DNA from: Clostridiales bacterium
GTDB taxonomy: Bacteria; Bacillota; Clostridia; Christensenellales; Aristaeellaceae
Direction: 5' to 3'
Assembly: GCA_015056085.1 (NCBI GenBank)
Contig: SVHA01000001.1
Span: 310,001 to 374,000, forward strand
Length of the DNA: 64,000 bases
Positions 1-64,000 of this stretch are shown piece after piece. The notes beneath the pieces are model-generated. The model had not been told where the DNA came from. It saw nothing but the letters and a program-made list of their open reading frames with translations, and did no database searches. A program made the translations under genes and the position numbers. Position 1 is the stretch's first letter, and each line of letters begins with the position of its first letter.

Positions 1-541
1 CGCCCACATTGCCCAGCAGCAGGTCGGCAAACTGAATGTCGCCCACCACGCCGGTATTCAGCGTGGCCAGGGGGGTGGCGGTGGAAACGGCGTCCACATG
101 AAAGACGGTAGCCGGATAGCTGCCCATGATGCCGGACCAGGAGATGAACAGAATGGCACGGGCTGTCAGAGCGGGATTCATGAAGTTGCTGCCCAGACCG
201 CCGAAGACCTGCTTGACCAGAATGATCGCCAGCAGGGAGCCCAGCACAGCCGTCCACACGGGGGCGTTGGCGGGCAGGTTATAGGCCAGGAGCAGGCCGG
301 TGACGGCGGCGCTCCAGTCGCCGATGGTGACCTTCTGCTTGGTCACCTTCTGCCAGGCGTATTCAGCCACCACGGCGGTAATCACCGCTGCGGCGATAAG
401 AATGGCGGCCTGTGCGCCATAGAGGATGACGCCGGCGATGCCAGCGGGCACCAGTGCCAGGAAAACCTCCATCATGATCCGCTGCGTGGACATCCTGTCC
501 CGCAGATGGGGAGAGGAGGTCACGGCAAAATTCTTCTGCAT
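1..541 (-). CDS. rnfD: RnfD, ion-translocating electron transport complex subunit D (partial)
   Basis: This is the N-terminal 180 residues of a membrane subunit of the Rnf complex, which moves electrons between reduced ferredoxin and NAD while pumping Na+ or H+. It starts at ATG 541 after an AAGGAGGA ribosome binding site and runs off the left edge, so the C-terminal half is missing. Seen: the family N-terminus with SSPHL (9-13), hydrophobic segments around residues 23-60 and 95-112, and the S-T-A-T motif (153-156) where the family binds FMN covalently to Thr. It follows rnfC by 14 bases, the normal rnfC-rnfD order, so rnfG/E/A/B probably lie beyond the window. Confidence 0.95.
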   Translation of the reverse strand, partial: MQKNFAVTSSPHLRDRMSTQRIMMEVFLALVPAGIAGVILYGAQAAILIAAAVITAVVAEYAWQKVTKQKVTIGDWSAAVTGLLLAYNLPANAPVWTAVLGSLLAIILVKQVFGGLGSNFMNPALTARAILFISWSGIMGSYPATVFHVDAVSTATPLATLNTGVVGDIQFADLLLGNVG

Positions 542-555
542 AATTCGTATCCTCC

Positions 556-1914
556 TTACTTCTGCGCTTCTTCAGCGGCCTTTTTGGCGGCAGCCTGCTT
601 CTTGCGGGTGGTGATGACCTTCTTGGCCTGGCGGAAGGATTGGGTCAGGCTGCGCTTGGCGGGGCACACAAAGGTGCAGGCGCCGCATTCCATGCAGTTC
701 ATCACGCCGTTTGCTTCCGCTTCGTCATACAGGTTCTTGCGGGTCAGGGCATCCAGCTTGGCGGGAGCCAGCTGCATGGGGCACGCCTGCAGGCAGCGGC
801 CGCAGCGGATGCAGGGGGATTCCGCAGGCTCCTTGGCTTCCTTGCCAAGGGCCAGGATGCCGGAACAACCCTTGGTCACGGGGATGTCGGTGCGGCAGAT
901 GGCAGCGCCCATCATGGGACCGCCATAGATCAACTTCTTCGCGCCGTCCTTCATGCCGCCGCAGGCATCCAGCAGATTTTCCACCGTGCAGCCGATGCGC
1001 ACCATGAAGTTGCCGGGGTTGTTCACCAGACCACCCACGGTGGTCACGCGGCGGGTAAGGGGCTTGCCGGCGCAGACGGCTTCCTCGATGGCGTAAGCGG
1101 TACCCACGTTCATCACCACGCAGCCCACTTCCAGGGGCAGGGCGCCGTTGGGCACCCGGCGGCGGGTCAGCGCATAGATGAGCTGCTTTTCACCGCCCTG
1201 GGGATAACGCACCGGCAGCGCCTTGACGGTAATGCCGGCAAACTGGCTGGCAGCAGCCGTCAGGGCCTCGATGGCGTCGGGCTTGTTGTTTTCAATGCCG
1301 ATGATGGCTTCCTTGACGTCCAGGGTCTGCATAGCCAGACGGATGCCGGTGATGACCTCGTCAGCGTGTTCCACCATCAGGCGATGATCAGCGGTCAGAT
1401 AGGGCTCACACTCCGCGCCGTTAACGATGAGTTTTTCAACAGTCTTGCCCGCAGGAGGCGTCAGCTTGACCACCGTGGGGAAGGTGGCGCCGCCCAGGCC
1501 CACGATGCCGGCTTCACGGATGATCTGACGCAGCTGATCAGGCGTGAGGGTAAAGGGATCTGCCGCAGGGGTCAAATCCACCCACGTATCCTGAAAATCG
1601 TTGTCGATGATGACAGCGTCGGCAGAAGTGCCATTCGGCATCATGCAGCGCTGCACATCCACCACCACACCGGAGACGGATGCGTGCACGGGCGCAGACA
1701 CAAAGCCGCCTGCTTCACCGATTTTCTGGCCGACCTTCACATGGTCGCCCTTGGACACCAGCGCCTTGCAGGGCGCACCAATGTGTTGCTGCAGCGGAAT
1801 CACCACGCGGGGCGGTGCGGGCAGTTCCACAATGGCATTTGCGCCATTGACAGCCTTGCCGCCTTCGCCTTCATGAGGATGGATGCCGCCGGGAAAAAGA
1901 CGAGCTCCAAACAC
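556..1914 (-). CDS. rnfC: RnfC, electron transport complex subunit C
   Basis: Peripheral flavin/iron-sulfur subunit of the Rnf complex, expected to carry electrons from the FeS module to NAD. The protein is about 452 residues, normal for the family. Visible are the GGIHPHEG N-terminus, a biotin-like swivel segment, the Complex1_51K-like domain with GGATFPT and NGAECEPYL, and two C-terminal 4Fe-4S motifs, CIRCGRCLQACP and CMECGACTFVCP. I chose GTG 1914 because GGGGG sits 9 bases upstream; an in-frame TTG at 1935 would add seven residues but has no ribosome site. It has its own promoter and is transcribed with rnfD. Confidence 0.95.
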   Translation of the reverse strand: MFGARLFPGGIHPHEGEGGKAVNGANAIVELPAPPRVVIPLQQHIGAPCKALVSKGDHVKVGQKIGEAGGFVSAPVHASVSGVVVDVQRCMMPNGTSADAVIIDNDFQDTWVDLTPAADPFTLTPDQLRQIIREAGIVGLGGATFPTVVKLTPPAGKTVEKLIVNGAECEPYLTADHRLMVEHADEVITGIRLAMQTLDVKEAIIGIENNKPDAIEALTAAASQFAGITVKALPVRYPQGGEKQLIYALTRRRVPNGALPLEVGCVVMNVGTAYAIEEAVCAGKPLTRRVTTVGGLVNNPGNFMVRIGCTVENLLDACGGMKDGAKKLIYGGPMMGAAICRTDIPVTKGCSGILALGKEAKEPAESPCIRCGRCLQACPMQLAPAKLDALTRKNLYDEAEANGVMNCMECGACTFVCPAKRSLTQSFRQAKKVITTRKKQAAAKKAAEEAQK

Positions 1915-1940
1915 GGACAGAAGTCCCCCTTCCAATGATC

Positions 1941-1991
1941 CGGGGCAAAATGCCCCGATAGATTGACAGAGTCTTACAGATATACATTATA
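1941..1991 (-). promoter_or_regulatory. rnfC promoter (extended -10) and leader hairpin
   Basis: On the minus strand TATAAT (1986-1991) is preceded by TGC, giving an extended -10; no good -35 is visible 17 bases upstream. The short leader contains a perfect 7-bp hairpin CGGGGCA/TGCCCCG (1941-1957) that ends a few bases before the ribosome site. Role of the hairpin is unknown; no U-run follows it, so it is not an intrinsic terminator. Confidence 0.6.
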
Positions 1992-2101
1992 GCACACTTG
2001 ATGCCGTTTCGTACAGTCGATTTTCTGCCAAGGAGAAACCTATTTCTTTTGGTACATTCTGCCAAATTGATTGTGAATCATTTGACATTCTCCTGGCTGC
2101 A

Positions 2102-3811
2102 TCAGTTGCCCAACTGCAGTTTTTTCGCCACATCCAGCAGATGGGCCGCATGATCCAGCGCCGACTGCTCCGAGCCGGAGGCTCCGCCCAGCATCCGGGC
2201 GACCTCGCTGATGCGCTCCTCGTGCGAAAGCAGCCGCACCCGGGTGTTGGTGCGTTCCCCTTCCACCATTTTTTCCACCAGCAGTTGGTGATCCGCCATG
2301 GCGGCGATTTGCGGCAGATGGGTCACGCACATCACCTGACGGTTGCGGGCGATTTTGACCATCTTTTCCGCAACGACCTGGGCCATTTTGCCGGAAATGC
2401 CGGTGTCGATTTCATCAAACACCATGGTGCCGATGCCGCCCTTTTCCGCTTCCAGGGACTTGATAGCCAGCATCAGGCGGGACAGTTCGCCGCCGGAGGC
2501 AATCTTCGCCAGAGGCTTCATGGGCTCGCCGGGGTTGGGCGAAATCTTGAAGGATACCGTGTCGTCGCCGGTGAGTTGGGGCATCTTCTGCTTGCCTTCA
2601 GGGCGGGGCGCAAAGTCCACCTTGAACACCGTGTGGGCCATGCCCAGGTCGGCCAGTTCCGCCATCATCTTCTGTTCAAAGGTGCGGGCCAGCGCCTCCC
2701 GGGAGGCCGTCAGTTGCCGGGCCAGACCACGATAGGCCGCCAGCAGCCGCTTGTGTTCAGCGCCCATCTGCGCCACCTGTTCATCCATGGAGGCGTAGGC
2801 GTCGTATTCTTCCTGCATCTTCTCCTGATTCGCCAGCACTTGAGGGATATCCTCGCCGTACTTGCGCTCCAGGCGCCTAATGAGATCCAGCCGGGTTTCC
2901 ACCATTTCCGCCCTGCGGGGATCAAACTCGCCGCCCTGGGCAAGATCACCCAGTTCGTAGGAGACTTCTTCCAGTTCGTAGTAGGCGCTGTGGCAGCGCT
3001 GGGCCAGGGAGGCAAAGGGCTCCCCCAGAGCGTTCAGGCTTTCCAGCGCCAGTGCGGCTTCCTTCACCCGGGAAAGCACGGCTTCTGCGTCCTCCCCTGC
3101 CGCCAGAGCGCCGTAAGCAGTTTGCACGGCATTCATGACCTTTTCGGCGTGGCGGAAGCGCTCCTTCTCCTTGGTAAGCTGCTCTTCCTCTCCAGGCTTG
3201 AGTTTTGCCTTATTCAGTTCTTCCAGAGACTTTTTTAGCGTCTCCATGCGGAAGGTCTTCTGCTCGTTTTCCTTGACCAGTCTGGCATACTGGCGGTGAT
3301 TGGCGAGGAAGGCCTCGCAGGCGATTTCCACCTGTTTCAGCAATTGCTGATGGGATTCATCCCCGGAGGCGTCAAGAAATTTCAGGTGACAGGCGGGATT
3401 CATCAGGAACTGGCCCTCATGCTGTCCATGGACGTCCATGAGCAGGTCCGCCGTTTCCTTGAGGAAGGACAGGGGCATCACCATACCGCAGACACGGCAG
3501 AGGTTGCGCCCGGTGCGGGTGATTTCCCGGTAGAGGGACACGGTACCGTCAAAATCGATTTCCTGATTTGCCATAAGTTGTGCTACTTCCGGGGTATCGG
3601 CAGCATCAAACACCGCTTCCACCCAGGCTTTGTCCGTGCCCGTGCGGATCAGTTCCCTGTCCGCTCGACCGCCCAGCACCAGATTGACAGCGTCCACCAC
3701 GATGGATTTGCCAGCGCCTGTTTCGCCGGTCACGACATGAAGACCTGCGCCAAAATCCAGCGTCAGGTCTTCGATGAGTGCAATGTTATGGATATGCATG
3801 GAAAGAATCAT
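2102..3811 (-). CDS. recN: RecN, SMC-like DNA double-strand break repair ATPase
   Basis: RecN acts early in double-strand break repair as a cohesin-like ATPase on DNA ends. The 569-residue length is typical. Walker A GETGAGKS is at 29-36, the ABC signature ASGGELSRL starts near 438, and Walker B MVFDEID near 463; the middle is a charged coiled-coil. ATG 3811 has AAAGGAG 8 bases upstream. It is the last gene of nadK-argR-recN; 63 bases separate it from argR, an old Firmicutes linkage. The spoIVB-spo0A pair that usually follows recN in spore formers is not here. Confidence 0.97.
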   Translation of the reverse strand: MILSMHIHNIALIEDLTLDFGAGLHVVTGETGAGKSIVVDAVNLVLGGRADRELIRTGTDKAWVEAVFDAADTPEVAQLMANQEIDFDGTVSLYREITRTGRNLCRVCGMVMPLSFLKETADLLMDVHGQHEGQFLMNPACHLKFLDASGDESHQQLLKQVEIACEAFLANHRQYARLVKENEQKTFRMETLKKSLEELNKAKLKPGEEEQLTKEKERFRHAEKVMNAVQTAYGALAAGEDAEAVLSRVKEAALALESLNALGEPFASLAQRCHSAYYELEEVSYELGDLAQGGEFDPRRAEMVETRLDLIRRLERKYGEDIPQVLANQEKMQEEYDAYASMDEQVAQMGAEHKRLLAAYRGLARQLTASREALARTFEQKMMAELADLGMAHTVFKVDFAPRPEGKQKMPQLTGDDTVSFKISPNPGEPMKPLAKIASGGELSRLMLAIKSLEAEKGGIGTMVFDEIDTGISGKMAQVVAEKMVKIARNRQVMCVTHLPQIAAMADHQLLVEKMVEGERTNTRVRLLSHEERISEVARMLGGASGSEQSALDHAAHLLDVAKKLQLGN

Positions 3812-3874
3812 CTGAATGAATCTCCTTTGTATATCACGGTTTGATCAATCACAGGTTACAGTCCACAGAACGAT

Positions 3875-4324
3875 TTATTTAATCATTTCATTCAGCCGCT
3901 GCAGTACCTGCGGCACATCGCCGTCAGAACGAATCACCAGCAAAATGGTGTTATCGCCCGCCAGCGTGCCCAGCACTTCCGGCCAATGCAGGCTGTCCAG
4001 CGCTTCCGCTGCCATGCCCGCAGAGCCGTTGAGGGTCTTGACCACAATCAAGTTATTGGAGGCAGCGACGCTCAGCAAACTTTCCGCCAGCATCCTGACG
4101 AAGCGGTCGCTCAGGCCGTTTTCCGCCTTGTCCGCCGTGGCATACTTATACGCCCCGGTGGAGGTGAGCACCTTGAGCAGACGCAGTTCCTTAATATCCC
4201 GGGAAACGGTGGCCTGGGTGACCTTCAGGCCCCGGCTGCGCAGTGCTTCAGCCAGTTCCTCCTGGGTTTCCACGTTCTGCTTTTCAATGATGTCCAGAAT
4301 GGCGACCTGACGTGCTGATTTCAT
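3875..4324 (-). CDS. argR: ArgR, arginine repressor/activator
   Basis: Arginine-responsive transcription regulator of 149 residues, the usual size. The N-terminal winged helix (about 1-70) has the family motif VTQATVSRDIKEL; the C-terminal hexamerisation and arginine-binding part has GTLAGDNTILLVIRSD. ATG 4324 has AAAGGAG upstream. It lies 27 bases after nadK and 63 before recN in one operon. The operon promoter carries a perfect TTGCAT/ATGCAA palindrome that resembles half of an ARG box, so autoregulation is possible but unproven. Confidence 0.96.
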   Translation of the reverse strand: MKSARQVAILDIIEKQNVETQEELAEALRSRGLKVTQATVSRDIKELRLLKVLTSTGAYKYATADKAENGLSDRFVRMLAESLLSVAASNNLIVVKTLNGSAGMAAEALDSLHWPEVLGTLAGDNTILLVIRSDGDVPQVLQRLNEMIK

Positions 4325-4351
4325 ATTGATACGCTCCTTTGAGTGATTCCG

Positions 4352-5179
4352 TCACCGGGTCCACTGGATGAGTTTTTCCCGCACGGTGCTGAAAAAGGGA
4401 TGCTTCCCTGTTCTGATGAGTTGAATCTGCTTTGGAGATCGGGCCACGGTCACTTCCATGCCCGCTGTAAGGGATGCGACGCTCTGACCGTCCACTTCCA
4501 CAGAAGCGGTCTGCTCCGCATCGCTGCCCAGAATGAAGCGGATCTGCGCCTGACCGCAGACCACAGTGGGCCTGTGCTGCAGGCTGTGGGCGCACACGGG
4601 CGTGATGACCATGCAATCCACCCCAGGCGCCACGATGGGACCCCCAGCAGACAGGGAATATCCCGTGGAGCCGGTGGGGCTGGCAAGGATCACGCCGTCT
4701 GCCACAAAGCGTCCGGCTTCCTCCCCATCCACAAGTGTGGTGACGCTGATGAGTCTGGCGTAACCGCCCCGGGAGATGACCACATCATTGAGGGCCAGAG
4801 CGGTGGTATCTCCGCTGATAACCTCCATCAGCGGGCGGGTTTCCAGGGTGTACTTTCCCGCCAGCAGGCAGTCGATGGCCTCTTCGAGGGCGTCGGGCTG
4901 AGTGTCCGCCAGAAAGCCCAGTCGTCCGATATTCACGCCCATCAGGGGAACGTCATAGGCCAGGGCAAACTGCACGCACCGCAGGAAGGTGCCATCCCCG
5001 CCCAGAGACATAAGCACCTCAGGGCGATGCGTTTCATCAAAAGCGGGCAAGCCGATGCGCTGTGCCAGCAGCGGCTCCGCAGAGACTTCTGCGCCACGCT
5101 CCATCAGCAGGGACGTTGTGCGGCGTGCAAAGTCCCACGCCTGTTCCCGATGGGAATGTACCACCAGACCGATATGCAT
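4352..5179 (-). CDS. nadK: NAD kinase
   Basis: Phosphorylates NAD to NADP with ATP or polyphosphate. 275 residues. Family motifs are complete: GGDGTFLR (60-67), NDVVI (131-135) and TGSTGYSLSAGGP (169-181). I start at ATG 5179 because AAGGAGGG lies directly upstream; the open frame extends 23 codons further but that part overlaps the promoter. First gene of nadK-argR-recN, whose promoter is at 5220-5248. Confidence 0.96.
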   Translation of the reverse strand: MHIGLVVHSHREQAWDFARRTTSLLMERGAEVSAEPLLAQRIGLPAFDETHRPEVLMSLGGDGTFLRCVQFALAYDVPLMGVNIGRLGFLADTQPDALEEAIDCLLAGKYTLETRPLMEVISGDTTALALNDVVISRGGYARLISVTTLVDGEEAGRFVADGVILASPTGSTGYSLSAGGPIVAPGVDCMVITPVCAHSLQHRPTVVCGQAQIRFILGSDAEQTASVEVDGQSVASLTAGMEVTVARSPKQIQLIRTGKHPFFSTVREKLIQWTR

Positions 5180-5219
5180 AGCCGTCCCTCCTTTTTTATA
5201 TCGCTTCGGCAATGGTATA

Positions 5220-5248
5220 AGTATAGCACACTTTGCATATTCATGCAA
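5220..5248 (-). promoter_or_regulatory. nadK-argR-recN promoter with palindromic operator candidate
   Basis: TTGCAT (-35, 5243-5248), 17-base spacer, TATACT (-10, 5220-5225). The -35 is one arm of a perfect palindrome TTGCAT-GAAT-ATGCAA (5233-5248). A protein bound there would block the -35. ArgR, encoded in the operon, is the natural candidate, since ARG boxes contain CATGAATAnnnATNCA-like halves. Confidence 0.7.
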
Positions 5249-5301
5249 GTGTGCATAAAAATCTTTATGAGACTGTGTGAAAAATGGAAGAGAAGTGAAA
5301 T

Positions 5302-6129
5302 TTATACAGTTGTTTCCGTTTTGCCGGCTTCCTGATGGGCACGGGCAACAAGGTCGTGAATCATGTCCGGCGTGATGATTTCCGACTCCTGCGTGCGGGG
5401 CGTGATCTTGGCCAGGAACTCGATGTTTCCCTCCGGTCCCTTGATGGGAGAGAAATCCAGCGCCTGCACCTGCCAGCCGAAGGTGGGGGCAAAATCGACG
5501 ATCTCCTTCAGCACATCTTCATGCACCTTGGGGTCCCGCACGACGCCCTTCTTCCCCACCCTGTCACGGCCCGCCTCAAACTGGGGCTTGACAAGGGTAT
5601 AGAATACGCCTTCCTCGCCCATGAGCTGGGCAGCCACCGGGAGAATCAACTTGATGGAAATGAAACTCACGTCCATTACCGTCACCGTGGGATGCAGGGG
5701 CACCATATCCGGCGTGAGATGTCTTGCGTTGGTGCGCTCCATCAGCGTCACCCGGGGATCGTTGCGGAGTTTCCAGGCGAACTGACCATAACCCACATCG
5801 ATGGCATACACATGGGCGGCGCCGTTTTGCAGGCACACATCGGTGAATCCGCCGGTGGCACAGCCGATATCCATGCACACCTTGCCCGTCAGGTCAGCGG
5901 AAAAGGACTTGATGGCCTTTTCCAGTTTCAGGCCGCCCCGGCTGGCAAAGGGATTGGCATTGCCCCGGACGAGCAGGTTGTCCTCCGGGCGGATCATGTC
6001 AGACGCCTTGTTGACCCGCTTTTCATCCACATACACCAGCCCCGCCATAATCGACGCCTGGGCCTTGACCCGGCTTTCCGCCAGGCCCCGCTCTACCAGG
6101 GCGACATCCGCCCGCATTTTGTCACTCAT
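5302..6129 (-). CDS. tlyA: TlyA family rRNA 2'-O-methyltransferase / hemolysin-like
   Basis: S4-domain RNA methyltransferase of the TlyA/YqxC family; in mycobacteria the relative methylates 16S and 23S rRNA. 275 residues from ATG 6129. An S4 RNA-binding domain covers about 3-65, then SRGGLKLEKA (63-72), the SAM-binding DIGCATGGFTD (87-97) and DVSFISIK further on. The frame is open upstream, but that part would overlap dxs and has no ribosome site; AGAGGAA lies before 6129. It follows dxs by 47 bases, the conserved Firmicutes dxs-tlyA pairing. Confidence 0.93.
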   Translation of the reverse strand: MSDKMRADVALVERGLAESRVKAQASIMAGLVYVDEKRVNKASDMIRPEDNLLVRGNANPFASRGGLKLEKAIKSFSADLTGKVCMDIGCATGGFTDVCLQNGAAHVYAIDVGYGQFAWKLRNDPRVTLMERTNARHLTPDMVPLHPTVTVMDVSFISIKLILPVAAQLMGEEGVFYTLVKPQFEAGRDRVGKKGVVRDPKVHEDVLKEIVDFAPTFGWQVQALDFSPIKGPEGNIEFLAKITPRTQESEIITPDMIHDLVARAHQEAGKTETTV

Positions 6130-6176
6130 TCGTTCTTGATTCCTCTTCTGATAAAAACTCGTGATATACTTGAACC

Positions 6177-8042
6177 TCAGCGACCCATTTTCTCCCGGAT
6201 GGACTGAGCCATCTGCTCCGGCAGCAGGTTCTGATGCTCCAGCAGCAGCACACGCTTGCCGTGGGGCACGAAATCGTCGCCGATGCCGAACATCCCTGCC
6301 GGAGCAGGCTTGTCCATGCGGCTGCACCAGCCGCACACCGATGCGCCGAAGCCGCCCTCCAGGGCGTGTTCCTCCATGGTGAAGACAGGCTTGCCCTCCA
6401 TGGCGGAAAGCCAGGCTTCATCCAGCGGCTTGACGGTGGAGCAATTGACCACCTCGGCGGAAATTCCCACCTCTTTTAGGAGCAGGCGGGTATCCAGAGC
6501 TTCCCGCACCATAGAGCCCACCGCCAGCAGCACGCAGTCGGTGCCTTCTTCCAGCACTTCCCACTTGCCGGGGGTGAATTCCCCGCAGGGGTATGCTTCG
6601 TGCTGATCGACGCTGTTGCGGCCATAGCGGATGGCCACGGGGCCGTCGTGACCCTGCGTCCAGCGCATCATCAGGCGAAGTTCTGCCAGGTCTCTGGGGG
6701 CCAGCACCGTCATGTTGGGAATGGGCATGAGGGACGAAAGGTCGAACACACCGTGGTGGGTGGGGCCGTCCTCTCCCACCATGCCCGCCCTGTCCAGCAG
6801 GAAAGTGACAGGCAGATTCTGCAGGCACACATCGTGAATCATCTGGTCATATCCACGCTGGAAGAAGGAGGCATACACCGCAAAATAGGGCTTCATGCCG
6901 CCGGCAGCCAGTCCTGCCGCCATGGTGACGGCGTGTTCCTCCGCAATACCCACGTCAATCATGCGCTGGGGATGGCGCTGGGCGAACTCGCTCAGCCCGG
7001 TGCCGGAGGGCATGGCGGCGGTGATGGCCACGATGCGGTCATCTTCATCCGCCATGTCGGAAAGGGTCTGGCCCATCACTTTGCCGAAGGACGGCAGGGC
7101 CTTCGTTTTGCGCACGTCGCCCGTTTCCACAAAGAAGGGCGGCGTACCGTGGAACTCCTCAGGATGGGCTTCGGCCTGCTCGTAGCCGTGGCCCTTGCGG
7201 GTCAAAACATGGATGACCACGGGATAATCGCAGTCCTTGGCCATAGCGAGCGTCTTTTCAAGGCCGACAATATCATGGCCGTCCACCGGGCCGTAATAAT
7301 GAAAGCCCAGGGCAGCGAAGAATCCCACGTCGTCCTCCTTCACCAGAAGGGAGCGCACGGTATCCTTGACCTTGTCGAAGAAATGATACAGGGGTTTGCC
7401 GATGACCGGCACGCTGATCAGCCCCCGCTTGACCACCTTTTTGGTGGTACGCCACTTGCGGCTCACCCGCAGAGAGGTCAGATGCCGGGACAGGGCGCCC
7501 ACATTAGGGGCGATGGACATCTCGTTGTCATTCAGGATGACGATCAGACGGGTCTGGCTGTTGCCGGCGTCATTGAAGGCCTCGTAGCACATTCCGCCGG
7601 TGAGAGCGCCATCCCCCACCACCGCCACCACATGGTGATCCTTGTGCTGATAATCTCTGGCACGGGCAAGGCCCAGTGCTGCGGAAAGCGCCGTGGAAGC
7701 GTGACCTGTTTCAAACACGTCGCAGTCGCTTTCCGACCTTTTGGGGAATCCCGCCATACCGCCGAAGGTGCGCAGGGAGGAGAACTGATCGTATCTGCCG
7801 GTGAGGATTTTGTGGACATAGCTCTGATGGCCCACATCGAACACGAACTGATCTTTTGGCGCATCAAAAACACGGTGCATGGCCATGGTCAGTTCCACAA
7901 CGCCCAGATTGGACGCCAGATGACCGCCGCACACAGAGACCGTGTTTACGATTTCCCGGCGAATTTGCGCCGCCAGCTGCGTCATTTCGTCCATGGACAA
8001 ATCACGCAGTTGGGATGGATGCTTCAGATCCTTCAGTTCCAT
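6177..8042 (-). CDS. dxs: 1-deoxy-D-xylulose-5-phosphate synthase
   Basis: Thiamine-diphosphate enzyme that joins pyruvate and glyceraldehyde-3-phosphate in the first step of the MEP isoprenoid pathway; the product also feeds thiamine and pyridoxal synthesis. 621 residues, full length. Visible: the catalytic-histidine region CGGHLASNLGVVE (38-50), FDVGHQSY (68-75), the ThDP motif GDGALTGG to AFNDAGN (143-161), and DRAGMVGEDGPTHHG in the pyrimidine domain. It stands between ddl and tlyA. Confidence 0.97.
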   Translation of the reverse strand: MELKDLKHPSQLRDLSMDEMTQLAAQIRREIVNTVSVCGGHLASNLGVVELTMAMHRVFDAPKDQFVFDVGHQSYVHKILTGRYDQFSSLRTFGGMAGFPKRSESDCDVFETGHASTALSAALGLARARDYQHKDHHVVAVVGDGALTGGMCYEAFNDAGNSQTRLIVILNDNEMSIAPNVGALSRHLTSLRVSRKWRTTKKVVKRGLISVPVIGKPLYHFFDKVKDTVRSLLVKEDDVGFFAALGFHYYGPVDGHDIVGLEKTLAMAKDCDYPVVIHVLTRKGHGYEQAEAHPEEFHGTPPFFVETGDVRKTKALPSFGKVMGQTLSDMADEDDRIVAITAAMPSGTGLSEFAQRHPQRMIDVGIAEEHAVTMAAGLAAGGMKPYFAVYASFFQRGYDQMIHDVCLQNLPVTFLLDRAGMVGEDGPTHHGVFDLSSLMPIPNMTVLAPRDLAELRLMMRWTQGHDGPVAIRYGRNSVDQHEAYPCGEFTPGKWEVLEEGTDCVLLAVGSMVREALDTRLLLKEVGISAEVVNCSTVKPLDEAWLSAMEGKPVFTMEEHALEGGFGASVCGWCSRMDKPAPAGMFGIGDDFVPHGKRVLLLEHQNLLPEQMAQSIREKMGR

Positions 8043-8064
8043 GGTACCTCTCCACAGATAAGTG

Positions 8065-8090
8065 CAGGGCTGACATCTTCATCAGCCCTG
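8065..8090 (-). other. Intercistronic hairpin between ddl and dxs
   Basis: Perfect 9-bp inverted repeat CAGGGCTGA/TCAGCCCTG with an 8-base loop, 22 bases before the dxs start on the minus strand. No U-run follows, so it is not an intrinsic terminator; it could be an mRNA processing or stability element. Confidence 0.5.
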
Positions 8091-8112
8091 ATGAATCACG
8101 CCTTTTGACAAA

Positions 8113-9360
8113 TCACCACTTGGAGCCCTTGGCGCCTTTGGCACCCTTTGCGCCCTTTGCGCCGCCCAGAGACACGCCCTTCAGGATGTCCGAGGTGAAC
8201 GCATAATTGCGCATATTGCGGTCCTCATGAGCCCGCATAGCGCAATGCACGAGGCGGTCAATCAGCTGGGAATACTTCACGCCCTTGTTCTCCCACAGAT
8301 AGAAGGCCAGGGAGCCGGGAATGGTGTTGATTTCGGTGATGTAGATCTTTTCCGTGGCACGGTCGAACATATAGTCGATGCGCACCACGCCCTTGCAGTC
8401 CAGCATCCGGAAGATGCGGCAGGACAGCGCCTGAATTTCATCCCGGAGGGTGTCTTCGATGGGAGCGGGCAGCACACGGTGCAGGCTCGCCATGCCCTTG
8501 GAGCCGCCGTTTGCCAGATACTTCTCCTTGAAGTCGAGGAAGTCCTCGCCGGAGATGGGCATTTCAATGGGGGATGCCTCCACCTCGTCGTCATAGCCCA
8601 GCACGGAGCAGTTGAGTTCAATGGGCTTGTCGAGGCCCTTTTCCACCAGCACTCGGCGGTCGTAATCAAAGGCCAGGTCGAGGGAATCTTCCAGGCTTTC
8701 CAGGTCATCTGCCCGGGACACGCCGATGGAGGAGCCCAGATTGGCAGGCTTGACGAACACCGGGAAGCCCAGTTCGGCTTCCACCTTCTTCAGCACTTCT
8801 TCCTTGTTGGCCTGATACTGGCTGCGGGTGAACCAGCAATCCGGCAGGCAGGGCAGATCGCCCGCACCCCGGAAGAACTGCTTCATCATCACCTTGTCCA
8901 TGCCGATGGCGCTGCCGGCCACACCAGTGGAGGTGTAAGGGATGTTGGCCAGTTCCAGAAGGCCCTGCAGGGTGCCGTCCTCGCCGTTGAGGCCGTGCAT
9001 CACCACCACGCAGCAGTCCAGACGGGCCGCCACCACCTGGGTGGCATGACCGAACAGGCCCTTGCCGGGGCGATTGGCCAGCAGGGCGCCGCTGCCCGCC
9101 GTCAGGTCCAGAGAAACCTGCTCCACGCCCTTCATGTCAGGATTGAAGGGGGAATAATTCTTGATGTCCCGCAGCGCCGGGCCGGTGTACCACACGCCCT
9201 GTTCGCTGATGTACACGGGAATCACATCATACTTTTCCGTATCCACATGGTTCATCAGCTGCACGGCGCTGATGATGGCCACCTCTCGTTCACAGCTGCG
9301 GGAACCATACACAACGCCCAGCTGCATCTTCTTTGCGCTGACCATATTCTGCATCTGCAT
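8113..9360 (-). CDS. ddl: D-alanine--D-alanine ligase
   Basis: ATP-grasp ligase that makes the D-Ala-D-Ala end of the peptidoglycan stem. About 415 residues, longer than usual. Seen: LGVVYGSRSCEREVAIIS (N-domain), HGLNGEDGTLQGLLE, FVKPANLGSSIGVSRA, and EITEINTIPGS-type metal site (ITEINTIPGSL). The EKY of DFKEKYL fits the Tyr found in D-Ala ligases rather than the Phe of D-Ala-D-Lac enzymes. GGAGG is 4 bases before ATG 9360 and 10 before ATG 9354, so either may start. The C-terminus carries a repeated Gly-Ala-Lys tail (GGAKGAKGAKGAKGSKW). murF precedes it by 43 bases; MurF consumes its product. Confidence 0.95.
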   Translation of the reverse strand: MQMQNMVSAKKMQLGVVYGSRSCEREVAIISAVQLMNHVDTEKYDVIPVYISEQGVWYTGPALRDIKNYSPFNPDMKGVEQVSLDLTAGSGALLANRPGKGLFGHATQVVAARLDCCVVVMHGLNGEDGTLQGLLELANIPYTSTGVAGSAIGMDKVMMKQFFRGAGDLPCLPDCWFTRSQYQANKEEVLKKVEAELGFPVFVKPANLGSSIGVSRADDLESLEDSLDLAFDYDRRVLVEKGLDKPIELNCSVLGYDDEVEASPIEMPISGEDFLDFKEKYLANGGSKGMASLHRVLPAPIEDTLRDEIQALSCRIFRMLDCKGVVRIDYMFDRATEKIYITEINTIPGSLAFYLWENKGVKYSQLIDRLVHCAMRAHEDRNMRNYAFTSDILKGVSLGGAKGAKGAKGAKGSKW

Positions 9361-9403
9361 CCATCCTCCGTTTTCGGGGTTATTATGTCGCAATCGGGGC
9401 AAA

Positions 9404-11008
9404 TCAGCCTTCGGAATAATTGTCGGGCAGATCGTTTTCAAACAGGGCCACATCCCCTGCCCTGCCCACCTGGCGAAGCAGCGATGCCGCTTCTTCCAGA
9501 GAAGCCACCGGGTGAATGTTTTCTTCCGGGAAGCCCGCTTCCTTCAGGCCTTCAGCAATGGGGCGGGTGTGCCTGGGGCCCACCAGAATCGCCACATCGG
9601 CGCAGGAGGCCATCTTCACGCCGAAATCATGATTGAACTTGTCTTCCCCGGCGCCCAGTTCCACCATGCCGGGGGTGATGACGATGCGCCGTCCGGGGAA
9701 ACCAGCCAGCACATCCAGGGCAGCATTGGCGCCCTTGGGGTTGGAGTTGAAGGCGTCGTCGATGATGGTCACGCCGGCAGAGGGGATCAGCTGCAGGCGA
9801 TGCTCCACGGGCTGAATCTTCTCGATGCCCCGGGCGATTTGCTTCAGCGTCATGCCCAGATGCACGCAGACAGTGGCTGCCAGCACAATATTCTGAATGT
9901 TGTGGGCGCCCAGAAGACGAGTGTGGCAGGCGACGCTTTCCCGCACAGTGTGCAGCATGAAGCTGCTGCCTCTGGCGGAAACGGTCACGTCGCTGGCCCA
10001 GACGTCGGCGTCATCGGTGGGACGAATGGAGCAGATGCGCTTATTTTTGACGGTTTTGTCGAACAGTTCCCGGCAGATGCCTTCGTCATCCGGGAAGAAA
10101 CAGCAGCCGCCGTCGGGAATGGCGTCCATCAGTTCATACTTGGTGGATTTGATCCTTTCCAGCGTGTGGAAGGTATCCAGATGCTGGGGGCCGACGGAGG
10201 TCAGCACGCCGTGATGGGGATGCACCAGACGGCACATCTCCTTGATGTCGCCCACATGGCGAGCGCCCATTTCCGCCACAAACACCTGATGGGCGGGCAT
10301 GAGTTTTTCCCGGATGATGCGGGTGACGCCCATGGGCGTGTTGAAGCTGGCAGGGGTCACCAGCGTCTGGAATTTCTCTTTGAGCAGCGTATCCAGAATG
10401 AACTTGACGCTGGTCTTGCCGTAGCTGCCGGTGATGCCGATCTTGATCAGATCCGGGCGGGATGCAAGTTTGCGCTGGGCGTCACGGAAATACAGTTCGC
10501 TGACCAGTTTTTCAAGGGGCCAGGCACACAGTCCCGCCAGTGCCAGCCACAGGGGCAAAAGCACCGGAAACAGGCTGCACAGATAGGGTCTGGGCAGCAG
10601 GAAAGCCATCAGGGCGCACAGAGCCGTATAGACAATTACCATGGTGACCAGCGTGCGCTTCACACGGGCGGTGATCACCAGCGGCTTTTTCGCCTTGCGG
10701 ACGCTGAACACGGTGGCACACCACCAGCCGCCGGCAAAGGAAAGCGCCAGCAGCAGAATGGCCAGTACCACCCGCAGGGCGGGCACGGCTTCCCGGTCCA
10801 GAGACCGGTGTACCAGCGTCAATGCCAGCAGATACACCGCCAGCACAAGGCCCGGCAAAAGCACCTTGGGCAGATTGCGTTTAAGCGTACGGAAATAGCC
10901 GGGAAACTGATAGCTTTCCAGCTGAAAATAGTGCATCAGGCTCCGTCCGGCCACGGTTGAAGCCACCGCCACGGACAGCGCCATCATCCAGGTGACAAAG
11001 GTCGTCAC
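9404..11008 (-). CDS. murF: MurF-like Mur ligase with N-terminal membrane domain
   Basis: UDP-MurNAc-tripeptide:D-Ala-D-Ala ligase, last cytoplasmic step of the peptide stem. 534 residues. The first 165 or so are hydrophobic with about four membrane segments (near 48-68, 77-97, 119-138, 143-163); the Mur ligase part begins near 185 with P-loop GITGSYGKTS (191-200), then AEMGARHVGDI and VGPQHLDTF, and ends with a typical C-terminal domain (DAFNSNPKGANAALD). GTG 11008 has AGGAGGG 7 bases upstream. Soluble MurF lacks the membrane part; related clostridial proteins have it. Adjacent to ddl, which supports the assignment over another Mur ligase. Confidence 0.88.
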   Translation of the reverse strand: MTTFVTWMMALSVAVASTVAGRSLMHYFQLESYQFPGYFRTLKRNLPKVLLPGLVLAVYLLALTLVHRSLDREAVPALRVVLAILLLALSFAGGWWCATVFSVRKAKKPLVITARVKRTLVTMVIVYTALCALMAFLLPRPYLCSLFPVLLPLWLALAGLCAWPLEKLVSELYFRDAQRKLASRPDLIKIGITGSYGKTSVKFILDTLLKEKFQTLVTPASFNTPMGVTRIIREKLMPAHQVFVAEMGARHVGDIKEMCRLVHPHHGVLTSVGPQHLDTFHTLERIKSTKYELMDAIPDGGCCFFPDDEGICRELFDKTVKNKRICSIRPTDDADVWASDVTVSARGSSFMLHTVRESVACHTRLLGAHNIQNIVLAATVCVHLGMTLKQIARGIEKIQPVEHRLQLIPSAGVTIIDDAFNSNPKGANAALDVLAGFPGRRIVITPGMVELGAGEDKFNHDFGVKMASCADVAILVGPRHTRPIAEGLKEAGFPEENIHPVASLEEAASLLRQVGRAGDVALFENDLPDNYSEG

Positions 11009-11025
11009 CGTTCATCCCTCCTGCC

Positions 11026-11043
11026 CTGCCGGCATCCCGGCAG
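11026..11043 (-). other. Hairpin just upstream of murF ribosome binding site
   Basis: Perfect 7-bp stem CTGCCGG/CCGGCAG with a 4-base loop, ending about 6 bases before the murF AGGAGGG. It may insulate or modulate murF translation inside the long operon. No U-run. Confidence 0.4.
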
Positions 11044-11072
11044 ATAGATTGCGTCGGTATGAGAGGTCGTGT

Positions 11073-11891
11073 TCATCCATCAAGGCCGAAGAAATTCCGC
11101 ACGATGGCGTTGAATCGCCCGACCTGTTCAAGATATGCAAAGTGCGTTCCGCCTTCAAAGATTACCAGGCCCGCATCGGGAATGTCCTTTTCCATCTTGC
11201 GGCCCATCCACAGGGGCGTTTCGGTGTCCTGATCGCCCCAGACCAGCAGCGTGGGACTATCCACCAACGGAAGAAGGCTCTCCTGATTGTGGTTGATGAC
11301 CTTCACGAAGGTCTTGCGCATTTCCTCGTCCAGCGCCACATAATCCGGGGAGCCGTACTTTTTCAGCAGGGCTTCCTCCATCTTCTTCGCTGCGCCGGAG
11401 CACAGAGGCAGATTCCCAAAGGCTCGTACGGCCTTTTTCAGCTGCTGATACTGTTTTGTGCGCTTGCTCTTTTCATTGGACGCCGGGGCCCGCAAACCTG
11501 CTGCGCCGGTGAGGACGATCTTCTCAAACAGGCGCCTGTTTTCATTGTGCGCCCGGGCGGCCAGTTCTAGGGTGACTCTGCCGCCGAAGGAATGGGCGAT
11601 CACGCTGCAGGGCAGAAAAGACAACTCTTCCAGCAGTTTCAATGTGCATTCAGCGAAATCAGGCACACCCCAGGGCTCAGGCGGACGGTCGCTCTCCCCG
11701 TGGGCGGGGAAATCCACCAGCAGCACCGTCATGTCCTCGCTCAGGGCCTGCGCCACGGGCTGCATCAGCTTGGTGGAACATCCCCAGCCGTGGAGCAGCA
11801 CCACCCGCTTTTCCCCCTGACCCATCAGTTCATAGTGAATCTGCGTGCCCAGCACTTCCGTCTTCAAAAGGCGTTCCTCCGTCCTGTTCAT
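11073..11891 (-). CDS. Alpha/beta hydrolase
   Basis: Alpha/beta hydrolase fold protein of 272 residues; substrate unknown. Oxyanion motif LLHGWG (32-37), nucleophile Ser101 in AHSFGGR, Asp in WGDQD (218-222), His250 in GGTHFAYLEQ. Neighbours are a GNAT acetyltransferase and murF. If it starts at ATG 11891 it overlaps the GNAT gene by 62 bases. A TTG at 11867 has a far better ribosome site (GGAGG, 8 bases) and would trim eight residues without touching the fold, so 11867 may be the true start. Confidence 0.85.
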   Translation of the reverse strand: MNRTEERLLKTEVLGTQIHYELMGQGEKRVVLLHGWGCSTKLMQPVAQALSEDMTVLLVDFPAHGESDRPPEPWGVPDFAECTLKLLEELSFLPCSVIAHSFGGRVTLELAARAHNENRRLFEKIVLTGAAGLRAPASNEKSKRTKQYQQLKKAVRAFGNLPLCSGAAKKMEEALLKKYGSPDYVALDEEMRKTFVKVINHNQESLLPLVDSPTLLVWGDQDTETPLWMGRKMEKDIPDAGLVIFEGGTHFAYLEQVGRFNAIVRNFFGLDG

Positions 11892-12351
11892 CCATTTTCC
11901 AGATATAGCGGCATTTCACCGGGCTGATTTCCCAGCGGCTGCTGATGGCTTTCGGCACATCCACCGTGCGCTCCAGGGTGCATCCCAGACGCTCGCAGGT
12001 TTTGCGGGAAGGAATGTTGTCCGGGTCCGTGGTGATGACCACGGATTGCTTGCCGTAGTGGCGAATCAGCGGCGTGAGCAGCCGGCACGCCCTGAGGGCA
12101 TAATGGTTTCCCCTGAAGGGCGGATCCACATGATAGCCGATATGCCCGAAATAGTATATGCAGGGACTTTCCCCCAGCCTGAGGGAAATGCGTCCTGCCT
12201 CCCGGCGCTGGCCATGGGGGCAAATCATAAAATCAAAGTTGTCGCCAAAGCCCATGTCGTCGTCCGGTGGCCACAGATACAATTCCACCAGATCGATCAC
12301 GCCGTCTGAGAAAACAGGCTTCCAGCGGCGAAAAGGATTCCCAAACAGCAT
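11830..12351 (-). CDS. GNAT family N-acetyltransferase
   Basis: GCN5-related acetyltransferase of 173 residues, substrate unknown. The core has the beta-bulge and acceptor strand GHIGYHVDPPFRGNHYALRA (the R/QxxGxG/A acetyl-CoA segment is PPFRGNHYA) and the later ITTDPDNIPSRKTCERLG, typical of RimJ/RimL-like enzymes. I start at ATG 12351, 4 bases after the pfkB stop; the frame is open upstream but lies inside pfkB. The C-terminal 15 residues run into the start of the hydrolase gene. Confidence 0.85.
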   Translation of the reverse strand: MLFGNPFRRWKPVFSDGVIDLVELYLWPPDDDMGFGDNFDFMICPHGQRREAGRISLRLGESPCIYYFGHIGYHVDPPFRGNHYALRACRLLTPLIRHYGKQSVVITTDPDNIPSRKTCERLGCTLERTVDVPKAISSRWEISPVKCRYIWKMDEQDGGTPFEDGSAGHADSL

Positions 12352-12355
12352 CGTG

Positions 12356-13279
12356 TTACACTTCCTGTACGCGGACCTGCTCCAGCAGGCGGAAGAATTC
12401 CTCGGCCTCAATGGGCTGGGTGCCTTCCATCTGCACGGTGGCAGCGCCTGCCGCCACGCCGTAGCGGAAAGCCTTGAGCATTTGCCGGTGTTCCAGATAA
12501 CCCTTCATCAGGCCCGCCACCATGGCGTCGCCGGCGCCCACGGTGGACTTGACTTCCACCTTCACCGCCGGGGCAAAGTACGCCTTGCCGTCGCCGGCAA
12601 AGAGAGCGCCCATGCTGCCCATGGACACCACCACGTTCCGGGCGCCCATATCCAGCAGTTTGAAGGCCGCATCCCGGATGGCCCGCATGGTGCGAAGTTC
12701 CACACCCAGGGTGGTTTCCAGTTCGTGGAGATTGGGCTTCACCAGCAGCGGGTGGGCAGACAGGCCCAGCAGCAGTTCCTCCCCCACCGCATCCAGAACG
12801 CAGGGCACATCGCCCATGGCGTTGATCAGGTCACGGTAGATACCTTGCGGGCATCCAGGGGGCAGAGAGCCGGTAAAAATCATGATTTCGCTTTGGGCGG
12901 CTTCCTTCTGGGCCAGGGCAATAAACTGGTCCAGTTGCTCCCGGGAAATTTCCGTGCCGGGCTCGTTGAGTTCCGTCACGCCGCTGCCATCCCGGCTGAA
13001 TACCTTCATGTTCGTGCGGACTTCGCCATTGACCGGCACAAAGGCATGGGGAATGCCCAGCCGCTTCATGGCGCTTTGCAGCTTTTGCAGGCTTTCTTCA
13101 CCGGCACAGCCGATGCACTGCACATCCACGCCCAGACGGCGGGCCGTTGCCGCCACATTGATGCCCTTGCCACCCACGTCCTCCCGGACGCTGCGGATTC
13201 TATTGACTTCCCCAGGTACAAGCACATCCACTTCCACCGTGCGGTCAAAGCTGGGATTCATGCAGACTGCCGTAATCAT
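12356..13279 (-). CDS. PfkB family kinase, probably 1-phosphofructokinase or tagatose-6-phosphate kinase
   Basis: Ribokinase-fold sugar kinase of 307 residues. Signature 1 region GGKGINVA (36-43) and signature 2 STVGAGDAMVAGL (245-257) with catalytic Asp251. The N-terminus MITAVCMNPSFDRT is typical of the FruK/LacC branch. No phosphotransferase genes are near, so the substrate (fructose-1-phosphate versus tagatose-6-phosphate) cannot be settled. GGAGG lies 9 bases before ATG 13279. First gene of a long run towards murF, ddl and dxs, with its own promoter at 13310-13338. Confidence 0.88.
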   Translation of the reverse strand: MITAVCMNPSFDRTVEVDVLVPGEVNRIRSVREDVGGKGINVAATARRLGVDVQCIGCAGEESLQKLQSAMKRLGIPHAFVPVNGEVRTNMKVFSRDGSGVTELNEPGTEISREQLDQFIALAQKEAAQSEIMIFTGSLPPGCPQGIYRDLINAMGDVPCVLDAVGEELLLGLSAHPLLVKPNLHELETTLGVELRTMRAIRDAAFKLLDMGARNVVVSMGSMGALFAGDGKAYFAPAVKVEVKSTVGAGDAMVAGLMKGYLEHRQMLKAFRYGVAAGAATVQMEGTQPIEAEEFFRLLEQVRVQEV

Positions 13280-13309
13280 GGGTACACCTCCACTCCTATC
13301 ATCCTATCT

Positions 13310-13338
13310 ATTATATCATGTTCCCCGGGAGTATGCAA
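13310..13338 (-). promoter_or_regulatory. pfkB operon promoter
   Basis: TTGCAT (13333-13338), 17-base spacer, TATAAT (13310-13315), about 30 bases before the pfkB start. Confidence 0.8.
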
Positions 13339-13392
13339 CAATCATACATCAAAACCATGCGGGGAAAATCAATTTCGCTGTGTAGCTCCATC

Positions 13393-13419
13393 AAAAAACT
13401 GCCCGGAACATCCGGGCAG
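13393..13419 (-). terminator. Intrinsic terminator after the permease gene
   Basis: Perfect 9-bp stem CTGCCCGGA/TCCGGGCAG, 3-base loop, then six T on the minus strand. It lies 11 bases after the permease stop and separates that gene from pfkB. Confidence 0.92.
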
Positions 13420-13429
13420 GAAAGCGCGC

Positions 13430-14545
13430 TCACATCATCGTCACGGTCAGCAGTGCCAGGAAACCAAAGTTGAACGCAGAGAACAACTTCACATAGTGCC
13501 CCGCCTTGCCGGGATTGTGCCTGGTGTATTCCCGGAAGGTAATCAGGCTCGCCAGAGAGGCAATCAGCGTGCCCACGCCGCCGATGTTCACGCCCAGGAG
13601 CAGTTCCCGGTAGTTGTCGGTGAACTGGGACAAGAGAATAGCCGAGGGCACATTGCTGATGAACTGGCACGACAGAGTGCTGACCAGCAGGGTGTTCTTT
13701 CCCAGCAGACCGGAAAAGAGGTTGTTCACCGCATCAATGCGGCCCATATTGCCCGCAAAGATGAAGAAGAACACAAAGGTCAACAGCAGCGGATAATCCA
13801 CCTTTTTCAAGGCATCCCTGTCCGCAAAGAACAGCACCGGCGGGATGATCACCAGGCCCAGCCAATAGGGAATTCCCCGGAACACAATGGCAATCGCCAG
13901 CACGAACAGCGCCAGATACAGCGCCGTGCGCCGCTTGGGCAGCACGATGCGCTCGTCGGCAATTTCAAGGGGCTCTGCCTTCACGAACAGGCAGCACAGG
14001 GTGATGAGGCCCATCGCCACCAGAAAGGGCGGCGCCATGATGCGAAGGAATTCGCCGTTGGAAATATCAAACCGGGAATACAGATACAGATTTTGGGGAT
14101 TACCAAAGGGGGTGAGCATTCCACCCAGATTGGCGGCGATATTCTGCATGATGAAGGTGAAGGCCATGTACTTGCCCTTGCCCGTGGAGGACAAAACGAA
14201 ATACCCCAGCGGCAGGAAAGTCAACAGCGCCATGTCATTGGCGATGAGCATGGAACCAATGAAGGTGATATACACCAGCGCCAGAATGCACAGCCGGGCG
14301 TTTTTGAAGCACTTGACGATCTTACGGGCCAGCATATAAAAGAACTGGATGTTGCGCAGGGCGCACACCACCGCCAGCACGCAAAACAGGCACGTCAGCG
14401 TCTTGAAATCAAAATAGCCCACATATTCCGCGTCCACCGGCACGAAGATGGAGGTGATCACCGCCGCAAAAAAGGCAACCATCATCACCACATTCTCCCG
14501 GGCGAAGGACGCCGCCTTTGCAGCGGCAGAGGACAAAGAAGCCAT
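13430..14545 (-). CDS. ArsB/NhaD-SLC13 superfamily permease
   Basis: Integral membrane ion transporter of 371 residues with about ten membrane segments, resembling the citrate transporter/ArsB/NhaD superfamily. Seen are two similar halves, each with a re-entrant-type Asn motif: SMLIANDMALLTFLP with NLGGMLTPFGNPQNLY in the first, and FISNVPSAILLSQF with GVNIGGVGTLIASLASL in the second. Substrate cannot be told. I start at ATG 14545 (GGGAGGG, 9 bases); an earlier in-frame codon at 14605 has no ribosome site. Transcribed alone and ended by the terminator at 13393-13419. Confidence 0.88.
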   Translation of the reverse strand: MASLSSAAAKAASFARENVVMMVAFFAAVITSIFVPVDAEYVGYFDFKTLTCLFCVLAVVCALRNIQFFYMLARKIVKCFKNARLCILALVYITFIGSMLIANDMALLTFLPLGYFVLSSTGKGKYMAFTFIMQNIAANLGGMLTPFGNPQNLYLYSRFDISNGEFLRIMAPPFLVAMGLITLCCLFVKAEPLEIADERIVLPKRRTALYLALFVLAIAIVFRGIPYWLGLVIIPPVLFFADRDALKKVDYPLLLTFVFFFIFAGNMGRIDAVNNLFSGLLGKNTLLVSTLSCQFISNVPSAILLSQFTDNYRELLLGVNIGGVGTLIASLASLITFREYTRHNPGKAGHYVKLFSAFNFGFLALLTVTMM

Positions 14546-14729
14546 CGGACGTTTCCCTCCCGATATCATGACAAAAGCCCGGCAAGCGGGCGAAAAGGCA
14601 ACCATGGCATTATAAGCCCCAATTCATGAAAAATCAAGGGGATTTTGGCAGATAATCAAGGTTTTTTCATGACAAATTTCACGCTTGCAGGATGTGGCAA
14701 AAAGCCGTCCTGATGGGCCATCTGCACGC

Positions 14730-14757
14730 AAAAAAGCGGAGGCATTTCGCCCCCGCT
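14730..14757 (-). terminator. Intrinsic terminator after the flavodoxin-like gene
   Basis: 9-bp stem AGCGGGGGC/GCCTCCGCT (one G-T pair), 5-base loop, then a T-run on the minus strand, 5 bases after the stop codon at 14762. Confidence 0.9.
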
Positions 14758-14761
14758 ATAT

Positions 14762-15256
14762 TCACTTTTGCCGATGATACCAGGCCATGAAATCGGCTGT
14801 GTTTTCCTCGGAAACATAGTCCCGGTCGTTTTCCAGCAGCCAGATCATGCGCTGGTCATCCTCGGTGGGATTCTTCTTTTTGTTCATCACCTTGATGAGC
14901 ACGTTGATCATGGACTTGAAAACGCCCTTGAGGCGGGATTTATCCATGCCACCCTGCAGGGTGAACACAGGAAAATCGAAAGCGAGGCCATTGGCTTTGC
15001 GCACGCCCTCCAGCCCGGTGCCGGTGTCGCACAGGCCCACGGCAGCCACGGCCTCCACCCGGAAGCGGCGGGCGGCCTTTTTGTAACCCATGACCATGCT
15101 GGCGCACAGCCAGCCCGCATAGATCACCGGCACACCCTTGTCCAGATGGCGGATGGCGTCCTTGAGAGAAAACACCGGCAAGCCGGTCATTTCGCCCAGC
15201 ATGGCGGCATACCGGGCTGAATGCCCGGCGTTGGATGTATACACAATAGCGTTCAT
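14762..15256 (-). CDS. Flavodoxin-like domain protein
   Basis: 164-residue protein with a flavodoxin-type N-terminus: YTSNAGHSARYAAML (6-20) matches the FMN phosphate loop T-x-x-G-x-(S/T). The rest, with YAGWLCASMVMGYKKA and GLCDTGTG, resembles small clostridial flavodoxin-domain proteins of unknown partner. ATG 15256 has GGGAGG upstream. Single gene with its own terminator. It is not a classic electron-transfer flavodoxin, and the acidic surface of those is not obvious. Confidence 0.7.
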   Translation of the reverse strand: MNAIVYTSNAGHSARYAAMLGEMTGLPVFSLKDAIRHLDKGVPVIYAGWLCASMVMGYKKAARRFRVEAVAAVGLCDTGTGLEGVRKANGLAFDFPVFTLQGGMDKSRLKGVFKSMINVLIKVMNKKKNPTEDDQRMIWLLENDRDYVSEENTADFMAWYHRQK

Positions 15257-16289
15257 AGTGCCTCCCGTGAGAAGTAAATCAGCGAAATCCTGTGAAAGAG
15301 CGCAAGGCTGCGCCGCCGGAAGCGCACCCTATGGTTCAGCATCACTTCCTACGTCGCAGCCAGCGTGTTTGATTGTCCTTTACTTGCCGGTGATTTCCCT
15401 CACGGCGTATTGTCCATTTCCGGCATAGGAAACAGCCAGCGCATCCCAGCGGTAGTCTTCCAGCGTCATCGTTTCTTCGACCTGCACGGTTGTTTCTTCA
15501 TCAAAACTCATGCTGTGCCGGTCAGCTGTGTCATGCTCATCAGGCATTTCCTGAGGAATCCGCATGAGCGTGCTTTGCAGGATGGTTTCCGTGCCATCTT
15601 CAGCCGTATAAACCACGATGTGCTTCGCAGCATAATCGGCCCGGTCTTCTTCGGTGAGCAGTTCTTCTTCCACCCTCAGGTACACCATGAACGCAGGCAG
15701 CATTTCGGCGATTGCCATCTCCTGATCGTTATAGCGCAGGAACACGCCGACCTCATAGGCCACGCTGCCGTCATCCATTTCCTCAGGCACAATTCTGACC
15801 TCGATGTTCATCTGGGAAAGCTGCGCATCGGTGAACTCCGGTTCCGGCTGACTGTCGAAATCAAGGTCTGCCAGCTGATCGGGCTGAATATCCTCGCCGT
15901 CAAGCAGCCTGGACATCAGTTTGGCCACATCGCCGGTCATGATCTCTTCCACCGTGATTCCGGCAGTCATGCCGCCGTTTTCAAACACGATGGCGTCCAT
16001 CTCATGCTCCCGATGCAATCTTTCCATCTGGGCAAGAGAGAGAATCATGCTGTGCTGAGCGACGATCTCGCCTTCTTCGGCGTACACCTGAACGATCATC
16101 ATGTGATCCTGTTCATGGATTTCGCTGTGTTCGTGGGGCTGATCCTCCCCAGCATTGCGTTTCTCGGGGATGATTGTGTAATCCTGGGGCAGATAATCTG
16201 CATCAAACACGATGGACAGCTCTGCCTCACCTCCGCCCGTGCCGATGTATTCGTCATACACAGCAACGCCAATGGTTTCCACGGGTTTG

Positions 16290-16660
16290 CGAGTGGGTGC
16301 AGCCATCGGAGATTCCGTAGACGCCGGAGTCGGTGTTGCCGTAGTTGCAACTGCCGACGTGGCGGTAGGTGCAGGCGTTTCCGTGGGTGCAGCCGTCGGA
16401 GTTTCCGTAGACGCCGGTGTCGGTGTTTCCGTAGACGCCGGTGTCGGTGTTGCCGTAGGTGCAACTGTAGGCGTTGCCGCAGGCGCCGGAGTCGGTCTTG
16501 CCGTAGGTGCAACGGTAGGTGTTGCCGCAGGCGCCGGAGTCGGTCTTGCCGTAGGTGTAACCGTAGTCGTTGCCGTAGGCGCCGGTGTCGGTCTTGCCGT
16601 AGGTGCAACCGTAGGTGTTGCCGTAGGCGCCGGTGTCGGTGTTGCCGTGGAAACGGGGAT
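16290..16660 (-). repeat. Minisatellite coding for a Thr/Pro/Ala linker
   Basis: Tandem DNA units of about 24-36 bases built on GTCGGT.TGCCGTAG.TGC (plus strand), coding for ATPTPAPTATPTVAPTARPT-like units. In the protein it is a stiff, likely glycosylated stalk between the InlB-type repeats and the C-terminal domain. Length variation between strains is expected. Confidence 0.85.
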
Positions 16661-16891
16661 TTCCTTCCACACCGCTTTGACCAAGGTGTCGCCGTTCACG
16701 ACGATGGTCGCACCGGGCTGGTACTCCGTGCCGTTTACGTTCCAGGCCTTGAATTCAAAGCCACCAGGTGCAGTGAAGCCACATTCGGGCAGGGGGTAGG
16801 GGCTGTTCGCAATAACCGGTACAGGCTCGATCTCTTCGCCCGTGCCGCCGTTCATATCGAAACTGACGGTGTACACGATCTGCTTGAACGT

Positions 16892-17096
16892 CGCCGTCAC
16901 GGTGACATTGCCAGCGGGCATGGTGAAGGTGTTGCCTTCGCCCACGGTGACGCTGGTAGCGCCGCACATGACGGTAATCTTGTCAACCACAAAACCGGTT
17001 GCAGGAGTCGCCGTCAGGGTGACGGCATCGCCGTAATTGGCAGTCGCCGGGGCGGTCACCGTGCCGTTTTCGGGCTCAGTGACGGTGATGGTGTGG
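16892..17096 (-). repeat. Repeat copy A within the surface protein gene
   Basis: About 205 bases that nearly match 17582-17785 (copy B), coding for the ITVTEPENGTVTAPATANYGD to VTVTA domain. A third, more diverged copy lies at 17800-17950. Confidence 0.85.
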
Positions 17097-17581
17097 ACCG
17101 ACTTATACCCGGTGTAAATGTAGGGAACTGCGTCATTTTCCCCTACCGCGCTATCCCCGCTGATCCATACGCTCGCCGGAGTAATGCCGTTCAGTTCGAG
17201 AAGCAGGTTTTCGTCATATTTAAGAACCTCGTCTTCGCCATTGACGCTGTGGATGACGGAGGTGATGACGCCTCCCTGTTCCGTCACGCTGGCACCGCTT
17301 ACAAATTTGGCGTTTTCGACGCTTCCGGCATTCGTCATCTCTCCGCCGAAGGTACCGCCGGTAATCGTATTCTCGTTGAGTACAGCGCCGGTGAAGATGC
17401 CACTGGCGATCGTTCCTTCGTTGTGTACGGGATCACTATACGCCGCGTCAGCCAGTGCCAGCTTACCGGTGGGATTGACATGGATCTTGTTGTAGTCAGC
17501 CACATCCGTGGGCAGGGCGGTCAGGGTGGCGTTGACATACAGGATGTCGTTATCCACATAGTAATCCTTTTCCTTGAGTGC

Positions 17582-17785
17582 CGCCGTCACGGTGACATTG
17601 CCAGCGGGCATGGTGAAGGTATTCCCTTCGCCCACGGTGATGCTGGTCGTGCCGCACATGACGGTGATCTTGTCGGTCTCGAATCCCGTTGCGGGAGTCA
17701 CCGTCACGGTGACGGTGTCACCGTAATTGGCGGTCGCAGGGGCGGTCACCGTGCCGTTTTCGGGCTCAGTGACGGTGATGGTGTA
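17582..17785 (-). repeat. Repeat copy B within the surface protein gene
   Basis: Partner of 16892-17096, with only scattered differences. Near-identical direct copies can recombine or confuse assembly, which matters for the frameshifts in the same gene. Confidence 0.85.
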
Positions 17786-20393
17786 GTCGATCTTTCTGAA
17801 TTCTGCCGTGACGCTCACACTGCCGGCGGGCATGGTGAAAGTGTTATCACCGCTCACTTCCACTGCGGTTTCGCCGCAGGTGACAGTGTAGGACACAAAT
17901 TCATAGCCCGTGGCGGGGGTGTTGGTCAGGGTGACGGTTTCGCCCTCTTCAGCCCTTGCCTTATCCGCCCCGACCGTGCCGCCGGTGACATCTTGTGTCA
18001 GGCAGACGTCATAATACACGATCGTGATCGTGAAGGATTTGGTGATGTAACCGTTCGCATCAGCGCCATTGAGGGCATAATCGCCGTCAGTACACATCGC
18101 CGTTGCCTTGTATACGCCGCCATTATCAATGGAAGTGACCTCAGTTTCGGTTCCACCTACCAACTTATAGAGTTTTACGCTTAGATTCGTATGCCAGCCG
18201 TTAAGATCTTTATAGCTTGCGGTGGGCATGGCGTTCCAGCCGTTGGTGCCCTTATCGCGGTCATCAGCATTGGCCCATACCGCATCCACCTTCTTGGGAA
18301 TGATCCTAATGTAATGCTGAGCATAGGTCATGGAAGTATTGACAAGGCAATTATTCGTTTTCTTCACGAGCAGACTGTACTTTTCGCCTACTCTTTCAAC
18401 GCCGCTCACCCGGTAGAAGGTCCCTTCGGCATTCAGCGTATTCTGAATCAGTTCATCCATGCCTTCGGCAAGGACGCCACCGTTGGTCAGGGTGTATTCA
18501 GCTTCGAAAACAGGGAAATTTGCCCCGTATTCCTTCTCCAGCTCGAATGTATCCCCTACGCTCTTGAAATTCTTGAGGGTAACACCGATTCCGAGCTTGG
18601 CGATGGTGAAGTATGCTTCTTTATTGTTGAAGGTGATGTTTTCGGTGTCCTCAACCTGCGCCACGGCTTTGCAATCTCCGCAGATCGCCTTTTGGGGTTC
18701 AAGCTTGATCACGTAATCGTTGCACAATAGCTTCACTTCGGGGGTATACTCAACACCGCCGAGGGTATAGGTGGCGACAGGCTCAGCATCCCAGCCGACG
18801 CAGCCGAAGGTCCGATCGTGCACATTCGTCCACTCAATGGTAACCTCTGCCGGATCAACCGTAAAGGTTTCGCTGGTGACATAGCCGTCCACAGCGCCGT
18901 TCAGGGCATAGTTGTTGTCATTGGTCTTGGCGGTCACTTTGTAGGTGCCCGCGCCGTCGATGGAATCAACTGCCGTAAAAGCGCCGTTGATATTCTTATA
19001 GATGGTCAGGCTGAGATCCGGGGTATCATCATACACCGTTGCATGGCTGGCGGTGGGCATGGTGTTCCAGCCAGCGTCGCCATAGGTGCGGCCAGTGATA
19101 TTCCCCCACACCAGGTCTACACCCTTGGGAAGAACTTCTATCGCTTCACCTCCGCCAACCACCAACCGAAATTCATGTTGCCGTGTCCGAGTACGAATGT
19201 CTGGTAAAATTTCGTGTCGCTGTGAGTAATGACGTCTTCATGAAAGCCTGCGTCAAGCGGCCATTGGACGCCTTCTTTCAAAGAGGTCAGATTTGCCACT
19301 GTGGTCTCGATCATTTGCTTTACGGCCGGATCTATATTATTTATGCTCCAAGAGGCTACCGTGCCGACGAGATTCAGGGGATCGCCGTAGGTTCTCTGAA
19401 TTTTTGCAGAGCTCTGGTTCGCCGCCGCTCCGCCGTATTGATACATTTCGGCGCCGTAGGTCATCACATTGATCGTAAGCCACGTATAGTCATAGTGCGC
19501 TTCAGTATTTACAATATTATAATTCTGATAATTCTCAAGCCTTCCGGCCAGACTGTCAATATCCGCTACGGCGGTCCATGTAGGATCATCGCTGCCGCCG
19601 TGGAAATCAAACTGCGGATTGTCAAAACCAATATCGGCAGGATCAATGGGATTGCCCTTATATTTCAGATTGACGCCCAATTCGTACGTCACGCCCTGTA
19701 TGGTTACCTTGGCAACGGGCGGCTGTCTCCAATCGGCCTGGCCATACGTGCGGTTAAGGTGAGACCAGACAATTTGATACTCATCCGTGACCGTGAAGGT
19801 GACGCTCTTGGGACTTCCGCCCTTATATCCGCTATAATCTATCCAGCAGAGATCTCCATTAGAGGTGCGAGTTCCTCAGGGGCGACTACAGTGGCTGTAT
19901 ATGTGCCTGCCTCTGTGATTTGCGTCACAACGTTTCCTTCCGAGTCTGTAATCTCTACATCGAGACTTATCGGGTCCTGAGGACGATCATTCGCCAAGTC
20001 GCGGAAGATAAAGCCTGCCGTCGGCGGGACGTTCCATCCCTCTTCACCAACAGTGCGCGGAACATCAACGTTTTGCCAAACAACAATAAGAGCTTGGCCA
20101 AACCAAGCGGTGGACGGGACAAGATCCGGCGGAAGAGTGAAAGACGAAACCGCGCGCGCATTATTCTGCATCACGGACGCACTGGGATCGGGCGCGGTCC
20201 GGGGGGCCGGTTCGCCATAAGGATTTTCGGGAGAAACCGTCGCTTCTGGCGCAGCCGTTGCTTCGGGTGCTTCCGTCGGAACAGGTGAAGCAGATTCAGC
20301 CATTGCAGAGCCGATTGGTGCAAACACAGGCAAATTTGCGCACAGCAAGCACAAGCACAGCATCAAGGCCAATGTCTTCTTGATTTTCTTCAT

Positions 20394-20657
20394 CCGGGTA
20401 TTCCTCCTTGCGCATTTGCGGGCTACCGCAATGATCTTTTTCATGTCGGAAAACACACTATTCCTTTGGCCCAGCTATCAACGAGCGTCAGCGGCCCCTG
20501 CTCACCTGATTATATACAGACCAATAAGGTGCAGCAGCCGAGTCTCCACCTACCCGTTTATCTTCTCCCTATTTCTACCACATTGCTTCCGGATATGCAA
20601 TAATGCTGACGAAATTTCCCATTGCCGAATCCAGAAACATTCTATGCCCCTCGACAC
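20394..20657. other. Non-coding region upstream of the surface protein
   Basis: No gene seen. On the minus strand a TATAAT (20509-20514) lies about 115 bases before the surface protein start, with only a weak -35, so a long 5' leader is possible. No known riboswitch pattern was recognised. Confidence 0.4.
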
Positions 20658-20694
20658 AAAAAAGCACGAGCGCTTCTTGCAGAAACACTCGTGC
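20658..20694 (-). terminator. Intrinsic terminator after tRNA-Ser
   Basis: 14-bp stem (GCACGAG... pairing ...CTCGTGC, two G-T pairs) with a GCA loop, then six T on the minus strand, 5 bases after the tRNA 3' end. Confidence 0.92.
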
Positions 20695-20698
20695 CTTC

Positions 20699-20789
20699 TG
20701 GCGGAGAGTTAGGGATTTGAACCCTAGGTGGGGTATAAGCCCACACACGATTTCCAGTCGTGCGCCTTAGACCACTCAGCCAACTCTCC
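20699..20789 (-). tRNA. tRNA-Ser (anticodon GGA)
   Basis: Class II tRNA with a long variable arm. Acceptor GGAGAG/CTCTCC, anticodon stem CACGA/TCGTG around loop CTGGAAA (anticodon GGA, reads UCC/UCU), T-loop GGTTCAAATCC, encoded CCA end (20699-20701). It has its own promoter and terminator. Confidence 0.97.
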
Positions 20790-20831
20790 ATATTCACATG
20801 ATGCTGCGGTGGGTCAACCGCAACGCAGACT

Positions 20832-20860
20832 ATTATAACCGACATCCTCCCGGTTGTCAA
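20832..20860 (-). promoter_or_regulatory. tRNA-Ser promoter
   Basis: Consensus TTGACA (20855-20860), 17-base spacer, TATAAT (20832-20837), 43 bases before the tRNA. Confidence 0.92.
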
Positions 20861-20945
20861 GGGGCAAAACCGAAAAATCTGCAAATTCTTCCACCGGGCG
20901 CCCCCCTGCCCCCGCCTTCTTTCGTCGTCTTGCGATGAGGGCATC

Positions 20946-20975
20946 AAAAAAGCCCCCTCCTCATCGGAAGGGACT
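20946..20975 (-). terminator. Intrinsic terminator after ferredoxin
   Basis: 10-bp stem AGTCCCTTCC/GGAGGGGGCT (with G-T pairs), 5-base loop and six T on the minus strand. Confidence 0.85.
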
Positions 20976-20989
20976 TGATAGTGCGGAGA

Positions 20990-21160
20990 TTATTCCTGCA
21001 CAGGAGCGCCCACGGGGCAGGCATCAGCGCAAGCGCCGCAGTCGATGCAAGCGTCAGCGTCGATCACATAGATGCCGTCGCCTTCGGTGATGGCGGACAC
21101 GGGGCAGCCTTCAGCGCAAGCGCCGCAAGCGATGCAATCGGTGGTAATCTTGTAAGCCAT
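20990..21160 (-). CDS. 2[4Fe-4S] ferredoxin
   Basis: 56-residue clostridial-type ferredoxin. Cys 9, 12, 15 and 19 (CIACGACAEGCP) and Cys 38, 41, 44 and 48 (CIDCGACADACP) bind two 4Fe-4S clusters; it should serve as low-potential carrier for enzymes such as Rnf, pyruvate:ferredoxin oxidoreductase and hydrogenase. Start ATG 21160 with AGGAGG; the 11 codons open upstream are untranslated leader. Single gene with strong promoter and terminator, in line with high expression. Confidence 0.97.
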   Translation of the reverse strand: MAYKITTDCIACGACAEGCPVSAITEGDGIYVIDADACIDCGACADACPVGAPVQE

Positions 21161-21208
21161 GATGATTCGCCTCCTAACAAATTTCAACAGCAATCTGTTG
21201 CTGCACTT

Positions 21209-21237
21209 ATCATACCACCGTCCCAGCGAAATTGCAA
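21209..21237 (-). promoter_or_regulatory. Ferredoxin promoter
   Basis: TTGCAA (21232-21237), 17-base spacer, TATGAT (21209-21214). The leader holds a short CAGCAA/TTGCTG hairpin. Confidence 0.85.
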
Positions 21238-21324
21238 GGGGATTGTGTCTGAAAATGCAAACGAATACCGAAAAAATGCAGAATCTGTCTGGCGGTGTCG
21301 AATCATGCGGCGAGCAAAATCCCT

Positions 21325-22425
21325 TTATTCAGCGGAGTCCGCCTGGGCGGCCTTCTTGGCGGCTTCCAGCGCAGCCTTCCAGCTGTTGGCAGGAGCAGCG
21401 GGCTTTTCGGGGGTCTTTTCTTCAGCAGGGGGATTTTCCTCGGGAGCCGCCTTCTTTTCAGGCTTATCGGCCTTTTCCTTGCGGACATGGCCCTCACCCT
21501 TTTCCTTGCGGGGACGGTTTTCGGCGGCAGTCGACTTCTTTTCCTCAGCCGGAGCATTGCCTAATTCAGGGGCGGCAAGGGCTTCCTCCCGGGCGGGTTT
21601 TTCAGCACGGGCAGGGGCGCCCACACGCTGCACGTCTTCCACCGGGTAATCCTTCAATTCGCTGGAATCGCCCTTCTGGATGCGCACACGCACGGTTTCC
21701 TTGATGATGTTCAGGTCCCACACCACGCCGTTGCCGTCAGGGGTGATGACTTCCTTGCCCACCTTGGGCATCCGCTTGCGGGTCTGCTCGTAGGTGTCCT
21801 GCTCGTACTTCAGGCAGCACATCAGGCGGCCGCAGACGCCGCTGATCTTGTTGGGATTCAGGGACAGATTCTGCTCCTTGGCCATCTTGATGGACACCGG
21901 CTGGAAGTCGCCCAGGAAGGCGCCGCAGCAGATGGGACGCCCGCAGGGGCCCAGGCCGCCCAGCATTTTGGCCTCGTCGCGCACGCCAATCTGCCGCAGT
22001 TCGATGCGGGTCTTGAAGATGGCAGCCAGATCCTTCACCAGGCCACGGAAATCCACACGGCCGTTGGAGGTGAAGTAGAAGAGGATCTTGCTGTTGTCAA
22101 AGGTATATTCAACGCTGACCAGCTTCATGTCCAGCTTATGCTCGCTGATTTTCCGCTGGCAGACAGCGTATGCTTCCTTTTCACCGGCCTTGTTGTCCTT
22201 GGCGTGCTGAACATCCTCTGCCGTGGCAATGCGCACAACAGTCTTCAGGGGCGCCGTGAGCTGATTGGATGCGATCTGCTGAACGCCGGTGACCACCTCG
22301 CCGAATTCAAGGCCACGGGTGGTATCCACCAGCACAAAATCACCGGGCGTGGGCCAGAGGTTGCCGGGATCAAAAAAATAGAGTTTACCAGCGTTCTGAA
22401 AACGAACACCTACCACATTTACCAT
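21325..22425 (-). CDS. ricT: RicT/YaaT-like PSP1 domain protein
   Basis: PSP1 C-terminal domain protein. In B. subtilis RicT (YaaT) works with RicA/RicF, binds FeS clusters and affects RNase Y-dependent mRNA maturation and competence. 366 residues from ATG 22425 (GGAGG upstream); the 7-base overlap with the holB stop supports this start. Conserved Cys motifs GPCGRPICC and GVCGRLMCC are present. The last 100 or so residues form a Lys/Glu/Ala/Pro-rich tail absent from short homologues. Order darA-holB-ricT is conserved in Firmicutes. Confidence 0.92.
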   Translation of the reverse strand: MVNVVGVRFQNAGKLYFFDPGNLWPTPGDFVLVDTTRGLEFGEVVTGVQQIASNQLTAPLKTVVRIATAEDVQHAKDNKAGEKEAYAVCQRKISEHKLDMKLVSVEYTFDNSKILFYFTSNGRVDFRGLVKDLAAIFKTRIELRQIGVRDEAKMLGGLGPCGRPICCGAFLGDFQPVSIKMAKEQNLSLNPNKISGVCGRLMCCLKYEQDTYEQTRKRMPKVGKEVITPDGNGVVWDLNIIKETVRVRIQKGDSSELKDYPVEDVQRVGAPARAEKPAREEALAAPELGNAPAEEKKSTAAENRPRKEKGEGHVRKEKADKPEKKAAPEENPPAEEKTPEKPAAPANSWKAALEAAKKAAQADSAE

Positions 22426-23465
22426 TGATTTCTTTCCTCCATCAGGCGCAGCAGAAGTTTTTCCACCACTGCCTGCCATGTTACCTGTTGACTGCGAAGC
22501 CGCCGTGCTTCCGCCACTGCATCCAGCAGGCGGACAAAAGCGGCCACATCGGCCTTGCGGGCCAGGGTCTGCCATTTTTCGGGGTATCCGGTCAGGGCGC
22601 TTTCGTCCCTGTGCCCCAGGCGCACCAGCATCAGCGTGCGCACCATGTCTTCCACATCATTGAGAAGTTCGGATGCGTCGTCCTTGCGTTCCCGCCACTG
22701 ATTGGAGATACGCAGGATGTCGCTGCGCTTTTCCAGGCTGAAAAAGTCCTGCATCACATCCTGACGGCGCTGCCAGAAGGCTTCATCGTCCGCCACTTCC
22801 AGTGCACGGCCCATGGAACCGCCGCTGACAGCGATTGCCTGACGGGCACGATGTTCTTCCACGCCCCGGGCCTTCAGCACCCGCAGCAGGGCGTCATCCG
22901 GCCAGGGATGGAGTTTCAGCGCCCGGCACCTGCTGACGATGGTGGACAGGAGCATCTCCGGCGCTTCGGTGATCAGGAGAAACACCGTTTCGCCCAGAGG
23001 CTCTTCCAGCGTTTTGAGCAGAGCGTTTTGAGCGCCGGGGGTCATCTTGTGCGCCTGCTGAATGATCACCACGCGCCGTCCGCCTGCATAGGTGTGGCGG
23101 GAGGTGATGTCCACCACGGCACGGATGTCCTTGACAGGAATGCTCTTGAGGCCCGATTCCACTTCGGGGCTGATGGGCTTGCCCGGCTGCACCACGATCA
23201 GGTCGGGGTGATTGTTCGCCGCAACCTGCTGACAGGCGGGACACATCCCGCAGGGCTTGTCCGGCCCGGTGCACAGCAAAAACTGCGCCATGCATTGGGC
23301 CAGCGTGCGCTTGCCCATCCCTTCCAGACCGCTGAGGAGATACGCATGGACAAAGGTGCCCTCCCGCAGGGTATGCACCAGCCCCTCATAGAGGCTGCCC
23401 TGGGGGGCAAAGTCATCCAGCGCCACCGGGTGAAGGGACGCCTGGATGCCGGAAAGATCCGCCAC
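22419..23465 (-). CDS. holB: DNA polymerase III delta' subunit
   Basis: Clamp-loader delta' subunit, 348 residues. AAA+ fold with a degenerate P-loop GLEGMGKRTLA, a zinc module CTGPDKPCGMCPAC, and NALLKTLEEP with SRCRAL sensor-like motif. GTG 23465 is preceded by GGAGGG 7 bases away; the same GGAGGGATGAAC-GTG layout starts murF. It lies between darA (54 bases upstream) and ricT (overlapping by 7 bases), a conserved linkage that makes delta' more likely than a second DnaX. Confidence 0.92.
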   Translation of the reverse strand: MADLSGIQASLHPVALDDFAPQGSLYEGLVHTLREGTFVHAYLLSGLEGMGKRTLAQCMAQFLLCTGPDKPCGMCPACQQVAANNHPDLIVVQPGKPISPEVESGLKSIPVKDIRAVVDITSRHTYAGGRRVVIIQQAHKMTPGAQNALLKTLEEPLGETVFLLITEAPEMLLSTIVSRCRALKLHPWPDDALLRVLKARGVEEHRARQAIAVSGGSMGRALEVADDEAFWQRRQDVMQDFFSLEKRSDILRISNQWRERKDDASELLNDVEDMVRTLMLVRLGHRDESALTGYPEKWQTLARKADVAAFVRLLDAVAEARRLRSQQVTWQAVVEKLLLRLMEERNQW

Positions 23466-23519
23466 GGTTCATCCCTCCCCTTTCCTGACGCAGGATGCTG
23501 CGGATGTTGTTTTTGCGGA

Positions 23520-23852
23520 TTACATCTTGATGAACTGGTCCACCGACAGCACGAACACCGTCGCACCGCCCACGGAGACCTCTACCGGCTGGGCAGAATA
23601 CATACCGGCCATGGCGGAAGCCATGGCGGGCATCTGCGGCGCCACATGACGGCGGGACTTGCAGACCTTCTCGATAATATCCATGGCAGACTGCAGTTTG
23701 TCATCATTCACGCCCAGAAGCAGCGTGGTATTGCCCGCCCGCAGAAAGCCGCCGGTGGTGGCCAGCTTGGTAACGGTGAATCCCTCGCTCATCAGTTCAT
23801 TGACCAGACGGGATGCATCCTCATCCTGGACGATGGCAATCATCAGTTTCAC
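23520..23852 (-). CDS. darA: DarA/PstA, cyclic-di-AMP receptor
   Basis: Small PII-like trimeric protein that binds c-di-AMP. 110 residues from GTG 23852 (AAGGAGG, 8 bases), matching the family's usual 109; the ATG 10 codons upstream would put the ribosome site inside the gene. Visible: KLMIAIVQDEDASRLV, TKLATTGGFLRAGNTTLLLGV (ligand loop), and the C-terminal GGATVFVLSVDQF strand. Upstream of holB as in B. subtilis (yaaQ). Confidence 0.95.
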   Translation of the reverse strand: MKLMIAIVQDEDASRLVNELMSEGFTVTKLATTGGFLRAGNTTLLLGVNDDKLQSAMDIIEKVCKSRRHVAPQMPAMASAMAGMYSAQPVEVSVGGATVFVLSVDQFIKM

Positions 23853-23914
23853 AGTCTCAACCTCCTTCATGGGGAAGGGCACACAAAAACAAGGGCAACA
23901 CTTCCCTATTGCAC

Positions 23915-23943
23915 AGTATACAGCATCACGGGGGAAAATGCAA
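23915..23943 (-). promoter_or_regulatory. darA-holB-ricT promoter
   Basis: TTGCAT (23938-23943), 17-base spacer, TATACT (23915-23920). Divergent from the methyltransferase promoter. Confidence 0.85.
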
Positions 23944-23976
23944 GGCAGTTGAGGCCGCTAAGGGATGCATTTTCCC

Positions 23977-24005
23977 TTTACATTTTCAGGGATGTATCGT
24001 AAAAT
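23977..24005 (+). promoter_or_regulatory. Methyltransferase-GH2 promoter
   Basis: TTTACA (23977-23982), 17-base spacer, TAAAAT (24000-24005); the transcript start would be only about 10 bases before the ribosome site. Confidence 0.75.
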
Positions 24006-24033
24006 ATCCCTTGACAGGAGGAATGAATCAACC

Positions 24034-25152
24034 ATGCAAACCATGATGACATATTTCGCCACTGCCGCCTTCGGGCTGGAGGGCGTGGTGGCTGCTGAAC
24101 TCAAGCGCCTGGGCATGAAGGACGTGCGGGGTGAAATGGGCGGGGCCCGCTTCACCGCCACGGTGGAAGAGGCCTTTTTGTGCAACCTTCGCCTGCGCAG
24201 CGCCGACCGTGTGCTGATGGTGCTGGGGGAACAGGAATGCCGCAGCTTTGAGGAACTGTTCCAGTTCGTCAAGACGATTCCCTGGGAGACGCTTTTGACC
24301 AAGGATGGTAAATATCATGTGTCCGGCAAGTGTGTCCGCAGCCAGTTGATGAGCATCAGGGATTGCCAGGCCATCACCAAAAAGGCGATTATCGAGCGGA
24401 TGCGCACGCATTCCGGGAAGGATGTGTTCCCGGAGACAGGCGCTGTGCATCCCATCGAAGTTGCCCTGCACACCGATGTGGCCCGCCTGACGTTGGATCT
24501 TTCCGGTGACGCCCTCAACCGCCGGGGCTACCGCACATGGAACGGCGAAGCGCCTCTGCGTGAAACGCTGGCTGCCACGCTGGTGGAACTGTCTCCCTGG
24601 CGGCCGGGAATGCGCCTCCACGACCCCTGCTGCGGCACGGGCACGCTGCTGATTGAAGCGGCTTTCCGTCAAGGCCACCGTGCCCCCGGACTGACCCGCA
24701 AGTTCGCCATGGAAGACTACTGCTTCTTCCCCAAAGAAGCTTGCGAGGCCATCCGGCGCCAGTGCCGGTTTGATTTTGAGCCGGAGCGCATCAGCGGTAT
24801 CAGCGGCTCGGACATTGACGCAAACGCCCTTGATCTGGCAGGCAGGCATGTGCGGCAGGCCGGCCTGGAAGGCAAGATCGAACTGACGCAAACTCCCCTT
24901 GAGCAGCTGACTTTGCCCGATGAACAGGGCGTGTTCCTGTGCAATCCGCCCTACGGAGAGCGCCTCAGCGACCGCAAAACGTGCCAGAAACTCTACCGGG
25001 AAATGGGCCGCCTGAAGGCCCGGCACCCCGGGTGGAGCCTGTGCGCCATCACGTCTGATCCCGGCTTTGAGCGGGCTTTTGGTCGCCGGGCAGACAAAAA
25101 GCGCCGCCTGTACAACGGACGCCTGGAATGTGAATTCCTCATTTACAAGTAA
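24034..25152 (+). CDS. THUMP-domain class I RNA methyltransferase (RlmL/YpsC type)
   Basis: SAM-dependent N2-guanine RNA methyltransferase of the RlmL N-terminal/YpsC family, 372 residues. A THUMP RNA-binding domain fills the first 160 residues (QAITKKAIIERM), followed by the SAM site DPCCGTGTLLIEAA and the catalytic NPPYGERL. The E. coli RlmL target is 23S G2445; the target here is inferred only. ATG 24034 follows AGGAGG by 12 bases, a little long. Co-transcribed with the GH2 gene 27 bases on. Confidence 0.93.
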   Translation: MQTMMTYFATAAFGLEGVVAAELKRLGMKDVRGEMGGARFTATVEEAFLCNLRLRSADRVLMVLGEQECRSFEELFQFVKTIPWETLLTKDGKYHVSGKCVRSQLMSIRDCQAITKKAIIERMRTHSGKDVFPETGAVHPIEVALHTDVARLTLDLSGDALNRRGYRTWNGEAPLRETLAATLVELSPWRPGMRLHDPCCGTGTLLIEAAFRQGHRAPGLTRKFAMEDYCFFPKEACEAIRRQCRFDFEPERISGISGSDIDANALDLAGRHVRQAGLEGKIELTQTPLEQLTLPDEQGVFLCNPPYGERLSDRKTCQKLYREMGRLKARHPGWSLCAITSDPGFERAFGRRADKKRRLYNGRLECEFLIYK

Positions 25153-25179
25153 GACCGATTCTTCAGCGGAGGCAGCCTT

Positions 25180-26814
25180 ATGTGGAAGCAGGAATATCCC
25201 CGGCCCCAACTGCGCCGGGATCGCTTTCTTTCCCTGAACGGCCCTTGGGTGGTGAACAATCAGACGGTGGAAGTGCCCTTCCCGCCGCAAAGCGCCCTGT
25301 CCGGCTGGCAGGGAGATGTGCCCGATGAACTGGCGTATCATCGCACCTTCACGCTGCCGGAGGGATTTCTGAACAAGGGTGAGCGGCTGATACTGCACTT
25401 CGGTGCCGTGGATCAGATCGCCGAGGTGTTCCTGAATGGTCACCCCATCATGAGGCACGAAGGGGGCTATCTGCCCTTCAGCGCGGATATCACCGCCGCT
25501 GTTTTAGGTGGCGAAAACGCCCTCACCGTGCTGGTGACGGACACCCTCAATCAGGATTACCCCTACGGCAAGCAGTGCAAAAAGCCCCACGGAATGTGGT
25601 ACACGCCCGTCAGCGGCATCTGGCAGAGCGTCTGGCTGGAGCCTGTGCCCCAAACGTACATCCGCAGCCTTCGCATCACCCCGGCGCTGGACAGCATCAC
25701 CCTGAATGTGGACGCGGACGCCCCCGACTGCCAGGTGGACATTCCCGGCGTTTTGGTGCAGACCATCCCCTGCGGACAGGACGTCAAACTCCGCATCCCC
25801 CAGCCCCATTTGTGGACGGTGGATGACCCCTATCTCTACGATCTGGTCATCACCGCCGGGAACGACCGGGTGGAGAGTTACTTCGCCCTGCGGACGGTGG
25901 AGATTCTGCCCCATGGCAATACGCCCGCCATCTGCCTGAACGGAACGCCAGTGTTCCTCAGCGGCGTGCTGGATCAGGGCTACTTCCCCGACGGCATCTT
26001 CCTGCCGGAAGATCCCGCTGAATTCGCCCGTGATGTTCAGCGCATGAAGGCGCTGGGCTTCAACCTGCTTCGCAAGCACATCAAAATCGAGCCGGAGACC
26101 TTCTATTTCGCCTGCGACCGTTTGGGGATGCTGGTGATGCAGGACATGGTCAACAACGGCCCCTACACCTTCTTCACCGACACGGCGCTGCCCACCATCG
26201 GCATGAAAAAGCGCCCCGACCGCTTCCCCTGGGGTAAAAAGCGCAAGGAGATATTCCTGCGCCACAGCGAGGATACGATCCGCCACCTATATAATCATCC
26301 CTGCATTGTGGGCTACACCATTTTCAACGAAGGTTGGGGGCAGTTTGACTCAGACCAGTGCTACGCCGTCCTGAAGGCCCTCGACCCCACCCGCTTCTGG
26401 GACGCCACCTCCGGCTGGTTCATCCGCCACGACAGCGACCTGCAAAGCGAGCACATCTATTTCCGCAACACGGTGCTGAAGTCTGGTGGCCGCCCGATGC
26501 TTTTGAGCGAATGCGGCGGATTCGCCCGCCCGATGGAGAATCACCTTTCCGACAAAAAGCAGTACGGCTACGGCACCGCCGCCACCGAAGAAGCCCTCAC
26601 CGACCACATCGAACAGATGCACCGTGAAATGATTCTCCCCTCCATTCCTCACGGTCTGTGCGGGTACATCTACACCCAACTCAGCGACGTGGAGGGGGAA
26701 ATCAACGGCCTGTACACCTATGACCGCAGCGAGTGCAAGGTGGACGTCGAAAGAATGCGGAAGATGGCACAAGGGGCGGAGAGGGCGTTTGCGAGGAGAG
26801 CGCAACGAAAGTAA
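25180..26814 (+). CDS. Glycoside hydrolase family 2 enzyme
   Basis: GH2 exo-glycosidase (beta-galactosidase/glucuronidase/mannosidase family), 544 residues. N-terminal sugar-binding domain LNGPW...FHRTFTLP-like (AYHRTFTLPEGF) and jelly roll GAVDQIAEVFLNG, an Ig-like domain, and the TIM barrel with acid/base Glu384 in FNEGWG and nucleophile Glu444 in LLSECGGFA. No signal peptide, so cytoplasmic. The NEGWGQFD motif is seen in short GH2 enzymes of gut anaerobes; the sugar is not predictable. GCGGAGG lies 8 bases before ATG 25180. Confidence 0.9.
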   Translation: MWKQEYPRPQLRRDRFLSLNGPWVVNNQTVEVPFPPQSALSGWQGDVPDELAYHRTFTLPEGFLNKGERLILHFGAVDQIAEVFLNGHPIMRHEGGYLPFSADITAAVLGGENALTVLVTDTLNQDYPYGKQCKKPHGMWYTPVSGIWQSVWLEPVPQTYIRSLRITPALDSITLNVDADAPDCQVDIPGVLVQTIPCGQDVKLRIPQPHLWTVDDPYLYDLVITAGNDRVESYFALRTVEILPHGNTPAICLNGTPVFLSGVLDQGYFPDGIFLPEDPAEFARDVQRMKALGFNLLRKHIKIEPETFYFACDRLGMLVMQDMVNNGPYTFFTDTALPTIGMKKRPDRFPWGKKRKEIFLRHSEDTIRHLYNHPCIVGYTIFNEGWGQFDSDQCYAVLKALDPTRFWDATSGWFIRHDSDLQSEHIYFRNTVLKSGGRPMLLSECGGFARPMENHLSDKKQYGYGTAATEEALTDHIEQMHREMILPSIPHGLCGYIYTQLSDVEGEINGLYTYDRSECKVDVERMRKMAQGAERAFARRAQRK

Positions 26815-26840
26815 CACCAACGCACTCCGAAACGAATGAA

Positions 26841-26873
26841 AAGAGCACTTGCTTTCGCAGGTGCTCTTTTTCT
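26841..26873 (+). terminator. Intrinsic terminator after GH2
   Basis: 12-bp stem AAGAGCAC.TGC/GCA.GTGCTCTT with TTTC loop, then T-run. A-run on the other side means it could also work on the minus strand. Confidence 0.9.
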
Positions 26874-26927
26874 GTGTGTACTCCACGAAAATACAAACGG
26901 GTAAACACAATGTAAACATAACGTTTT

Positions 26928-27090
26928 AATGAAATCGCGGCTTCACCACGATGAAATCCTCGTTTCACTCGGATGAAATCTGCTTCGCAGATGAAATCAG
27001 ATCCACCCACCCGGCGTTGAGCCGGATTTCATCCACGCAAGGGATTTCTTCATCGAAGATGATTTCACCCATCCATAAGGGTGGATTTAG
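26928..27090. repeat. Array A: GATGAAATC short palindromic repeats
   Basis: GATGAAATC occurs at 26928 (AATGAAATC), 26950, 26972 and 26990, then inverted as GATTTCATC at 27025 and, less exactly, at 27043 and 27061. Between the copies are 9-26 base spacers, several self-complementary: ATCTGC-TTC-GCAGAT around 26978-26992, CCGGC/GCCGG (27011-27024), CACCC/GGGTG (27066-27083). Units switch orientation in the middle. 27091-27182 is AT-rich with no gene seen. Confidence 0.85.
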
Positions 27091-27182
27091 TTGAAAAAAC
27101 TACCAAACGGTGCATAAGTAGGGGTAAAAAACTTAATTTGATACATATAAATGTTCCGAGTTATTGTAATATACTATCCCGT

Positions 27183-28229
27183 TTATACTTTATCCCAAAC
27201 CGCTCTCAACACAGCATACAAAACATCACATTCAATGGCGTGCTTCTTTCGATAGTTCGGCGCTTTGCCCAAAACTTGCTTGAACGCACGCAAGGTTGCT
27301 TCCGGAATTTTATCGAAAATCGCATCACGCTCAAGCATATCAGCAAGAACTTCATATGTGCCGTTATGCTGCAATACCCAATCGGGTACTCCGGTGACTG
27401 CACCAAGCCAAAAAGCGAATTGGAAGTTGTAGGAGCTGTTTATGATACCAACGATCTGCTCCTCCGTCATTGGCGTTAGGGCTTGCCAATTATAATTGAA
27501 AGGTCCAACAAATCCACCGCCGAATTCAGACGGCTTTTTAAAGGTGATATATTCGTCAACATCTTTCATAATTTCGTAAGCTCGCTTGACTGCCGCCTTT
27601 GCGGTCGCTATATTATCCTCAGTTCGCCATCCCTGCGTAGCAGAAAGAACGCCAATATGGTTTGCACCCGGAAATTTAGCGTTCGGCTTATAGTAACGTT
27701 CATTCTTGCCCTTGATAGAAAAATCGTCAACCGAGTTATACTGCAAAACCGTCGAAAGATGTTCAAATGCGAGCGCCTGTTGCTCTGCGTAAATCGTAAT
27801 ATCCTCCGAAGCTTTCGCCATAGCGAGAATGTTGGCAACGATAGCGCGGTCGCCGCCGCGACCTTCTGCATCCAATGCCGCACCGCCGCGAAACCAATTC
27901 TTGTGTGCAGATGCGATTTCGGGTGTCAGCAATGCCGTGACCGCTTTTTGAATGGCAGGATGCCTTGCCTCAACGCCCAAGTTCAAAAGTCCGCTGATAT
28001 GACAATCCATACCGTCGATGCCGTGAAGCTCGTAACCAAACCACCCGTCAGCGTGTTGTGCTGACAAATGCTTTTTTACATTTGACTGAGCCAAAATTTC
28101 GTTTTGAAGTGTCACCATAAAAGGCTCGTCCATGTCAGCACCAAGCATATCTCGATGTACCAAATACCTAATACTCGGACAAGCGTTTTCGAGGAGGAAA
28201 TTTATTTTGTTTTGAAAGTTAAAACCCAT
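27183..28229 (-). CDS. Predicted alpha/alpha-toroid (prenyltransferase/terpene cyclase-like) protein
   Basis: 348-residue protein of unknown function. It is all-helical in appearance, with repeated helix pairs and motifs such as PSIRYLVHRDMLG and AQHADGWFGYELHG that resemble alpha/alpha-barrel proteins of the squalene-cyclase fold (S-x-R-Y-L-x-x-R-D-L, Q-x-x-D-G-G-W). No catalytic DxDD is visible, so activity is not implied. No signal peptide or membrane segment. ATG 28229 has AGAGGT upstream. Base composition is clearly more AT-rich than neighbours, and the gene sits alone between two palindromic repeat arrays next to tRNA-Leu: good signs of transfer. Confidence 0.75.
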   Translation of the reverse strand: MGFNFQNKINFLLENACPSIRYLVHRDMLGADMDEPFMVTLQNEILAQSNVKKHLSAQHADGWFGYELHGIDGMDCHISGLLNLGVEARHPAIQKAVTALLTPEIASAHKNWFRGGAALDAEGRGGDRAIVANILAMAKASEDITIYAEQQALAFEHLSTVLQYNSVDDFSIKGKNERYYKPNAKFPGANHIGVLSATQGWRTEDNIATAKAAVKRAYEIMKDVDEYITFKKPSEFGGGFVGPFNYNWQALTPMTEEQIVGIINSSYNFQFAFWLGAVTGVPDWVLQHNGTYEVLADMLERDAIFDKIPEATLRAFKQVLGKAPNYRKKHAIECDVLYAVLRAVWDKV

Positions 28230-28286
28230 ATTTACCTCTATTCGCATACTACTGTTTTTTCGCAATATTTTGATATCTTCACCTAT

Positions 28287-28315
28287 ATTATATCATGCTT
28301 GATAATAAGAATCAA
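28287..28315 (-). promoter_or_regulatory. Promoter of the toroid gene with inverted-repeat operator candidate
   Basis: TTGATT (28310-28315), 17-base spacer, TATAAT (28287-28292). CTTGAT/ATCAAG (28298-28316) is an inverted repeat spanning the -35 and spacer. The -35 abuts the repeat array that starts at 28313. Confidence 0.75.
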
Positions 28316-28456
28316 GGCGGAGTCTTGTATATCATCAGTCGCTTGCGACTGTATATCATCAACACGAAGTGTTGTATATCATCATTGCGGAGCGAAATAC
28401 ACCTTCGGTGATGATATACACGCTGACGCGTGATGATATACCATTGCTCCGCAATG
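28313..28456. repeat. Array B: GATGATATAC short palindromic repeats
   Basis: TGTATATCATCA at 28326, 28350 and 28373, then inverted TGATGATATACA at 28409 and TGATGATATACC at 28431. Each unit is flanked by a different small palindrome: CAAGGC-GGA-GTCTTG, GTCGC-TT-GCGAC, ACAC-GAA-GTGT, CACC-TTC-GGTG, CACGC-TGAC-GCGTG, CATTGC-TCC-GCAATG. Same design as array A with a related core (GATGAwAT). No coding sense. Confidence 0.9.
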
Positions 28457-28458
28457 CA

Positions 28459-28498
28459 TAAAAAAAGAAGTAACTTTTGGTAGACAAAAGTTACTTCT
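28459..28498 (-). terminator. Intrinsic terminator after tRNA-Leu
   Basis: Perfect 14-bp stem AGAAGTAACTTTTG/CAAAAGTTACTTCT, 5-base loop, seven T on the minus strand. Confidence 0.95.
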
Positions 28499-28502
28499 CT
28501 TT

Positions 28503-28587
28503 TGGTGCGGCAGACGGGACTTGAACCCGTACCCATTGCTGGACACGCCCCTCAAACGTGCGCGTATGCCGATTCCGCCACTGCCGC
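28503..28587 (-). tRNA. tRNA-Leu (anticodon GAG)
   Basis: Acceptor GCGGCAG/CTGCCGC, anticodon stem CACGT/GCGTG around TTGAGGG (anticodon GAG, reads CUC/CUU), long variable arm, T-loop GGTTCAAGTCC, encoded CCA (28503-28505). Confidence 0.96.
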
Positions 28588-28608
28588 GTGCCGTAAACAG
28601 CATGATGG

Positions 28609-28637
28609 ATTATATCATCATCCCGGAGGTTTGTCAA
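28609..28637 (-). promoter_or_regulatory. tRNA-Leu promoter
   Basis: TTGACA (28632-28637), 17-base spacer, TATAAT (28609-28614). The -10 segment GATGATGATATAATCC is close to the array B core GATGATATAC. Confidence 0.92.
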
Positions 28638-28720
28638 GGGGAATTGTGGACGGATTGGGCAAAATCAGCAAAATCAGCGCCGCCGGAAGAAAAAATCAGC
28701 CCCTGCCGCCGCCCGGAGGA

Positions 28721-28749
28721 TTGACGAGCCACGCCGTCAATGGTATCAT
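28721..28749 (+). promoter_or_regulatory. DUF368 gene promoter
   Basis: TTGACG (28721-28726), 17-base spacer, TATCAT (28744-28749), about 35 bases before the start. Confidence 0.8.
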
Positions 28750-28783
28750 AAGGGATGTGATTCATCCAAGGAGGATTTTCGTG

Positions 28784-29608
28784 ATGCAAAAACTGTTTTC
28801 GTCTTTCGTGCGGGTGCTTCAGGGCGCACTGATCGGCCTGGGCGCTGTGCTGCCGGGCATTTCCGGCGGCGTGCTGTGCGTGCTATTCGGCATCTATCAG
28901 CAGATTATGGCCCTGCTGGTGCACCCCTTCAAAACCCTCAAAGAGTCCTGGAAGACGCTTTTGCCGGTGCTGATTGGCGTGGCAGCGGGCTTTCTGGGCA
29001 TTGCCAAGCTGCTGGGCGTGGTGCTGGACAAGTATCCGGGGCCGTCCGTGTGCCTGTTTGTGGGTCTGATTGCCGGCATGGTGCCTGCTCTGTTCCGGGA
29101 TGCCGGTGAACAGGGCCGCGGCAAGGGCGCCTGGATTGCGCTGGTGGCTGCCTTTGTGCTGATGCTGGGCTTCCTGCTGGGGCTCAATGCGGTGAATGTG
29201 GTGATTGCCCCCGGTTTCGGCGCTTACCTGCTGTGCGGCGTATGTCTGGCGCTGTCGGTGATTGCTCCCGGCATGAGTTTCTCCACGCTGCTGATGCCTC
29301 TGGGGCTGTACACTCCCCTGCTAAACGGCATCAGCAGTTTTGACCCCGCAGTGCTTCTGCCAGTGGGTATCGGCGCCGTGGTGACGGTGCTGGCGCTGGC
29401 CCGGCTGATCAACTATCTGGTGGAAAACCACCATGCGATCATCCACCATGCGATTCTGGGCATTGTGGTGGCGGCGACCATCGTGATTATTCCTGTGAGC
29501 ACCTTCACGGACGTTGTTTCCGCTTTGGTGAATGTGATTTGTCTCGCCGTGGGCGCTGTGATTGCCGTGGGCATGGACAAGCTGGGCGAAAAGGTGAAAA
29601 AGGGCTGA
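28784..29608 (+). CDS. DUF368 family membrane protein
   Basis: Integral membrane protein of 274 residues with about eight to nine membrane segments. DUF368 proteins (PopT/DedA-independent polyprenyl-phosphate flippases in recent work) recycle undecaprenyl phosphate in some bacteria; that role is inferred here. Family motifs: GALIGLGAVLPGISGGVLCVLFGIY near the N-terminus and its partner ALSVIAPGMSFSTLLMPLGLY in the second half, the two inverted-repeat P-G-x-S motifs. AAGGAGG precedes; ATG 28784 or GTG 28781 are both possible. Followed by a terminator inside a hairpin array. Confidence 0.9.
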   Translation: MQKLFSSFVRVLQGALIGLGAVLPGISGGVLCVLFGIYQQIMALLVHPFKTLKESWKTLLPVLIGVAAGFLGIAKLLGVVLDKYPGPSVCLFVGLIAGMVPALFRDAGEQGRGKGAWIALVAAFVLMLGFLLGLNAVNVVIAPGFGAYLLCGVCLALSVIAPGMSFSTLLMPLGLYTPLLNGISSFDPAVLLPVGIGAVVTVLALARLINYLVENHHAIIHHAILGIVVAATIVIIPVSTFTDVVSALVNVICLAVGAVIAVGMDKLGEKVKKG

Positions 29609-29704
29609 GCAGGGGCGTTGCCCCTGCACCCCGCCAAAGGGCTTTGCCCTTTGGAAACCCAGCAGGGGCGCCGCCCCTGCACCCCGCAAGGGCCATTGGC
29701 CCTT
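29609..29704. repeat. Array C, left part: GC-rich hairpins after DUF368
   Basis: Four successive perfect hairpins: GCAGGGGC-GTT-GCCCCTGC (29609-29627), CCAAAGGGC.../GCCCTTTGG (29634-29654), GCAGGGGC-GCC-GCCCCTGC (29662-29680), AAGGGCC-ATT-GGCCCTT (29688-29704). None has a U-run. The first starts at the DUF368 stop codon. Confidence 0.9.
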
Positions 29705-29713
29705 GACCCATTA

Positions 29714-29752
29714 CCCCGAAATCCTGAAGGATTTCGGGGGTGTTCTTTTTTT
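29714..29752 (+). terminator. Terminator of the DUF368 gene
   Basis: 11-bp stem CCCCGAAATCC/GGATTTCGGGG, TGAA loop, then TGTTC and eight T. Flanked by ATTACCCC/GGGGTAAT. Confidence 0.9.
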
Positions 29753-29910
29753 GGGGTAATCTTATGGAAATGAATTGTCTTTGCCGGGACTACCAGGGGG
29801 CTTTCCTTTGTTGCTTGCTCAAAATTGCAGGTAAGGTCAAGTCGAAGCGGTCCAGGGGCGACCAAAAGCCCCTGGTCGCACCAAAAAAGACTTGAAACAG
29901 GAAGTAATAC

Positions 29911-29949
29911 CAAAAACAAAACATCCCCCAAGCCCTTCAGGGCTTGGGG
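29911..29949 (-). terminator. Terminator of metG-tatD
   Basis: 11-bp stem CCCCAAGCCCT/AGGGCTTGGGG with a 2-base TC interior, followed on the minus strand by GATGTTTTGTTTTTG. It is 180 bases after the tatD stop, beyond array C. Confidence 0.75.
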
Positions 29950-29957
29950 TGATGGGT

Positions 29958-30126
29958 CAAGGGGCGATGCCCCTTGCAGGGTCCAGGGGCGGCGCCCCTG
30001 GTGGAGTGCGGGGCAACGCCCCGCAAAAAGGGTCCAGGGGCGGCGCCCCTGGTGGGGTGCGGGGCAAAGTCCCGCAAAAGGGTGCGGGGCAACGCACCGC
30101 AAAAGGGTGCAGTGGCAAAGCCCCTG
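29958..30126. repeat. Array C, right part: tandem GC-rich hairpins abutting tatD
   Basis: Seven hairpins in a row of two alternating types, CCAGGGGCGGCGCCCCTGG (29983, 30034) and TGCGGGGCAACGCCCCGCA (30007, with variants at 30058, 30083 and 30108), plus CAAGGGGCGATGCCCCTTG (29958). Two adjacent 50-base composite units (29979-30029, 30030-30080) are almost identical. Compensating or paired changes keep some stems. The last hairpin touches the tatD stop codon. Confidence 0.92.
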
Positions 30127-30897
30127 TTAAATTCCATACATCCGCATGGCGTTTTCCGTGGTAATGCGGGCAAGGTCTTCCAGCGGCATTTGCCGCAGGT
30201 CGGCAATCTTCTGCGCCACATGGCGGACATGGGTGGGCTCGTTGCGGCGGCCCCTGACGGGTTCCGGCGCAAGGTAGGGGCTGTCGGTTTCCACCAGCAG
30301 GCGGTCAAGGGGCACATTCAGGGCGGCTTCCTGGAGTTTCGGCGCCTTTTTGAAGGTCACAGGGCCGGCAAAACTGATGTAAAAGCCCAGTTTCAGGTAT
30401 TCCTTGGCAATCTCCCAGCTACCGGAGAAGCAGTGAATCACGCCGCCGGAAATCAGCCCCTTATTGGCCTTGAACAGCTCCAGCATCTCCTGATGGGCAT
30501 CACGGACGTGATACACCACCGGCAGGTTCAGCCGGGATGCCAGTTCCATCTGGGCAAGGCACACGTCCCGCTGAACATCCCGGGGAGACAGATCATAGTA
30601 AAAATCCAGACCGATCTCGCCAATGGCAACCACTCGCTCCCGGCGAGTCATTGCTTCCAGCGCCGGAATGTCTTCCGGGCGGAAGTCCTTCGCCTCGTGG
30701 GGATGAATGCCAACGGCGGCGTAGAAACCGGGGTGCTCCGCAGCAAAGCGGACGCAGTTTTCCGAGGAAGGCATATCGCTGCCGATGACGGCACAGCGGG
30801 TCACGCCGGCTTCCGCCATGCGCAGGAGTACTTCCTCACGATCGCCGTCAAAGCGGTCGCTGTCCACATGGGAGTGGGAATCAAACAGTTCAATCAT
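30127..30897 (-). CDS. tatD: TatD family metal-dependent hydrolase
   Basis: TIM-barrel DNase-like hydrolase of 256 residues. Metal ligands are all present: H-x-H in FDSHSHVD (8-10), Glu in GEIGLDFYY, His in VYHVRDAH, His in IHCFSGS, Asp in ETDSPYLAP. TatD proteins act as 3'-5' exonucleases or D-aminoacyl-tRNA-related hydrolases; the exact role is open. Its ATG overlaps the metG stop as ATGA, so translation is coupled and regulated by the metG T-box. Next to metG in most Firmicutes. Confidence 0.95.
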   Translation of the reverse strand: MIELFDSHSHVDSDRFDGDREEVLLRMAEAGVTRCAVIGSDMPSSENCVRFAAEHPGFYAAVGIHPHEAKDFRPEDIPALEAMTRRERVVAIGEIGLDFYYDLSPRDVQRDVCLAQMELASRLNLPVVYHVRDAHQEMLELFKANKGLISGGVIHCFSGSWEIAKEYLKLGFYISFAGPVTFKKAPKLQEAALNVPLDRLLVETDSPYLAPEPVRGRRNEPTHVRHVAQKIADLRQMPLEDLARITTENAMRMYGI

Positions 30898-32909
30898 CCG
30901 ATGATCGCGCCGTCCTCAACGCCCTCGCCCACGCTCATCAGGCGCAGATTGTCCTGATCGTCCACAGCGGAGAGAATCATGCCCTGGCTCTCGATGCCGG
31001 CGATCTTGCGGGGCGCCAGATTCGTCACTGCCACCACCTGCTTGCCCACGAGGGTTTCGGGCTCGTAATACTTGGCGATGCCGGAGAGGATGGTGCGCTC
31101 GCCGTCCTTGCCGAAGGACAGGCGGAACTGCAGGAGCTTGCTGCTCTTGGGCACCTTGACGCACTCCAGCACACGGGCCACCTGCATTTTCACCTTGCAG
31201 AAATCGCCGAAGTCGATCACTTCAGGGAATTCGGGCTCCTCGTGCTTCTTTTCTGCCTTCTTCTCTTCCTTCTTTTCAGGCTTCTTGTCTGCCTTCTTTT
31301 CGGGCTGGGCTGGCTTTTCCTCGGCGAGATAGAGGGCTTCCAGCTCCTTCTTCACGTCAATGCGGGGGAAGAGGGCCTCGCCCTTTTGCACCTTGGTGCC
31401 CGCAGGCAGCTGACCGAAAGTCTTGAGGGAATCCCAGGTCTTGAGAACTTCGTCCTTGACGCCCAGCTGGGCAAAGATGCGCTCGGGGGTGGTGGGCATG
31501 AAGGGGTAAATCAGCACGGCCACATAGCGCACGCACTCGGCAAGAGTCAGCAGCACGTTGGCCAGACGGTCCTTCTTTTCGGGGTCCTTACCCAGCACCC
31601 AGGGCTGGGTGAGGTCGATGTACTTGTTGCACTCGCCGATGACCTTCCAGATTTCCGCCAGAGCCTGGGAATACTGCAGCTTGTCCATCTGCGCCTCCAC
31701 CAAGGAAGGCAGGGCAGCGCAGTGCTCCTGCAGGGGGGTATCCACGGAGGGATCCACCGCATCGGTCCAGGCGGGCACATCGCCGCCGAAGTACTTCTCG
31801 ATCATCGCCACGGTGCGGCTGACCAGGTTGCCCAGATCGTTGGCCAGATCGGCATTCATGCGGGTGAGGAAGGCCTCGTTGGTGTAGTTGCCGTCAGAGC
31901 CGAAGGGCATCTCACGCATGAGGTAATAGCGCAGGGCGTCGGCGCCATAACGGGCGACGATGGGCTGGGGATACTGCACGTTGCCCTTGGACTTGGCCAT
32001 CTTGTCGCCGCCAAAGAGCAGCCAGCCATGGCCGAACACCTGCTTGGGCAGTTCCAGACCCAGAGCGTGGAGCATGATGGGCCAGTAGATGGTGTGGAAG
32101 CGGATGATTTCCTTGCCCACCAGATGCACATTGGCAGGCCAGTACTTCTTCAGCAGGCCGTCGTCCTCGGTACCATAGCCCAGGGCGGTGATGTAGTTGG
32201 ACAGAGCGTCAATCCACACATAGACCACGTGCTTTTCGTCAAAGTCCACCGGCACGCCCCACTTGAAGGAAGTGCGGCTCACGCACAGGTCCTGCAGGCC
32301 GGGACGGAGGAAGTTGTTGAGCATCTCGTTGGCACGGGCAGCAGGCTGAATGAAGTCAGGATGGGTCTCGATGTAATCGATGAGCCAGTCCTGATACTTG
32401 CTCATGCGGAAGAAGTAGCCCTCTTCCTTCATGGGCTTGCAGGGGCGGCCGCAGTCGGGGCAGACCTTCTCCCCGTTCTTCTCTGCCAGCTGAGAGGGCG
32501 TCCAGAAGGACTCGCAGGGCGTGCAGTACATACCTTCGTACTCGCTCTTGTAGATGTCGCCCTGCTCATAGAACTGGCGGAAGATCTTCTGCACGATCCT
32601 CTCGTGGCGCTCATCGGTGGTGCGGATGAAATCATCGTAGCGGATGTTCATCAGGTCCCACAGTTTCTTGGTTTCAGCGACGATTTCATCCACGAAGGCC
32701 TTGGGGGTCACGCCGGCTTCGGCGGCCTTTTCCTCGATCTTCTGGCCATGCTCATCAGTGCCGGTGAGGAAGTAGGCGTCATAGCCGGTGAGGCGCTTGA
32801 AGCGGGTCATGGTGTCCGCCGCCACGGTGGTATAGGTGTGGCCGATGTGCATATTGCCGCTGGGATAGTAAATCGGCGTGGTGATGTAGAAGGTCTGCTT
32901 GTTGCTCAT
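30894..32909 (-). CDS. metG: Methionyl-tRNA synthetase
   Basis: Class I aminoacyl-tRNA synthetase of 671 residues. HIGH motif at 21-24 (MHIGH), zinc knuckle CTPCESF...CPDCGRPC, KMSKS as DKMAKSKGN, anticodon domain, then a Lys/Glu-rich linker (KKADKKPEKKEEKK) and a C-terminal EMAPII-like tRNA-binding domain (FPEVIDFGDFCKVKMQVARV...SGIAKYY). Start ATG 32909 has GGAGG 7 bases upstream; the open frame before it is the T-box leader. Operon with tatD. Confidence 0.97.
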   Translation of the reverse strand: MSNKQTFYITTPIYYPSGNMHIGHTYTTVAADTMTRFKRLTGYDAYFLTGTDEHGQKIEEKAAEAGVTPKAFVDEIVAETKKLWDLMNIRYDDFIRTTDERHERIVQKIFRQFYEQGDIYKSEYEGMYCTPCESFWTPSQLAEKNGEKVCPDCGRPCKPMKEEGYFFRMSKYQDWLIDYIETHPDFIQPAARANEMLNNFLRPGLQDLCVSRTSFKWGVPVDFDEKHVVYVWIDALSNYITALGYGTEDDGLLKKYWPANVHLVGKEIIRFHTIYWPIMLHALGLELPKQVFGHGWLLFGGDKMAKSKGNVQYPQPIVARYGADALRYYLMREMPFGSDGNYTNEAFLTRMNADLANDLGNLVSRTVAMIEKYFGGDVPAWTDAVDPSVDTPLQEHCAALPSLVEAQMDKLQYSQALAEIWKVIGECNKYIDLTQPWVLGKDPEKKDRLANVLLTLAECVRYVAVLIYPFMPTTPERIFAQLGVKDEVLKTWDSLKTFGQLPAGTKVQKGEALFPRIDVKKELEALYLAEEKPAQPEKKADKKPEKKEEKKAEKKHEEPEFPEVIDFGDFCKVKMQVARVLECVKVPKSSKLLQFRLSFGKDGERTILSGIAKYYEPETLVGKQVVAVTNLAPRKIAGIESQGMILSAVDDQDNLRLMSVGEGVEDGAIIG

Positions 32910-32945
32910 GGAATATCCTCCTCCTGATGTTTCGGGGGGGAACAG

Positions 32946-33170
32946 AAAAAGCCTCCACCCCTTTTGTTGATAGGGGCGGAGACTGTATATCATCCGCGTT
33001 GCCACCCTGATTTTTCACTCATCATACGCATAACGGCGCGACCCGTTGCGGACTACTGGATTTCACCCGCAAAGCTCCGGAGCCATCTTCCCGTCCATTC
33101 CCCGGCTGCATCTCACCTTCCGCAGCTCTCTTGGCGCTTCCTGCACGGTACTCTTTCCATCAAAGCCTAT
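32946..33170 (-). promoter_or_regulatory. T-box leader of metG
   Basis: tRNA-sensing leader RNA. The T-box core GGGTGGCAACGCGG (32994-33007) is followed by a terminator with a 12-bp stem GTCTCCGCCCCT/AGGGGTGGAGGC and T-run (32946-32983). AGAGAG and GGTGAGA-like stem I motifs lie upstream; a candidate Met specifier ATG sits in GAATGGAC (33096-33098). Uncharged tRNA-Met should permit antitermination. Confidence 0.92.
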
Positions 33171-33176
33171 GGGGGT

Positions 33177-33206
33177 ATTATAGCGACATCGGGCGCTGAT
33201 TGTCAA
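33177..33206 (-). promoter_or_regulatory. metG T-box promoter
   Basis: TTGACA (33201-33206), 18-base spacer, TATAAT (33177-33182). Confidence 0.9.
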
Positions 33207-33238
33207 GAGGAAGGCGCAAAATCGCCAAGAAAATCAAC

Positions 33239-33474
33239 AAAAAAGAAGGCAGTTTCCTGCCTTCCGTAAGTTTTGACAACGAATGTCCCAAAGTGCCGAT
33301 GTGCGCCGTTTTTTCACCCGCTTTGTTAAGCAGGTAGGTGCCCTGCCGTTTGTCTCTGCCTTCCCCTGGCGTTATGATAACGGGGGCATGGCATCACAAA
33401 ACATGGACCCGGGCTCCTTTTTATGAGCTGTGGGTAAAAACAGGCGGACTGTCGTGAACCCCAGGACATTCCCT
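33239..33474 (-). ncRNA. ssrS: Probable 6S RNA
   Basis: A promoter with consensus TTGACA (33504-33509), 17-base spacer and TATAAT (33481-33486) and a terminator GAAGGCAG-GAAA-CTGCCTTC plus six T (33239-33264) bracket a region without a gene. The RNA ends pair (GAATGTCC at 33464-33471 with GGACATTC at 33281-33288), giving a rod of about 200 bases. Inside are TTTTTACCCACA, GGAGCCCGGGT and GGGCACCTACCT, which resemble Firmicutes 6S RNAs. 6S binds RNA polymerase holoenzyme. SRP RNA and tmRNA signatures are absent. Identification by pattern only. Confidence 0.62.
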
Positions 33475-33480
33475 GATTTC

Positions 33481-33509
33481 ATTATATGCAGCCATGGGCA
33501 TGATGTCAA
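33481..33509 (-). promoter_or_regulatory. Promoter of the probable 6S RNA
   Basis: TTGACA, 17-base spacer, TATAAT; both boxes perfect consensus. Confidence 0.9.
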
Positions 33510-33539
33510 GATGATTTGCCTGGTATTTTCAGCCAGGCA

Positions 33540-34361
33540 TCAGAAGCCACGGCCCCGTCCGCCGCCATGGGAGCGCCCGCTGGAGGAACGATGCACGCCG
33601 CTGCCGCCTCTGGAAGAAGAGGAAGACGACGTCTGCACCCGGGGTCGCCTCGTGACCGTCTGATTGGCAAACACCTCGATGTTGTCCTTCAGGTCGCAGG
33701 AGGTGTTTTCAGCGGCGTTGTAGGAATAGGTGCTGCCCTTGAGGTGATACTTGTTCCACACCATCAGGTACATCAGGCCCGCCGCCGCCAGACCAATCAG
33801 CACGGAGACGAGGATTTCCGTCTGTGTCAGGGGATTTTGGCTTTCCGTGAGCCTTTCGCCCGTCTCTTCATCATAGCGGAACTGCCCTTCTGCCACGCCG
33901 ATGCGCAGGTAGTGCGTCACCCGCTCCAGCAGGGTGATGGTGGAGGCGCCGTAGTTCCCTGCGGCCAGGTCGTCATAACTGCGGTCGAAGAGGTCGTCCA
34001 GGCGGGCGTCATTGAGGATATCGATCATCCTGCCGGCGGTGGAAATGCAGGGCACCCGGTTGTGCATATCGATGAGATACAGCATACCAGAAGCCTCTTC
34101 ATCCAGGCCGAAGCCGCCGTCATCGTAGAAATCATCAGCAAATTCACGGCTGCCGTCCCATTCCGGCTCGGAGGAAGTGACCACCACCACGTCCATCTGC
34201 CAGGAATCCTGAATGGCGGTGATGATTTCCTGCATCCGCTGTTCCTCCGCCGGGGTGAACAGGTTTTCCCGGTCAAAAATCCGGGTTTCCGCCAGCGCTG
34301 CCACCGGAAGAAACATCACCAGCATGAGCAGCATGATGCGAAGAAGCGTCTTTCTTACCAC
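33540..34361 (-). CDS. TPM domain membrane protein
   Basis: 273-residue protein with an N-terminal signal/membrane segment (LLRIMLLMLVMFLPVAALA), an extracytoplasmic TPM domain (TRIFDRENLFTPAEEQRMQEII ... MDVVVVTSSEP), a second membrane segment (ILVSVLIGLAAAGLMYLMVW) and a Ser/Gly/Arg-rich cytoplasmic tail ending SHGGGRGRGF. TPM proteins in plants and bacteria are tied to photosystem repair or phosphatase-like activity; the role here is unknown. GTG 34361 overlaps the stop of the zinc-ribbon gene by 7 bases (GTGGTAA), so the two are coupled. Confidence 0.85.
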   Translation of the reverse strand: MVRKTLLRIMLLMLVMFLPVAALAETRIFDRENLFTPAEEQRMQEIITAIQDSWQMDVVVVTSSEPEWDGSREFADDFYDDGGFGLDEEASGMLYLIDMHNRVPCISTAGRMIDILNDARLDDLFDRSYDDLAAGNYGASTITLLERVTHYLRIGVAEGQFRYDEETGERLTESQNPLTQTEILVSVLIGLAAAGLMYLMVWNKYHLKGSTYSYNAAENTSCDLKDNIEVFANQTVTRRPRVQTSSSSSSRGGSGVHRSSSGRSHGGGRGRGF

Positions 34362-35410
34362 AGCAGCGCACCTCCCAGCATCAGCAGAGCCGCAACCGCA
34401 GCCCCCAGCACCAGCGACCACAGAAGCAGTTTGCCCTTGTTCACAGGGAATCTGCCACACACGTTGCCCGTCTGGCCGTTGATCATGTAGTAATACGGCG
34501 TCTGATCCTTCTGCTGCTTCCCCGGCTGATAGGTCATCACCCAGGCAGGGAGCAGATACTGGCTGATCTTCGCCTCCTCGGGGACGAACTCCGTCCGCCC
34601 GGTAAGGCTGCTGAAGCCCGTGGAATCAGACATCATATCATGGACATGACTGCGGGCCTCTCCCAGCAGGTCGAAGTCCACAGCCTCTTTCGGGATGTCC
34701 CGGCGCTCGGCCAGGAAACCGCTGAGGTAGCCCGCCGCAAAGGGCTTGATTTCGTCCAGGCGATAGGGCGCCACGCCGTCGGAGAGTTTGCGGTTGGCGC
34801 TCTTGAGAGCATTTCGCATAAGGCTCCTGACGCTGACGTTGCCTTTCCGATGAACGTGATAGTAGCTGGTGGTGGTGATGATTTCCCGGGGAGTGGAGGT
34901 GGTCGTCACCCGCTGACCGGTGCCATCAAAGGTAGCCTCGCCGGCAAAGTCGCCGCACCAGTAGGGGTAATAAACGCCGGAGAAATCCTCCCGGCGGGCG
35001 GTCTGATAAAAGGCTTTGTCCACAAACCACTTTTTCTTCACATGGCTGCGGAAAGAGGCCTCTGCTTCGTCCTTGTCCAGCTGGAAGGGAATCACGCCGT
35101 CGGGACGGAATTCATCGTCCATCCGGTCCGCCAGCACCACAGGCTGATGGCAATAATAACACCTGGTGGCGGCAGTGGTTTCGCCGGTGACGATCTGGGC
35201 GCCGCACATCTGGCAGTTGTAGGTGCGCAGATGGGGCTCTTGAGCAGGTTCATCCTGCCGGGCCTGCTGCTCCAGTTTTTCAGAGAGTTCCACCAGCGTG
35301 GCTTCGTCGAAATCAGAGGAACAATGGGCGCACTTGAAGCGCTGGCCTTCAGGGTCGAAGGTCAGAAAGCCGCCGCAGGAAGGGCACTTGAAGGTAATCG
35401 TGGGAGGCAA
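34355..35410 (-). CDS. Zinc-ribbon protein with C-terminal membrane anchor
   Basis: 351-residue protein with two zinc ribbons: CPSCGGFLTF...CAHC (9-30) and CQMCGAQIV...CYYCHQP (66-89). The middle resembles proteins annotated as TFIIB-type zinc-ribbon in Firmicutes, and a C-terminal hydrophobic segment (LLLWSLVLGAAVAALLMLGGALLW) would anchor it. It starts at TTG 35410 with GGAGA upstream; no better start is in frame. Always paired with a TPM protein here by overlap; the two probably form one membrane complex of unknown job. Confidence 0.8.
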   Translation of the reverse strand: MPPTITFKCPSCGGFLTFDPEGQRFKCAHCSSDFDEATLVELSEKLEQQARQDEPAQEPHLRTYNCQMCGAQIVTGETTAATRCYYCHQPVVLADRMDDEFRPDGVIPFQLDKDEAEASFRSHVKKKWFVDKAFYQTARREDFSGVYYPYWCGDFAGEATFDGTGQRVTTTSTPREIITTTSYYHVHRKGNVSVRSLMRNALKSANRKLSDGVAPYRLDEIKPFAAGYLSGFLAERRDIPKEAVDFDLLGEARSHVHDMMSDSTGFSSLTGRTEFVPEEAKISQYLLPAWVMTYQPGKQQKDQTPYYYMINGQTGNVCGRFPVNKGKLLLWSLVLGAAVAALLMLGGALLW

Positions 35411-35452
35411 GGCATCTTCTCTCCTTTCAGGGGGAATCAGAAAACAAATTCG

Positions 35453-35941
35453 TCAGGAATTCAGCGGGCGGCGCTTTGCCGTCAGTTCCGGCACGGTGAT
35501 TTTCACCACCGCCACCACGCTGACCAGTTTTTCGGTGAAGGTAAAGTCCTTGCCCGTCTGGGTTTTCATCAGGATAGTGAGCGCCTGCATCTTATCTTCG
35601 GGATTTGTGACAATCTCCGCCGTGCCCTCCCCCATCACCGAGGAATAGGAAAGCCCGTAAGTGCAGGGGTGCTCCCCTTCAAAGGGAATCAGGTCGGTGT
35701 CAATTTCCACAAACACGTTGGGATTTTTGCTGATGACGTCCAGCTTGCGGCCCCGCAGGGCGCCGTGGACATACAGCGTCAGGCAGCCGTCCTCCAGCAC
35801 ATAGCCGTAGTTCATGGGCACGACGTAGGGCCTGTCGCCGTCGATCATCCCTACATGGACGATCTTGCCCCTGTCCAGAATGCCCCTGATCTCATTCAGG
35901 TCCGTCACTTCCCGCTCCCGGCGGGTGATACCGCTCTTCAT
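35453..35941 (-). CDS. Pyridoxamine 5'-phosphate oxidase-like flavin-binding protein
   Basis: Split-barrel flavin reductase/PNPOx-like protein of 162 residues, near NimA-type proteins. The N-terminus [22 protein letters not shown] and [19 protein letters not shown] are diagnostic. It could bind FMN or heme and act on nitro compounds or as stress protein; the substrate is unknown. ATG 35941 with GAGG 8 bases upstream. First gene of the operon with the zinc-ribbon and TPM genes. Confidence 0.88.
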
Positions 35942-35976
35942 GGCTGCCACCTCGTCATCTTATGCTTGATACTGTC

Positions 35977-36005
35977 ATTATACCATGCCCGGAGCGCAAA
36001 CACAA
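35977..36005 (-). promoter_or_regulatory. Promoter of the flavin protein/zinc-ribbon/TPM operon
   Basis: TTGTGT (36000-36005), 17-base spacer, TATAAT (35977-35982). Between here and icd lies a GCCGCACC/GGTGCGGC hairpin (about 36011-36034) with only four T after it; its role is unclear. Confidence 0.7.
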
Positions 36006-36160
36006 GCAAAGCCGCACCGGAATGCGGTGCGGCCTGCTTTTGGGGGCGTCAGGCGGCGTAATACTGCGCCCGAGCGTTCCACAGTTCATTGGATTCATGT
36101 GTCAAGGCATCTCATCTGTCAAGGGATGGCAGGTTTTTTGTTCTTCCTGTGTTCACACCC

Positions 36161-36189
36161 TTGCGCTTACAGTTTTTCCGGGATACAAT
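36161..36189 (+). promoter_or_regulatory. icd promoter
   Basis: TTGCGC (36161-36166), 17-base spacer, TACAAT (36184-36189), 40 bases before the start. Confidence 0.75.
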
Positions 36190-36228
36190 CGATGTGTATC
36201 AATCTGCATTGCAGAAAAGGAGTGCCCC

Positions 36229-37425
36229 ATGGAAAAAATCAAGATGACAACGCCGCTGGTGGAAATGGACGGCGACGAGATGACCCGCATCCTGTGGGCG
36301 GACATCAAGAAGCTGCTCATTGAACCCTTTGTGGACCTGAAAACGGAATATTATGACCTGGGCCTGCCCCACCGGGACGAAACCAACGACCAGGTGACCA
36401 TCGACAGCGCCAACGCCGCCAAAAAGTACGGCGTAGCCGTCAAGTGCGCCACCATCACCCCCAATGCCCAGCGCATGACGGAATACAACCTCCATCAGAT
36501 GTGGAAGAGCCCCAACGGCACCATCCGTGCCATGCTGGACGGCACGGTATTCAGGGCGCCCATTCTCGTCAGCGGCATCAAGCCCACCGTCCGCACCTGG
36601 AAAAAGCCCATCACCATTGCCCGCCACGCCTATGGCGACGTCTACCGCAATGTGGAAATGAAGGTGCCCGGCACCGGCAAGGCGGAACTGGTATTCACCG
36701 CTGCAGACGGCACGGAAACGAGGCAGACCGTCTTCACCTTTGAAGGCCCCGGCATCCTGCAGGGCGTGCATAATCTGGACGCCTCCATTGAATCCTTCGC
36801 CCACGCCTGCTTCCAGTACGCCCTGAACGTGAAGCAGGACCTGTGGTTTTCCACCAAGGATACCATCAGCAAGACCTACGATCATACCTTCAAGGATATT
36901 TTTCAGGAGATCTACGAAAAGCACTATCAGGAGGCCTTTCAGGCAGCCAATCTGACCTACTTCTACACGCTGATCGACGACGCCGTGGCCCGTGTGGTGC
37001 GCTCGGAGGGCGGATTCATCTGGGCGTGCAAGAACTACGACGGCGACGTGATGAGCGACATGGTGGCCACCGCCTTCGGGTCTCTGGCCATGATGACCAG
37101 CGTGCTGGTGTCCCCCGACGGCAAGTTTGAATACGAAGCCGCCCATGGCACCGTGACCCGCCATTACTACCGTTACCTGAAGGGCGAGGAAACCTCCACC
37201 AACCCGGTGGCGACCATCTTCGCCTGGACGGGTGCGCTGCGCAAGCGGGGCGAGCTGGATAGCCTCCCCGACCTGATGGCCTTTGCCGACAAGCTGGAAA
37301 AGGCAACGCTGGACACCATCGAATCCGGCGTAATGACCAAGGATCTGGCGCTGATGTGGGACGGTCCCTGTCAGGCGGTCAACTCCCGTGAATTCCTGAC
37401 CGCTATTGCGGAAAAGATGGTATAA
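36229..37425 (+). CDS. icd: NADP-dependent isocitrate dehydrogenase (type II)
   Basis: Oxidative decarboxylation of isocitrate to 2-oxoglutarate, supplying glutamate precursor and NADPH. 398 residues, of the eukaryote-like homodimeric subfamily [69 protein letters not shown] (metal ligands), and [27 protein letters not shown] (coenzyme loop). AAAAGGAG precedes ATG 36229. No aconitase or citrate synthase gene is in the window. Confidence 0.97.
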
Positions 37426-37526
37426 GCCGGTGAAATTCCCTTTTCCGGCAGGAATCCGCCTAAGCAAGGGCGAATACCTTTGAAGCGCTCCGGCGCAATC
37501 ATGACACCATCAAGGAGGATCATCCC

Positions 37527-37823
37527 ATGACGGATATCAACAACATGGAAGAGTTTGACACCACCATCACCCTGACCGACGACGACGGCAACGAGGTCAC
37601 CTTTGACATCGCCGACTATGTGGAAGTGGACGGCAAGGAGTATGTGGTGCTGGTGCCCCAGGATGAGGACGACGACGAAGTGCTGATCCTGCGTGTGGAA
37701 GACGGCGAGACCGAAGACGAAGAACTGTTCGTGGGCGAAGACGACGAAGAAGTGCTGGAAAAGGTGTTCCAGATCTTCAAGCAGCGCTTCGAGGACGAAT
37801 ACGAGTTCACCGACGCGGAATAA
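37527..37823 (+). CDS. DUF1292 family acidic protein
   Basis: 98-residue, strongly acidic protein of the DUF1292 (YrzB-like) family: ITLTDDDGNEVTFDIADYVEVDGKEYVVLVP followed by an Asp/Glu-rich C-terminal half. Function unknown; in many Firmicutes it sits near ruvX/alaS, not here. AAGGAGG 9 bases before the ATG. Confidence 0.92.
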   Translation: MTDINNMEEFDTTITLTDDDGNEVTFDIADYVEVDGKEYVVLVPQDEDDDEVLILRVEDGETEDEELFVGEDDEEVLEKVFQIFKQRFEDEYEFTDAE

Positions 37824-37841
37824 TCTCCCCTGCCCCAACAC

Positions 37842-37892
37842 AAAAAGACCCGCAGACAGATGCTTTTCGGAGCCTGTCAGCAGGTCTTTTTT
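37842..37892. terminator. Bidirectional terminator between DUF1292 and the ABC operon
   Basis: AAAAAGACC/GGTCTTTTTT outer stem with an inner GCaGACAG/CTGTCaGC stem. A-run and T-run on both sides serve both convergent genes. Confidence 0.88.
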
Positions 37893-37913
37893 GTTGTTCA
37901 TTTTGATGTTGCG

Positions 37914-38486
37914 TCACTGCCCCAGCGGAAAGCGCAGCACCTCGCATCCCAGTTTTTCCGCCTGGGTGACGTCATGGGTGACAAGGATGAGCAGCCTGTC
38001 ACCGATGTTTTTCCTGATCAGTTCCAGCATCTTGTTCGCTGTATCCTCGTCCAGTTCCCGCAGGGGCTCATCCAGCACCAGCACGTCGCTGGGATGCTTC
38101 AATGCCCGCAGCAGGGACACCCGACGGCGCATTCCGCCGGAAAGTTCATCGGGATACAGGCCGGCAATGTCGTGGAGGCCAATGTCCCGCAAGCCTTGCG
38201 GGATGTCCTTCTCCGGCATGGTGAGGGCGAGGTTTTCTTCCACCGTATACCAGGGCAGCAGGCGGTCCTCCTGAAAATGACAGGCAAACCGCAGGCCGGG
38301 AGACCGCTGGATAGCGCCGATGTCGGGGGTATCCAGGCCGCAGATCAACCGCAGAAGCGTGGTTTTTCCGCAGCCGGATGGCCCGAAAAAGCACACAGCA
38401 CCGCTGTCGGGAAGAGTCAGGGAAAGATGGCTGATAACCTGGCGCTCTTCAAAGCGTTTGGAGACATTTTCAAGCGTGACGGACAC
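37914..38486 (-). CDS. ABC transporter ATP-binding protein (SsuB/TauB type, compact)
   Basis: Nucleotide-binding subunit of 190 residues, shorter than the usual 240 or so. All catalytic motifs are present: Walker A GPSGCGKTT, Q-loop FQEDRLLPW, signature LSGGMRRR, Walker B VLVLDEP, H-loop VTHD. What is missing is the C-terminal extension. GTG 38486 has AAGGAGG upstream and overlaps the permease stop by 17 bases. Last gene of the TM1266-ABC operon. Confidence 0.92.
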   Translation of the reverse strand: MSVTLENVSKRFEERQVISHLSLTLPDSGAVCFFGPSGCGKTTLLRLICGLDTPDIGAIQRSPGLRFACHFQEDRLLPWYTVEENLALTMPEKDIPQGLRDIGLHDIAGLYPDELSGGMRRRVSLLRALKHPSDVLVLDEPLRELDEDTANKMLELIRKNIGDRLLILVTHDVTQAEKLGCEVLRFPLGQ

Positions 38487-39234
38487 GGCGCAGCCTCCTT
38501 TCCTTCAAGCCCCGGAACAAGCGTCGGAGCAGCCATTCCAGCGCAGTGCTCAGGAGAATCACCACGATGGTCCAGGCCAGCAGGACGTCGTTTTCCAGAT
38601 AGATCTTGGCGTTGTACAACTGGGTGCCGATGGCGTTTTTGGGCGTACCGATGACTTCAGCGGCGATGGTCGCTTTGAAGCACAGGCCCACGCAGGCCTC
38701 GCTGGCGGCGATGAGATTGGGCATCACCGAAGGCCAGTACACATGGCGCCACGTTTTGAGATGGGAAAAGCGGAACATCTTAGCCATTTCCAACAGATTT
38801 CTGTCGGTGGAGGCGATTCCCTCACGGACATTGGCAAACACCACCGGGAGAACCATCAGCATACCCGCCAGAATGGGTACGTTGCCGGAGGACAGCCACA
38901 CCAGCGCCAGAATGATAAAGGAGGCCACGGGCGTGGAGCGGATGACCCGCATGGCGGGGCGGATGATTTCATCCACCAGCGAGGACAGATGGCATACAAC
39001 CGCCAGCACGCAGCCCAGCGCCACGCCCAGCAGGTACGCAAGCCCTGTGCGCAGGAGAGTCATCCCCACCGTGTTCCAGAAAGCCGCTTCTCCCACAAAG
39101 ACGAATCGCTCCGCCACGCTCACCGGGGAAGCCAGCAGCACGTCGTGGTCCACCAGATGATAGCACACGACCCACACCCCCAGCCAGAAGGCCAGGGGCA
39201 CGAGCCGCCGCAGAAACCGTTTCACCTGTTTCAT
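38470..39234 (-). CDS. ABC transporter permease (SsuC/TauC type)
   Basis: Binding-protein-dependent inner membrane permease of 254 residues with about six membrane segments and the EAA-like loop EACVGLCFKATIAAEVIGTPKNAIG. Related to permeases for sulfonates, nitrate/bicarbonate and thiamine precursors. 26 bases after the substrate-binding gene. Confidence 0.92.
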   Translation of the reverse strand: MKQVKRFLRRLVPLAFWLGVWVVCYHLVDHDVLLASPVSVAERFVFVGEAAFWNTVGMTLLRTGLAYLLGVALGCVLAVVCHLSSLVDEIIRPAMRVIRSTPVASFIILALVWLSSGNVPILAGMLMVLPVVFANVREGIASTDRNLLEMAKMFRFSHLKTWRHVYWPSVMPNLIAASEACVGLCFKATIAAEVIGTPKNAIGTQLYNAKIYLENDVLLAWTIVVILLSTALEWLLRRLFRGLKERRLRRVRHA

Positions 39235-39260
39235 CAGTGTTGATTCTCCATCAGCAGGGA

Positions 39261-40232
39261 TTATTCAGCAGGCAGGAAGTAGAAGTCGTCGGCAGGCAGC
39301 GTGCCGCCCACGGACTTGGGATTGGCCTCAAACAGCACATCGAAGAAGGGAGCGATCATGGTCTTCATTTCCTCGCCTGCGATATACACGATGTGGCAGT
39401 TGGGGATGGCCTTCTGGGCCACGGCGGCCTTGGGGATGATCTCCTGCTCCTGCACCATCTGGGCAGCAGCGGGCACATCCTCGTTGACGAAAGTAACGGA
39501 GGCTTCATAGGCCGCCAGGAACGCCTGCAGCTCGGCGGGATGCTCCTGGGCCCAGTCCTTGCGGACGATCAGGCAACCCATGGCCATGGTGGCGCCTTCC
39601 TTACCGTCAGCGGCAGCAGCGGCGTTGTAGAGTTCCGTCACGTCCAGGGCCAGCTGGAATTCGGGATTCTGATTCAGCACGCTGGTGACATGGGGCTCGG
39701 GCAGCAGCACGATGTCCACCTGATTGGCAGCGGCCAGCGTGGCCAGTTCGGCGTGCTCGGCCTTGTATTCCACCGTCACCTGATCGGTCAGGCCATTGGC
39801 CTTGAGGATGTAATTGATAGCATATTCCGGCGTGGAGCCCTGACCGGTAGCATAGAGGGTCTTGCCCGCCAGGTCTTCAACAGCCTTGATTTCGCCAGTC
39901 CTGTCCAGAATGTGCAGCACACCCAGTGTGTTCAGCGCCACCAGCTGCACGTTGCCCTTGGTCTTGTTATACAGGGTGGCAGCGAGGTTGGTGGGCACAG
40001 CGGCGATATCCGCATTGCCGGAAACGATGGCGGAAACCACCTCGTCGGGGGCGCCCACGAGGGTGAAGTCATAGGTGCCGTCGTTGTCGTTCATCACCTT
40101 CACCATGCCGATGCCCGTGGGGCCCTTGAGGGCATACACACGGATGGGCGCAGCGTTTTCCTGGGCCAGGGCGCTGACAGCGCCCAGCACCAGCATCATC
40201 ACAGAGAGAACCATTGCGAGTAACTTTTTCAT
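39261..40232 (-). CDS. ABC transporter substrate-binding protein (NMT1/SsuA-like)
   Basis: Periplasmic-type binding protein of 323 residues with a signal peptide (MKKLLAMVLSVMMLVLGAVSALA) but no lipobox Cys, which is odd for a Gram-positive, where such proteins are normally lipid anchored. The fold matches NMT1/THI5-like and SsuA proteins: APDEVVSAIVSGNADIAAVP, LAGKTLYATGQGSTPEY, DIVLLPEPHVTSVL. Ligand unknown. In operon after the TM1266-family gene. Confidence 0.9.
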   Translation of the reverse strand: MKKLLAMVLSVMMLVLGAVSALAQENAAPIRVYALKGPTGIGMVKVMNDNDGTYDFTLVGAPDEVVSAIVSGNADIAAVPTNLAATLYNKTKGNVQLVALNTLGVLHILDRTGEIKAVEDLAGKTLYATGQGSTPEYAINYILKANGLTDQVTVEYKAEHAELATLAAANQVDIVLLPEPHVTSVLNQNPEFQLALDVTELYNAAAAADGKEGATMAMGCLIVRKDWAQEHPAELQAFLAAYEASVTFVNEDVPAAAQMVQEQEIIPKAAVAQKAIPNCHIVYIAGEEMKTMIAPFFDVLFEANPKSVGGTLPADDFYFLPAE

Positions 40233-40274
40233 GTTGATTGACCACCTTTCAATAATGTGTTCTGATGTTCCACA

Positions 40275-40544
40275 TCAGCCGTTTTGGGGGGATTTGCCCG
40301 ATTTCGTCATGGCGGATTTGACCGTCACGCCGGGAATGTTGCCCAGTTTGCCGGTCATGGCGCCCACACGGTCGTTGGTGCCTTCCACCACCAGACCGAT
40401 CACAGCACGCTGCTGCTCCTGGTCGGGAATGCCGATGCGGCCCCTGATCATATCGCCGTACTGGGACAGGATGGCATTGACCTCCCCTGCCTTTTGGCGC
40501 TGATCCACCACGATGCCCACAAACCCCAGACGAAGTTCTTCCAT
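40275..40544 (-). CDS. TM1266 family iron-only hydrogenase system putative regulator
   Basis: 89-residue ACT/NikR-C-like domain protein. LGFVGIVVDQRQKAGEVNAILSQYG, GRIGIPDQ and GALTGKLGNIPGVTVKSA-like end (GAMTGKLGNIPGVTVKSAMTK) match the TM1266 family, named for its place near [FeFe]-hydrogenase maturation genes hydE/F/G. No such genes are here; instead it heads an ABC transporter operon. ATG 40544 has GGAGG 8 bases upstream. It may bind a small ligand or metal. Confidence 0.9.
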   Translation of the reverse strand: MEELRLGFVGIVVDQRQKAGEVNAILSQYGDMIRGRIGIPDQEQQRAVIGLVVEGTNDRVGAMTGKLGNIPGVTVKSAMTKSGKSPQNG

Positions 40545-40738
40545 GGCTTAAACCTCCACAAAAAAATCAGGCGACTCTCGGATATAGCCGAAAATCGCCA
40601 CACAAAACACGCTATGTCCCCCTCTCCGTCCTGAACCTTGGAGTCGCCGCAGCGCCCCCTGAGCCCTCAACAGAAAGAAGCATCATAGCCGTCCTGCCTC
40701 GCCCGCGCGTCGCCGCTGAGGTCCGGGGGAATCCGGCT
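40545..40738 (-). promoter_or_regulatory. Unidentified attenuator leader RNA of the TM1266-ABC operon
   Basis: About 190 bases of leader. It ends in a strong terminator, 12-bp stem GGCGATTTTCGG/CCGAGAGTCGCC, CTATAT loop, then TGA and seven T (40560-40599), placed right before the ribosome site. Upstream is GC-rich and structured: GGTAGCC/GGCTAT near the 5' end, GCTATG pairing with CATAGC across the middle, and GCGGCGAC twice. The plan is that of a transcription-attenuating riboswitch. It does not match the TPP, Moco, SAM, guanidine or T-box patterns I know. Confidence 0.75.
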
Positions 40739-40744
40739 ACCGTT

Positions 40745-40773
40745 ATTATACCCCACTTTTTCTCATTTGAAAA
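40745..40773 (-). promoter_or_regulatory. Promoter of the TM1266-ABC operon
   Basis: TTTTCA (40768-40773), 17-base spacer, TATAAT (40745-40750). Divergent from the pseudouridine synthase promoter. Confidence 0.75.
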
Positions 40774-40816
40774 CCCTTTTTGACAACTCTTTGACAATTT
40801 TCTTTCCCCATGATGA

Positions 40817-40845
40817 TTGCAATCCGCCCCGCAATGGGCTATACT
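40817..40845 (+). promoter_or_regulatory. Pseudouridine synthase promoter
   Basis: TTGCAA (40817-40822), 17-base spacer, TATACT (40840-40845). Confidence 0.85.
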
Positions 40846-40880
40846 CAAGAAAACGAATGGGCAAGAAAGGAGGGATACAG

Positions 40881-41768
40881 GTGGAGCATATCGTGACGGC
40901 ACAGGAAGACGGCAAAAAACTGCGGGACATTCTCCGGCGCTCCATGGGCGTGAGTTATTCAGCGATGAAATCCGCCAAGTGGGATAACCGCATCCTGCTG
41001 GACGGCATACCTGCCACGGTGGACACACCGGTACGTCCGGGGCAGACCGTCACCATGGTGCTGGCGGAAAATGCGCCTGTGTATTCCCTCCAGCCCTATC
41101 CCCTGCCCCTTCGCATCGTATATGAGGATGCAGATTTCTTCATCATCGACAAGCCTGCGCCGCTGGCGAGCCAGTCCAGCGCCATGCACCCGGATGATTC
41201 CCTTGAAAACGCCCTGTTTGCCCACCTGGGCTGCCCTCACAAATTCATCTACCGCCCGGTGAACCGGCTGGACAAGGGCACTTCCGGGCTGATGGCGGTG
41301 GCCCGCAATCCCCACGCCCAGCACCGGCTGCAGCAGTGCCTGCACACGCCCGATTTTGTGCGGGAATACCTCGCCGTGGTGGACGACACGCCGCCTGAAG
41401 AGATGGGCGTTATCGACGCCCCCATCGCCAAGGAGAATGCCGCCAGCATCCGCCGGGTGATTTCTCCGGAAGGCAAACCCTCCCGGACGCACTATCAGGT
41501 GCTTCACACCAATGGCGCCCGCGCCCTTGTGCGGCTGCGGCTGGACACCGGGCGCACCCATCAAATCAGAGTGCACATGGCGCACCTGGGATGCCCGGTG
41601 ACGGGGGATTTCCTCTACGGGCGGGAAACGCCCCTTCTGCCGGGGCGGTTTGCATTACATTCTGCAAAAATCGACATGATTCATCCCCTCACCGGGAAAC
41701 ACTTGATGCTGGAAAGCCCCCTGCCGGAGGAACTGGTAAGGCTGATGGAAGCGCCCCTGCAGGGTTGA
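40881..41768 (+). CDS. RluA/RluD family pseudouridine synthase
   Basis: rRNA or tRNA pseudouridine synthase of 295 residues. An S4-like N-terminus (DGKKLRDILRRSMGVSYSAMKSAKWDNRILLDG), then VNRLDKGTSGLMAVARN with the catalytic Asp (NRLD), and RTHQIRVHMAHLGCPVTGDFLYG. The exact RNA target cannot be told from sequence. GTG 40881 with AAGGAGG 7 bases upstream is clearly the start although the frame is open earlier. Confidence 0.93.
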   Translation: MEHIVTAQEDGKKLRDILRRSMGVSYSAMKSAKWDNRILLDGIPATVDTPVRPGQTVTMVLAENAPVYSLQPYPLPLRIVYEDADFFIIDKPAPLASQSSAMHPDDSLENALFAHLGCPHKFIYRPVNRLDKGTSGLMAVARNPHAQHRLQQCLHTPDFVREYLAVVDDTPPEEMGVIDAPIAKENAASIRRVISPEGKPSRTHYQVLHTNGARALVRLRLDTGRTHQIRVHMAHLGCPVTGDFLYGRETPLLPGRFALHSAKIDMIHPLTGKHLMLESPLPEELVRLMEAPLQG

Positions 41769-41793
41769 ACGGCAGGAGCATCCATGGTACAAT
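41765..41793 (+). promoter_or_regulatory. topB promoter
   Basis: TTGAAC (41765-41770, overlapping the preceding stop codon), 17-base spacer, TACAAT (41788-41793). Confidence 0.75.
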
Positions 41794-41835
41794 GGGCACA
41801 GAGAAATGCACTGATATACGCAAGGAGGTACGACC

Positions 41836-43983
41836 ATGGGACGCACGGTGGTGGTGGCTGAAAAGCCCTCCGTGGGCCGGGACATTGCCCGGGTGCTGGG
41901 CTGCAGAGACCGGGGCGACGGCTGCCTGATGGGCGGCAACTGGGTCGTGACCTGGGCCGTGGGTCATCTGGTGACCCTCTGCGAGCCGGACGAGATGGAC
42001 GAAAAGTATAAGCGCTGGCAGTTTGCCACCCTGCCCATTCTCCCCGAGGACATTCCCCTCAAGGTCATTCCTTCCTCGAAAAAGCAGTTCAAAATCGTCA
42101 AGGACCTCATCAACGACAAGGAAACCGATCGCCTCGTGTGCGCCACGGACGCCGGGCGGGAGGGCGAACTGATCTTCCGCTATATTTATCAGCAGGCCAA
42201 GTGCAAAAAGCCCTTTGACCGCCTGTGGATTTCCTCCATGACCGACGAGGCCATTCAGGAAGGCTTCCGCAACATGAAATCCGGGCAGGCCTACGACGGC
42301 CTGTACGCCAGTGCAAAGTGCCGCTCTCAGGCGGACTGGTTGGTGGGCATGAATGCCAGCCGTGCCTTCACCCTCAAATACGACGCCCTGCTCTCCGTGG
42401 GCCGGGTGCAAACGCCCACGCTGGCGATTCTCGTCAAGCGCCGGCAGGAAATCGAGCAGTTCAAGCCCGAAGAATACGCCACCCTGACGGCGGATTTCGG
42501 CGACTACACCGGATTGTACTTCCATGAGAAACTGGACCCGGACAGCCACATCCCCACCGGGGAAGCGGCGCAGAAAATCGCCGATGAAATCAAGGGCAAG
42601 GAAGGCCGGGTGCTTTCCGCCAAGACCACCCGCAAGAAGGAACTGCCGCCCCAGCTTTTTGACCTGACCAGCCTGCAGCGGGAGGCCAACAAACTGTTCG
42701 GTTTTACTGCTGACAAGACGCTGAAACTGGCCCAGAGCCTCTACGAGGACCGCAAGGCCCTCACCTATCCCCGCACGGACAGCCGCTATCTGCCCCCGGA
42801 CATGATCCCCCGGGTGGTACAGACGCTGAAAATGCTCCCTGACGCTTACGCCACCTATGTGCCCGGCGCACTGCCGGGCGGCAGGCTGCCCGTTTCCGGA
42901 CGAACGGTGGACGCCTCCAAGGTCACCGACCACCATGCCATCATCCCCACCAACAAGCGGGTGGATCCCTCCACCTTCCCGGAGGATGAGCGCAAACTCT
43001 ACGATCTGGTGGTTCGGCGGCTATTAGCGGCCTTTCATCCCGCCTGTGAATTCGACGCTACCCAGGTCATCACCCAGGTGGAAAGCCACCGCTTCCGCAC
43101 CAACGGGCGTGTGGTCATCGTGAATGGCTGGCACGATGTGCCCGCCACATCTGCGCCCGCCAAGGCCAAGAAGAAATCAACAGAAGAGCAAACGGTGCTG
43201 CCGCCCCTGCAGGAAGGCGATGTGCGGACGGTCAAAAAGGCAACGGTAAAGCTGGACATGACCAAGCCGCCTTTCCAGCACAACGACGCCAGCCTGCTGG
43301 ACGCCATGGAACACGCCGGGCGGGAACTGGAAGACAAGGAACTGCAAAAGCAGATGAAGGGCAGCGGCATCGGCACGCCTGCCACCAGAGCCAGCATCAT
43401 CGAGCGGCTGATTCATGTGGGCTACGTTCAGCGGCAGGGAAAGAACCTGCTGGCTACGGACAAAGGCGTGCGGCTGATTTCCGTCATGCCGCCGGAAATC
43501 ACCTCCCCGGAAATGACGGGCCGCTGGGAACAGGCGCTGGACAAGATCACAGACGGACAGCAGGACGCCGGCAAGTTCATGGAGAGCATCCGGAAGTTCT
43601 CCGCATTTCTGGTGACTTACGCCAAAGAACAGACCGCCCAGGTGCAATTCCCCGACGACCGGGGGCCCAAGGGCCGCAGAGGGAAGTTCGCCTCAAAAAA
43701 AGTCCCGGATTGCCTCTGCCCCATGTGCCAGAGTGCCATCGAAGAGACGCCCCTTTCCTACAAGTGCACGAATAAGGAATGCCCCATGACGCTGTGGAAA
43801 GACTGCCTCACCCGGGGCGGTGGCCCGATGCTGAACGAAAAGGTGGTGCAGCTGCTGCTGAAAAGCGGCGAAGTACGAGGCTCCACCGGCGTGGTGACGC
43901 TCAAAGACGGGCAAATCGCTTTCTGGGCAAACGGCGATAACCGCCCCCGCATCAGCCGCAGCATTGTCTATCATAAGAAGTGA
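41836..43983 (+). CDS. topB: DNA topoisomerase III
   Basis: Type IA topoisomerase of 715 residues that resolves late replication and recombination intermediates. TOPRIM domain VVAEKPSVGRDIARVLG and DAGREGELIFRY (2-130), then the active-site Tyr311 in LTYPRTDSRYLP, HHAIIPT, GIGTPATRASIIERL, and a C-terminal part with one zinc ribbon CPMCQSAIEET...CTNKECPMTL and a topoisomerase-repeat-like end. Lacks the multiple zinc fingers of TopA. Might be from a mobile element, but gene context and GC look chromosomal. AAGGAGG 7 bases before the ATG. Confidence 0.95.
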   Translation: MGRTVVVAEKPSVGRDIARVLGCRDRGDGCLMGGNWVVTWAVGHLVTLCEPDEMDEKYKRWQFATLPILPEDIPLKVIPSSKKQFKIVKDLINDKETDRLVCATDAGREGELIFRYIYQQAKCKKPFDRLWISSMTDEAIQEGFRNMKSGQAYDGLYASAKCRSQADWLVGMNASRAFTLKYDALLSVGRVQTPTLAILVKRRQEIEQFKPEEYATLTADFGDYTGLYFHEKLDPDSHIPTGEAAQKIADEIKGKEGRVLSAKTTRKKELPPQLFDLTSLQREANKLFGFTADKTLKLAQSLYEDRKALTYPRTDSRYLPPDMIPRVVQTLKMLPDAYATYVPGALPGGRLPVSGRTVDASKVTDHHAIIPTNKRVDPSTFPEDERKLYDLVVRRLLAAFHPACEFDATQVITQVESHRFRTNGRVVIVNGWHDVPATSAPAKAKKKSTEEQTVLPPLQEGDVRTVKKATVKLDMTKPPFQHNDASLLDAMEHAGRELEDKELQKQMKGSGIGTPATRASIIERLIHVGYVQRQGKNLLATDKGVRLISVMPPEITSPEMTGRWEQALDKITDGQQDAGKFMESIRKFSAFLVTYAKEQTAQVQFPDDRGPKGRRGKFASKKVPDCLCPMCQSAIEETPLSYKCTNKECPMTLWKDCLTRGGGPMLNEKVVQLLLKSGEVRGSTGVVTLKDGQIAFWANGDNRPRISRSIVYHKK

Positions 43984-44020
43984 CGCCGGCATAGAGAACA
44001 AAACAGATACAGGAATCAAG

Positions 44021-44049
44021 TTGCAATCCCCCTGGTTTTGGGGTACAAT
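44021..44049 (+). promoter_or_regulatory. pepF promoter
   Basis: TTGCAA (44021-44026), 17-base spacer, TACAAT (44044-44049). Confidence 0.85.
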
Positions 44050-44104
44050 GATGGCAACCAATCCCATGATATACTGCCTTTTGGCAGAGAAAGAAGGAAT
44101 CACC

Positions 44105-45895
44105 ATGGCCAATGAAATCCGCCGCCGCTCAGATGTGGCAGACGCCTACAAGTGGGACCTGACCCATATCTATCCCAGCGATGAAGCCTGGGAAGCCGAC
44201 CTTGTCAAGGCGCTGGAAGCCGCCAAGGAATTCGCCAAGTATGACGGCAAAGTCTCCGAAAACCCCAAGGAAGTCATCCGCACCTATTTTGACGCCGAAG
44301 AAGTGCTCTCCCCCGTGTTCTCCTATGCCTTCCTGCGCAAGGAAACGGACAACGCTGACGGCAAGGCCCAGGAAATCAAGGACAAGGCCATGCAGGCCGC
44401 TGTGCAGATTTCCATGATGACCGCCTTCATGCAGCCGGAACTGCTGGCCATGGACGAAGAAGCCCTGAAGGCCATCGCCGCTGACCCTGAAATGACGGAT
44501 TATGACACCTTCATCGGCGATTTGCTCCGGGAAAAGGCCCATGCCCTGCCCAAGGAGCAGGAGCAGCTGCTGGCTATGATGGGCCAGCTGCAGCAGGCGC
44601 CGCAGAACATTTTCGGTATGCTCACCGACGTGGACATGAAGTTCCCCGATGTGGTGATGCCCGACGGCACCACCCGCACCCTCACCGAGGGCACCTACTC
44701 TTCCTTCATCCAGGACGCCAACCGGGATGTTCGCAAGCAGGGCTTTGACGGCATCATGGGCACCTACGGCAAGTTTGCCAACACCATCACCGCCACCTAT
44801 GCCGCCAATGTGCAGAAGGACGTCTTTAACGCCCGCGCCCGGAAGTATTCTTCCTGCCGTGCCGCCAAGATGGAACCCCTTCAAATACCCGAAGCAGTGT
44901 ACGACAACCTCATCAGCGTCATCCATGAGTACATTCCTGTGCTGAATGAATACCTTGCCCTTCGCAAGGACGTGATGAAGCTGGACGAGCTGCATATGTA
45001 CGACCTGTACACGCCCATCGTCGGCGATTTCAAGATGGAACTGCCCTACGACAAGGCCTACGACATGGTGCTGGAAGGCCTGACCCCCATGGGCGAGGAT
45101 TATCTGGACAAGCTGCGGGAAGCCCGCACCGGCGGCTGGATTGACGTCTATCCCACCCAGAACAAGTCCTCCGGCGCTTTCTCCTCCGGCAATCTGCGCA
45201 ATGTGCACCCCTATGTGCTGCTGAACCACAACGACAATCTCTCCAACACCTTCACCATCGCCCACGAACTGGGCCACTCCATGCACTCCTTCTACTCCAA
45301 CACCCATCAGCCCGCCCCCAAGAGCGATTACAGCCTCTTTGTGGCGGAAGTCGCCTCCACCTGCAACGAAGCGGTGATGATGCGCTACCTGCTCAAGACC
45401 TTTGAGGGCAACAAGAAGGCCCAGGCCTATCTGCTCAACCACTTCCTGGAGCAGTTCCGCACCACGGCCTTCCGCCAGACCATGTTTGCCGAGTTTGAGT
45501 ATATCGCCCACACCATGGCGGAAAAGGGCCAGCCCCTGACCCGTGACGCCCTGACCAAAGTGTACTACGACCTGAATCAGCAGTATTACGGCGGCGTGTG
45601 CGACGTGGACGAACTCATCGGCAACGAATGGATGCGTATCCCCCACTTCTACCGCAGTTTCTATGTGTATGTGTACGCCACGGGCCTGTGCGCTGCCATC
45701 ACCCTGTCCGACAAGATCCTCAACGAGGGCCAAAAGGCCGTGGAAGACTACCGCAAGTTCCTCTCTGCCGGCTCTTCCGTGCCGCCCATTGAGGCCCTGA
45801 AACTGGCGGGCATTGATATGTCCAGCCCCGAGCCCATCCGCAAGGCCATGGAAGTGTTCAAGGCCACGCTGGAGCAGTTCAAGGCCGTGCTGTAA
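44105..45895 (+). CDS. pepF: Oligoendopeptidase F (M3 family)
   Basis: Cytoplasmic zinc metallopeptidase that degrades short peptides, 596 residues. HExxH at 387-391 (AHELGHSMH) with the third ligand Glu in FVAEVASTCNEAVMM. N-terminal Oligopep_F domain and C-terminal YYGGVCDVDELIGNEWMRIPHFYRSFYVYVYATG are typical. Start ATG 44105 (GAAGGAA upstream); the open frame before it overlaps topB and is leader. Confidence 0.96.
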   Translation: MANEIRRRSDVADAYKWDLTHIYPSDEAWEADLVKALEAAKEFAKYDGKVSENPKEVIRTYFDAEEVLSPVFSYAFLRKETDNADGKAQEIKDKAMQAAVQISMMTAFMQPELLAMDEEALKAIAADPEMTDYDTFIGDLLREKAHALPKEQEQLLAMMGQLQQAPQNIFGMLTDVDMKFPDVVMPDGTTRTLTEGTYSSFIQDANRDVRKQGFDGIMGTYGKFANTITATYAANVQKDVFNARARKYSSCRAAKMEPLQIPEAVYDNLISVIHEYIPVLNEYLALRKDVMKLDELHMYDLYTPIVGDFKMELPYDKAYDMVLEGLTPMGEDYLDKLREARTGGWIDVYPTQNKSSGAFSSGNLRNVHPYVLLNHNDNLSNTFTIAHELGHSMHSFYSNTHQPAPKSDYSLFVAEVASTCNEAVMMRYLLKTFEGNKKAQAYLLNHFLEQFRTTAFRQTMFAEFEYIAHTMAEKGQPLTRDALTKVYYDLNQQYYGGVCDVDELIGNEWMRIPHFYRSFYVYVYATGLCAAITLSDKILNEGQKAVEDYRKFLSAGSSVPPIEALKLAGIDMSSPEPIRKAMEVFKATLEQFKAVL

Positions 45896-45934
45896 TCGCA
45901 AAGCCAACATCATCAGAAAACGAGGTGTATTCCC

Positions 45935-46279
45935 ATGATGAACGGATATGACAAGCAGGAAGCCGTGGCCTTTATCACCAAGCGCATCAAGGCTGCCGAC
46001 CACAAGGAACTGGCGGACCAGATCGAAAAACTGGTGGGTCAGGCCATTGACGCCGACATGAAGTATATGCACGACAACGACGTCATCGACGCTGACGGCA
46101 ACGCCGGCACGGCCTACTACGAGGACGACGAGGCCTTCGAATTCATGGTGGAAACCATCGTGGCCAATAACAAACTGACCCCCGAACAGGCCGTGAAGGT
46201 CGCCGCACTGGTGGATGACTACATGGACTACCAGCAGGCGTATCTGGAAAGCAAGGGCCTGGTGGAATGGGACGACTGA
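45935..46279 (+). CDS. Small acidic protein of unknown function
   Basis: 114 residues, acidic and helical, no membrane segment or Cys. YDKQEAVAFITKRIKAADHKELADQIEKLV suggests a helical hairpin; the end reads YQQAYLESKGLVEWDD. Not recognised. It follows pepF by 39 bases with GAGGTG before the ATG, and the pair ends in a terminator at 46301-46328. Codon use is like its neighbours, so it looks real. Confidence 0.75.
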   Translation: MMNGYDKQEAVAFITKRIKAADHKELADQIEKLVGQAIDADMKYMHDNDVIDADGNAGTAYYEDDEAFEFMVETIVANNKLTPEQAVKVAALVDDYMDYQQAYLESKGLVEWDD

Positions 46280-46300
46280 CTAAAACCGGAACCTGATGTT

Positions 46301-46328
46301 TCCCCCTGCAAATAGCAGGGGGATTTTT
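46301..46328 (+). terminator. Terminator of the pepF operon
   Basis: Perfect 9-bp stem TCCCCCTGC/GCAGGGGGA, 5-base loop, five T. Confidence 0.92.
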
Positions 46329-46363
46329 CATCGGGAAGGTCGCGAATACTTTCAGATGGAACA

Positions 46364-46392
46364 TTGCCCATTCAGCAAATTCGTTGTAGAAT
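46364..46392 (+). promoter_or_regulatory. Promoter of the two-TM protein gene
   Basis: TTGCCC (46364-46369), 17-base spacer, TAGAAT (46387-46392). Confidence 0.65.
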
Positions 46393-46432
46393 GAAGGCAA
46401 GCACAACCAAAGATAAACAGGGAGGTCTTTTC

Positions 46433-47083
46433 ATGAACGATAAACTGGAAAAGTATTTTATGGACAGCCAGAAAATGCTGGACGATGCGAAACAGGCCGA
46501 GCGAGAAAAGATGCTGTCCGCCGCAGGATTATACGACACCGCTATTGAATACGCCCCGGACGAGATTTGCAACAACCCGGAACTTTGCCGCAGGGCCGGA
46601 TACACTTCTTGTGTGTTGGTTGACGGGCAGTATAAGTTTTACCGCCAGAAAAAAATATTTTTTGAAATCAGCGATGAGGAATATGAAAAGATCTGCAAAC
46701 TGGAACAGGCTAAAGCAGCGCTGAAAAGCAAGGAAGAGGCTGCACCAGCACTTGCACCTATGGCAAAAACCATTAAGCAGCCAGAAGAATATAAGATTGA
46801 GTCCGATCCGCCCGCAAGCGCAGGTTATGGAGCGAAATACCTCAAGGTACTTTCCTGGATGATATGGATCGGAGGTCTGGGTCTCGCCATTGTCACTGGA
46901 AATGTCGAGGAAATTCGCGGCACCTACTACACCTACACAGAAACCGTCTTCCACTGGGAAATTTTCTTTCAAACTCTCGCAACCTACGCTGTTATGGGTT
47001 CGCTGACCATGTGCGCTTCTGAAATGCTGGAAAACATCAACAGCATCGCCTGGTCTGTCAAAAAGTACAGGGTTAGGAAGTAA
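46433..47083 (+). CDS. Unknown protein with two C-terminal membrane segments
   Basis: 216 residues. A soluble charged N-terminal half (DSQKMLDDAKQAEREKML, with YKFYRQKKIFFEISDEEYEKICKLE) and two hydrophobic helices near the C-terminus (YLKVLSWMIWIGGLGLAIVTG; FFQTLATYAVMGSLTMCASEML). Resembles stand-alone membrane proteins of gut Clostridia, no function known. Base composition is more AT-rich than the neighbours, suggesting recent arrival. GGGAGG lies upstream of ATG 46433. Confidence 0.72.
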   Translation: MNDKLEKYFMDSQKMLDDAKQAEREKMLSAAGLYDTAIEYAPDEICNNPELCRRAGYTSCVLVDGQYKFYRQKKIFFEISDEEYEKICKLEQAKAALKSKEEAAPALAPMAKTIKQPEEYKIESDPPASAGYGAKYLKVLSWMIWIGGLGLAIVTGNVEEIRGTYYTYTETVFHWEIFFQTLATYAVMGSLTMCASEMLENINSIAWSVKKYRVRK

Positions 47084-47089
47084 CACCAC

Positions 47090-47112
47090 AAGGCGGCCCA
47101 TGCCGCCTTTTT
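47090..47112 (+). terminator. Terminator of the two-TM protein gene
   Basis: 8-bp stem AAGGCGGC/GCCGCCTT, 4-base loop, then five T. Confidence 0.9.
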
Positions 47113-47126
47113 CTTGCACTCAACAC

Positions 47127-47160
47127 AAAAAGAGGTCTGCCCGCAAGGACAGACCTCTTT
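47127..47160 (-). terminator. pckA terminator
   Basis: 11-bp stem AAAGAGGTCTG/CAGACCTCTTT with T-run on the minus strand, 22 bases after the stop. Confidence 0.9.
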
Positions 47161-47182
47161 GTTTTGCAGATATATCAGTTTC

Positions 47183-48787
47183 TTACAGCTTGGGGCCGGC
47201 TTCCACCAGAGCCTTGCCGGCGTCGTTGCCGGTGTACTTGGCGAAGTTCTTGATGAAGCGGGCAGCCAGGTCCTTTGCCTTCTCTTCCCACTGGGCGGCA
47301 TCAGCATAGGTGTCGCGGGGGTCGAGGATGCCGGTGTCCACGCCGGGCAGGCTGGTGGGCACTTCCAGGTTGAAATAAGGAATGGTCTTGGTTTCAGCCT
47401 TCAGGATGGAACCATCCAGGATGGCGTCGATGATGCCGCGGGTATCCTTGATGGAAATGCGCTTGCCGGTGCCGTTCCAGCCGGTGTTGACCAGATAAGC
47501 CTTGGCGCCGGACTTCTCCATCTTCTTGACCAGTTCCTCACCGTACTTGGTGGGGTGCAGCTCCAGGAAGGCCTGGCCGAAGCAGGCGGAGAAGGTGGGG
47601 GTGGGCTCGGTGATGCCGCGCTCGGTGCCAGCCAGCTTGGAAGTGAAGCCGGACAGGAAATAATACTGGGTCTGTTCAGGGGTCAGCACGGAGACAGGGG
47701 GCAGCACGCCGAAGGCGTCAGCAGACAGGAAGATGACGTTCTTGGCGTCGGGACCGGCGGACACGGGGCGCACGATCTTCTCGATGTGATCGATGGGATA
47801 GGACACACGGGTGTTTTCGGTGACGGAACCGTCATCGAAGTCGCACACGCCGTTTTCATCCACGGTCACGTTCTCCAGCAGAGCGTTGCGGCGGATGGCG
47901 TTGTAGATGTCGGGCTCGGACTCCTTGTCCAGGTTGATAACCTTGGCATAGCAGCCGCCTTCGAAGTTGAAGACGCCGTTGTCGTCCCAGCCGTGCTCGT
48001 CATCACCGATCAGCAGACGCTTGGGGTCAGTGGACAGGGTGGTCTTGCCGGTGCCGGACAGGCCGAAGAAAAGGGCGGTGTTTTCGCCGTTCATGTCGGT
48101 GTTGGCGGAGCAGTGCATGGAGGCCATGCCGTTGAGGGGCAGATAGTAGTTCATCATGGAGAACATGCCCTTCTTCATCTCGCCGCCGTACCAGGTGTTC
48201 AGGATAACCTGCTCCTTGGAGGTGAGGTTGAAGATGGCAGCAGTCTCGGAGTTCAGGCCCAGTTCCTTGTAGTTTTCCACCTTGGCCTTGGCGGCGTTGT
48301 AGGAAACGAAATCGGGCGTAAAGTTCTCCAGCTCCTCAGCGGTGGGAGCGATGAACATATTCTTCACAAAGTGAGCCTGCCAGGCCACTTCCATGATGAA
48401 GCGGATGGCCATACGGGAGTCGGGGTTGGTGCCGCAGAACACGTCCATGACGTAGAGTTTCTTGCCGGAGAGCTGCTCCACAGCCAGACGCTTGCACTCG
48501 TCCCAGGCTTCCTTGGAAGCGGGCTTGTTGTCGTTCTTGAATTCGGGGGAAGTCCACCACACGGTGTCCTTGGAGTTTTCATCCATCACGATGAACTTGT
48601 CTTTGGGGGAACGGCCGGTGTAGATGCCGGTCATCACGTTCACAGCGCCAAGTTCAGTCACCTGGCCCTTTTCGAAGCCTTCCAGGGAAGGATCGGTTTC
48701 CGCCAGGAACAGTTCTTCAAAAGAGGGATTGTGGACAATCTCGGTCACGCCGGTGATGCCGTACTTGCTAAGATCAATCAGAGCCAT
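47183..48787 (-). CDS. pckA: Phosphoenolpyruvate carboxykinase (ATP)
   Basis: Interconverts oxaloacetate and phosphoenolpyruvate with ATP/ADP. 534 residues. Seen: [26 protein letters not shown]-loop [20 protein letters not shown] (metal-binding Asp pair), [22 protein letters not shown], and the C-terminal adenine-binding [18 protein letters not shown]. In fermenters it often works in the carboxylating direction to make ATP. It has its own promoter but lies right after the oxaloacetate decarboxylase operon, matching the C4/C3 acid metabolism. Confidence 0.97.
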
Positions 48788-48874
48788 GACGCAAAAACCT
48801 CATTTCTTTTCTCTGGGTGTAAAGCCCCGTTCCCACGATGGGATCGGATACAAAACCTTACTCCCTCATGATAC

Positions 48875-48903
48875 ATTGTACTATAAGCCAAAGGAAAAAT
48901 CAA
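48875..48903 (-). promoter_or_regulatory. pckA promoter
   Basis: TTGATT (48898-48903), 17-base spacer, TACAAT (48875-48880). Confidence 0.85.
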
Positions 48904-48948
48904 GCACATTTTTGAAGATTTTTTGTCAATCTTTCTCCCCTCTTGCAT

Positions 48949-48978
48949 CAAAAAAACCGGGACGAACAAGCGTCCCGG
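48949..48978 (-). terminator. Terminator of the decarboxylase operon
   Basis: Perfect 8-bp stem CCGGGACG/CGTCCCGG, 6-base loop, eight T on the minus strand, 12 bases after the oadA stop. Confidence 0.93.
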
Positions 48979-48990
48979 ATGTGATGGTTA

Positions 48991-50391
48991 TCAGACAGGC
49001 ATGGTCTTTTCTTCGGCGTTGAGCATGGTGGAATCCACCTTGAGCTGCTGGGCAGCACGATACTCAAAGAACTTGGGCGCCACCTTGGGGAACATGGCGT
49101 AGGACAGCACATCTTCCTCCTGCATATACCACTGGCGCATTTCGTCCTTGAGTTTCTCCAACTCCGGCGGCACGTCATCGGCATAGCGATGGGTGATCAC
49201 CTTGGTGTCACCGATGCACTTCTTACGAACATCCTCGTTGACCTCGGCAGGCAGGCGGCCATAGTTGCCCGCCAGCAGGTCCTTGGACTCCTTGGGCACC
49301 ATCTTGTAGCGCTCGCCGGAGAGGACGTTCATCACGGCCTGGGTGCCCACGATCTGGCTGGTGGGGGTCACCAGGGGCGGATAGCCGAAGTCCTTGCGGA
49401 CGCGCGGAACTTCCGCCAGCACGTCGTAGTACTTATCCAACTGATTGGCCTGCTTGAGCTGACCGATGAGGTTGGACAGCATGCCGCCGGGCACCTGATA
49501 CTGCAGGGTCTTGACGTCCACACCCAGCACACGGGCAGGATCACGCCAGCCGTCGGCGGTGAGGCGATCCGCCACAGGGCGGAAGTATTCCGCCAACTGG
49601 GCCAGCAGATTCAGGTCCAGGCCGGTATCGTACTCCGTGCCGGCCATGGTGGCCACCAGGGTTTCGGTGGCGGGCTGAGCGGTACCGCTACCCAGGGGGG
49701 ACAGGCAGGTATCCACCACGTCCACACCGGCCTCGATGGCCTTCATCAGCACCATGTCGCCGGTGCCGGTGGTGTTGTGGGTGTGCAGCACGATGGGCAG
49801 TTTGGTGGCGGCCTTCAGGCGCTTGACGAGGCTGTAAGCCTTGTAAGGCAGCAGCAGGTTCGCCATGTCCTTGATGCAGATCAGGTCAGCGCCCATCTTT
49901 TCGATTTCCACAGCCAGATTGACGAAGTAGTCTTCATCATGGACGGGGGATTCGGTGTAGGACAGAGCGATTTCCGCAATGCCACCGTACTTCTTGGTAG
50001 CCTTGACGGCAGTCTGCATATTGCGCAGGTCGTTCAGAGCGTCGAAGCAGCGGATGATGTCGATGCCGTTCTTGATGGCCAGACGGACGAACTCTTCCAC
50101 CACATCATCGGCGTAGGGACGATAACCCAGCAGGTTCTGGCCGCGCAGGAGCATCTGCAGTTTGGTGTTGGGCAGGGCCTTACGCAGTTTGCGCAGGCGC
50201 TCCCAGGGATCTTCATTCAGGAAGCGCAGGCAGCTGTCAAAGGTGGCGCCGCCCCAGCATTCCAGAGAGTAGTAGCCCACCTTATCCAGCATTTCGCAGG
50301 CAGGGAGCATTTCCTCGGTACGCATACGCGTTGCGGCCTGAGACTGATGGCCGTCACGCAGAATGGTATCCGTAATTTGCACTTTCGCCAT
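48991..50391 (-). CDS. oadA: Oxaloacetate decarboxylase alpha / 5S carboxyltransferase (no biotin domain)
   Basis: Carboxyltransferase that moves CO2 between oxaloacetate/pyruvate and biotin. 466 residues: the TIM barrel begins ITDTILRDGHQS (metal Asp), continues LLRGQNLLGYRPYADDVV, the carbamylated Lys in CIKDMANLL and HTHNTTGTG (metal His pair), then the PYC_OADA helical domain. The biotinyl domain found at the end of many OadA proteins is absent; a separate biotin carrier gene lies two genes upstream. It could equally be called PycB or the transcarboxylase 5S subunit. Confidence 0.94.
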   Translation of the reverse strand: MAKVQITDTILRDGHQSQAATRMRTEEMLPACEMLDKVGYYSLECWGGATFDSCLRFLNEDPWERLRKLRKALPNTKLQMLLRGQNLLGYRPYADDVVEEFVRLAIKNGIDIIRCFDALNDLRNMQTAVKATKKYGGIAEIALSYTESPVHDEDYFVNLAVEIEKMGADLICIKDMANLLLPYKAYSLVKRLKAATKLPIVLHTHNTTGTGDMVLMKAIEAGVDVVDTCLSPLGSGTAQPATETLVATMAGTEYDTGLDLNLLAQLAEYFRPVADRLTADGWRDPARVLGVDVKTLQYQVPGGMLSNLIGQLKQANQLDKYYDVLAEVPRVRKDFGYPPLVTPTSQIVGTQAVMNVLSGERYKMVPKESKDLLAGNYGRLPAEVNEDVRKKCIGDTKVITHRYADDVPPELEKLKDEMRQWYMQEEDVLSYAMFPKVAPKFFEYRAAQQLKVDSTMLNAEEKTMPV

Positions 50392-50432
50392 GGTCGATCT
50401 TTCCTCCCGTTACAGTCGGATGACTCTCCTTG

Positions 50433-50464
50433 CAAGGGGAAGGCGACTCCCCTCCCCTTGCAGG
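50433..50464 (-). other. Intercistronic hairpin between oadB and oadA
   Basis: TGCAAGGGGA and TCCCCTTGCA arms pair over 10 bases; inner GGGG/CCCC may extend it. No U-run. Sits midway in the 90-base gap, so a processing or stability role is possible. Confidence 0.5.
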
Positions 50465-50481
50465 ATAAGATGAATGTGAAA

Positions 50482-51933
50482 TTAGCCAAACATACTCAGC
50501 AGCACGCCTGCCGCAATGGCAGAGCCGATAACGCCAGCCACGTTAGGGCCCATGGCGTGCATCAGCAGGAAGTTGGCAGGATTGGCCTTCTGGCCCTCAC
50601 GCTGGGAAACACGGGCTGCCATGGGCACGGCAGACACGCCGGCAGAGCCAATGAGGGGGTTGATCTTGCCGCCGCTGAGCCAGTTCATCAGCTTTGCCAG
50701 CAGCACGCCGCAGCCAGTGCCCACTGCAAAGGCCACAATACCCAAGCCGATAATCTGCAGCGTTTCAATCTTCAGGAAGGTGGAAGCGGTGGCGGTAGCG
50801 CCCACGGTCACACCCAGGAAGATGGTCACGATGTTCATCAACTCGTTCTGCATGGTCTTGCACAGGCGATCCACCACGCCGCATTCCTTGGCCAGGTTGC
50901 CCAGCATCAGGCAGCCCACCAGGGGCGCAGCGGAGGGCAGCAGCAGGGACACCAGAATCGTCACCACGATGGGGAAGAGAATCTTCTGGGTCTTGGTGGC
51001 GGGACGGAGCTGTTCCATGACGATGGAGCGCTCCTTCTTGGTGGTCAGCGCCTTCATGATGGGCGGCTGAATGACAGGCACCAGCGCCATGTAGCTGTAA
51101 GCCGCCACAGCGATGGGGCCCAGCAGGTGGGGCGCCAGTTTACCGGTGAGCCAGATGGCAGTGGGGCCGTCTGCGCCGCCGATGATGCCGATGGCGCCGG
51201 CTTCAGCAGCGGTGAAGCCCAGCACACGGGCGCCAATGAAGGTGAAGAAGATGCCCGCCTGGGCAGCAGCGCCCAGCAGCAGCGTCTTGGGGTTGGAAAT
51301 CAGGGGACCAAAGTCGGTGCCTGCGCCAACACCCATGAAGATCAGACAGGGATAAATGCCCAGTTTGACGCCCAGATACAGATAGTCCAGCAGGCCGGGG
51401 GAAATTTCACGACCGGCCACAGCCACGGCCTGTCCCAGAGCGGAATACACCGTACCTTCGGAGACATAAGCGCCGTTCATGACCACCTGAACGGATTCAA
51501 ACAGCACCCGGGTGGGATCAGCCGCCGCCACTACAGCACCGGCTTCAGTGAACAGACCGGCTTCGGTGAGGTGGGAGGTGATCTGGCCGATGACCGTGCC
51601 ATTAAAGAGGATGCCGCCGGCGCCGTTGATGGTCAGTTCAGAGAGATTGAGCAAATCCCCCGACTGCACCAGCATGGCGCCGCCGAACAGCCCCCAGTTG
51701 ACATGACCGCCGGCGAACAGTTCCTCGTGATACACTTCGCTGCCCAGCAGGTTGGTCAGCAGCATACCAAAGGCGATGGGCAGCAGGAGCAGGGGCTCAA
51801 ACTGCTTGACGATGGCCAGGTACATCAGCACGCAGGCAATGCCCACCATGATCAGCGCCTGGGGATTGGAAAAATATTGTGCAATGCCTGAGGTCTCCAC
51901 CAGACCCGACAGGGCATTAGAAAGGAATTCCAC
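50482..51933 (-). CDS. oadB: Na+-pumping decarboxylase beta subunit, with extra segment
   Basis: Membrane subunit that decarboxylates carboxybiotin and exports Na+. 483 residues, longer than the usual 370-430. The family landmarks are LAIVKQFEPLLLLPIAFGMLLTN, YLYLGVKLGIYPCLIFMGVGAGTDFGPLI, IGIIGGADGPTAIWLTGKLAPHLLGPIAVAAYSYMALVPVIQPPIM (Na+ site Asp) and HAMGPNVAGVIGSAIAAG. Between residues 62 and 180 is about 80 residues more than usual (INGAGGILFNGTVIG to AVAGREISPG). It lies between the biotin carrier and oadA. Confidence 0.94.
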   Translation of the reverse strand: MEFLSNALSGLVETSGIAQYFSNPQALIMVGIACVLMYLAIVKQFEPLLLLPIAFGMLLTNLLGSEVYHEELFAGGHVNWGLFGGAMLVQSGDLLNLSELTINGAGGILFNGTVIGQITSHLTEAGLFTEAGAVVAAADPTRVLFESVQVVMNGAYVSEGTVYSALGQAVAVAGREISPGLLDYLYLGVKLGIYPCLIFMGVGAGTDFGPLISNPKTLLLGAAAQAGIFFTFIGARVLGFTAAEAGAIGIIGGADGPTAIWLTGKLAPHLLGPIAVAAYSYMALVPVIQPPIMKALTTKKERSIVMEQLRPATKTQKILFPIVVTILVSLLLPSAAPLVGCLMLGNLAKECGVVDRLCKTMQNELMNIVTIFLGVTVGATATASTFLKIETLQIIGLGIVAFAVGTGCGVLLAKLMNWLSGGKINPLIGSAGVSAVPMAARVSQREGQKANPANFLLMHAMGPNVAGVIGSAIAAGVLLSMFG

Positions 51934-51976
51934 AGGATCAACTCACTTTCCTTTGCGCATTAGGATTAAGGGAGCA

Positions 51977-52396
51977 TCAGGCGATGGTCACCAGCACGTC
52001 GCCGGCGTTGACAGAGCCGCCCTTGGTCACCACCACGGAGGTCACCTTGCCAGCCTTGGGGGCGGGGATCTCGTTTTCCATCTTCATGGCTTCCAGCACG
52101 CACAGCACGTCGCCGGCATTGACGGAATCACCGGCCTTGACCTTCACGTCCAGGATGGTGCCGGGCATGGGAGCCTTGACGGGATCGCCGGAGCCGGCAG
52201 CCGCAGGAGCAGCCACAGGAGCGGGAGCAGCGGCAGGAGCGGGGGCAGCCACGGGGGCAGGAGCGGCCACAGGAGCGGGAGCAGCCACAGGGGCAGCAGC
52301 CACAGGAGCCACGGTGCGCACAGCAGCGCCGGCGCCGATTTCTTCAACTTCCACCACATAGGTCTGACCGTTGACAGTGATATTGAAAGTACGCAT
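51977..52396 (-). CDS. Biotin carboxyl carrier (1.3S-like) protein
   Basis: 139-residue carrier. N-terminal [19 protein letters not shown], an Ala/Pro linker (29-68, repeats of AAPAPV) and a C-terminal biotinyl domain with [10 protein letters not shown], biotin site Lys105. It shuttles CO2 between the carboxyltransferases and OadB. Start ATG 52396 (GGAGG, 9 bases); a start six codons upstream lies over the ribosome site. The linker DNA is a GC-rich tandem repeat. Confidence 0.96.
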
Positions 52397-52458
52397 GATG
52401 AAATTCCTCCTCAATGATATTTAGTCGATGTTATGTTGATTCAAAGCGTTATGTGCCA

Positions 52459-52863
52459 TTAAAAACGGCTGTAAACCTGTTCTTCACGTCCAGCCTTATT
52501 CCAGGCAGAAGCGTTGCTGATGCGGCGCACACGGCGCACACGGAAGGCGGTGCCTTCCCCCATCATGGCAGTCACGGCGGCTGAAATGACGGCAATCAGT
52601 TCATCGTCATGCATGGCAACCGCAGCAGTGATGGCCGCCAGCACTTCATCGGAAACAGGGGCGGCGGCAACGGGAGAAGCGGAAGGTGTCGCGGCTTTGT
52701 CAGCCTTTTTGACCTTCTTTTCCTTCTTCTGACCCATGCTGCCGGTGGCAATCTGCATCAGCTTGATCAGGCCGATGAGCACCACCAGACCCACGAACAC
52801 GATGCCGACGCCAATCGCCGTAACCAGCAGGCCTTCAGGCAAAGTATCAAAATGCAATTGCAT
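52459..52863 (-). CDS. oadG: Na+-pumping decarboxylase gamma subunit (OadG-like)
   Basis: 134-residue protein with one N-terminal membrane helix (LLVTAIGVGIVFVGLVVLIGLIKLM) followed by a charged linker (KKEKKVKKADK) and an acidic/helical C-terminal part ending in basic RVRRVRRISNASAWNKAGREEQVYSRF. OadG anchors the complex and in the family binds Zn via its C-terminus; the His cluster of some homologues is absent. 22 bases before it lies mmdA. Confidence 0.88.
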   Translation of the reverse strand: MQLHFDTLPEGLLVTAIGVGIVFVGLVVLIGLIKLMQIATGSMGQKKEKKVKKADKAATPSASPVAAAPVSDEVLAAITAAVAMHDDELIAVISAAVTAMMGEGTAFRVRRVRRISNASAWNKAGREEQVYSRF

Positions 52864-52884
52864 GGTGTTCCTCTTTCCTTTCCG

Positions 52885-54366
52885 TTACAGCGGCAGGTTG
52901 CCGTGCTTCTTGGGAGGATTGGATTCACGCTTGGAGGAGAGCATCTCCAGCGCAGCGATGACGTACTGGCGGGTCTGGGCGGGGTCGATGACGTCATCCA
53001 CCATGCCGTCAGCCGCCGCAGCCACACCGTCGGCCACATCCTGAGCAAAACGCTGCTCCAGTTCCTTGCGGGACTCGAGGGGATCCTGGCGGGATTCCAT
53101 CAGTTCGTCAGCGTAGAGCACCTGCACCGCCGCTTCGGGCGTCAGGGCGGAAATCACCGCGCCGGGCCAGGCGTAGGTCATGTCAGCGTTGGCCTTGCCG
53201 CCCATGGCGACATAAGCCTGACCGATGGCATTGCCCACCACCACGCTCACCTTGGGAGCCGTGGCCTCCGCATAAGCGTAGAGCAGCTGGGCGGTGGTGA
53301 TCATGGTCCAGGACTGGGCCTTCACTTCCGGCACTGCCACGCCCTTGGAGTTGATCAGGGACACGACGGGAATGTTGTAGCAGTCGCACAGGCGGATGAA
53401 CCTGGCAGCCTTGGCAGCGGCGGCAGGCGTGAGCATACCGTCGTTTTCCTTGGCATTGGAGACCACCATGCCCACCGTGCGGCCGCCCATGCGGCACAGG
53501 GCGATGCGGATTTCCTTGCCCCAGTCCTTGTACAGTTCCAGCCAGGAAGCACCGTCAGCCATGACAGACAGGAGGGCTTCGGCGTCAGCGGCGTCCACCT
53601 GGGGCAGCAGACGATTCATGTCGTCAGTGTCCACGATGGGGGCGTCCTCGGCGTTGCAGGCAGGGAGATAATCCAGCACCTTCACCGCCAGGGAGATGGC
53701 TTCATCCTCGGTTTGAGCCGTCAGGGCAATGCCGCCCTGCTCGGACATGGCCTGAGCACCGCCCAGAGCCTTGGCGTCGTAGGTCTTGCCGGTGATGGCG
53801 CTCATCACCTGGGGACCGTAGACCATCAGCTGGCCTACGTTCTCGGCCTCGATGGACACATCCGCCAGCTGAGCGATCATGGCAGCGCCACCCACCACGG
53901 GGCCCAGCACCAGTGCAATCACCGGCACAACGCCGCTCATCCTGGCCAGTTTGGCATAGATGCTGGCGTAGGCATTCATGGCCTGAGCGCCTTCATCCAC
54001 CCGCACACCGGCACTGTCGCACATGGCGACCACAGGAGTGCCCGTCTTGAGGGCCAGGTCCAGCACCTTGCAGATTTTTGCCGCCTGCTGCTGACCCATG
54101 GCGCCGCCATGCACGGTGAAATCCTGGGCAAAGACGTACACAGGGCGGTCTTCCACCGTGCCGTAGCCAGTGATGACGCCGGCAAAATCATTGGCCTTGG
54201 AAACCAGCACATCCATCTCCACGAAAGAGCCTTCGTCCAGCAGCTTCAGCACACGTTCCCGTGCCGTCAGCTTGCCGGATGCCCGCTGTTTCGCAATCCG
54301 GTCTGCGTCTCCCTGCAGGATGGCCTGCTTTTTGGCAAGCACCTGCTTGAGATTCTGCTCACTCAT
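52885..54366 (-). CDS. mmdA: Methylmalonyl-CoA decarboxylase alpha / 12S carboxyltransferase
   Basis: Acyl-CoA carboxyltransferase of 493 residues that moves CO2 between (methyl)malonyl-CoA and biotin. Two crotonase-like halves: KLTARERVLKLLDEGSFVEMD, YGTVEDRPVYVFAQDFTVHGGAMG and DSAGVRVDEGAQ in the first, and NIPVVSLINSKGVAVP with GKANADMTYAWPGAVISALTPEAAVQVLY in the second. The family also includes propionyl-CoA carboxylase beta and the 12S subunit of transcarboxylase. First gene of the operon; ATG 54366 after GGGAG. No convincing promoter was found in 54367-54530. Confidence 0.93.
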   Translation of the reverse strand: MSEQNLKQVLAKKQAILQGDADRIAKQRASGKLTARERVLKLLDEGSFVEMDVLVSKANDFAGVITGYGTVEDRPVYVFAQDFTVHGGAMGQQQAAKICKVLDLALKTGTPVVAMCDSAGVRVDEGAQAMNAYASIYAKLARMSGVVPVIALVLGPVVGGAAMIAQLADVSIEAENVGQLMVYGPQVMSAITGKTYDAKALGGAQAMSEQGGIALTAQTEDEAISLAVKVLDYLPACNAEDAPIVDTDDMNRLLPQVDAADAEALLSVMADGASWLELYKDWGKEIRIALCRMGGRTVGMVVSNAKENDGMLTPAAAAKAARFIRLCDCYNIPVVSLINSKGVAVPEVKAQSWTMITTAQLLYAYAEATAPKVSVVVGNAIGQAYVAMGGKANADMTYAWPGAVISALTPEAAVQVLYADELMESRQDPLESRKELEQRFAQDVADGVAAAADGMVDDVIDPAQTRQYVIAALEMLSSKRESNPPKKHGNLPL

Positions 54367-54536
54367 GTCCAAATCTCCCTCCATGTTCAGGAATCTGCCC
54401 CGAAGGGCAGGAAGAATAGTGGTACAATTTAACCCAACTTATATTTTTCTCCATCCTCCCCCTATTTCCTGCTGCCGTGGCAAAATTTTGTCAGGTTTTT
54501 ATCATATATATGCCGCCGCTGAATGGCCTGGGCCAC

Positions 54537-54565
54537 AAAAAAATGCATTGTCCCAAAACAATGCA
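54537..54565 (-). terminator. Terminator of cysE-cysS-comEA-dnaX
   Basis: 8-bp stem TGCATTGT/ACAATGCA, 6-base loop, seven T on the minus strand. It is 275 bases after the dnaX stop, at the far end of element D. Confidence 0.88.
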
Positions 54566-54835
54566 CTCAGTCAGTTAATAAAGTTCGAGCATTCAGCGCC
54601 GTAACTCGCCGCCAAACGACTTATAATCGAAAACCATCGAGCCCCTTCGGGGCGATTTAGCGGGGCGAAGCCCCTGTGCGGTGGTTTTCGTGCGATTTCG
54701 TCTCAAATCGCTTCCTTACACGGAGTCACGGCCGTCAGGGCTGCTTGCAGCCCTGACAGTGACGGAGTGCAAAACTCGAAAAATGCCTTCAGCATTTTTC
54801 GAAATGCAAACTGCATTGCCTAAAACAATGCAGTT
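54537..54835. repeat. Element D: hairpin-rich region between dnaX and mmdA
   Basis: About 300 bases without a gene. Hairpins in order: TGCATTGT/ACAATGCA (54544-54565), GCCCC-TTC-GGGGC (54641) and GGGGC-GAA-GCCCC (54662) together inside CGAAAACCA/TGGTTTTCG (54628-54690), GCGATTT/AAATCGC (54692-54711), GTCAGGGCTGC/GCAGCCCTGAC (54734-54757) with outer GTCAC/GTGAC, CGAAAAATGC/GCATTTTTCG (54777-54801), and AACTGCATTG/CAATGCAGTT (54809-54835). The first and last are near copies of each other. Confidence 0.9.
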
Positions 54836-54840
54836 TCATC

Positions 54841-56469
54841 TTATTTTGCGTCTTCCTGAATGAGGACATTGGCCTTGGAGAAAGTGGCTTCCAGATCTGA
54901 CAGCAGACTGCGCTCCGCCTGATCGCCGGACTGTTGACGATTATCCCCTGCCACATGGGCTTCGAACTTGCTGGGGATGCCCGCCGCTTCCGTCAGGGCC
55001 GCAGCGATCATATCCCGCTTGTCCTCTTTATTCAGCACATCGGCATAGAAAGGCGTGGCAGCCGGGGTCTCCCAGTGGTAGGTGGTGCCGTCAGAGCCCA
55101 CCATGCGCCCGAAGGACAGGAAACCTGCCACCTGGGGCTGGGTGCGCTTGAGGACGGACATGGCTTCCTTCCAGGTGTCAGCGGCGCTGCGTCCAGTGGG
55201 GGTCAGCACAGCCTGCACAGGAGCGGCCTTCTCCTTTTGGGGCTCCTTCTTTTCAGGAGCAGGGGCAGGCTTGGCGGCAGCAGGAGCAGCAATAACGCCC
55301 TTGCTGATTTTGTCCGTCAAGTCCTGCACCGTCTTTTCCAATTCCACAATGCGATCCTGCAGGGCGGCAGTGTCCACTTCCTTGGTGCGCAAGCACGCCT
55401 TCAAAGCGGCATTCTCCAGCACAATGCGGGGAGAAGACGCCCAGCGCAGATCCGTTTCCACAGCCATGAACAGTTCCATCATGCGCATCAGGCGGGCGTC
55501 GGTGAAATGCTCTGCCTGAGAGACATATTCCTGTGCATCCTCTTTGGTCAGATCCAGCAGGGAGGCCAGTTCATCGGGGCAGCAGCGGGCCATCAGCAAC
55601 GCACGAAGGTGCTGGCTGACATCCTTGGCAAAGACCATCGGCTCCCTGCCTGCCCGCATCAGTTCGTCCACCATCTGCATCAGGGAGGCGGCGTCCTCCA
55701 GTTCCAGCGCCTCGCTGAAGCGGAACAGGAAGCGCCTGTCGCTGGTGCCCAGCACGCTGCGGACAAGGTCTTCATCCACATCGGAGCGATAGCCCAGACA
55801 CATATCCAGAATGGACAGGGCGTCACGCATACCGCCTTCAGCGGCACGGGCGATCATATGCAGGGATTCCTCGGTAGCAGTGGCATTGGCGCCCTCCACC
55901 GCTTCACGGAGACGTCCGGCAATCTGATGAGCCGGAATCCGCCCGAAATCAAACCGCTGGCAGCGGGACAGGATGGTGGCGGGCAATTTCTGCGGTTCGG
56001 TGGTGGCAAGGATAAACACCACATGAGCCGGCGGCTCTTCCAAGGTTTTCAGCAGCGCATTGAATGCCGAGGTGGACAGCATATGCACCTCGTCGATGAT
56101 ATACACCTTGTATTTTCCCTGCTGGGGCGGATATTTGACGGTTTCCCGCAGGTCACGGATTTCATCAATGCCGTTGTTGGAGGCGGCGTCGATTTCAAAC
56201 ACATCCATGGATTCTTCCCGGGCCAGGCGCTGGCAGCTTTCGCATTCGCCGCAGGGATCGCCGTTGCGGGGCTGCTCGCAGTTGATGGCACGGGCCATGA
56301 TTTTGGCCGTGGAGGTCTTGCCGGTACCACGGGAGCCGCAGAACAGATAGGCATGGGCAATACGCCCGGTGGTAATCTGATTGCGAAGAGTGGCGACGAC
56401 TGCTTCCTGAGCCACCATGGATGAGAAGTCCGTCGGCCGCCACTGCCGGTACAATGCCTGATACGCCAT
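54841..56469 (-). CDS. dnaX: DNA polymerase III gamma/tau subunit
   Basis: Clamp-loader ATPase of 542 residues. P-loop GSRGTGKT (45-52), zinc module Cys 64, 73, 76, 79 (NCEQPRNGDPCGECESC), Walker B with IDEVHMLS, SRC motif ILSRCQRFDF. The C-terminal third, after a Lys/Pro/Ala linker (AAPAAAKPAPAPEKKEPQKEK), is the tau-like part. The usual downstream ebfC-recR genes are absent. 40 bases after comEA. Confidence 0.96.
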   Translation of the reverse strand: MAYQALYRQWRPTDFSSMVAQEAVVATLRNQITTGRIAHAYLFCGSRGTGKTSTAKIMARAINCEQPRNGDPCGECESCQRLAREESMDVFEIDAASNNGIDEIRDLRETVKYPPQQGKYKVYIIDEVHMLSTSAFNALLKTLEEPPAHVVFILATTEPQKLPATILSRCQRFDFGRIPAHQIAGRLREAVEGANATATEESLHMIARAAEGGMRDALSILDMCLGYRSDVDEDLVRSVLGTSDRRFLFRFSEALELEDAASLMQMVDELMRAGREPMVFAKDVSQHLRALLMARCCPDELASLLDLTKEDAQEYVSQAEHFTDARLMRMMELFMAVETDLRWASSPRIVLENAALKACLRTKEVDTAALQDRIVELEKTVQDLTDKISKGVIAAPAAAKPAPAPEKKEPQKEKAAPVQAVLTPTGRSAADTWKEAMSVLKRTQPQVAGFLSFGRMVGSDGTTYHWETPAATPFYADVLNKEDKRDMIAAALTEAAGIPSKFEAHVAGDNRQQSGDQAERSLLSDLEATFSKANVLIQEDAK

Positions 56470-56509
56470 ACTTACTGCCTCCTGGGTGTGATGCTGATTT
56501 TTATGCGGA

Positions 56510-56887
56510 TTAATCCCCGATGCAAATCAGCGGCCTGATGTTTTCCAGTGTCTTTTTGCCGATGCCGGGCACGGTGAGCAAATCTTCGGGATAGACAAAG
56601 GGGCCGGATTGCTCTCTTGCGTCAATGATGGCCTGGGCCAGTTTCGGGCCCACGCCGGGCAGCGTGTCCAGCTGCTTCAAGTCGGCGGTGTTCACGTTGA
56701 TGTCGCCCGTGGGAAAATTCGACTGGGGCAGGGAGAAGGTTCTGACCTCTCCCTGATAAGCGTCTGTCTGCCGGGGCTGCGTCCACTGCCCAAAAGGCAG
56801 AGCCCAGGCAAGAAAAAGTGCGCAGGCGACCAGGAGCGCCGCTGCTGCTGCGCCCCGAAAGCCTTTCCCACGCACAATCTTTGTCAC
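56510..56887 (-). CDS. comEA: ComEA-like helix-hairpin-helix DNA-binding protein
   Basis: 125 residues: an N-terminal membrane anchor (GAAAAALLVACALFLAWALPFG) and a C-terminal pair of helix-hairpin-helix motifs (INVNTADLKQLDTLPGVGPKLAQAIIDAR, YPEDLLTVPGIGKKTLENIRPLI). It matches the DNA-receptor half of ComEA but lacks the SLBB domain seen in B. subtilis. A DNA-uptake role is inferred only; no comEB/comEC is near. GTG 56887 lies 3 bases after the cysS stop, with AAGGGTG upstream. Confidence 0.85.
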   Translation of the reverse strand: MTKIVRGKGFRGAAAAALLVACALFLAWALPFGQWTQPRQTDAYQGEVRTFSLPQSNFPTGDINVNTADLKQLDTLPGVGPKLAQAIIDAREQSGPFVYPEDLLTVPGIGKKTLENIRPLICIGD

Positions 56888-56890
56888 GAT

Positions 56891-58294
56891 TTACACACCC
56901 TTACGGACTTTCTGCCCCTCACGGGTATCTTCCAGAATATAGCCGGCCGCCTTGATGGCGTCCCGCAGTTCATCGGAGCGCTTCCAGTTCTTGTCCTTGC
57001 GGGCCTGGGCACGCTCGTCCACCATGGCCTGAATATCAGCAGGCAGGCCATCTTCGTCCTTCTGCAGAAGGCCCAGCACGTCGGTGAGCGCCTTGAGGGA
57101 AGCAAGGGCTGCCTCCACCGCCTTTTTGCTGCTGAGGTTGTTCAGCGTCACGTTGGCGTCCTTCACCAGTTCGAAGATGGCGCCGATGGCGTCAGCGGTG
57201 TTCATGTCGTCATCCATGGCCTCGTCAAACCGCTTTTCGTACCCGGCAAGGCGGGCGAGGAATTCTTCCTCCTGGGCAGACAGCGGGGCGTCCGCAGCGC
57301 CGGAGAGCAGGAACTTCATCTGATCCCGGGCGGTGTACAGGCGGGTCAGGCTGGCATGGGCCGCAGCAATCTGATCACGGGAGAAGTTGATGGGGCTGCG
57401 ATAATGGGCGGAGAGCATGAACATACGCACCGCTTCCAGATCGTACTCCTTGGAGATATCCCGGACGGTGAAGAAGTTGCCAAGAGACTTGGACATCTTC
57501 TGGTTGTCGATGTTGATGAAGCCGTTGTGCATCCAGTAGTTCACATAGGGCTTGCCAGTGGCGCCTTCGGACTGGGCGATCTCGTTCTCGTGATGGGGGA
57601 AGAGCAGATCCTTGCCGCCGCAGTGGATGTCGAAGGTATCGCCCAGGTATTCCATGGACATGGCAGAGCACTCGATGTGCCATCCGGGGCGACCCATGCC
57701 CCAGGGGGATTCCCAGGCAGGCTCGCCGGGCTTCTGCGCCTTCCAGAGGGCAAAGTCCGCCGGGTCTTCCTTTTCCGTTTCCACATTCAGGCGTTCAGAG
57801 GCGCCCATCTCCCGGTCTTCCATCTTCTGGCCGGAGAGTTTGCCGTATCCGGGGAAGGAGGACACACGGTAGTACACATCGCCGCCCACAGCATAGGCGT
57901 GGCCGGAATCCACCAGCTTCTTCACCAGAGCGATGATCTGGTCCATGTGCTCGGTAGCCTTGGGATGCACCGTGGCGGGACGCACGCCCAGCGCCTTGGC
58001 GTCCTTATAGTATTCAGCGATGAAGCGCTCGCCCAGTTCTTTGACAGTGATGCCTTCCTCATTGGCGCGGCGGATCATCTTGTCATCAATATCGGTGAAA
58101 TTCTGCACGAAGGTCACTTCGTAGCCTTCCCTCTCCAGCTGGCGGCGCAGCACGTCAAAGGTAATGAAAGGCCGTGCGTTGCCGATGTGGAAGTAATCAT
58201 ACACCGTGGGGCCGCAGGCATAGATGCCCACCTTGCCTTCATGCAGGGGCTTGAATTCTTCCTTCTTGCGGGTCTGGCTGTTATAGATATGCAT
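56891..58294 (-). CDS. cysS: Cysteinyl-tRNA synthetase
   Basis: Class I synthetase of 467 residues. YACGPTVYDYFHIGNARPF holds the first zinc Cys and the HIGH-type motif, WHIECSAMSM and HCGGKDLLFPHHENE give the other zinc ligands, and KMSKSLGN is intact. Start ATG 58294 with GGAGG 8 bases upstream. It follows cysE by 16 bases, a common Firmicutes pair, placing cysteine synthesis and charging together. Confidence 0.97.
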   Translation of the reverse strand: MHIYNSQTRKKEEFKPLHEGKVGIYACGPTVYDYFHIGNARPFITFDVLRRQLEREGYEVTFVQNFTDIDDKMIRRANEEGITVKELGERFIAEYYKDAKALGVRPATVHPKATEHMDQIIALVKKLVDSGHAYAVGGDVYYRVSSFPGYGKLSGQKMEDREMGASERLNVETEKEDPADFALWKAQKPGEPAWESPWGMGRPGWHIECSAMSMEYLGDTFDIHCGGKDLLFPHHENEIAQSEGATGKPYVNYWMHNGFINIDNQKMSKSLGNFFTVRDISKEYDLEAVRMFMLSAHYRSPINFSRDQIAAAHASLTRLYTARDQMKFLLSGAADAPLSAQEEEFLARLAGYEKRFDEAMDDDMNTADAIGAIFELVKDANVTLNNLSSKKAVEAALASLKALTDVLGLLQKDEDGLPADIQAMVDERAQARKDKNWKRSDELRDAIKAAGYILEDTREGQKVRKGV

Positions 58295-58310
58295 ATCCTT
58301 TTCCTCCGTA

Positions 58311-59129
58311 TCAAATGGGCTTTGTGTTTTGAAAAAGTGCTGAAGGCACTTCATCAGCACCCTTGTCTTTCTTCAGATCGGGAATGTCACCCTTAAGGTC
58401 CTGCGCAACGGCGCAGCCTTCGCATTCCCGGCATTCCTGATGGGGAAGGCTTTTGAGCAGGCAGGTTTCCAGATGGCGCAGCCTGTCGTAGAGCGCCTGC
58501 ATCTTTTCCAGCATCGGGTCAGGAAGATTCACCTGATCCAGGTCCACCTGCCGGGGCTGCTTCTTCTGAACGATGCGTCCGGGATTGCCCACCACGGTGC
58601 AGTTGGGCGGCACATCCCGCAGCACCACGCTGGCTGCCCCCACCTTGCTGAAATCACCGATGGTGATGGGCCCCAATACCTTGGCGCCTGCGCCGATGGT
58701 GACGCCGTTTCCGATGGTGGGATGGCGCTTGCCTGTGTCCTTACCCGTGCCGCCCAGGGTGACCCCCTGATAGATGGTGACGTTTTCACCAATGACGGCT
58801 GTTTCGCCGATGACCACGCCGCTGCCGTGATCGATCACCAAGCCGCTGCCGATGACGGCGCCAGGGTGAATTTCGATGCCGGTTTTGCGGGCGCAGCGCT
58901 GGGAAATCCACCTGGCAAGCAGATGCCTCCCCGCCTGATAGGCCCGATGGGCACGGCGGTGGGCACGCACAGCCCTCAAACCCGGATAGCACAGAAGCAC
59001 TTCCAGCGGGGATTTGGCTGCAGGGTCACGGGACATGAAGGCGGCGATATCCGCCCGAAGCTGTTTGAACATACACGGGGTGCGCCGCAAAAAGCAGCGC
59101 TGCTCCTTCCCGACAGAGGTATTTTCCAT
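58311..59129 (-). CDS. cysE: Serine O-acetyltransferase
   Basis: Makes O-acetylserine from serine and acetyl-CoA, first step of cysteine synthesis. Left-handed beta-helix hexapeptide repeats ([43 protein letters not shown]) with the catalytic His and Gly loop [21 protein letters not shown]. The family start would be MFKQLRADI at 59072 (253 residues), but that has no ribosome site; ATG 59129 follows GGAG and a promoter whose transcript starts about 20 bases before it, so I chose it (272 residues). The C-terminal tail has an unusual Cys group [14 protein letters not shown]. Confidence 0.92.
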
Positions 59130-59153
59130 GGCGGAAAACCACTCCGTCCTTAT

Positions 59154-59182
59154 ATTATACCAAATCAGGGCAAAGAAATCAA
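59154..59182 (-). promoter_or_regulatory. cysE operon promoter
   Basis: TTGATT (59177-59182), 17-base spacer, TATAAT (59154-59159). The leader is only about 20 bases, leaving no room for a Cys T-box. Confidence 0.88.
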
Positions 59183-59323
59183 TCATACGGGGCAGGAAAC
59201 CTTGCTCTTCCCATCACGAAAAGGGAAAATTTTTGCATCTCCTCTCCCCTTTTCCTATATACCACCCAGGACGAAAGGTGAATCCGCTTTCCCATGCATA
59301 TTCCAATCAAAATTCAGCCATGC

Positions 59324-59355
59324 AAAAAGCGGAAGCCCCTTGTGAGGACTTCCGC
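59324..59355 (-). terminator. Terminator of the SdrD-B repeat protein gene
   Basis: 10-bp stem GCGGAAG.CC/GG.CTTCCGC with one G-T pair, then five T on the minus strand, 13 bases after the stop. Confidence 0.9.
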
Positions 59356-59367
59356 CTGATTGATTTC

Positions 59368-62300
59368 TTAGTGCTGCACGTTCCAGAACTGGGTGGCGCC
59401 TTCGCCGTATCCATCGGGATACACGCCCTTCTTCACCAGCACAAAGCCCAGGTCCGCATCATAGTGGCGGCTGGCGCTGTCCACGGTGAAAGGCGCCGTG
59501 GTGCCGTCCTCCTCAAGGACGGACACGATCATCGGGAAATCCGTGCGCACCTGCCCGGGCTTGACCGCCAGCGGCCAATGCACCAGCAGGGTGTATTCAG
59601 CGGGATAGACATTCTCAAAGCGATAGAAACCGTACTGGTCGCTGACGGTGGACTGCACCGCCACACCGTCCCGCAGCAGGGTGATTTCCACGCCGGGGAT
59701 GCCGCCTTCGCCCATGTCCTGCAGGCCGTTGTTGTTTTCATCCAGCCAGCACAGGTCGCCCACCACAGCAGGGCTCACGCCGCCGATGTTTAGGCCGGTC
59801 AGGTCGTAGGCCATCACCACCTGGAAGCCGTCAGAAGCGCCTTCATCGCCGCTCACGGTGGTCAGGATGCTCTCGTTGCCGTCCTGAGTCAGGCGCACGT
59901 CCGTCTGCTCCACCACCACAATGCCCTTGGGCATCCGGGCCTTAACGGCATACATTCCGGGCAGCAGGCCGTTGAAGGCATAAGCGCCGGTTTCGTCGGT
60001 GACGGTCTCCTGCAGGGTGTTGCCGTCCATGTCGGTCAGCGTGACCGCCACGTTGGGCAGCGCCGTCACCTGCGTGCCGTCGTCCACCCAGGCCTTGCCG
60101 TCCATGCTGGACAGCCGCACCAGACCCAGCGTCAGGCCCTGCACTTCATCGCCCTGGGTGACGGAAATGCTGCGCACTTCCATGCAGCCTTCGCCTTCTG
60201 TGAAGGTGGTGTCGCCGGATTTGGGCGCAATGTGGCGGGAATCCAATTCATACACCACGTCAAAGCTGCCGGGCACAAGGCCTTCGGTAGCAAAGACGCC
60301 TTCTTCGTCGGTGGTCAGGACAGCAAACACGCTGCCGTTGGTCTGATCGATAATGGTGATGGTCTCGCCGGCGGGGGTCTGCTCGCCATCTTCCATCACG
60401 CCGTTGTTGTTTTCATCCAGCCACACCTGGCCCTTGAGGGACGCAGGGATGGAGCCGCCCAGGGGCTGATCCAGCCAACACTGGCCCATGTCGATGGTCA
60501 TGTTCGCCGTCTGCAGGGACACACCGTGCTTCAGCGGCAGGGTGACGCTGCTCATGCGGGAGGATACATAGCCGTCGGGATACTGCACTTCCAGCGTCCA
60601 CTGGCCGGGGCGCAGGCCCGTGAGGGCAAAGGCGCCGTCTTCTCTGGTGACCACCTGAATGGCGGCCACATCGTCTCTGACAGGCGTCAGGGTCAGCACC
60701 ACGCCGGGCAGGAAGGCTTCCTGTGCGTCCATGGCGGCATTGCCGTTTTCATCCGCAAAGGCGACGCCGGTGATTTCGCCCAGCTTCATGCCGCCGCACA
60801 GGGGGGCGGTCATTTCGCTGCCGGTGGTGAAATCAAACCAAATGCCTGTGCCGATGGTTTCATCGCCGGAAATGGTGTTGCCCTGAGGCTTCACCCGGGC
60901 GAAGATGCTCTTTTCAGGCAGTTCATAGCGCAGATAATAGCGACCGGGCATCACGGCGTCAAACAGGAACTGGCCGTCCTCGCCGATGAAGGCGGAGAAA
61001 TACTCGCCCTCCTCGCCCATCAGCCGCACCAAGGTGCCCGCAAGACCGTCTTCGCCGGCGTCCATGACGCCGTTGTCGTTTTCATCGGCAAACACGGTGC
61101 CGGAAATGCGCCCGGGGAGAATCATGCCGATGTCCTGACCGGTGATGTGCTCGCCCAGGTGCAGGGTGATGGGGGCAGATGCGCCCTCGCCGGCGCCCCG
61201 GTTGATGATGACGTTGCCCTCGCCCTTTTTGGTGAAGGCATAGCCTGCGCGGGCGGTGACAGAGATGGTGTAATCGCCGGGGATGAGGCTGTCGAAGGTA
61301 TAAGCGCCGGACTTGTTGGTTTCAACACTTGCCACCTTCTTGCCGGAAGCGTCCAGCAGCTGCACCGCAAAGCCGTTGGCGGCCTTTTCGCCGTCTTCCC
61401 GGATGGCGGTGAAGTTATCGTCAAAATACACATTGCCGGAAATGGAGCCATGCTCCACTGCACCCACCACGAAGGACACATTGGCGCCGTCGGTGATACG
61501 GATGTCGGTAACTGTCTGCTCTCTGCGGCCGGGGCGGGCGGCAAACTGATTGCCGGCGGGGTCTTCCGTTACGGCGGTGTAGGCCATGCCCACAGGCAGC
61601 AGCGCCTTGACCTTGAAAATGCCGGCCCTCAGCCGGGGCAGCACGAAGCGGCCATCCTCGCCGGAATACGTCTGGGCAATCTCATTGCCGGTGGTCTGGC
61701 GGATGGCGGTGAGTTTCACACCGGGCAGGGGCAGGTCTTCCTCATCATAAAAGCCGTTGCCGTTGGCGTCCAGAAAGCACACGCCGGTGAAGGTCGCCTG
61801 ACGCATCACGCCCACATGGCAGGTGTCCATCACTTCCGCCACGTCCAGAATAATGGCGTCCACCACGGAGGATGCGCCCTCCTGGGTCAGGATGGAGCGG
61901 CGATCGCCGCCAGTGGCAGAATAACGGGTGAGCACCGTGCCTTCCGGCAGGGTGTAGCGCATATCGTAACTGCCGTTTTTGATTTGCTTGATGCTGAAGG
62001 CGCCCGTTTCGTCGGTGACGGTTTCATACACAAGACCGTTTTTTGTGCCGGTCAGGGTGATGACCACGCCGGACTGTCCGCCTTCTTCATCCTGACGAAT
62101 GCCGTCGCAGTTGTCGTCCATCCACACAAGGCCCTTGACCTCGCACAGGCGCATCACGCCGATGCCCAGTTCGACAGTCTTGCCCTTGATTTCAACGGCG
62201 GCGCTTATCTGCTCCCTTTCAACGGAATTGGTCATGATGCTGTGGCCAGAGGCATTGCGGGTGCCCTTTTCGCCGTAGCCGTAGCCTTCGGGCGCCAGCG

Positions 62301-62580
62301 TCTTGACCACATACATACCCTCGGGGACGCCTTCCATGGAGGCCTCGCCCTTGCGGTCGGTCACGCCGGATTGCACCACTGTGCCGTCTTCAAGGCACAG
62401 GGACACTTCCACGCCAGCAGCCATTTCCTCATAAGTGCCTTTGGTGCCATTATTATTCTGGTCCTCAAAGGCGAAGAAAGTGACCGTCACGCCTTCCGCC
62501 TGGGCACATGCCATCGCAAAGAGCATTGCCAGCAAAAGCGCCGTCATCAGAGCTGTTTTTTTCCATAAATGCCTGAACAT
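59368..62580 (-). CDS. Secreted protein with nine SdrD-B/Cna-B-like repeats
   Basis: 1070 residues with a signal peptide (WKKTALMTALLLAMLFAMACAQA) and then nine units of about 110 residues, each starting G-x-V-(W/F)-x-D-x-N-x-N-G and ending P-G-x-Y-x-(V/L): for example GLVWMDDNCDGIRQDEEGG, GTVFADENDNGVMDAGEDG, GQVWLDENNNGVMEDGEQT, GDLCWLDENNNGLQDMGEGG. The acidic loops suggest Ca2+ binding as in SdrD B domains. No LPxTG, LysM or membrane anchor; it ends ATQFWNVQH, so it is probably released or bound by another protein. A Cys in the signal region (AMACAQA) is not in a clear lipobox. ATG 62580 has GGAGG 7 bases upstream. Confidence 0.88.
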   Translation of the reverse strand: MFRHLWKKTALMTALLLAMLFAMACAQAEGVTVTFFAFEDQNNNGTKGTYEEMAAGVEVSLCLEDGTVVQSGVTDRKGEASMEGVPEGMYVVKTLAPEGYGYGEKGTRNASGHSIMTNSVEREQISAAVEIKGKTVELGIGVMRLCEVKGLVWMDDNCDGIRQDEEGGQSGVVITLTGTKNGLVYETVTDETGAFSIKQIKNGSYDMRYTLPEGTVLTRYSATGGDRRSILTQEGASSVVDAIILDVAEVMDTCHVGVMRQATFTGVCFLDANGNGFYDEEDLPLPGVKLTAIRQTTGNEIAQTYSGEDGRFVLPRLRAGIFKVKALLPVGMAYTAVTEDPAGNQFAARPGRREQTVTDIRITDGANVSFVVGAVEHGSISGNVYFDDNFTAIREDGEKAANGFAVQLLDASGKKVASVETNKSGAYTFDSLIPGDYTISVTARAGYAFTKKGEGNVIINRGAGEGASAPITLHLGEHITGQDIGMILPGRISGTVFADENDNGVMDAGEDGLAGTLVRLMGEEGEYFSAFIGEDGQFLFDAVMPGRYYLRYELPEKSIFARVKPQGNTISGDETIGTGIWFDFTTGSEMTAPLCGGMKLGEITGVAFADENGNAAMDAQEAFLPGVVLTLTPVRDDVAAIQVVTREDGAFALTGLRPGQWTLEVQYPDGYVSSRMSSVTLPLKHGVSLQTANMTIDMGQCWLDQPLGGSIPASLKGQVWLDENNNGVMEDGEQTPAGETITIIDQTNGSVFAVLTTDEEGVFATEGLVPGSFDVVYELDSRHIAPKSGDTTFTEGEGCMEVRSISVTQGDEVQGLTLGLVRLSSMDGKAWVDDGTQVTALPNVAVTLTDMDGNTLQETVTDETGAYAFNGLLPGMYAVKARMPKGIVVVEQTDVRLTQDGNESILTTVSGDEGASDGFQVVMAYDLTGLNIGGVSPAVVGDLCWLDENNNGLQDMGEGGIPGVEITLLRDGVAVQSTVSDQYGFYRFENVYPAEYTLLVHWPLAVKPGQVRTDFPMIVSVLEEDGTTAPFTVDSASRHYDADLGFVLVKKGVYPDGYGEGATQFWNVQH

Positions 62581-62642
62581 ATTGGGGCCTCCATATCCAT
62601 TCCTGCCTGAGGCAGGAAAACACTGCATGATTCCACTCTTCT

Positions 62643-62671
62643 ATGTTAATTCAACCGGCTTGGATTGTCAA
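62643..62671 (-). promoter_or_regulatory. Promoter of the SdrD-B repeat protein gene
   Basis: TTGACA (62666-62671), 17-base spacer, TAACAT (62643-62648). Confidence 0.85.
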
Positions 62672-62700
62672 CCCATCCCGGCCCGAATTTACATGGGCGT

Positions 62701-62737
62701 AAAAAAACCGGCAAAGCCTTTTTGACTGCTTTGCCGG
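62701..62737 (-). terminator. Terminator after the CBS-protein operon
   Basis: Perfect 10-bp stem CCGGCAAAGC/GCTTTGCCGG, 10-base loop, seven T on the minus strand. Confidence 0.93.
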
Positions 62738-62743
62738 AGAGAT

Positions 62744-63298
62744 TCACTTGGCTTCCCTGATGACCTTGAGGTTAACGCACTTGTCCTTCATGAAGGCCAC
62801 GAAGGCTTCCTGCTGCTCGGGGGACAGGCCCTTTTTGAACACAGGCAGGTAGCTGTGATTTTTGTTGAAGACGGTGAAGTGCTCCGCCGTTTCAATCAGG
62901 CGGCTCATGTAGAAGTAAGGCATGGCCGCTTTGATATTGCCCTTGCGGTTGAAGGCCACGCCTTCATCCTCCGTAAACCAGGTGGTGAACCACACGCCGC
63001 CTTCGGGGTTTTCCTTGTTGAACTGCCGGATTTCCGCCTTGCTGACATGGCGGTTGGCCTTGGCAAACAGGGGAAGCATCACCGCCGGATAGGCCACGGC
63101 GCCCGCCAGCAGCCAATAGTTGCCGTTATTGAGGAAGATAATCACCATCACGGCGGAAATCGCCAGGGTCATCACCAGACGAATCCACTTGCTGCCCTTG
63201 CTGGTCAGGTAAGCAGAGAGCGTCTCCAGATAAGCGGCGTCCACCAGACCGGTGGTTTCAAAAAACTTCTCCTGGATCTCAGGCTGATGCTCAGTCAT
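62744..63298 (-). CDS. YcxB-like two-TM protein
   Basis: 184 residues. Two adjacent membrane helices (WIRLVMTLAISAVMVIIFLNN; YWLLAGAVAYPAVMLPLFAKA) followed by a soluble domain (WFTEDEGVAF...PYFYMSRLIETAEHFTVFNKNHSYLPVFKKGLSPEQQEAFVAFM) that resembles the YcxB-type PH-like fold. Function unknown. ATG 63298 overlaps the stop of the CBS gene by 8 bases (ATGACTGA), so they are translated together; an alternative start at 63310 lies within the CBS gene. Confidence 0.78.
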   Translation of the reverse strand: MTEHQPEIQEKFFETTGLVDAAYLETLSAYLTSKGSKWIRLVMTLAISAVMVIIFLNNGNYWLLAGAVAYPAVMLPLFAKANRHVSKAEIRQFNKENPEGGVWFTTWFTEDEGVAFNRKGNIKAAMPYFYMSRLIETAEHFTVFNKNHSYLPVFKKGLSPEQQEAFVAFMKDKCVNLKVIREAK

Positions 63299-64000
63299 CT
63301 GTGTCTTCATCCTCTTCTTTGTCCTCCCCGTCATCCTCGGGGAGTTTGGACACCAGGGCGAATTCCACCCGGTGATCCTCGATCTTTTCCACCCGGATAT
63401 TCATGCCAAAGGCGGTCAGTTCCGGCTGGCTGCCATCCTGGGGGATGGTGGTGAACTGGCTGAAGATCAGGCCACCCAGAGTGTCGAAGCCTTCCTCCAG
63501 AGGAAGTTCGATGTCCAGGGCGTCGGACACATCCTCCAGCGCCGCAGCGCCGCTGATGCGCCACCAGTCATCATTAACACGGGTGATCTCGGCTTCCGCC
63601 TGAGGATCAAACTCATCGTAGATGTTGCCCACGATCTCTTCCAGCAGGTCTTCCATGGTCACAAGGCCGCTCACGCCGCCGTACTCGTCCAGCACGATGG
63701 CCATGTGGATTTTCTTCATCTGCATATTGCGGAAAAGCTGGTCCGCCTGCACGGTCTCCGGCACGAAGTAGGCTTCATGCACCAGTTCCCTGAGGGGCTT
63801 GGGATTTTCCGCAATGGCATTCATGAGGAACACGCGGGTATTGAGGGTGCCGATGATGTCATCCATGTCCTCATCGTACACCGGGAAGCGGCTCAGGCCT
63901 GTTTCCCTGATGGTGTTGAGGATGGTCTCGTTATCGTCTTCCACCCAGATGCTGGTCACATCCGTGCGGTGGGTCATCACATCTTCCGCCGTCCTGTTGT
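63291..64000 (-). CDS. CorC/HlyC-type CBS domain protein (partial)
   Basis: C-terminal 236 residues of a membrane protein of the UPF0053/CorC family (CNNM-like divalent cation transport). Two CBS domains (VTSIWVEDDNETILNTI...GLSRFPVYDEDMDDIIGTL; FVPETVQADQLFRNMQMKKIHMAIVLDEYGGVSGLVTMEDLLEEIVG) and the CorC_HlyC transporter-associated domain (RISGAAALEDVSDALDIELP) are present; the N-terminal DUF21 membrane part is beyond the right edge. The C-terminus ends in an acidic tail (DDGEDKEEDEDTDD). Confidence 0.93.
   Translation of the reverse strand, partial: NRTAEDVMTHRTDVTSIWVEDDNETILNTIRETGLSRFPVYDEDMDDIIGTLNTRVFLMNAIAENPKPLRELVHEAYFVPETVQADQLFRNMQMKKIHMAIVLDEYGGVSGLVTMEDLLEEIVGNIYDEFDPQAEAEITRVNDDWWRISGAAALEDVSDALDIELPLEEGFDTLGGLIFSQFTTIPQDGSQPELTAFGMNIRVEKIEDHRVEFALVSKLPEDDGEDKEEDEDTDD

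Follow-up and report, generated by a model that had tools for sequence, protein, structure and literature searches.

The 3' ends of tRNA and tmRNA genes are classical integration targets, and integron attC sites are known as recombination substrates in the form of a folded single strand. A different kind of element, the intervening sequence (IVS) of 23S rRNA, sits in rRNA helices and is cut out by RNase III, and the account that describes this treats what the PF05635/S23 proteins do, and where rRNA intervening sequences come from, as unknown or unclear (PMC4990558). One further account describes a short palindrome behind tRNA genes, but only those of Methanopyrus (PMC5217627).

Here we analyze a 64,000-nucleotide stretch of a Clostridiales bacterium genome (GCA_015056085.1, contig SVHA01000001.1, positions 310,001 to 374,000), hereafter the window, in which a mirrored array of short cores and hairpins lies behind a tRNA-Leu terminator, outside any rRNA helix. 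With 23S rRNA IVSs, this array and its counterparts share the tie of a selfish element to a structural RNA gene, a long complementary bounding stem, and, at part of the loci, a PF05635 four-helix-bundle ORF; unlike IVSs, they stand behind tRNA and tmRNA terminators, hold core-hairpin arrays, and mostly carry other genes. With integron cassettes, they share sequence-variable, structure-conserved palindromic sites between genes and a presumed folded single-stranded substrate, but no integrase was found in their flanks, every cassette comes with a promoter, and an RNA gene serves as the anchor; an attC site forms one long hairpin, the array many short ones strung together in mirror order. tRNA genomic islands, including tycheposons, likewise have a tRNA 3' end as anchor, variable cargo, and repeated tRNA ends at some loci; the arrays differ in that no tyrosine recombinase was found in their flanks, in the size of the units observed here (0.3-1.4 kb), and in their hairpins. 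REP/BIME, BOX, ERIC, and MITE sequences are similar in being short, dispersed intergenic palindromes with mirrored units, from which the arrays differ in their anchoring at RNA genes, terminator and promoter ends, two-partner strand, and parallel core families. CRISPR arrays also combine short repeats with differing spacers, but the spacers described here are self-complementary and recur in slots, and the repeats are 10-11 nt long and invert mid-array. A literature search, incomplete and with subscription journals largely outside it, found no description of these arrays, and no known kind that we compared has the same plan.

Results

Anatomy of the array in the window

The array (28310-28456) contains five exact copies of the core TGATGATATAC, of which the first three read on the minus strand and the last two on the plus strand, and occupies the gap between the terminator of a tRNA-Leu(gag) gene and a promoter-like pair on the minus strand. 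Its parts, together with the flanking gene features, are as follows.

28503-28587, minus: tRNA-Leu(gag), the anchor RNA gene, 3' end toward the array (ARAGORN, Rfam)
28460-28503, minus: terminator hairpin, apical TTTTGTCTACCAAAA, with a run of seven T (from sequence)
28442-28456, minus: hp1, the first hairpin, CATTGCGGAGCAATG; a copy in the centre is a second pairing partner for its 5' strand, S
28431-28441, plus: core TGATGATATAC, exact match (GATGATATAC part 28432-28441)
28420-28431, no strand assigned: hairpin spacer ACGCTGACGCGT, loop TGAC (GTCA on the opposite strand)
28409-28419, plus: core TGATGATATAC, exact match (GATGATATAC part 28410-28419)
28383-28409, minus: centre, with small hairpin ACCGAAGGT, truncated core, and second S partner GCTCCGCAATG (28383-28393)
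28374-28384, minus: core TGATGATATAC, exact match (GATGATATAC part 28374-28383)
28361-28373, no strand assigned: hairpin spacer, AACACTTCGTGTT on the minus strand; the same spacer occurs in genome G034
28351-28361, minus: core TGATGATATAC, exact match (GATGATATAC part 28351-28360)
28337-28350, no strand assigned: hairpin spacer, AGTCGCAAGCGACT on the minus strand
28327-28337, minus: core TGATGATATAC, exact match (GATGATATAC part 28327-28336)
28313-28326, minus: outer gene-side hairpin AAGACTCCGCCTTG, running into the -35
28287-28315, minus: promoter-like TTGATT (28310-28315), 17 nt, TATAAT (28287-28292), joined to the array end
27183-28229, minus: cargo gene, ATG at 28229, 348 aa, with a longer TTG start at 28265, in a low-GC stretch
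26928-27093, minus: second array of the same plan, core GATGAAATC/GATTTCATC (family F2), on the far side of the cargo gene

A first-pass annotation, made from the letters of the window, had described three cores followed by two inverted ones with self-complementary spacers and loops of 2-4 nt, all lying between the -35 of the neighboring gene and the tRNA-Leu terminator. Both borders could be located and the arrangement is as it was described: self-complementarity around a 2-4-nt loop is seen in the spacers AGTCGCTTGCGACT, AACACGAAGTGTT, and ACGCTGACGCGT as well as in the outer hairpins CATTGCTCCGCAATG and CAAGGCGGAGTCTTG (one G-T pair). The same annotation gave the core 12 bases; five copies are indeed present, but the length common to all of them is 11 nt. 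Its view that the array is too regular for chance agrees with our counts. In the 2,075,594-base genome, TGATGATATAC has no exact copy outside the array, and the reversed control pattern has none at all. When up to two mismatches are allowed, the window contains 34 matches to it, including the 5 exact ones, where shuffles average 7.1 and reach 16 at most. Together with the spacer stems and their covariation (below), these exact-copy counts and mismatch shuffles reject a chance repeat.

Nothing in Rfam scores above the gathering threshold over the window array or over the arrays of 18 other loci, and identity with an Rfam RNA is therefore rejected for the arrays searched. Elsewhere in the window, Rfam identifies a T-box leader (32969-33172, minus), which sits at the start of a long minus-strand ORF (30894-33005), and a 6S RNA (33281-33470, minus), both ordinary features. 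A near-copy of the core, TGATGATATAA (28610-28620, minus), overlaps the -10 of the likely tRNA-Leu promoter and is probably a coincidence.

Conservation of the hairpins

A terminal stem of at least 4 bp is present in 179 of the 254 distinct spacers, compared with a mean of 1.7 and a maximum of 6 in shuffles. The stems are maintained by covariation: among 65 distinct 13-nt spacers, pairing is found at the five stem positions in 61, 61, 59, 62, and 58 spacers, with at most four pair types, where the shuffle maxima are 49, 41, 32, 33, and 56, respectively. The stems are kept while the letters change, as the first-pass annotation had proposed. Its wording that structure rather than sequence is held is right as to structure, but the core, the loop type, and many palindromes are conserved as well; palindromes often recur verbatim, and CGCAACAAGTTGCG occupies one slot in 17 of 52 elements. 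With 179 of 254 distinct spacers being hairpins, many of them recurring, a CRISPR array is rejected, and the earlier statement that no CRISPR definition fits holds.

The loop type is T..C on the core strand, that is, G..A on the opposite strand. Of 101 triloops, 49 are such GNA loops (shuffle maximum 23), and of 66 tetraloops, 27 are GNNA loops (shuffle maximum 14), while the reverse-sense loop is seen in 3 triloops and 1 tetraloop and another 15 tetraloops are C..G. Twelve of the 27 GNNA tetraloops also satisfy the RNA GNRA rule. GNA and GNNA loops are described as forming unusually stable DNA mini-hairpins (PMC4686876), and the preference for them therefore leans towards single-stranded DNA as the relevant form.

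A strand with two partners

The 5' strand of hp1, S, pairs with its neighbor and also with the centre. In the window, the local stem is 6 bp and the long-range stem 11 bp, a length that none of 200 shuffles reaches. Across elements, hp1 and the centre covary: over 84 mirrored elements, the run of matching bases between the two averages 8.5 nt and is 7 nt or longer in 66, but when partners are exchanged between elements, the mean run is 5.6 and the maximum 6.3. S has two partners in the exemplars of F1, F1', F2, F3, F4, F5, F8, and F10, with a different pairing ranked top in L315 of F5; no overlapping partners of S were found in those of F7 and F9. A script detected a two-partner S behind 15 of 52 tRNA flanks in genomes G449 and G454 (5 of 28 and 10 of 24), one of which (L277) does not look array-like, and behind none of 15 tRNA flanks of the window's genus.

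Folding of the 163-nt strand was compared with that of dinucleotide shuffles, giving z-scores of -6.7 as RNA and -5.3 as DNA (-5.2 for the plus strand as DNA). The minimum-energy DNA fold contains the long-range stem; the DNA centroid and the RNA minimum are a rod of paired cores. Such arm-to-arm pairing of cores was tested at two variable positions across 52 F1 elements, with no compensatory change at either, and core-to-core pairing as the conserved fold is unsupported by covariation, though both of those predicted folds contain it.

RNA-gene anchoring and the two ends of the arrays

Following the direction of the tRNA, one most often meets a terminator, hp1, three core-hairpin units, the centre, three such units in inverted orientation, and a promoter, and 55 of 125 clusters have exactly three plus three cores. 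Clustering near tRNA genes, which the first-pass annotation had suggested checking, is found: in 54 of 122 clusters, including that of the window, ARAGORN places a tRNA no more than 150 nt from the array. In all 54, the 3' end of the tRNA points toward the array, mostly from 51-65 nt away, and 25 anticodons are represented. The other 68 clusters have no called tRNA within 150 nt. Inspected by eye, L006, L112, and L137, with no called tRNA nearby, have tRNA 3' fragments ahead of their arrays. A tmRNA precedes the F1 array of L113, and another precedes a different array together with a PF05635 gene in L368. No RNA gene was found at the arrays of L021, L027, L046, and L054, among others.

Terminators near-identical to that of the window stand ahead of arrays in other genomes, and 16 same-genus relatives have differing sequences after this tRNA-Leu. 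An apical TTTGTCTACC(G)ACAAA or a close variant occurs in the terminators before several array families (window 28460-28503, L237, L260, L262, L269, and L293); other arrays are preceded by plain tetraloop terminators. At the opposite end, 87 elements extend far enough to look for a promoter-like pair after the array; 48 have one on the same strand, and 0 of the 87 have one on the opposite strand. Two further patterns were seen. Tandem core-hairpin units in one orientation, up to nine of them, occur without a called tRNA nearby in L038, L040, L049, L057, and L116, and a stretch like TATGTAAGAGTTCGAATTCATACGCAAAA...GTAGCCCATAG, resembling a T-arm, recurs after the arrays of L016, L065, L108, and L122.

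Further core families

About ten further core sequences share the plan of the array, seven of them checked by script; the family names F1-F11 were coined in this analysis. In the flanks of 69 called tRNA genes of G449 and G454 (not every tRNA, as some near contig ends were omitted), arrays of the same look are common and have, by eye, the cores GATGAAATC, GTGAAATA, GTGATGC, TGATATA, and GATTACATAC; five core types, again by eye, occur side by side in G454. PF05635 loci added, again by eye, the cores ATGAAGC, GTGAAGT, AATGATGTT, GTGTTAT, and AGTGATGT. The F2 array of the window has a long-range stem of 8 bp, reached by 5 of 200 shuffles, and in L016, L122, and L262 an F2 array follows a tRNA gene.

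Spread among genomes

A pattern with fixed spacing missed even the window array because core spacing varies, and two cores with a gap of 8-22 nt were searched for instead. This core pair was found in at least 120 stretches of public genomes; among the 80 matches listed, 77 are Clostridia by title, and many come from the guts of deer, goat, sheep, cattle, and buffalo. The three matches outside Clostridia (L026, L037, and L085) may be due to chance. Besides the window's own genome, the pair is present in 3 of 39 genomes of relatives (4 of 40 with its own) and in 5 of 390 genomes of the class (6 of 391 with its own), and 12 genomes chosen as carriers have 1 to 20 matches each. The first-pass annotation had named two findings that would make the array a local accident, a core found here alone and spacers that lack self-complementarity elsewhere; we found neither, and the array is no local accident, with its core pair widespread, mainly in Clostridia.

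Of 24 viral stretches, one (L168) shows an array, the other 23 looking by eye like coding sequence or unrelated repeats, and the array has no match among plasmid and phage records; a phage origin is rejected on these grounds. Thirteen loci that duplicate a place or genome already represented were excluded (L001-L005, L010, L012-L014, L017, and L144-L146), some counts excluding only part of them, and cluster and locus counts may still contain doubles between the two genome collections.

Repeated tRNA ends and the search for an integrase

Thirteen loci, picked for a more distant tRNA or the presence of two arrays, were inspected by eye for a second copy of the tRNA 3' end. About 17-34 nt of it is repeated in ten (L119, L110, L102, L042, L028, L018, L016, L087, L101, and L081) and not repeated in L108, L032, and L122. 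By script, a second copy was found in 5 of 37 elements (4 loci), plus a weak one in L103, compared with 1 of 37 in the reversed control. In L119, L137, and L112, perfect tRNA-end copies directly enclose an array unit (280, 335, and 798 nt, respectively), but most of the repeats bracket a different structured unit, which we call unit X. Unit X (L112:50-1100, L102, L101, L168, L279, and others) comprises a terminator, an antisense T-arm-like GGGATTCGAAC, a hairpin such as AAAACAGTCC..GGACTGTTTT, and the repeated tRNA 3' end, and looks like a separate small tRNA-end element.

No second tRNA-Leu end was found in the window, nor a copy of the tRNA-Trp end behind the insertion in G034, and at PF05635 loci, a 3'-end copy lies downstream of only 2 of 33 tRNA or tmRNA genes, leaving 31 of 33 with none. 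A tyrosine-recombinase profile built from 11 integrases of rich genomes matched none of 836 flank ORFs in loci of up to 8 kb, and no clustered cores were seen at 19 integrase loci from five rich genomes. An integrase as a recurrent neighbor of the arrays was thus not found in the flank ORFs. We consider a tyrosine integrase possible for unit X; for the arrays, with the repeats missing in G034, in the window, and at 31 of 33 genes and with 0 of 836 ORFs matching, we do not claim one.

Association with PF05635 genes

PF05635, the family of the 23S rRNA intervening-sequence protein, is enriched behind the arrays, providing 9 of 68 first ORFs downstream of F1 arrays, among which no other family occurs more than twice. 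Seven of nine genomes contain 34 PF05635 genes in all; the window's genome (G000) and G448 contain none. Among 30 PF05635 loci of rich genomes, 16 have a same-strand tRNA within 518 nt upstream, and 13 of these 16 have, by eye, a hairpin array, the remaining three (L294, L295, and L309) showing low-complexity repeats with no clear hairpin array. PF05635 genes behind low-complexity direct repeats (such as GCAAAATGCAAAGTGCAAAATG) and not hairpin arrays were also noted in L291, L292, L297, L298, L302, and L367.

As a control, PF05635 was searched for across the class and found in 111 of 391 genomes. Among the best 30 PF05635 loci of the class, only L368 has the RNA gene, array, and PF05635 gene in order, and the link therefore concerns part of PF05635; a universal link is rejected on this control. 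Of the same 30 loci, L369 resembles an array locus but has no RNA gene, and L358 is itself part of a 23S rRNA region, located inside the rRNA, with no such array in the stretch examined.

Cargo genes and occupied and empty sites

The product of the cargo gene in the window matches no Pfam or NCBIfam family, and its predicted structure is too poor for use (mean pLDDT 36). Homologues occur in 2 of 59 other genomes, at different places, and the gene was likely acquired horizontally. The tRNA-Leu(gag) region was taken from 16 of 17 same-genus genomes (G001 was not included), and the array is absent from all 16 flanks, each of up to 330 nt (78 nt in L199). A neighbor gene, which we take to be DUF368-like, is retained in 13 of the 16 regions. 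An encoded CCA was considered as a mark of insertion and dropped, as 16 of 26 tRNAs inspected in the window's genome encode it; it is absent at tRNA-Leu in 13 of the 16 relatives.

The clearest occupied and empty pair is found at tRNA-Trp. In G034, this gene is followed by an F1 joint, two cargo ORFs, an F8-like array, and then a gene starting MVHIGNDWDE, an order of parts that resembles that of the window. In the congener G455, tRNA-Trp and the MVHIGNDWDE gene are about 60 nt apart, with a different terminator; in a third congener, G456, the array is absent and the neighbors differ. Across whole flanks, the recurrent ORF groups are array-overlapping ORFs (33 loci), ABC-transporter-like ORFs (14), and HTH-like ORFs (8), the latter two being common genes named by eye.

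Discussion

We propose, with a probability of roughly one half, that a mobile gene-cassette system resides behind tRNA and tmRNA ends in gut Clostridia and that the array, read as folded DNA, forms its structured joint, with PF05635 proteins as the likely partner. Such a joint would consist of the terminator closing the RNA gene, the mirrored array, and the promoter starting the cassette gene, with the array itself made up of the switch strand S, hairpin and core units, the second partner of S, and inverted units. The original passenger was probably a PF05635 four-helix-bundle protein, replaced elsewhere by other genes, as would be the case in the window. When single-stranded, the DNA would fold, alternating between a state with S paired locally in hp1 and one with S paired at long range, and the hairpins and cores would be read, presumably by an enzyme, as a folded recombination site in the way that attC sites are. 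The joint together with its gene could then move to other RNA-gene ends. In favor of this proposal are the spread mainly in Clostridia, the fixed orientation toward RNA-gene 3' ends, the covarying hairpins with their GNA/GNNA loops, the two partners of S, the empty sites in relatives, and the PF05635 enrichment. Against it are the 836 flank ORFs with no tyrosine-recombinase match, the arm cores with no compensatory change, the tRNA-end copies missing behind the G034 insertion, in the window, and at 31 of 33 genes of the PF05635 loci, the exemplars of F7 and F9, the 68 of 122 clusters with no called tRNA within 150 nt, the restriction of the PF05635 link to part of that family, and the failure of any plasmid or phage record to match.

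Other explanations have to be weighed against this proposal. If the arrays were instead the attP-side arms (arm-type sites and spacers) of tyrosine-integrase islands that use tRNA 3' ends as attB and have lost their integrase, their position would be the expected one, tRNA and tmRNA 3' ends being classical targets, and the tRNA ends repeated by eye in 10 of the 13 picked loci, like the array units between perfect copies in L119, L137, and L112, would find a ready explanation. However, none of the 836 flank ORFs is integrase-like and the 19 integrase loci lack clustered cores; most repeats bracket unit X, none follows the G034 insertion, and 31 of 33 genes have none; and covarying hairpins are unexpected for arm-type sites. 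We regard lost-integrase islands as unlikely. A comparably low probability goes to a cis-acting RNA switch or transcription insulator, in which read-through RNA would take one of two states and so set the expression of the next gene. The terminator before and the promoter-like pair after the array on one strand (48 of 87 versus 0 of 87), the two competing partners of S, and the RNA fold z-score of -6.7 are all in its favor, yet the array should be little transcribed because it lies behind a terminator and ahead of a promoter. Nor would regulation readily explain why the first downstream genes share no function except PF05635 (9 of 68), why the presence of the array is patchy between congeners, or why 27 tetraloops fit GNNA when only 12 of them also fit GNRA.

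Palindromic repeats of the REP, BOX, or MITE type, spread by chance and collecting at terminators with no system of their own, would be a passive account. A moderate copy number (1 to 20 core pairs in the 12 chosen genomes) and the one-orientation tandem arrays without a called tRNA nearby (L038, L040, L049, and L057) are what it would lead one to expect; the same order of parts in several core families, the fixed side of the RNA gene, the promoter at one end, and the PF05635 enrichment are not, and we consider it improbable.

The reading as a folded joint of RNA-gene-anchored cassettes could be carried further, to a new kind of mobile element. We put this forward tentatively, as a possibility we would not bet on: cassettes anchored at RNA genes and marked by a folded DNA code of mirrored, covarying GNA/GNNA hairpins, short cores, and a two-state switch strand, with about ten core types, would be served by PF05635 four-helix-bundle proteins and would make up a broader group that takes in the 23S rRNA intervening sequences. 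The arrays add to the structure-conserved DNA elements one of a plan absent from the literature searched. The PF05635 genes behind structured arrays offer many natural test cases, in which the protein is predicted to bind the folded array. Such a system could also explain why small foreign genes gather at the tRNA flanks of gut Clostridia without a nearby integrase.
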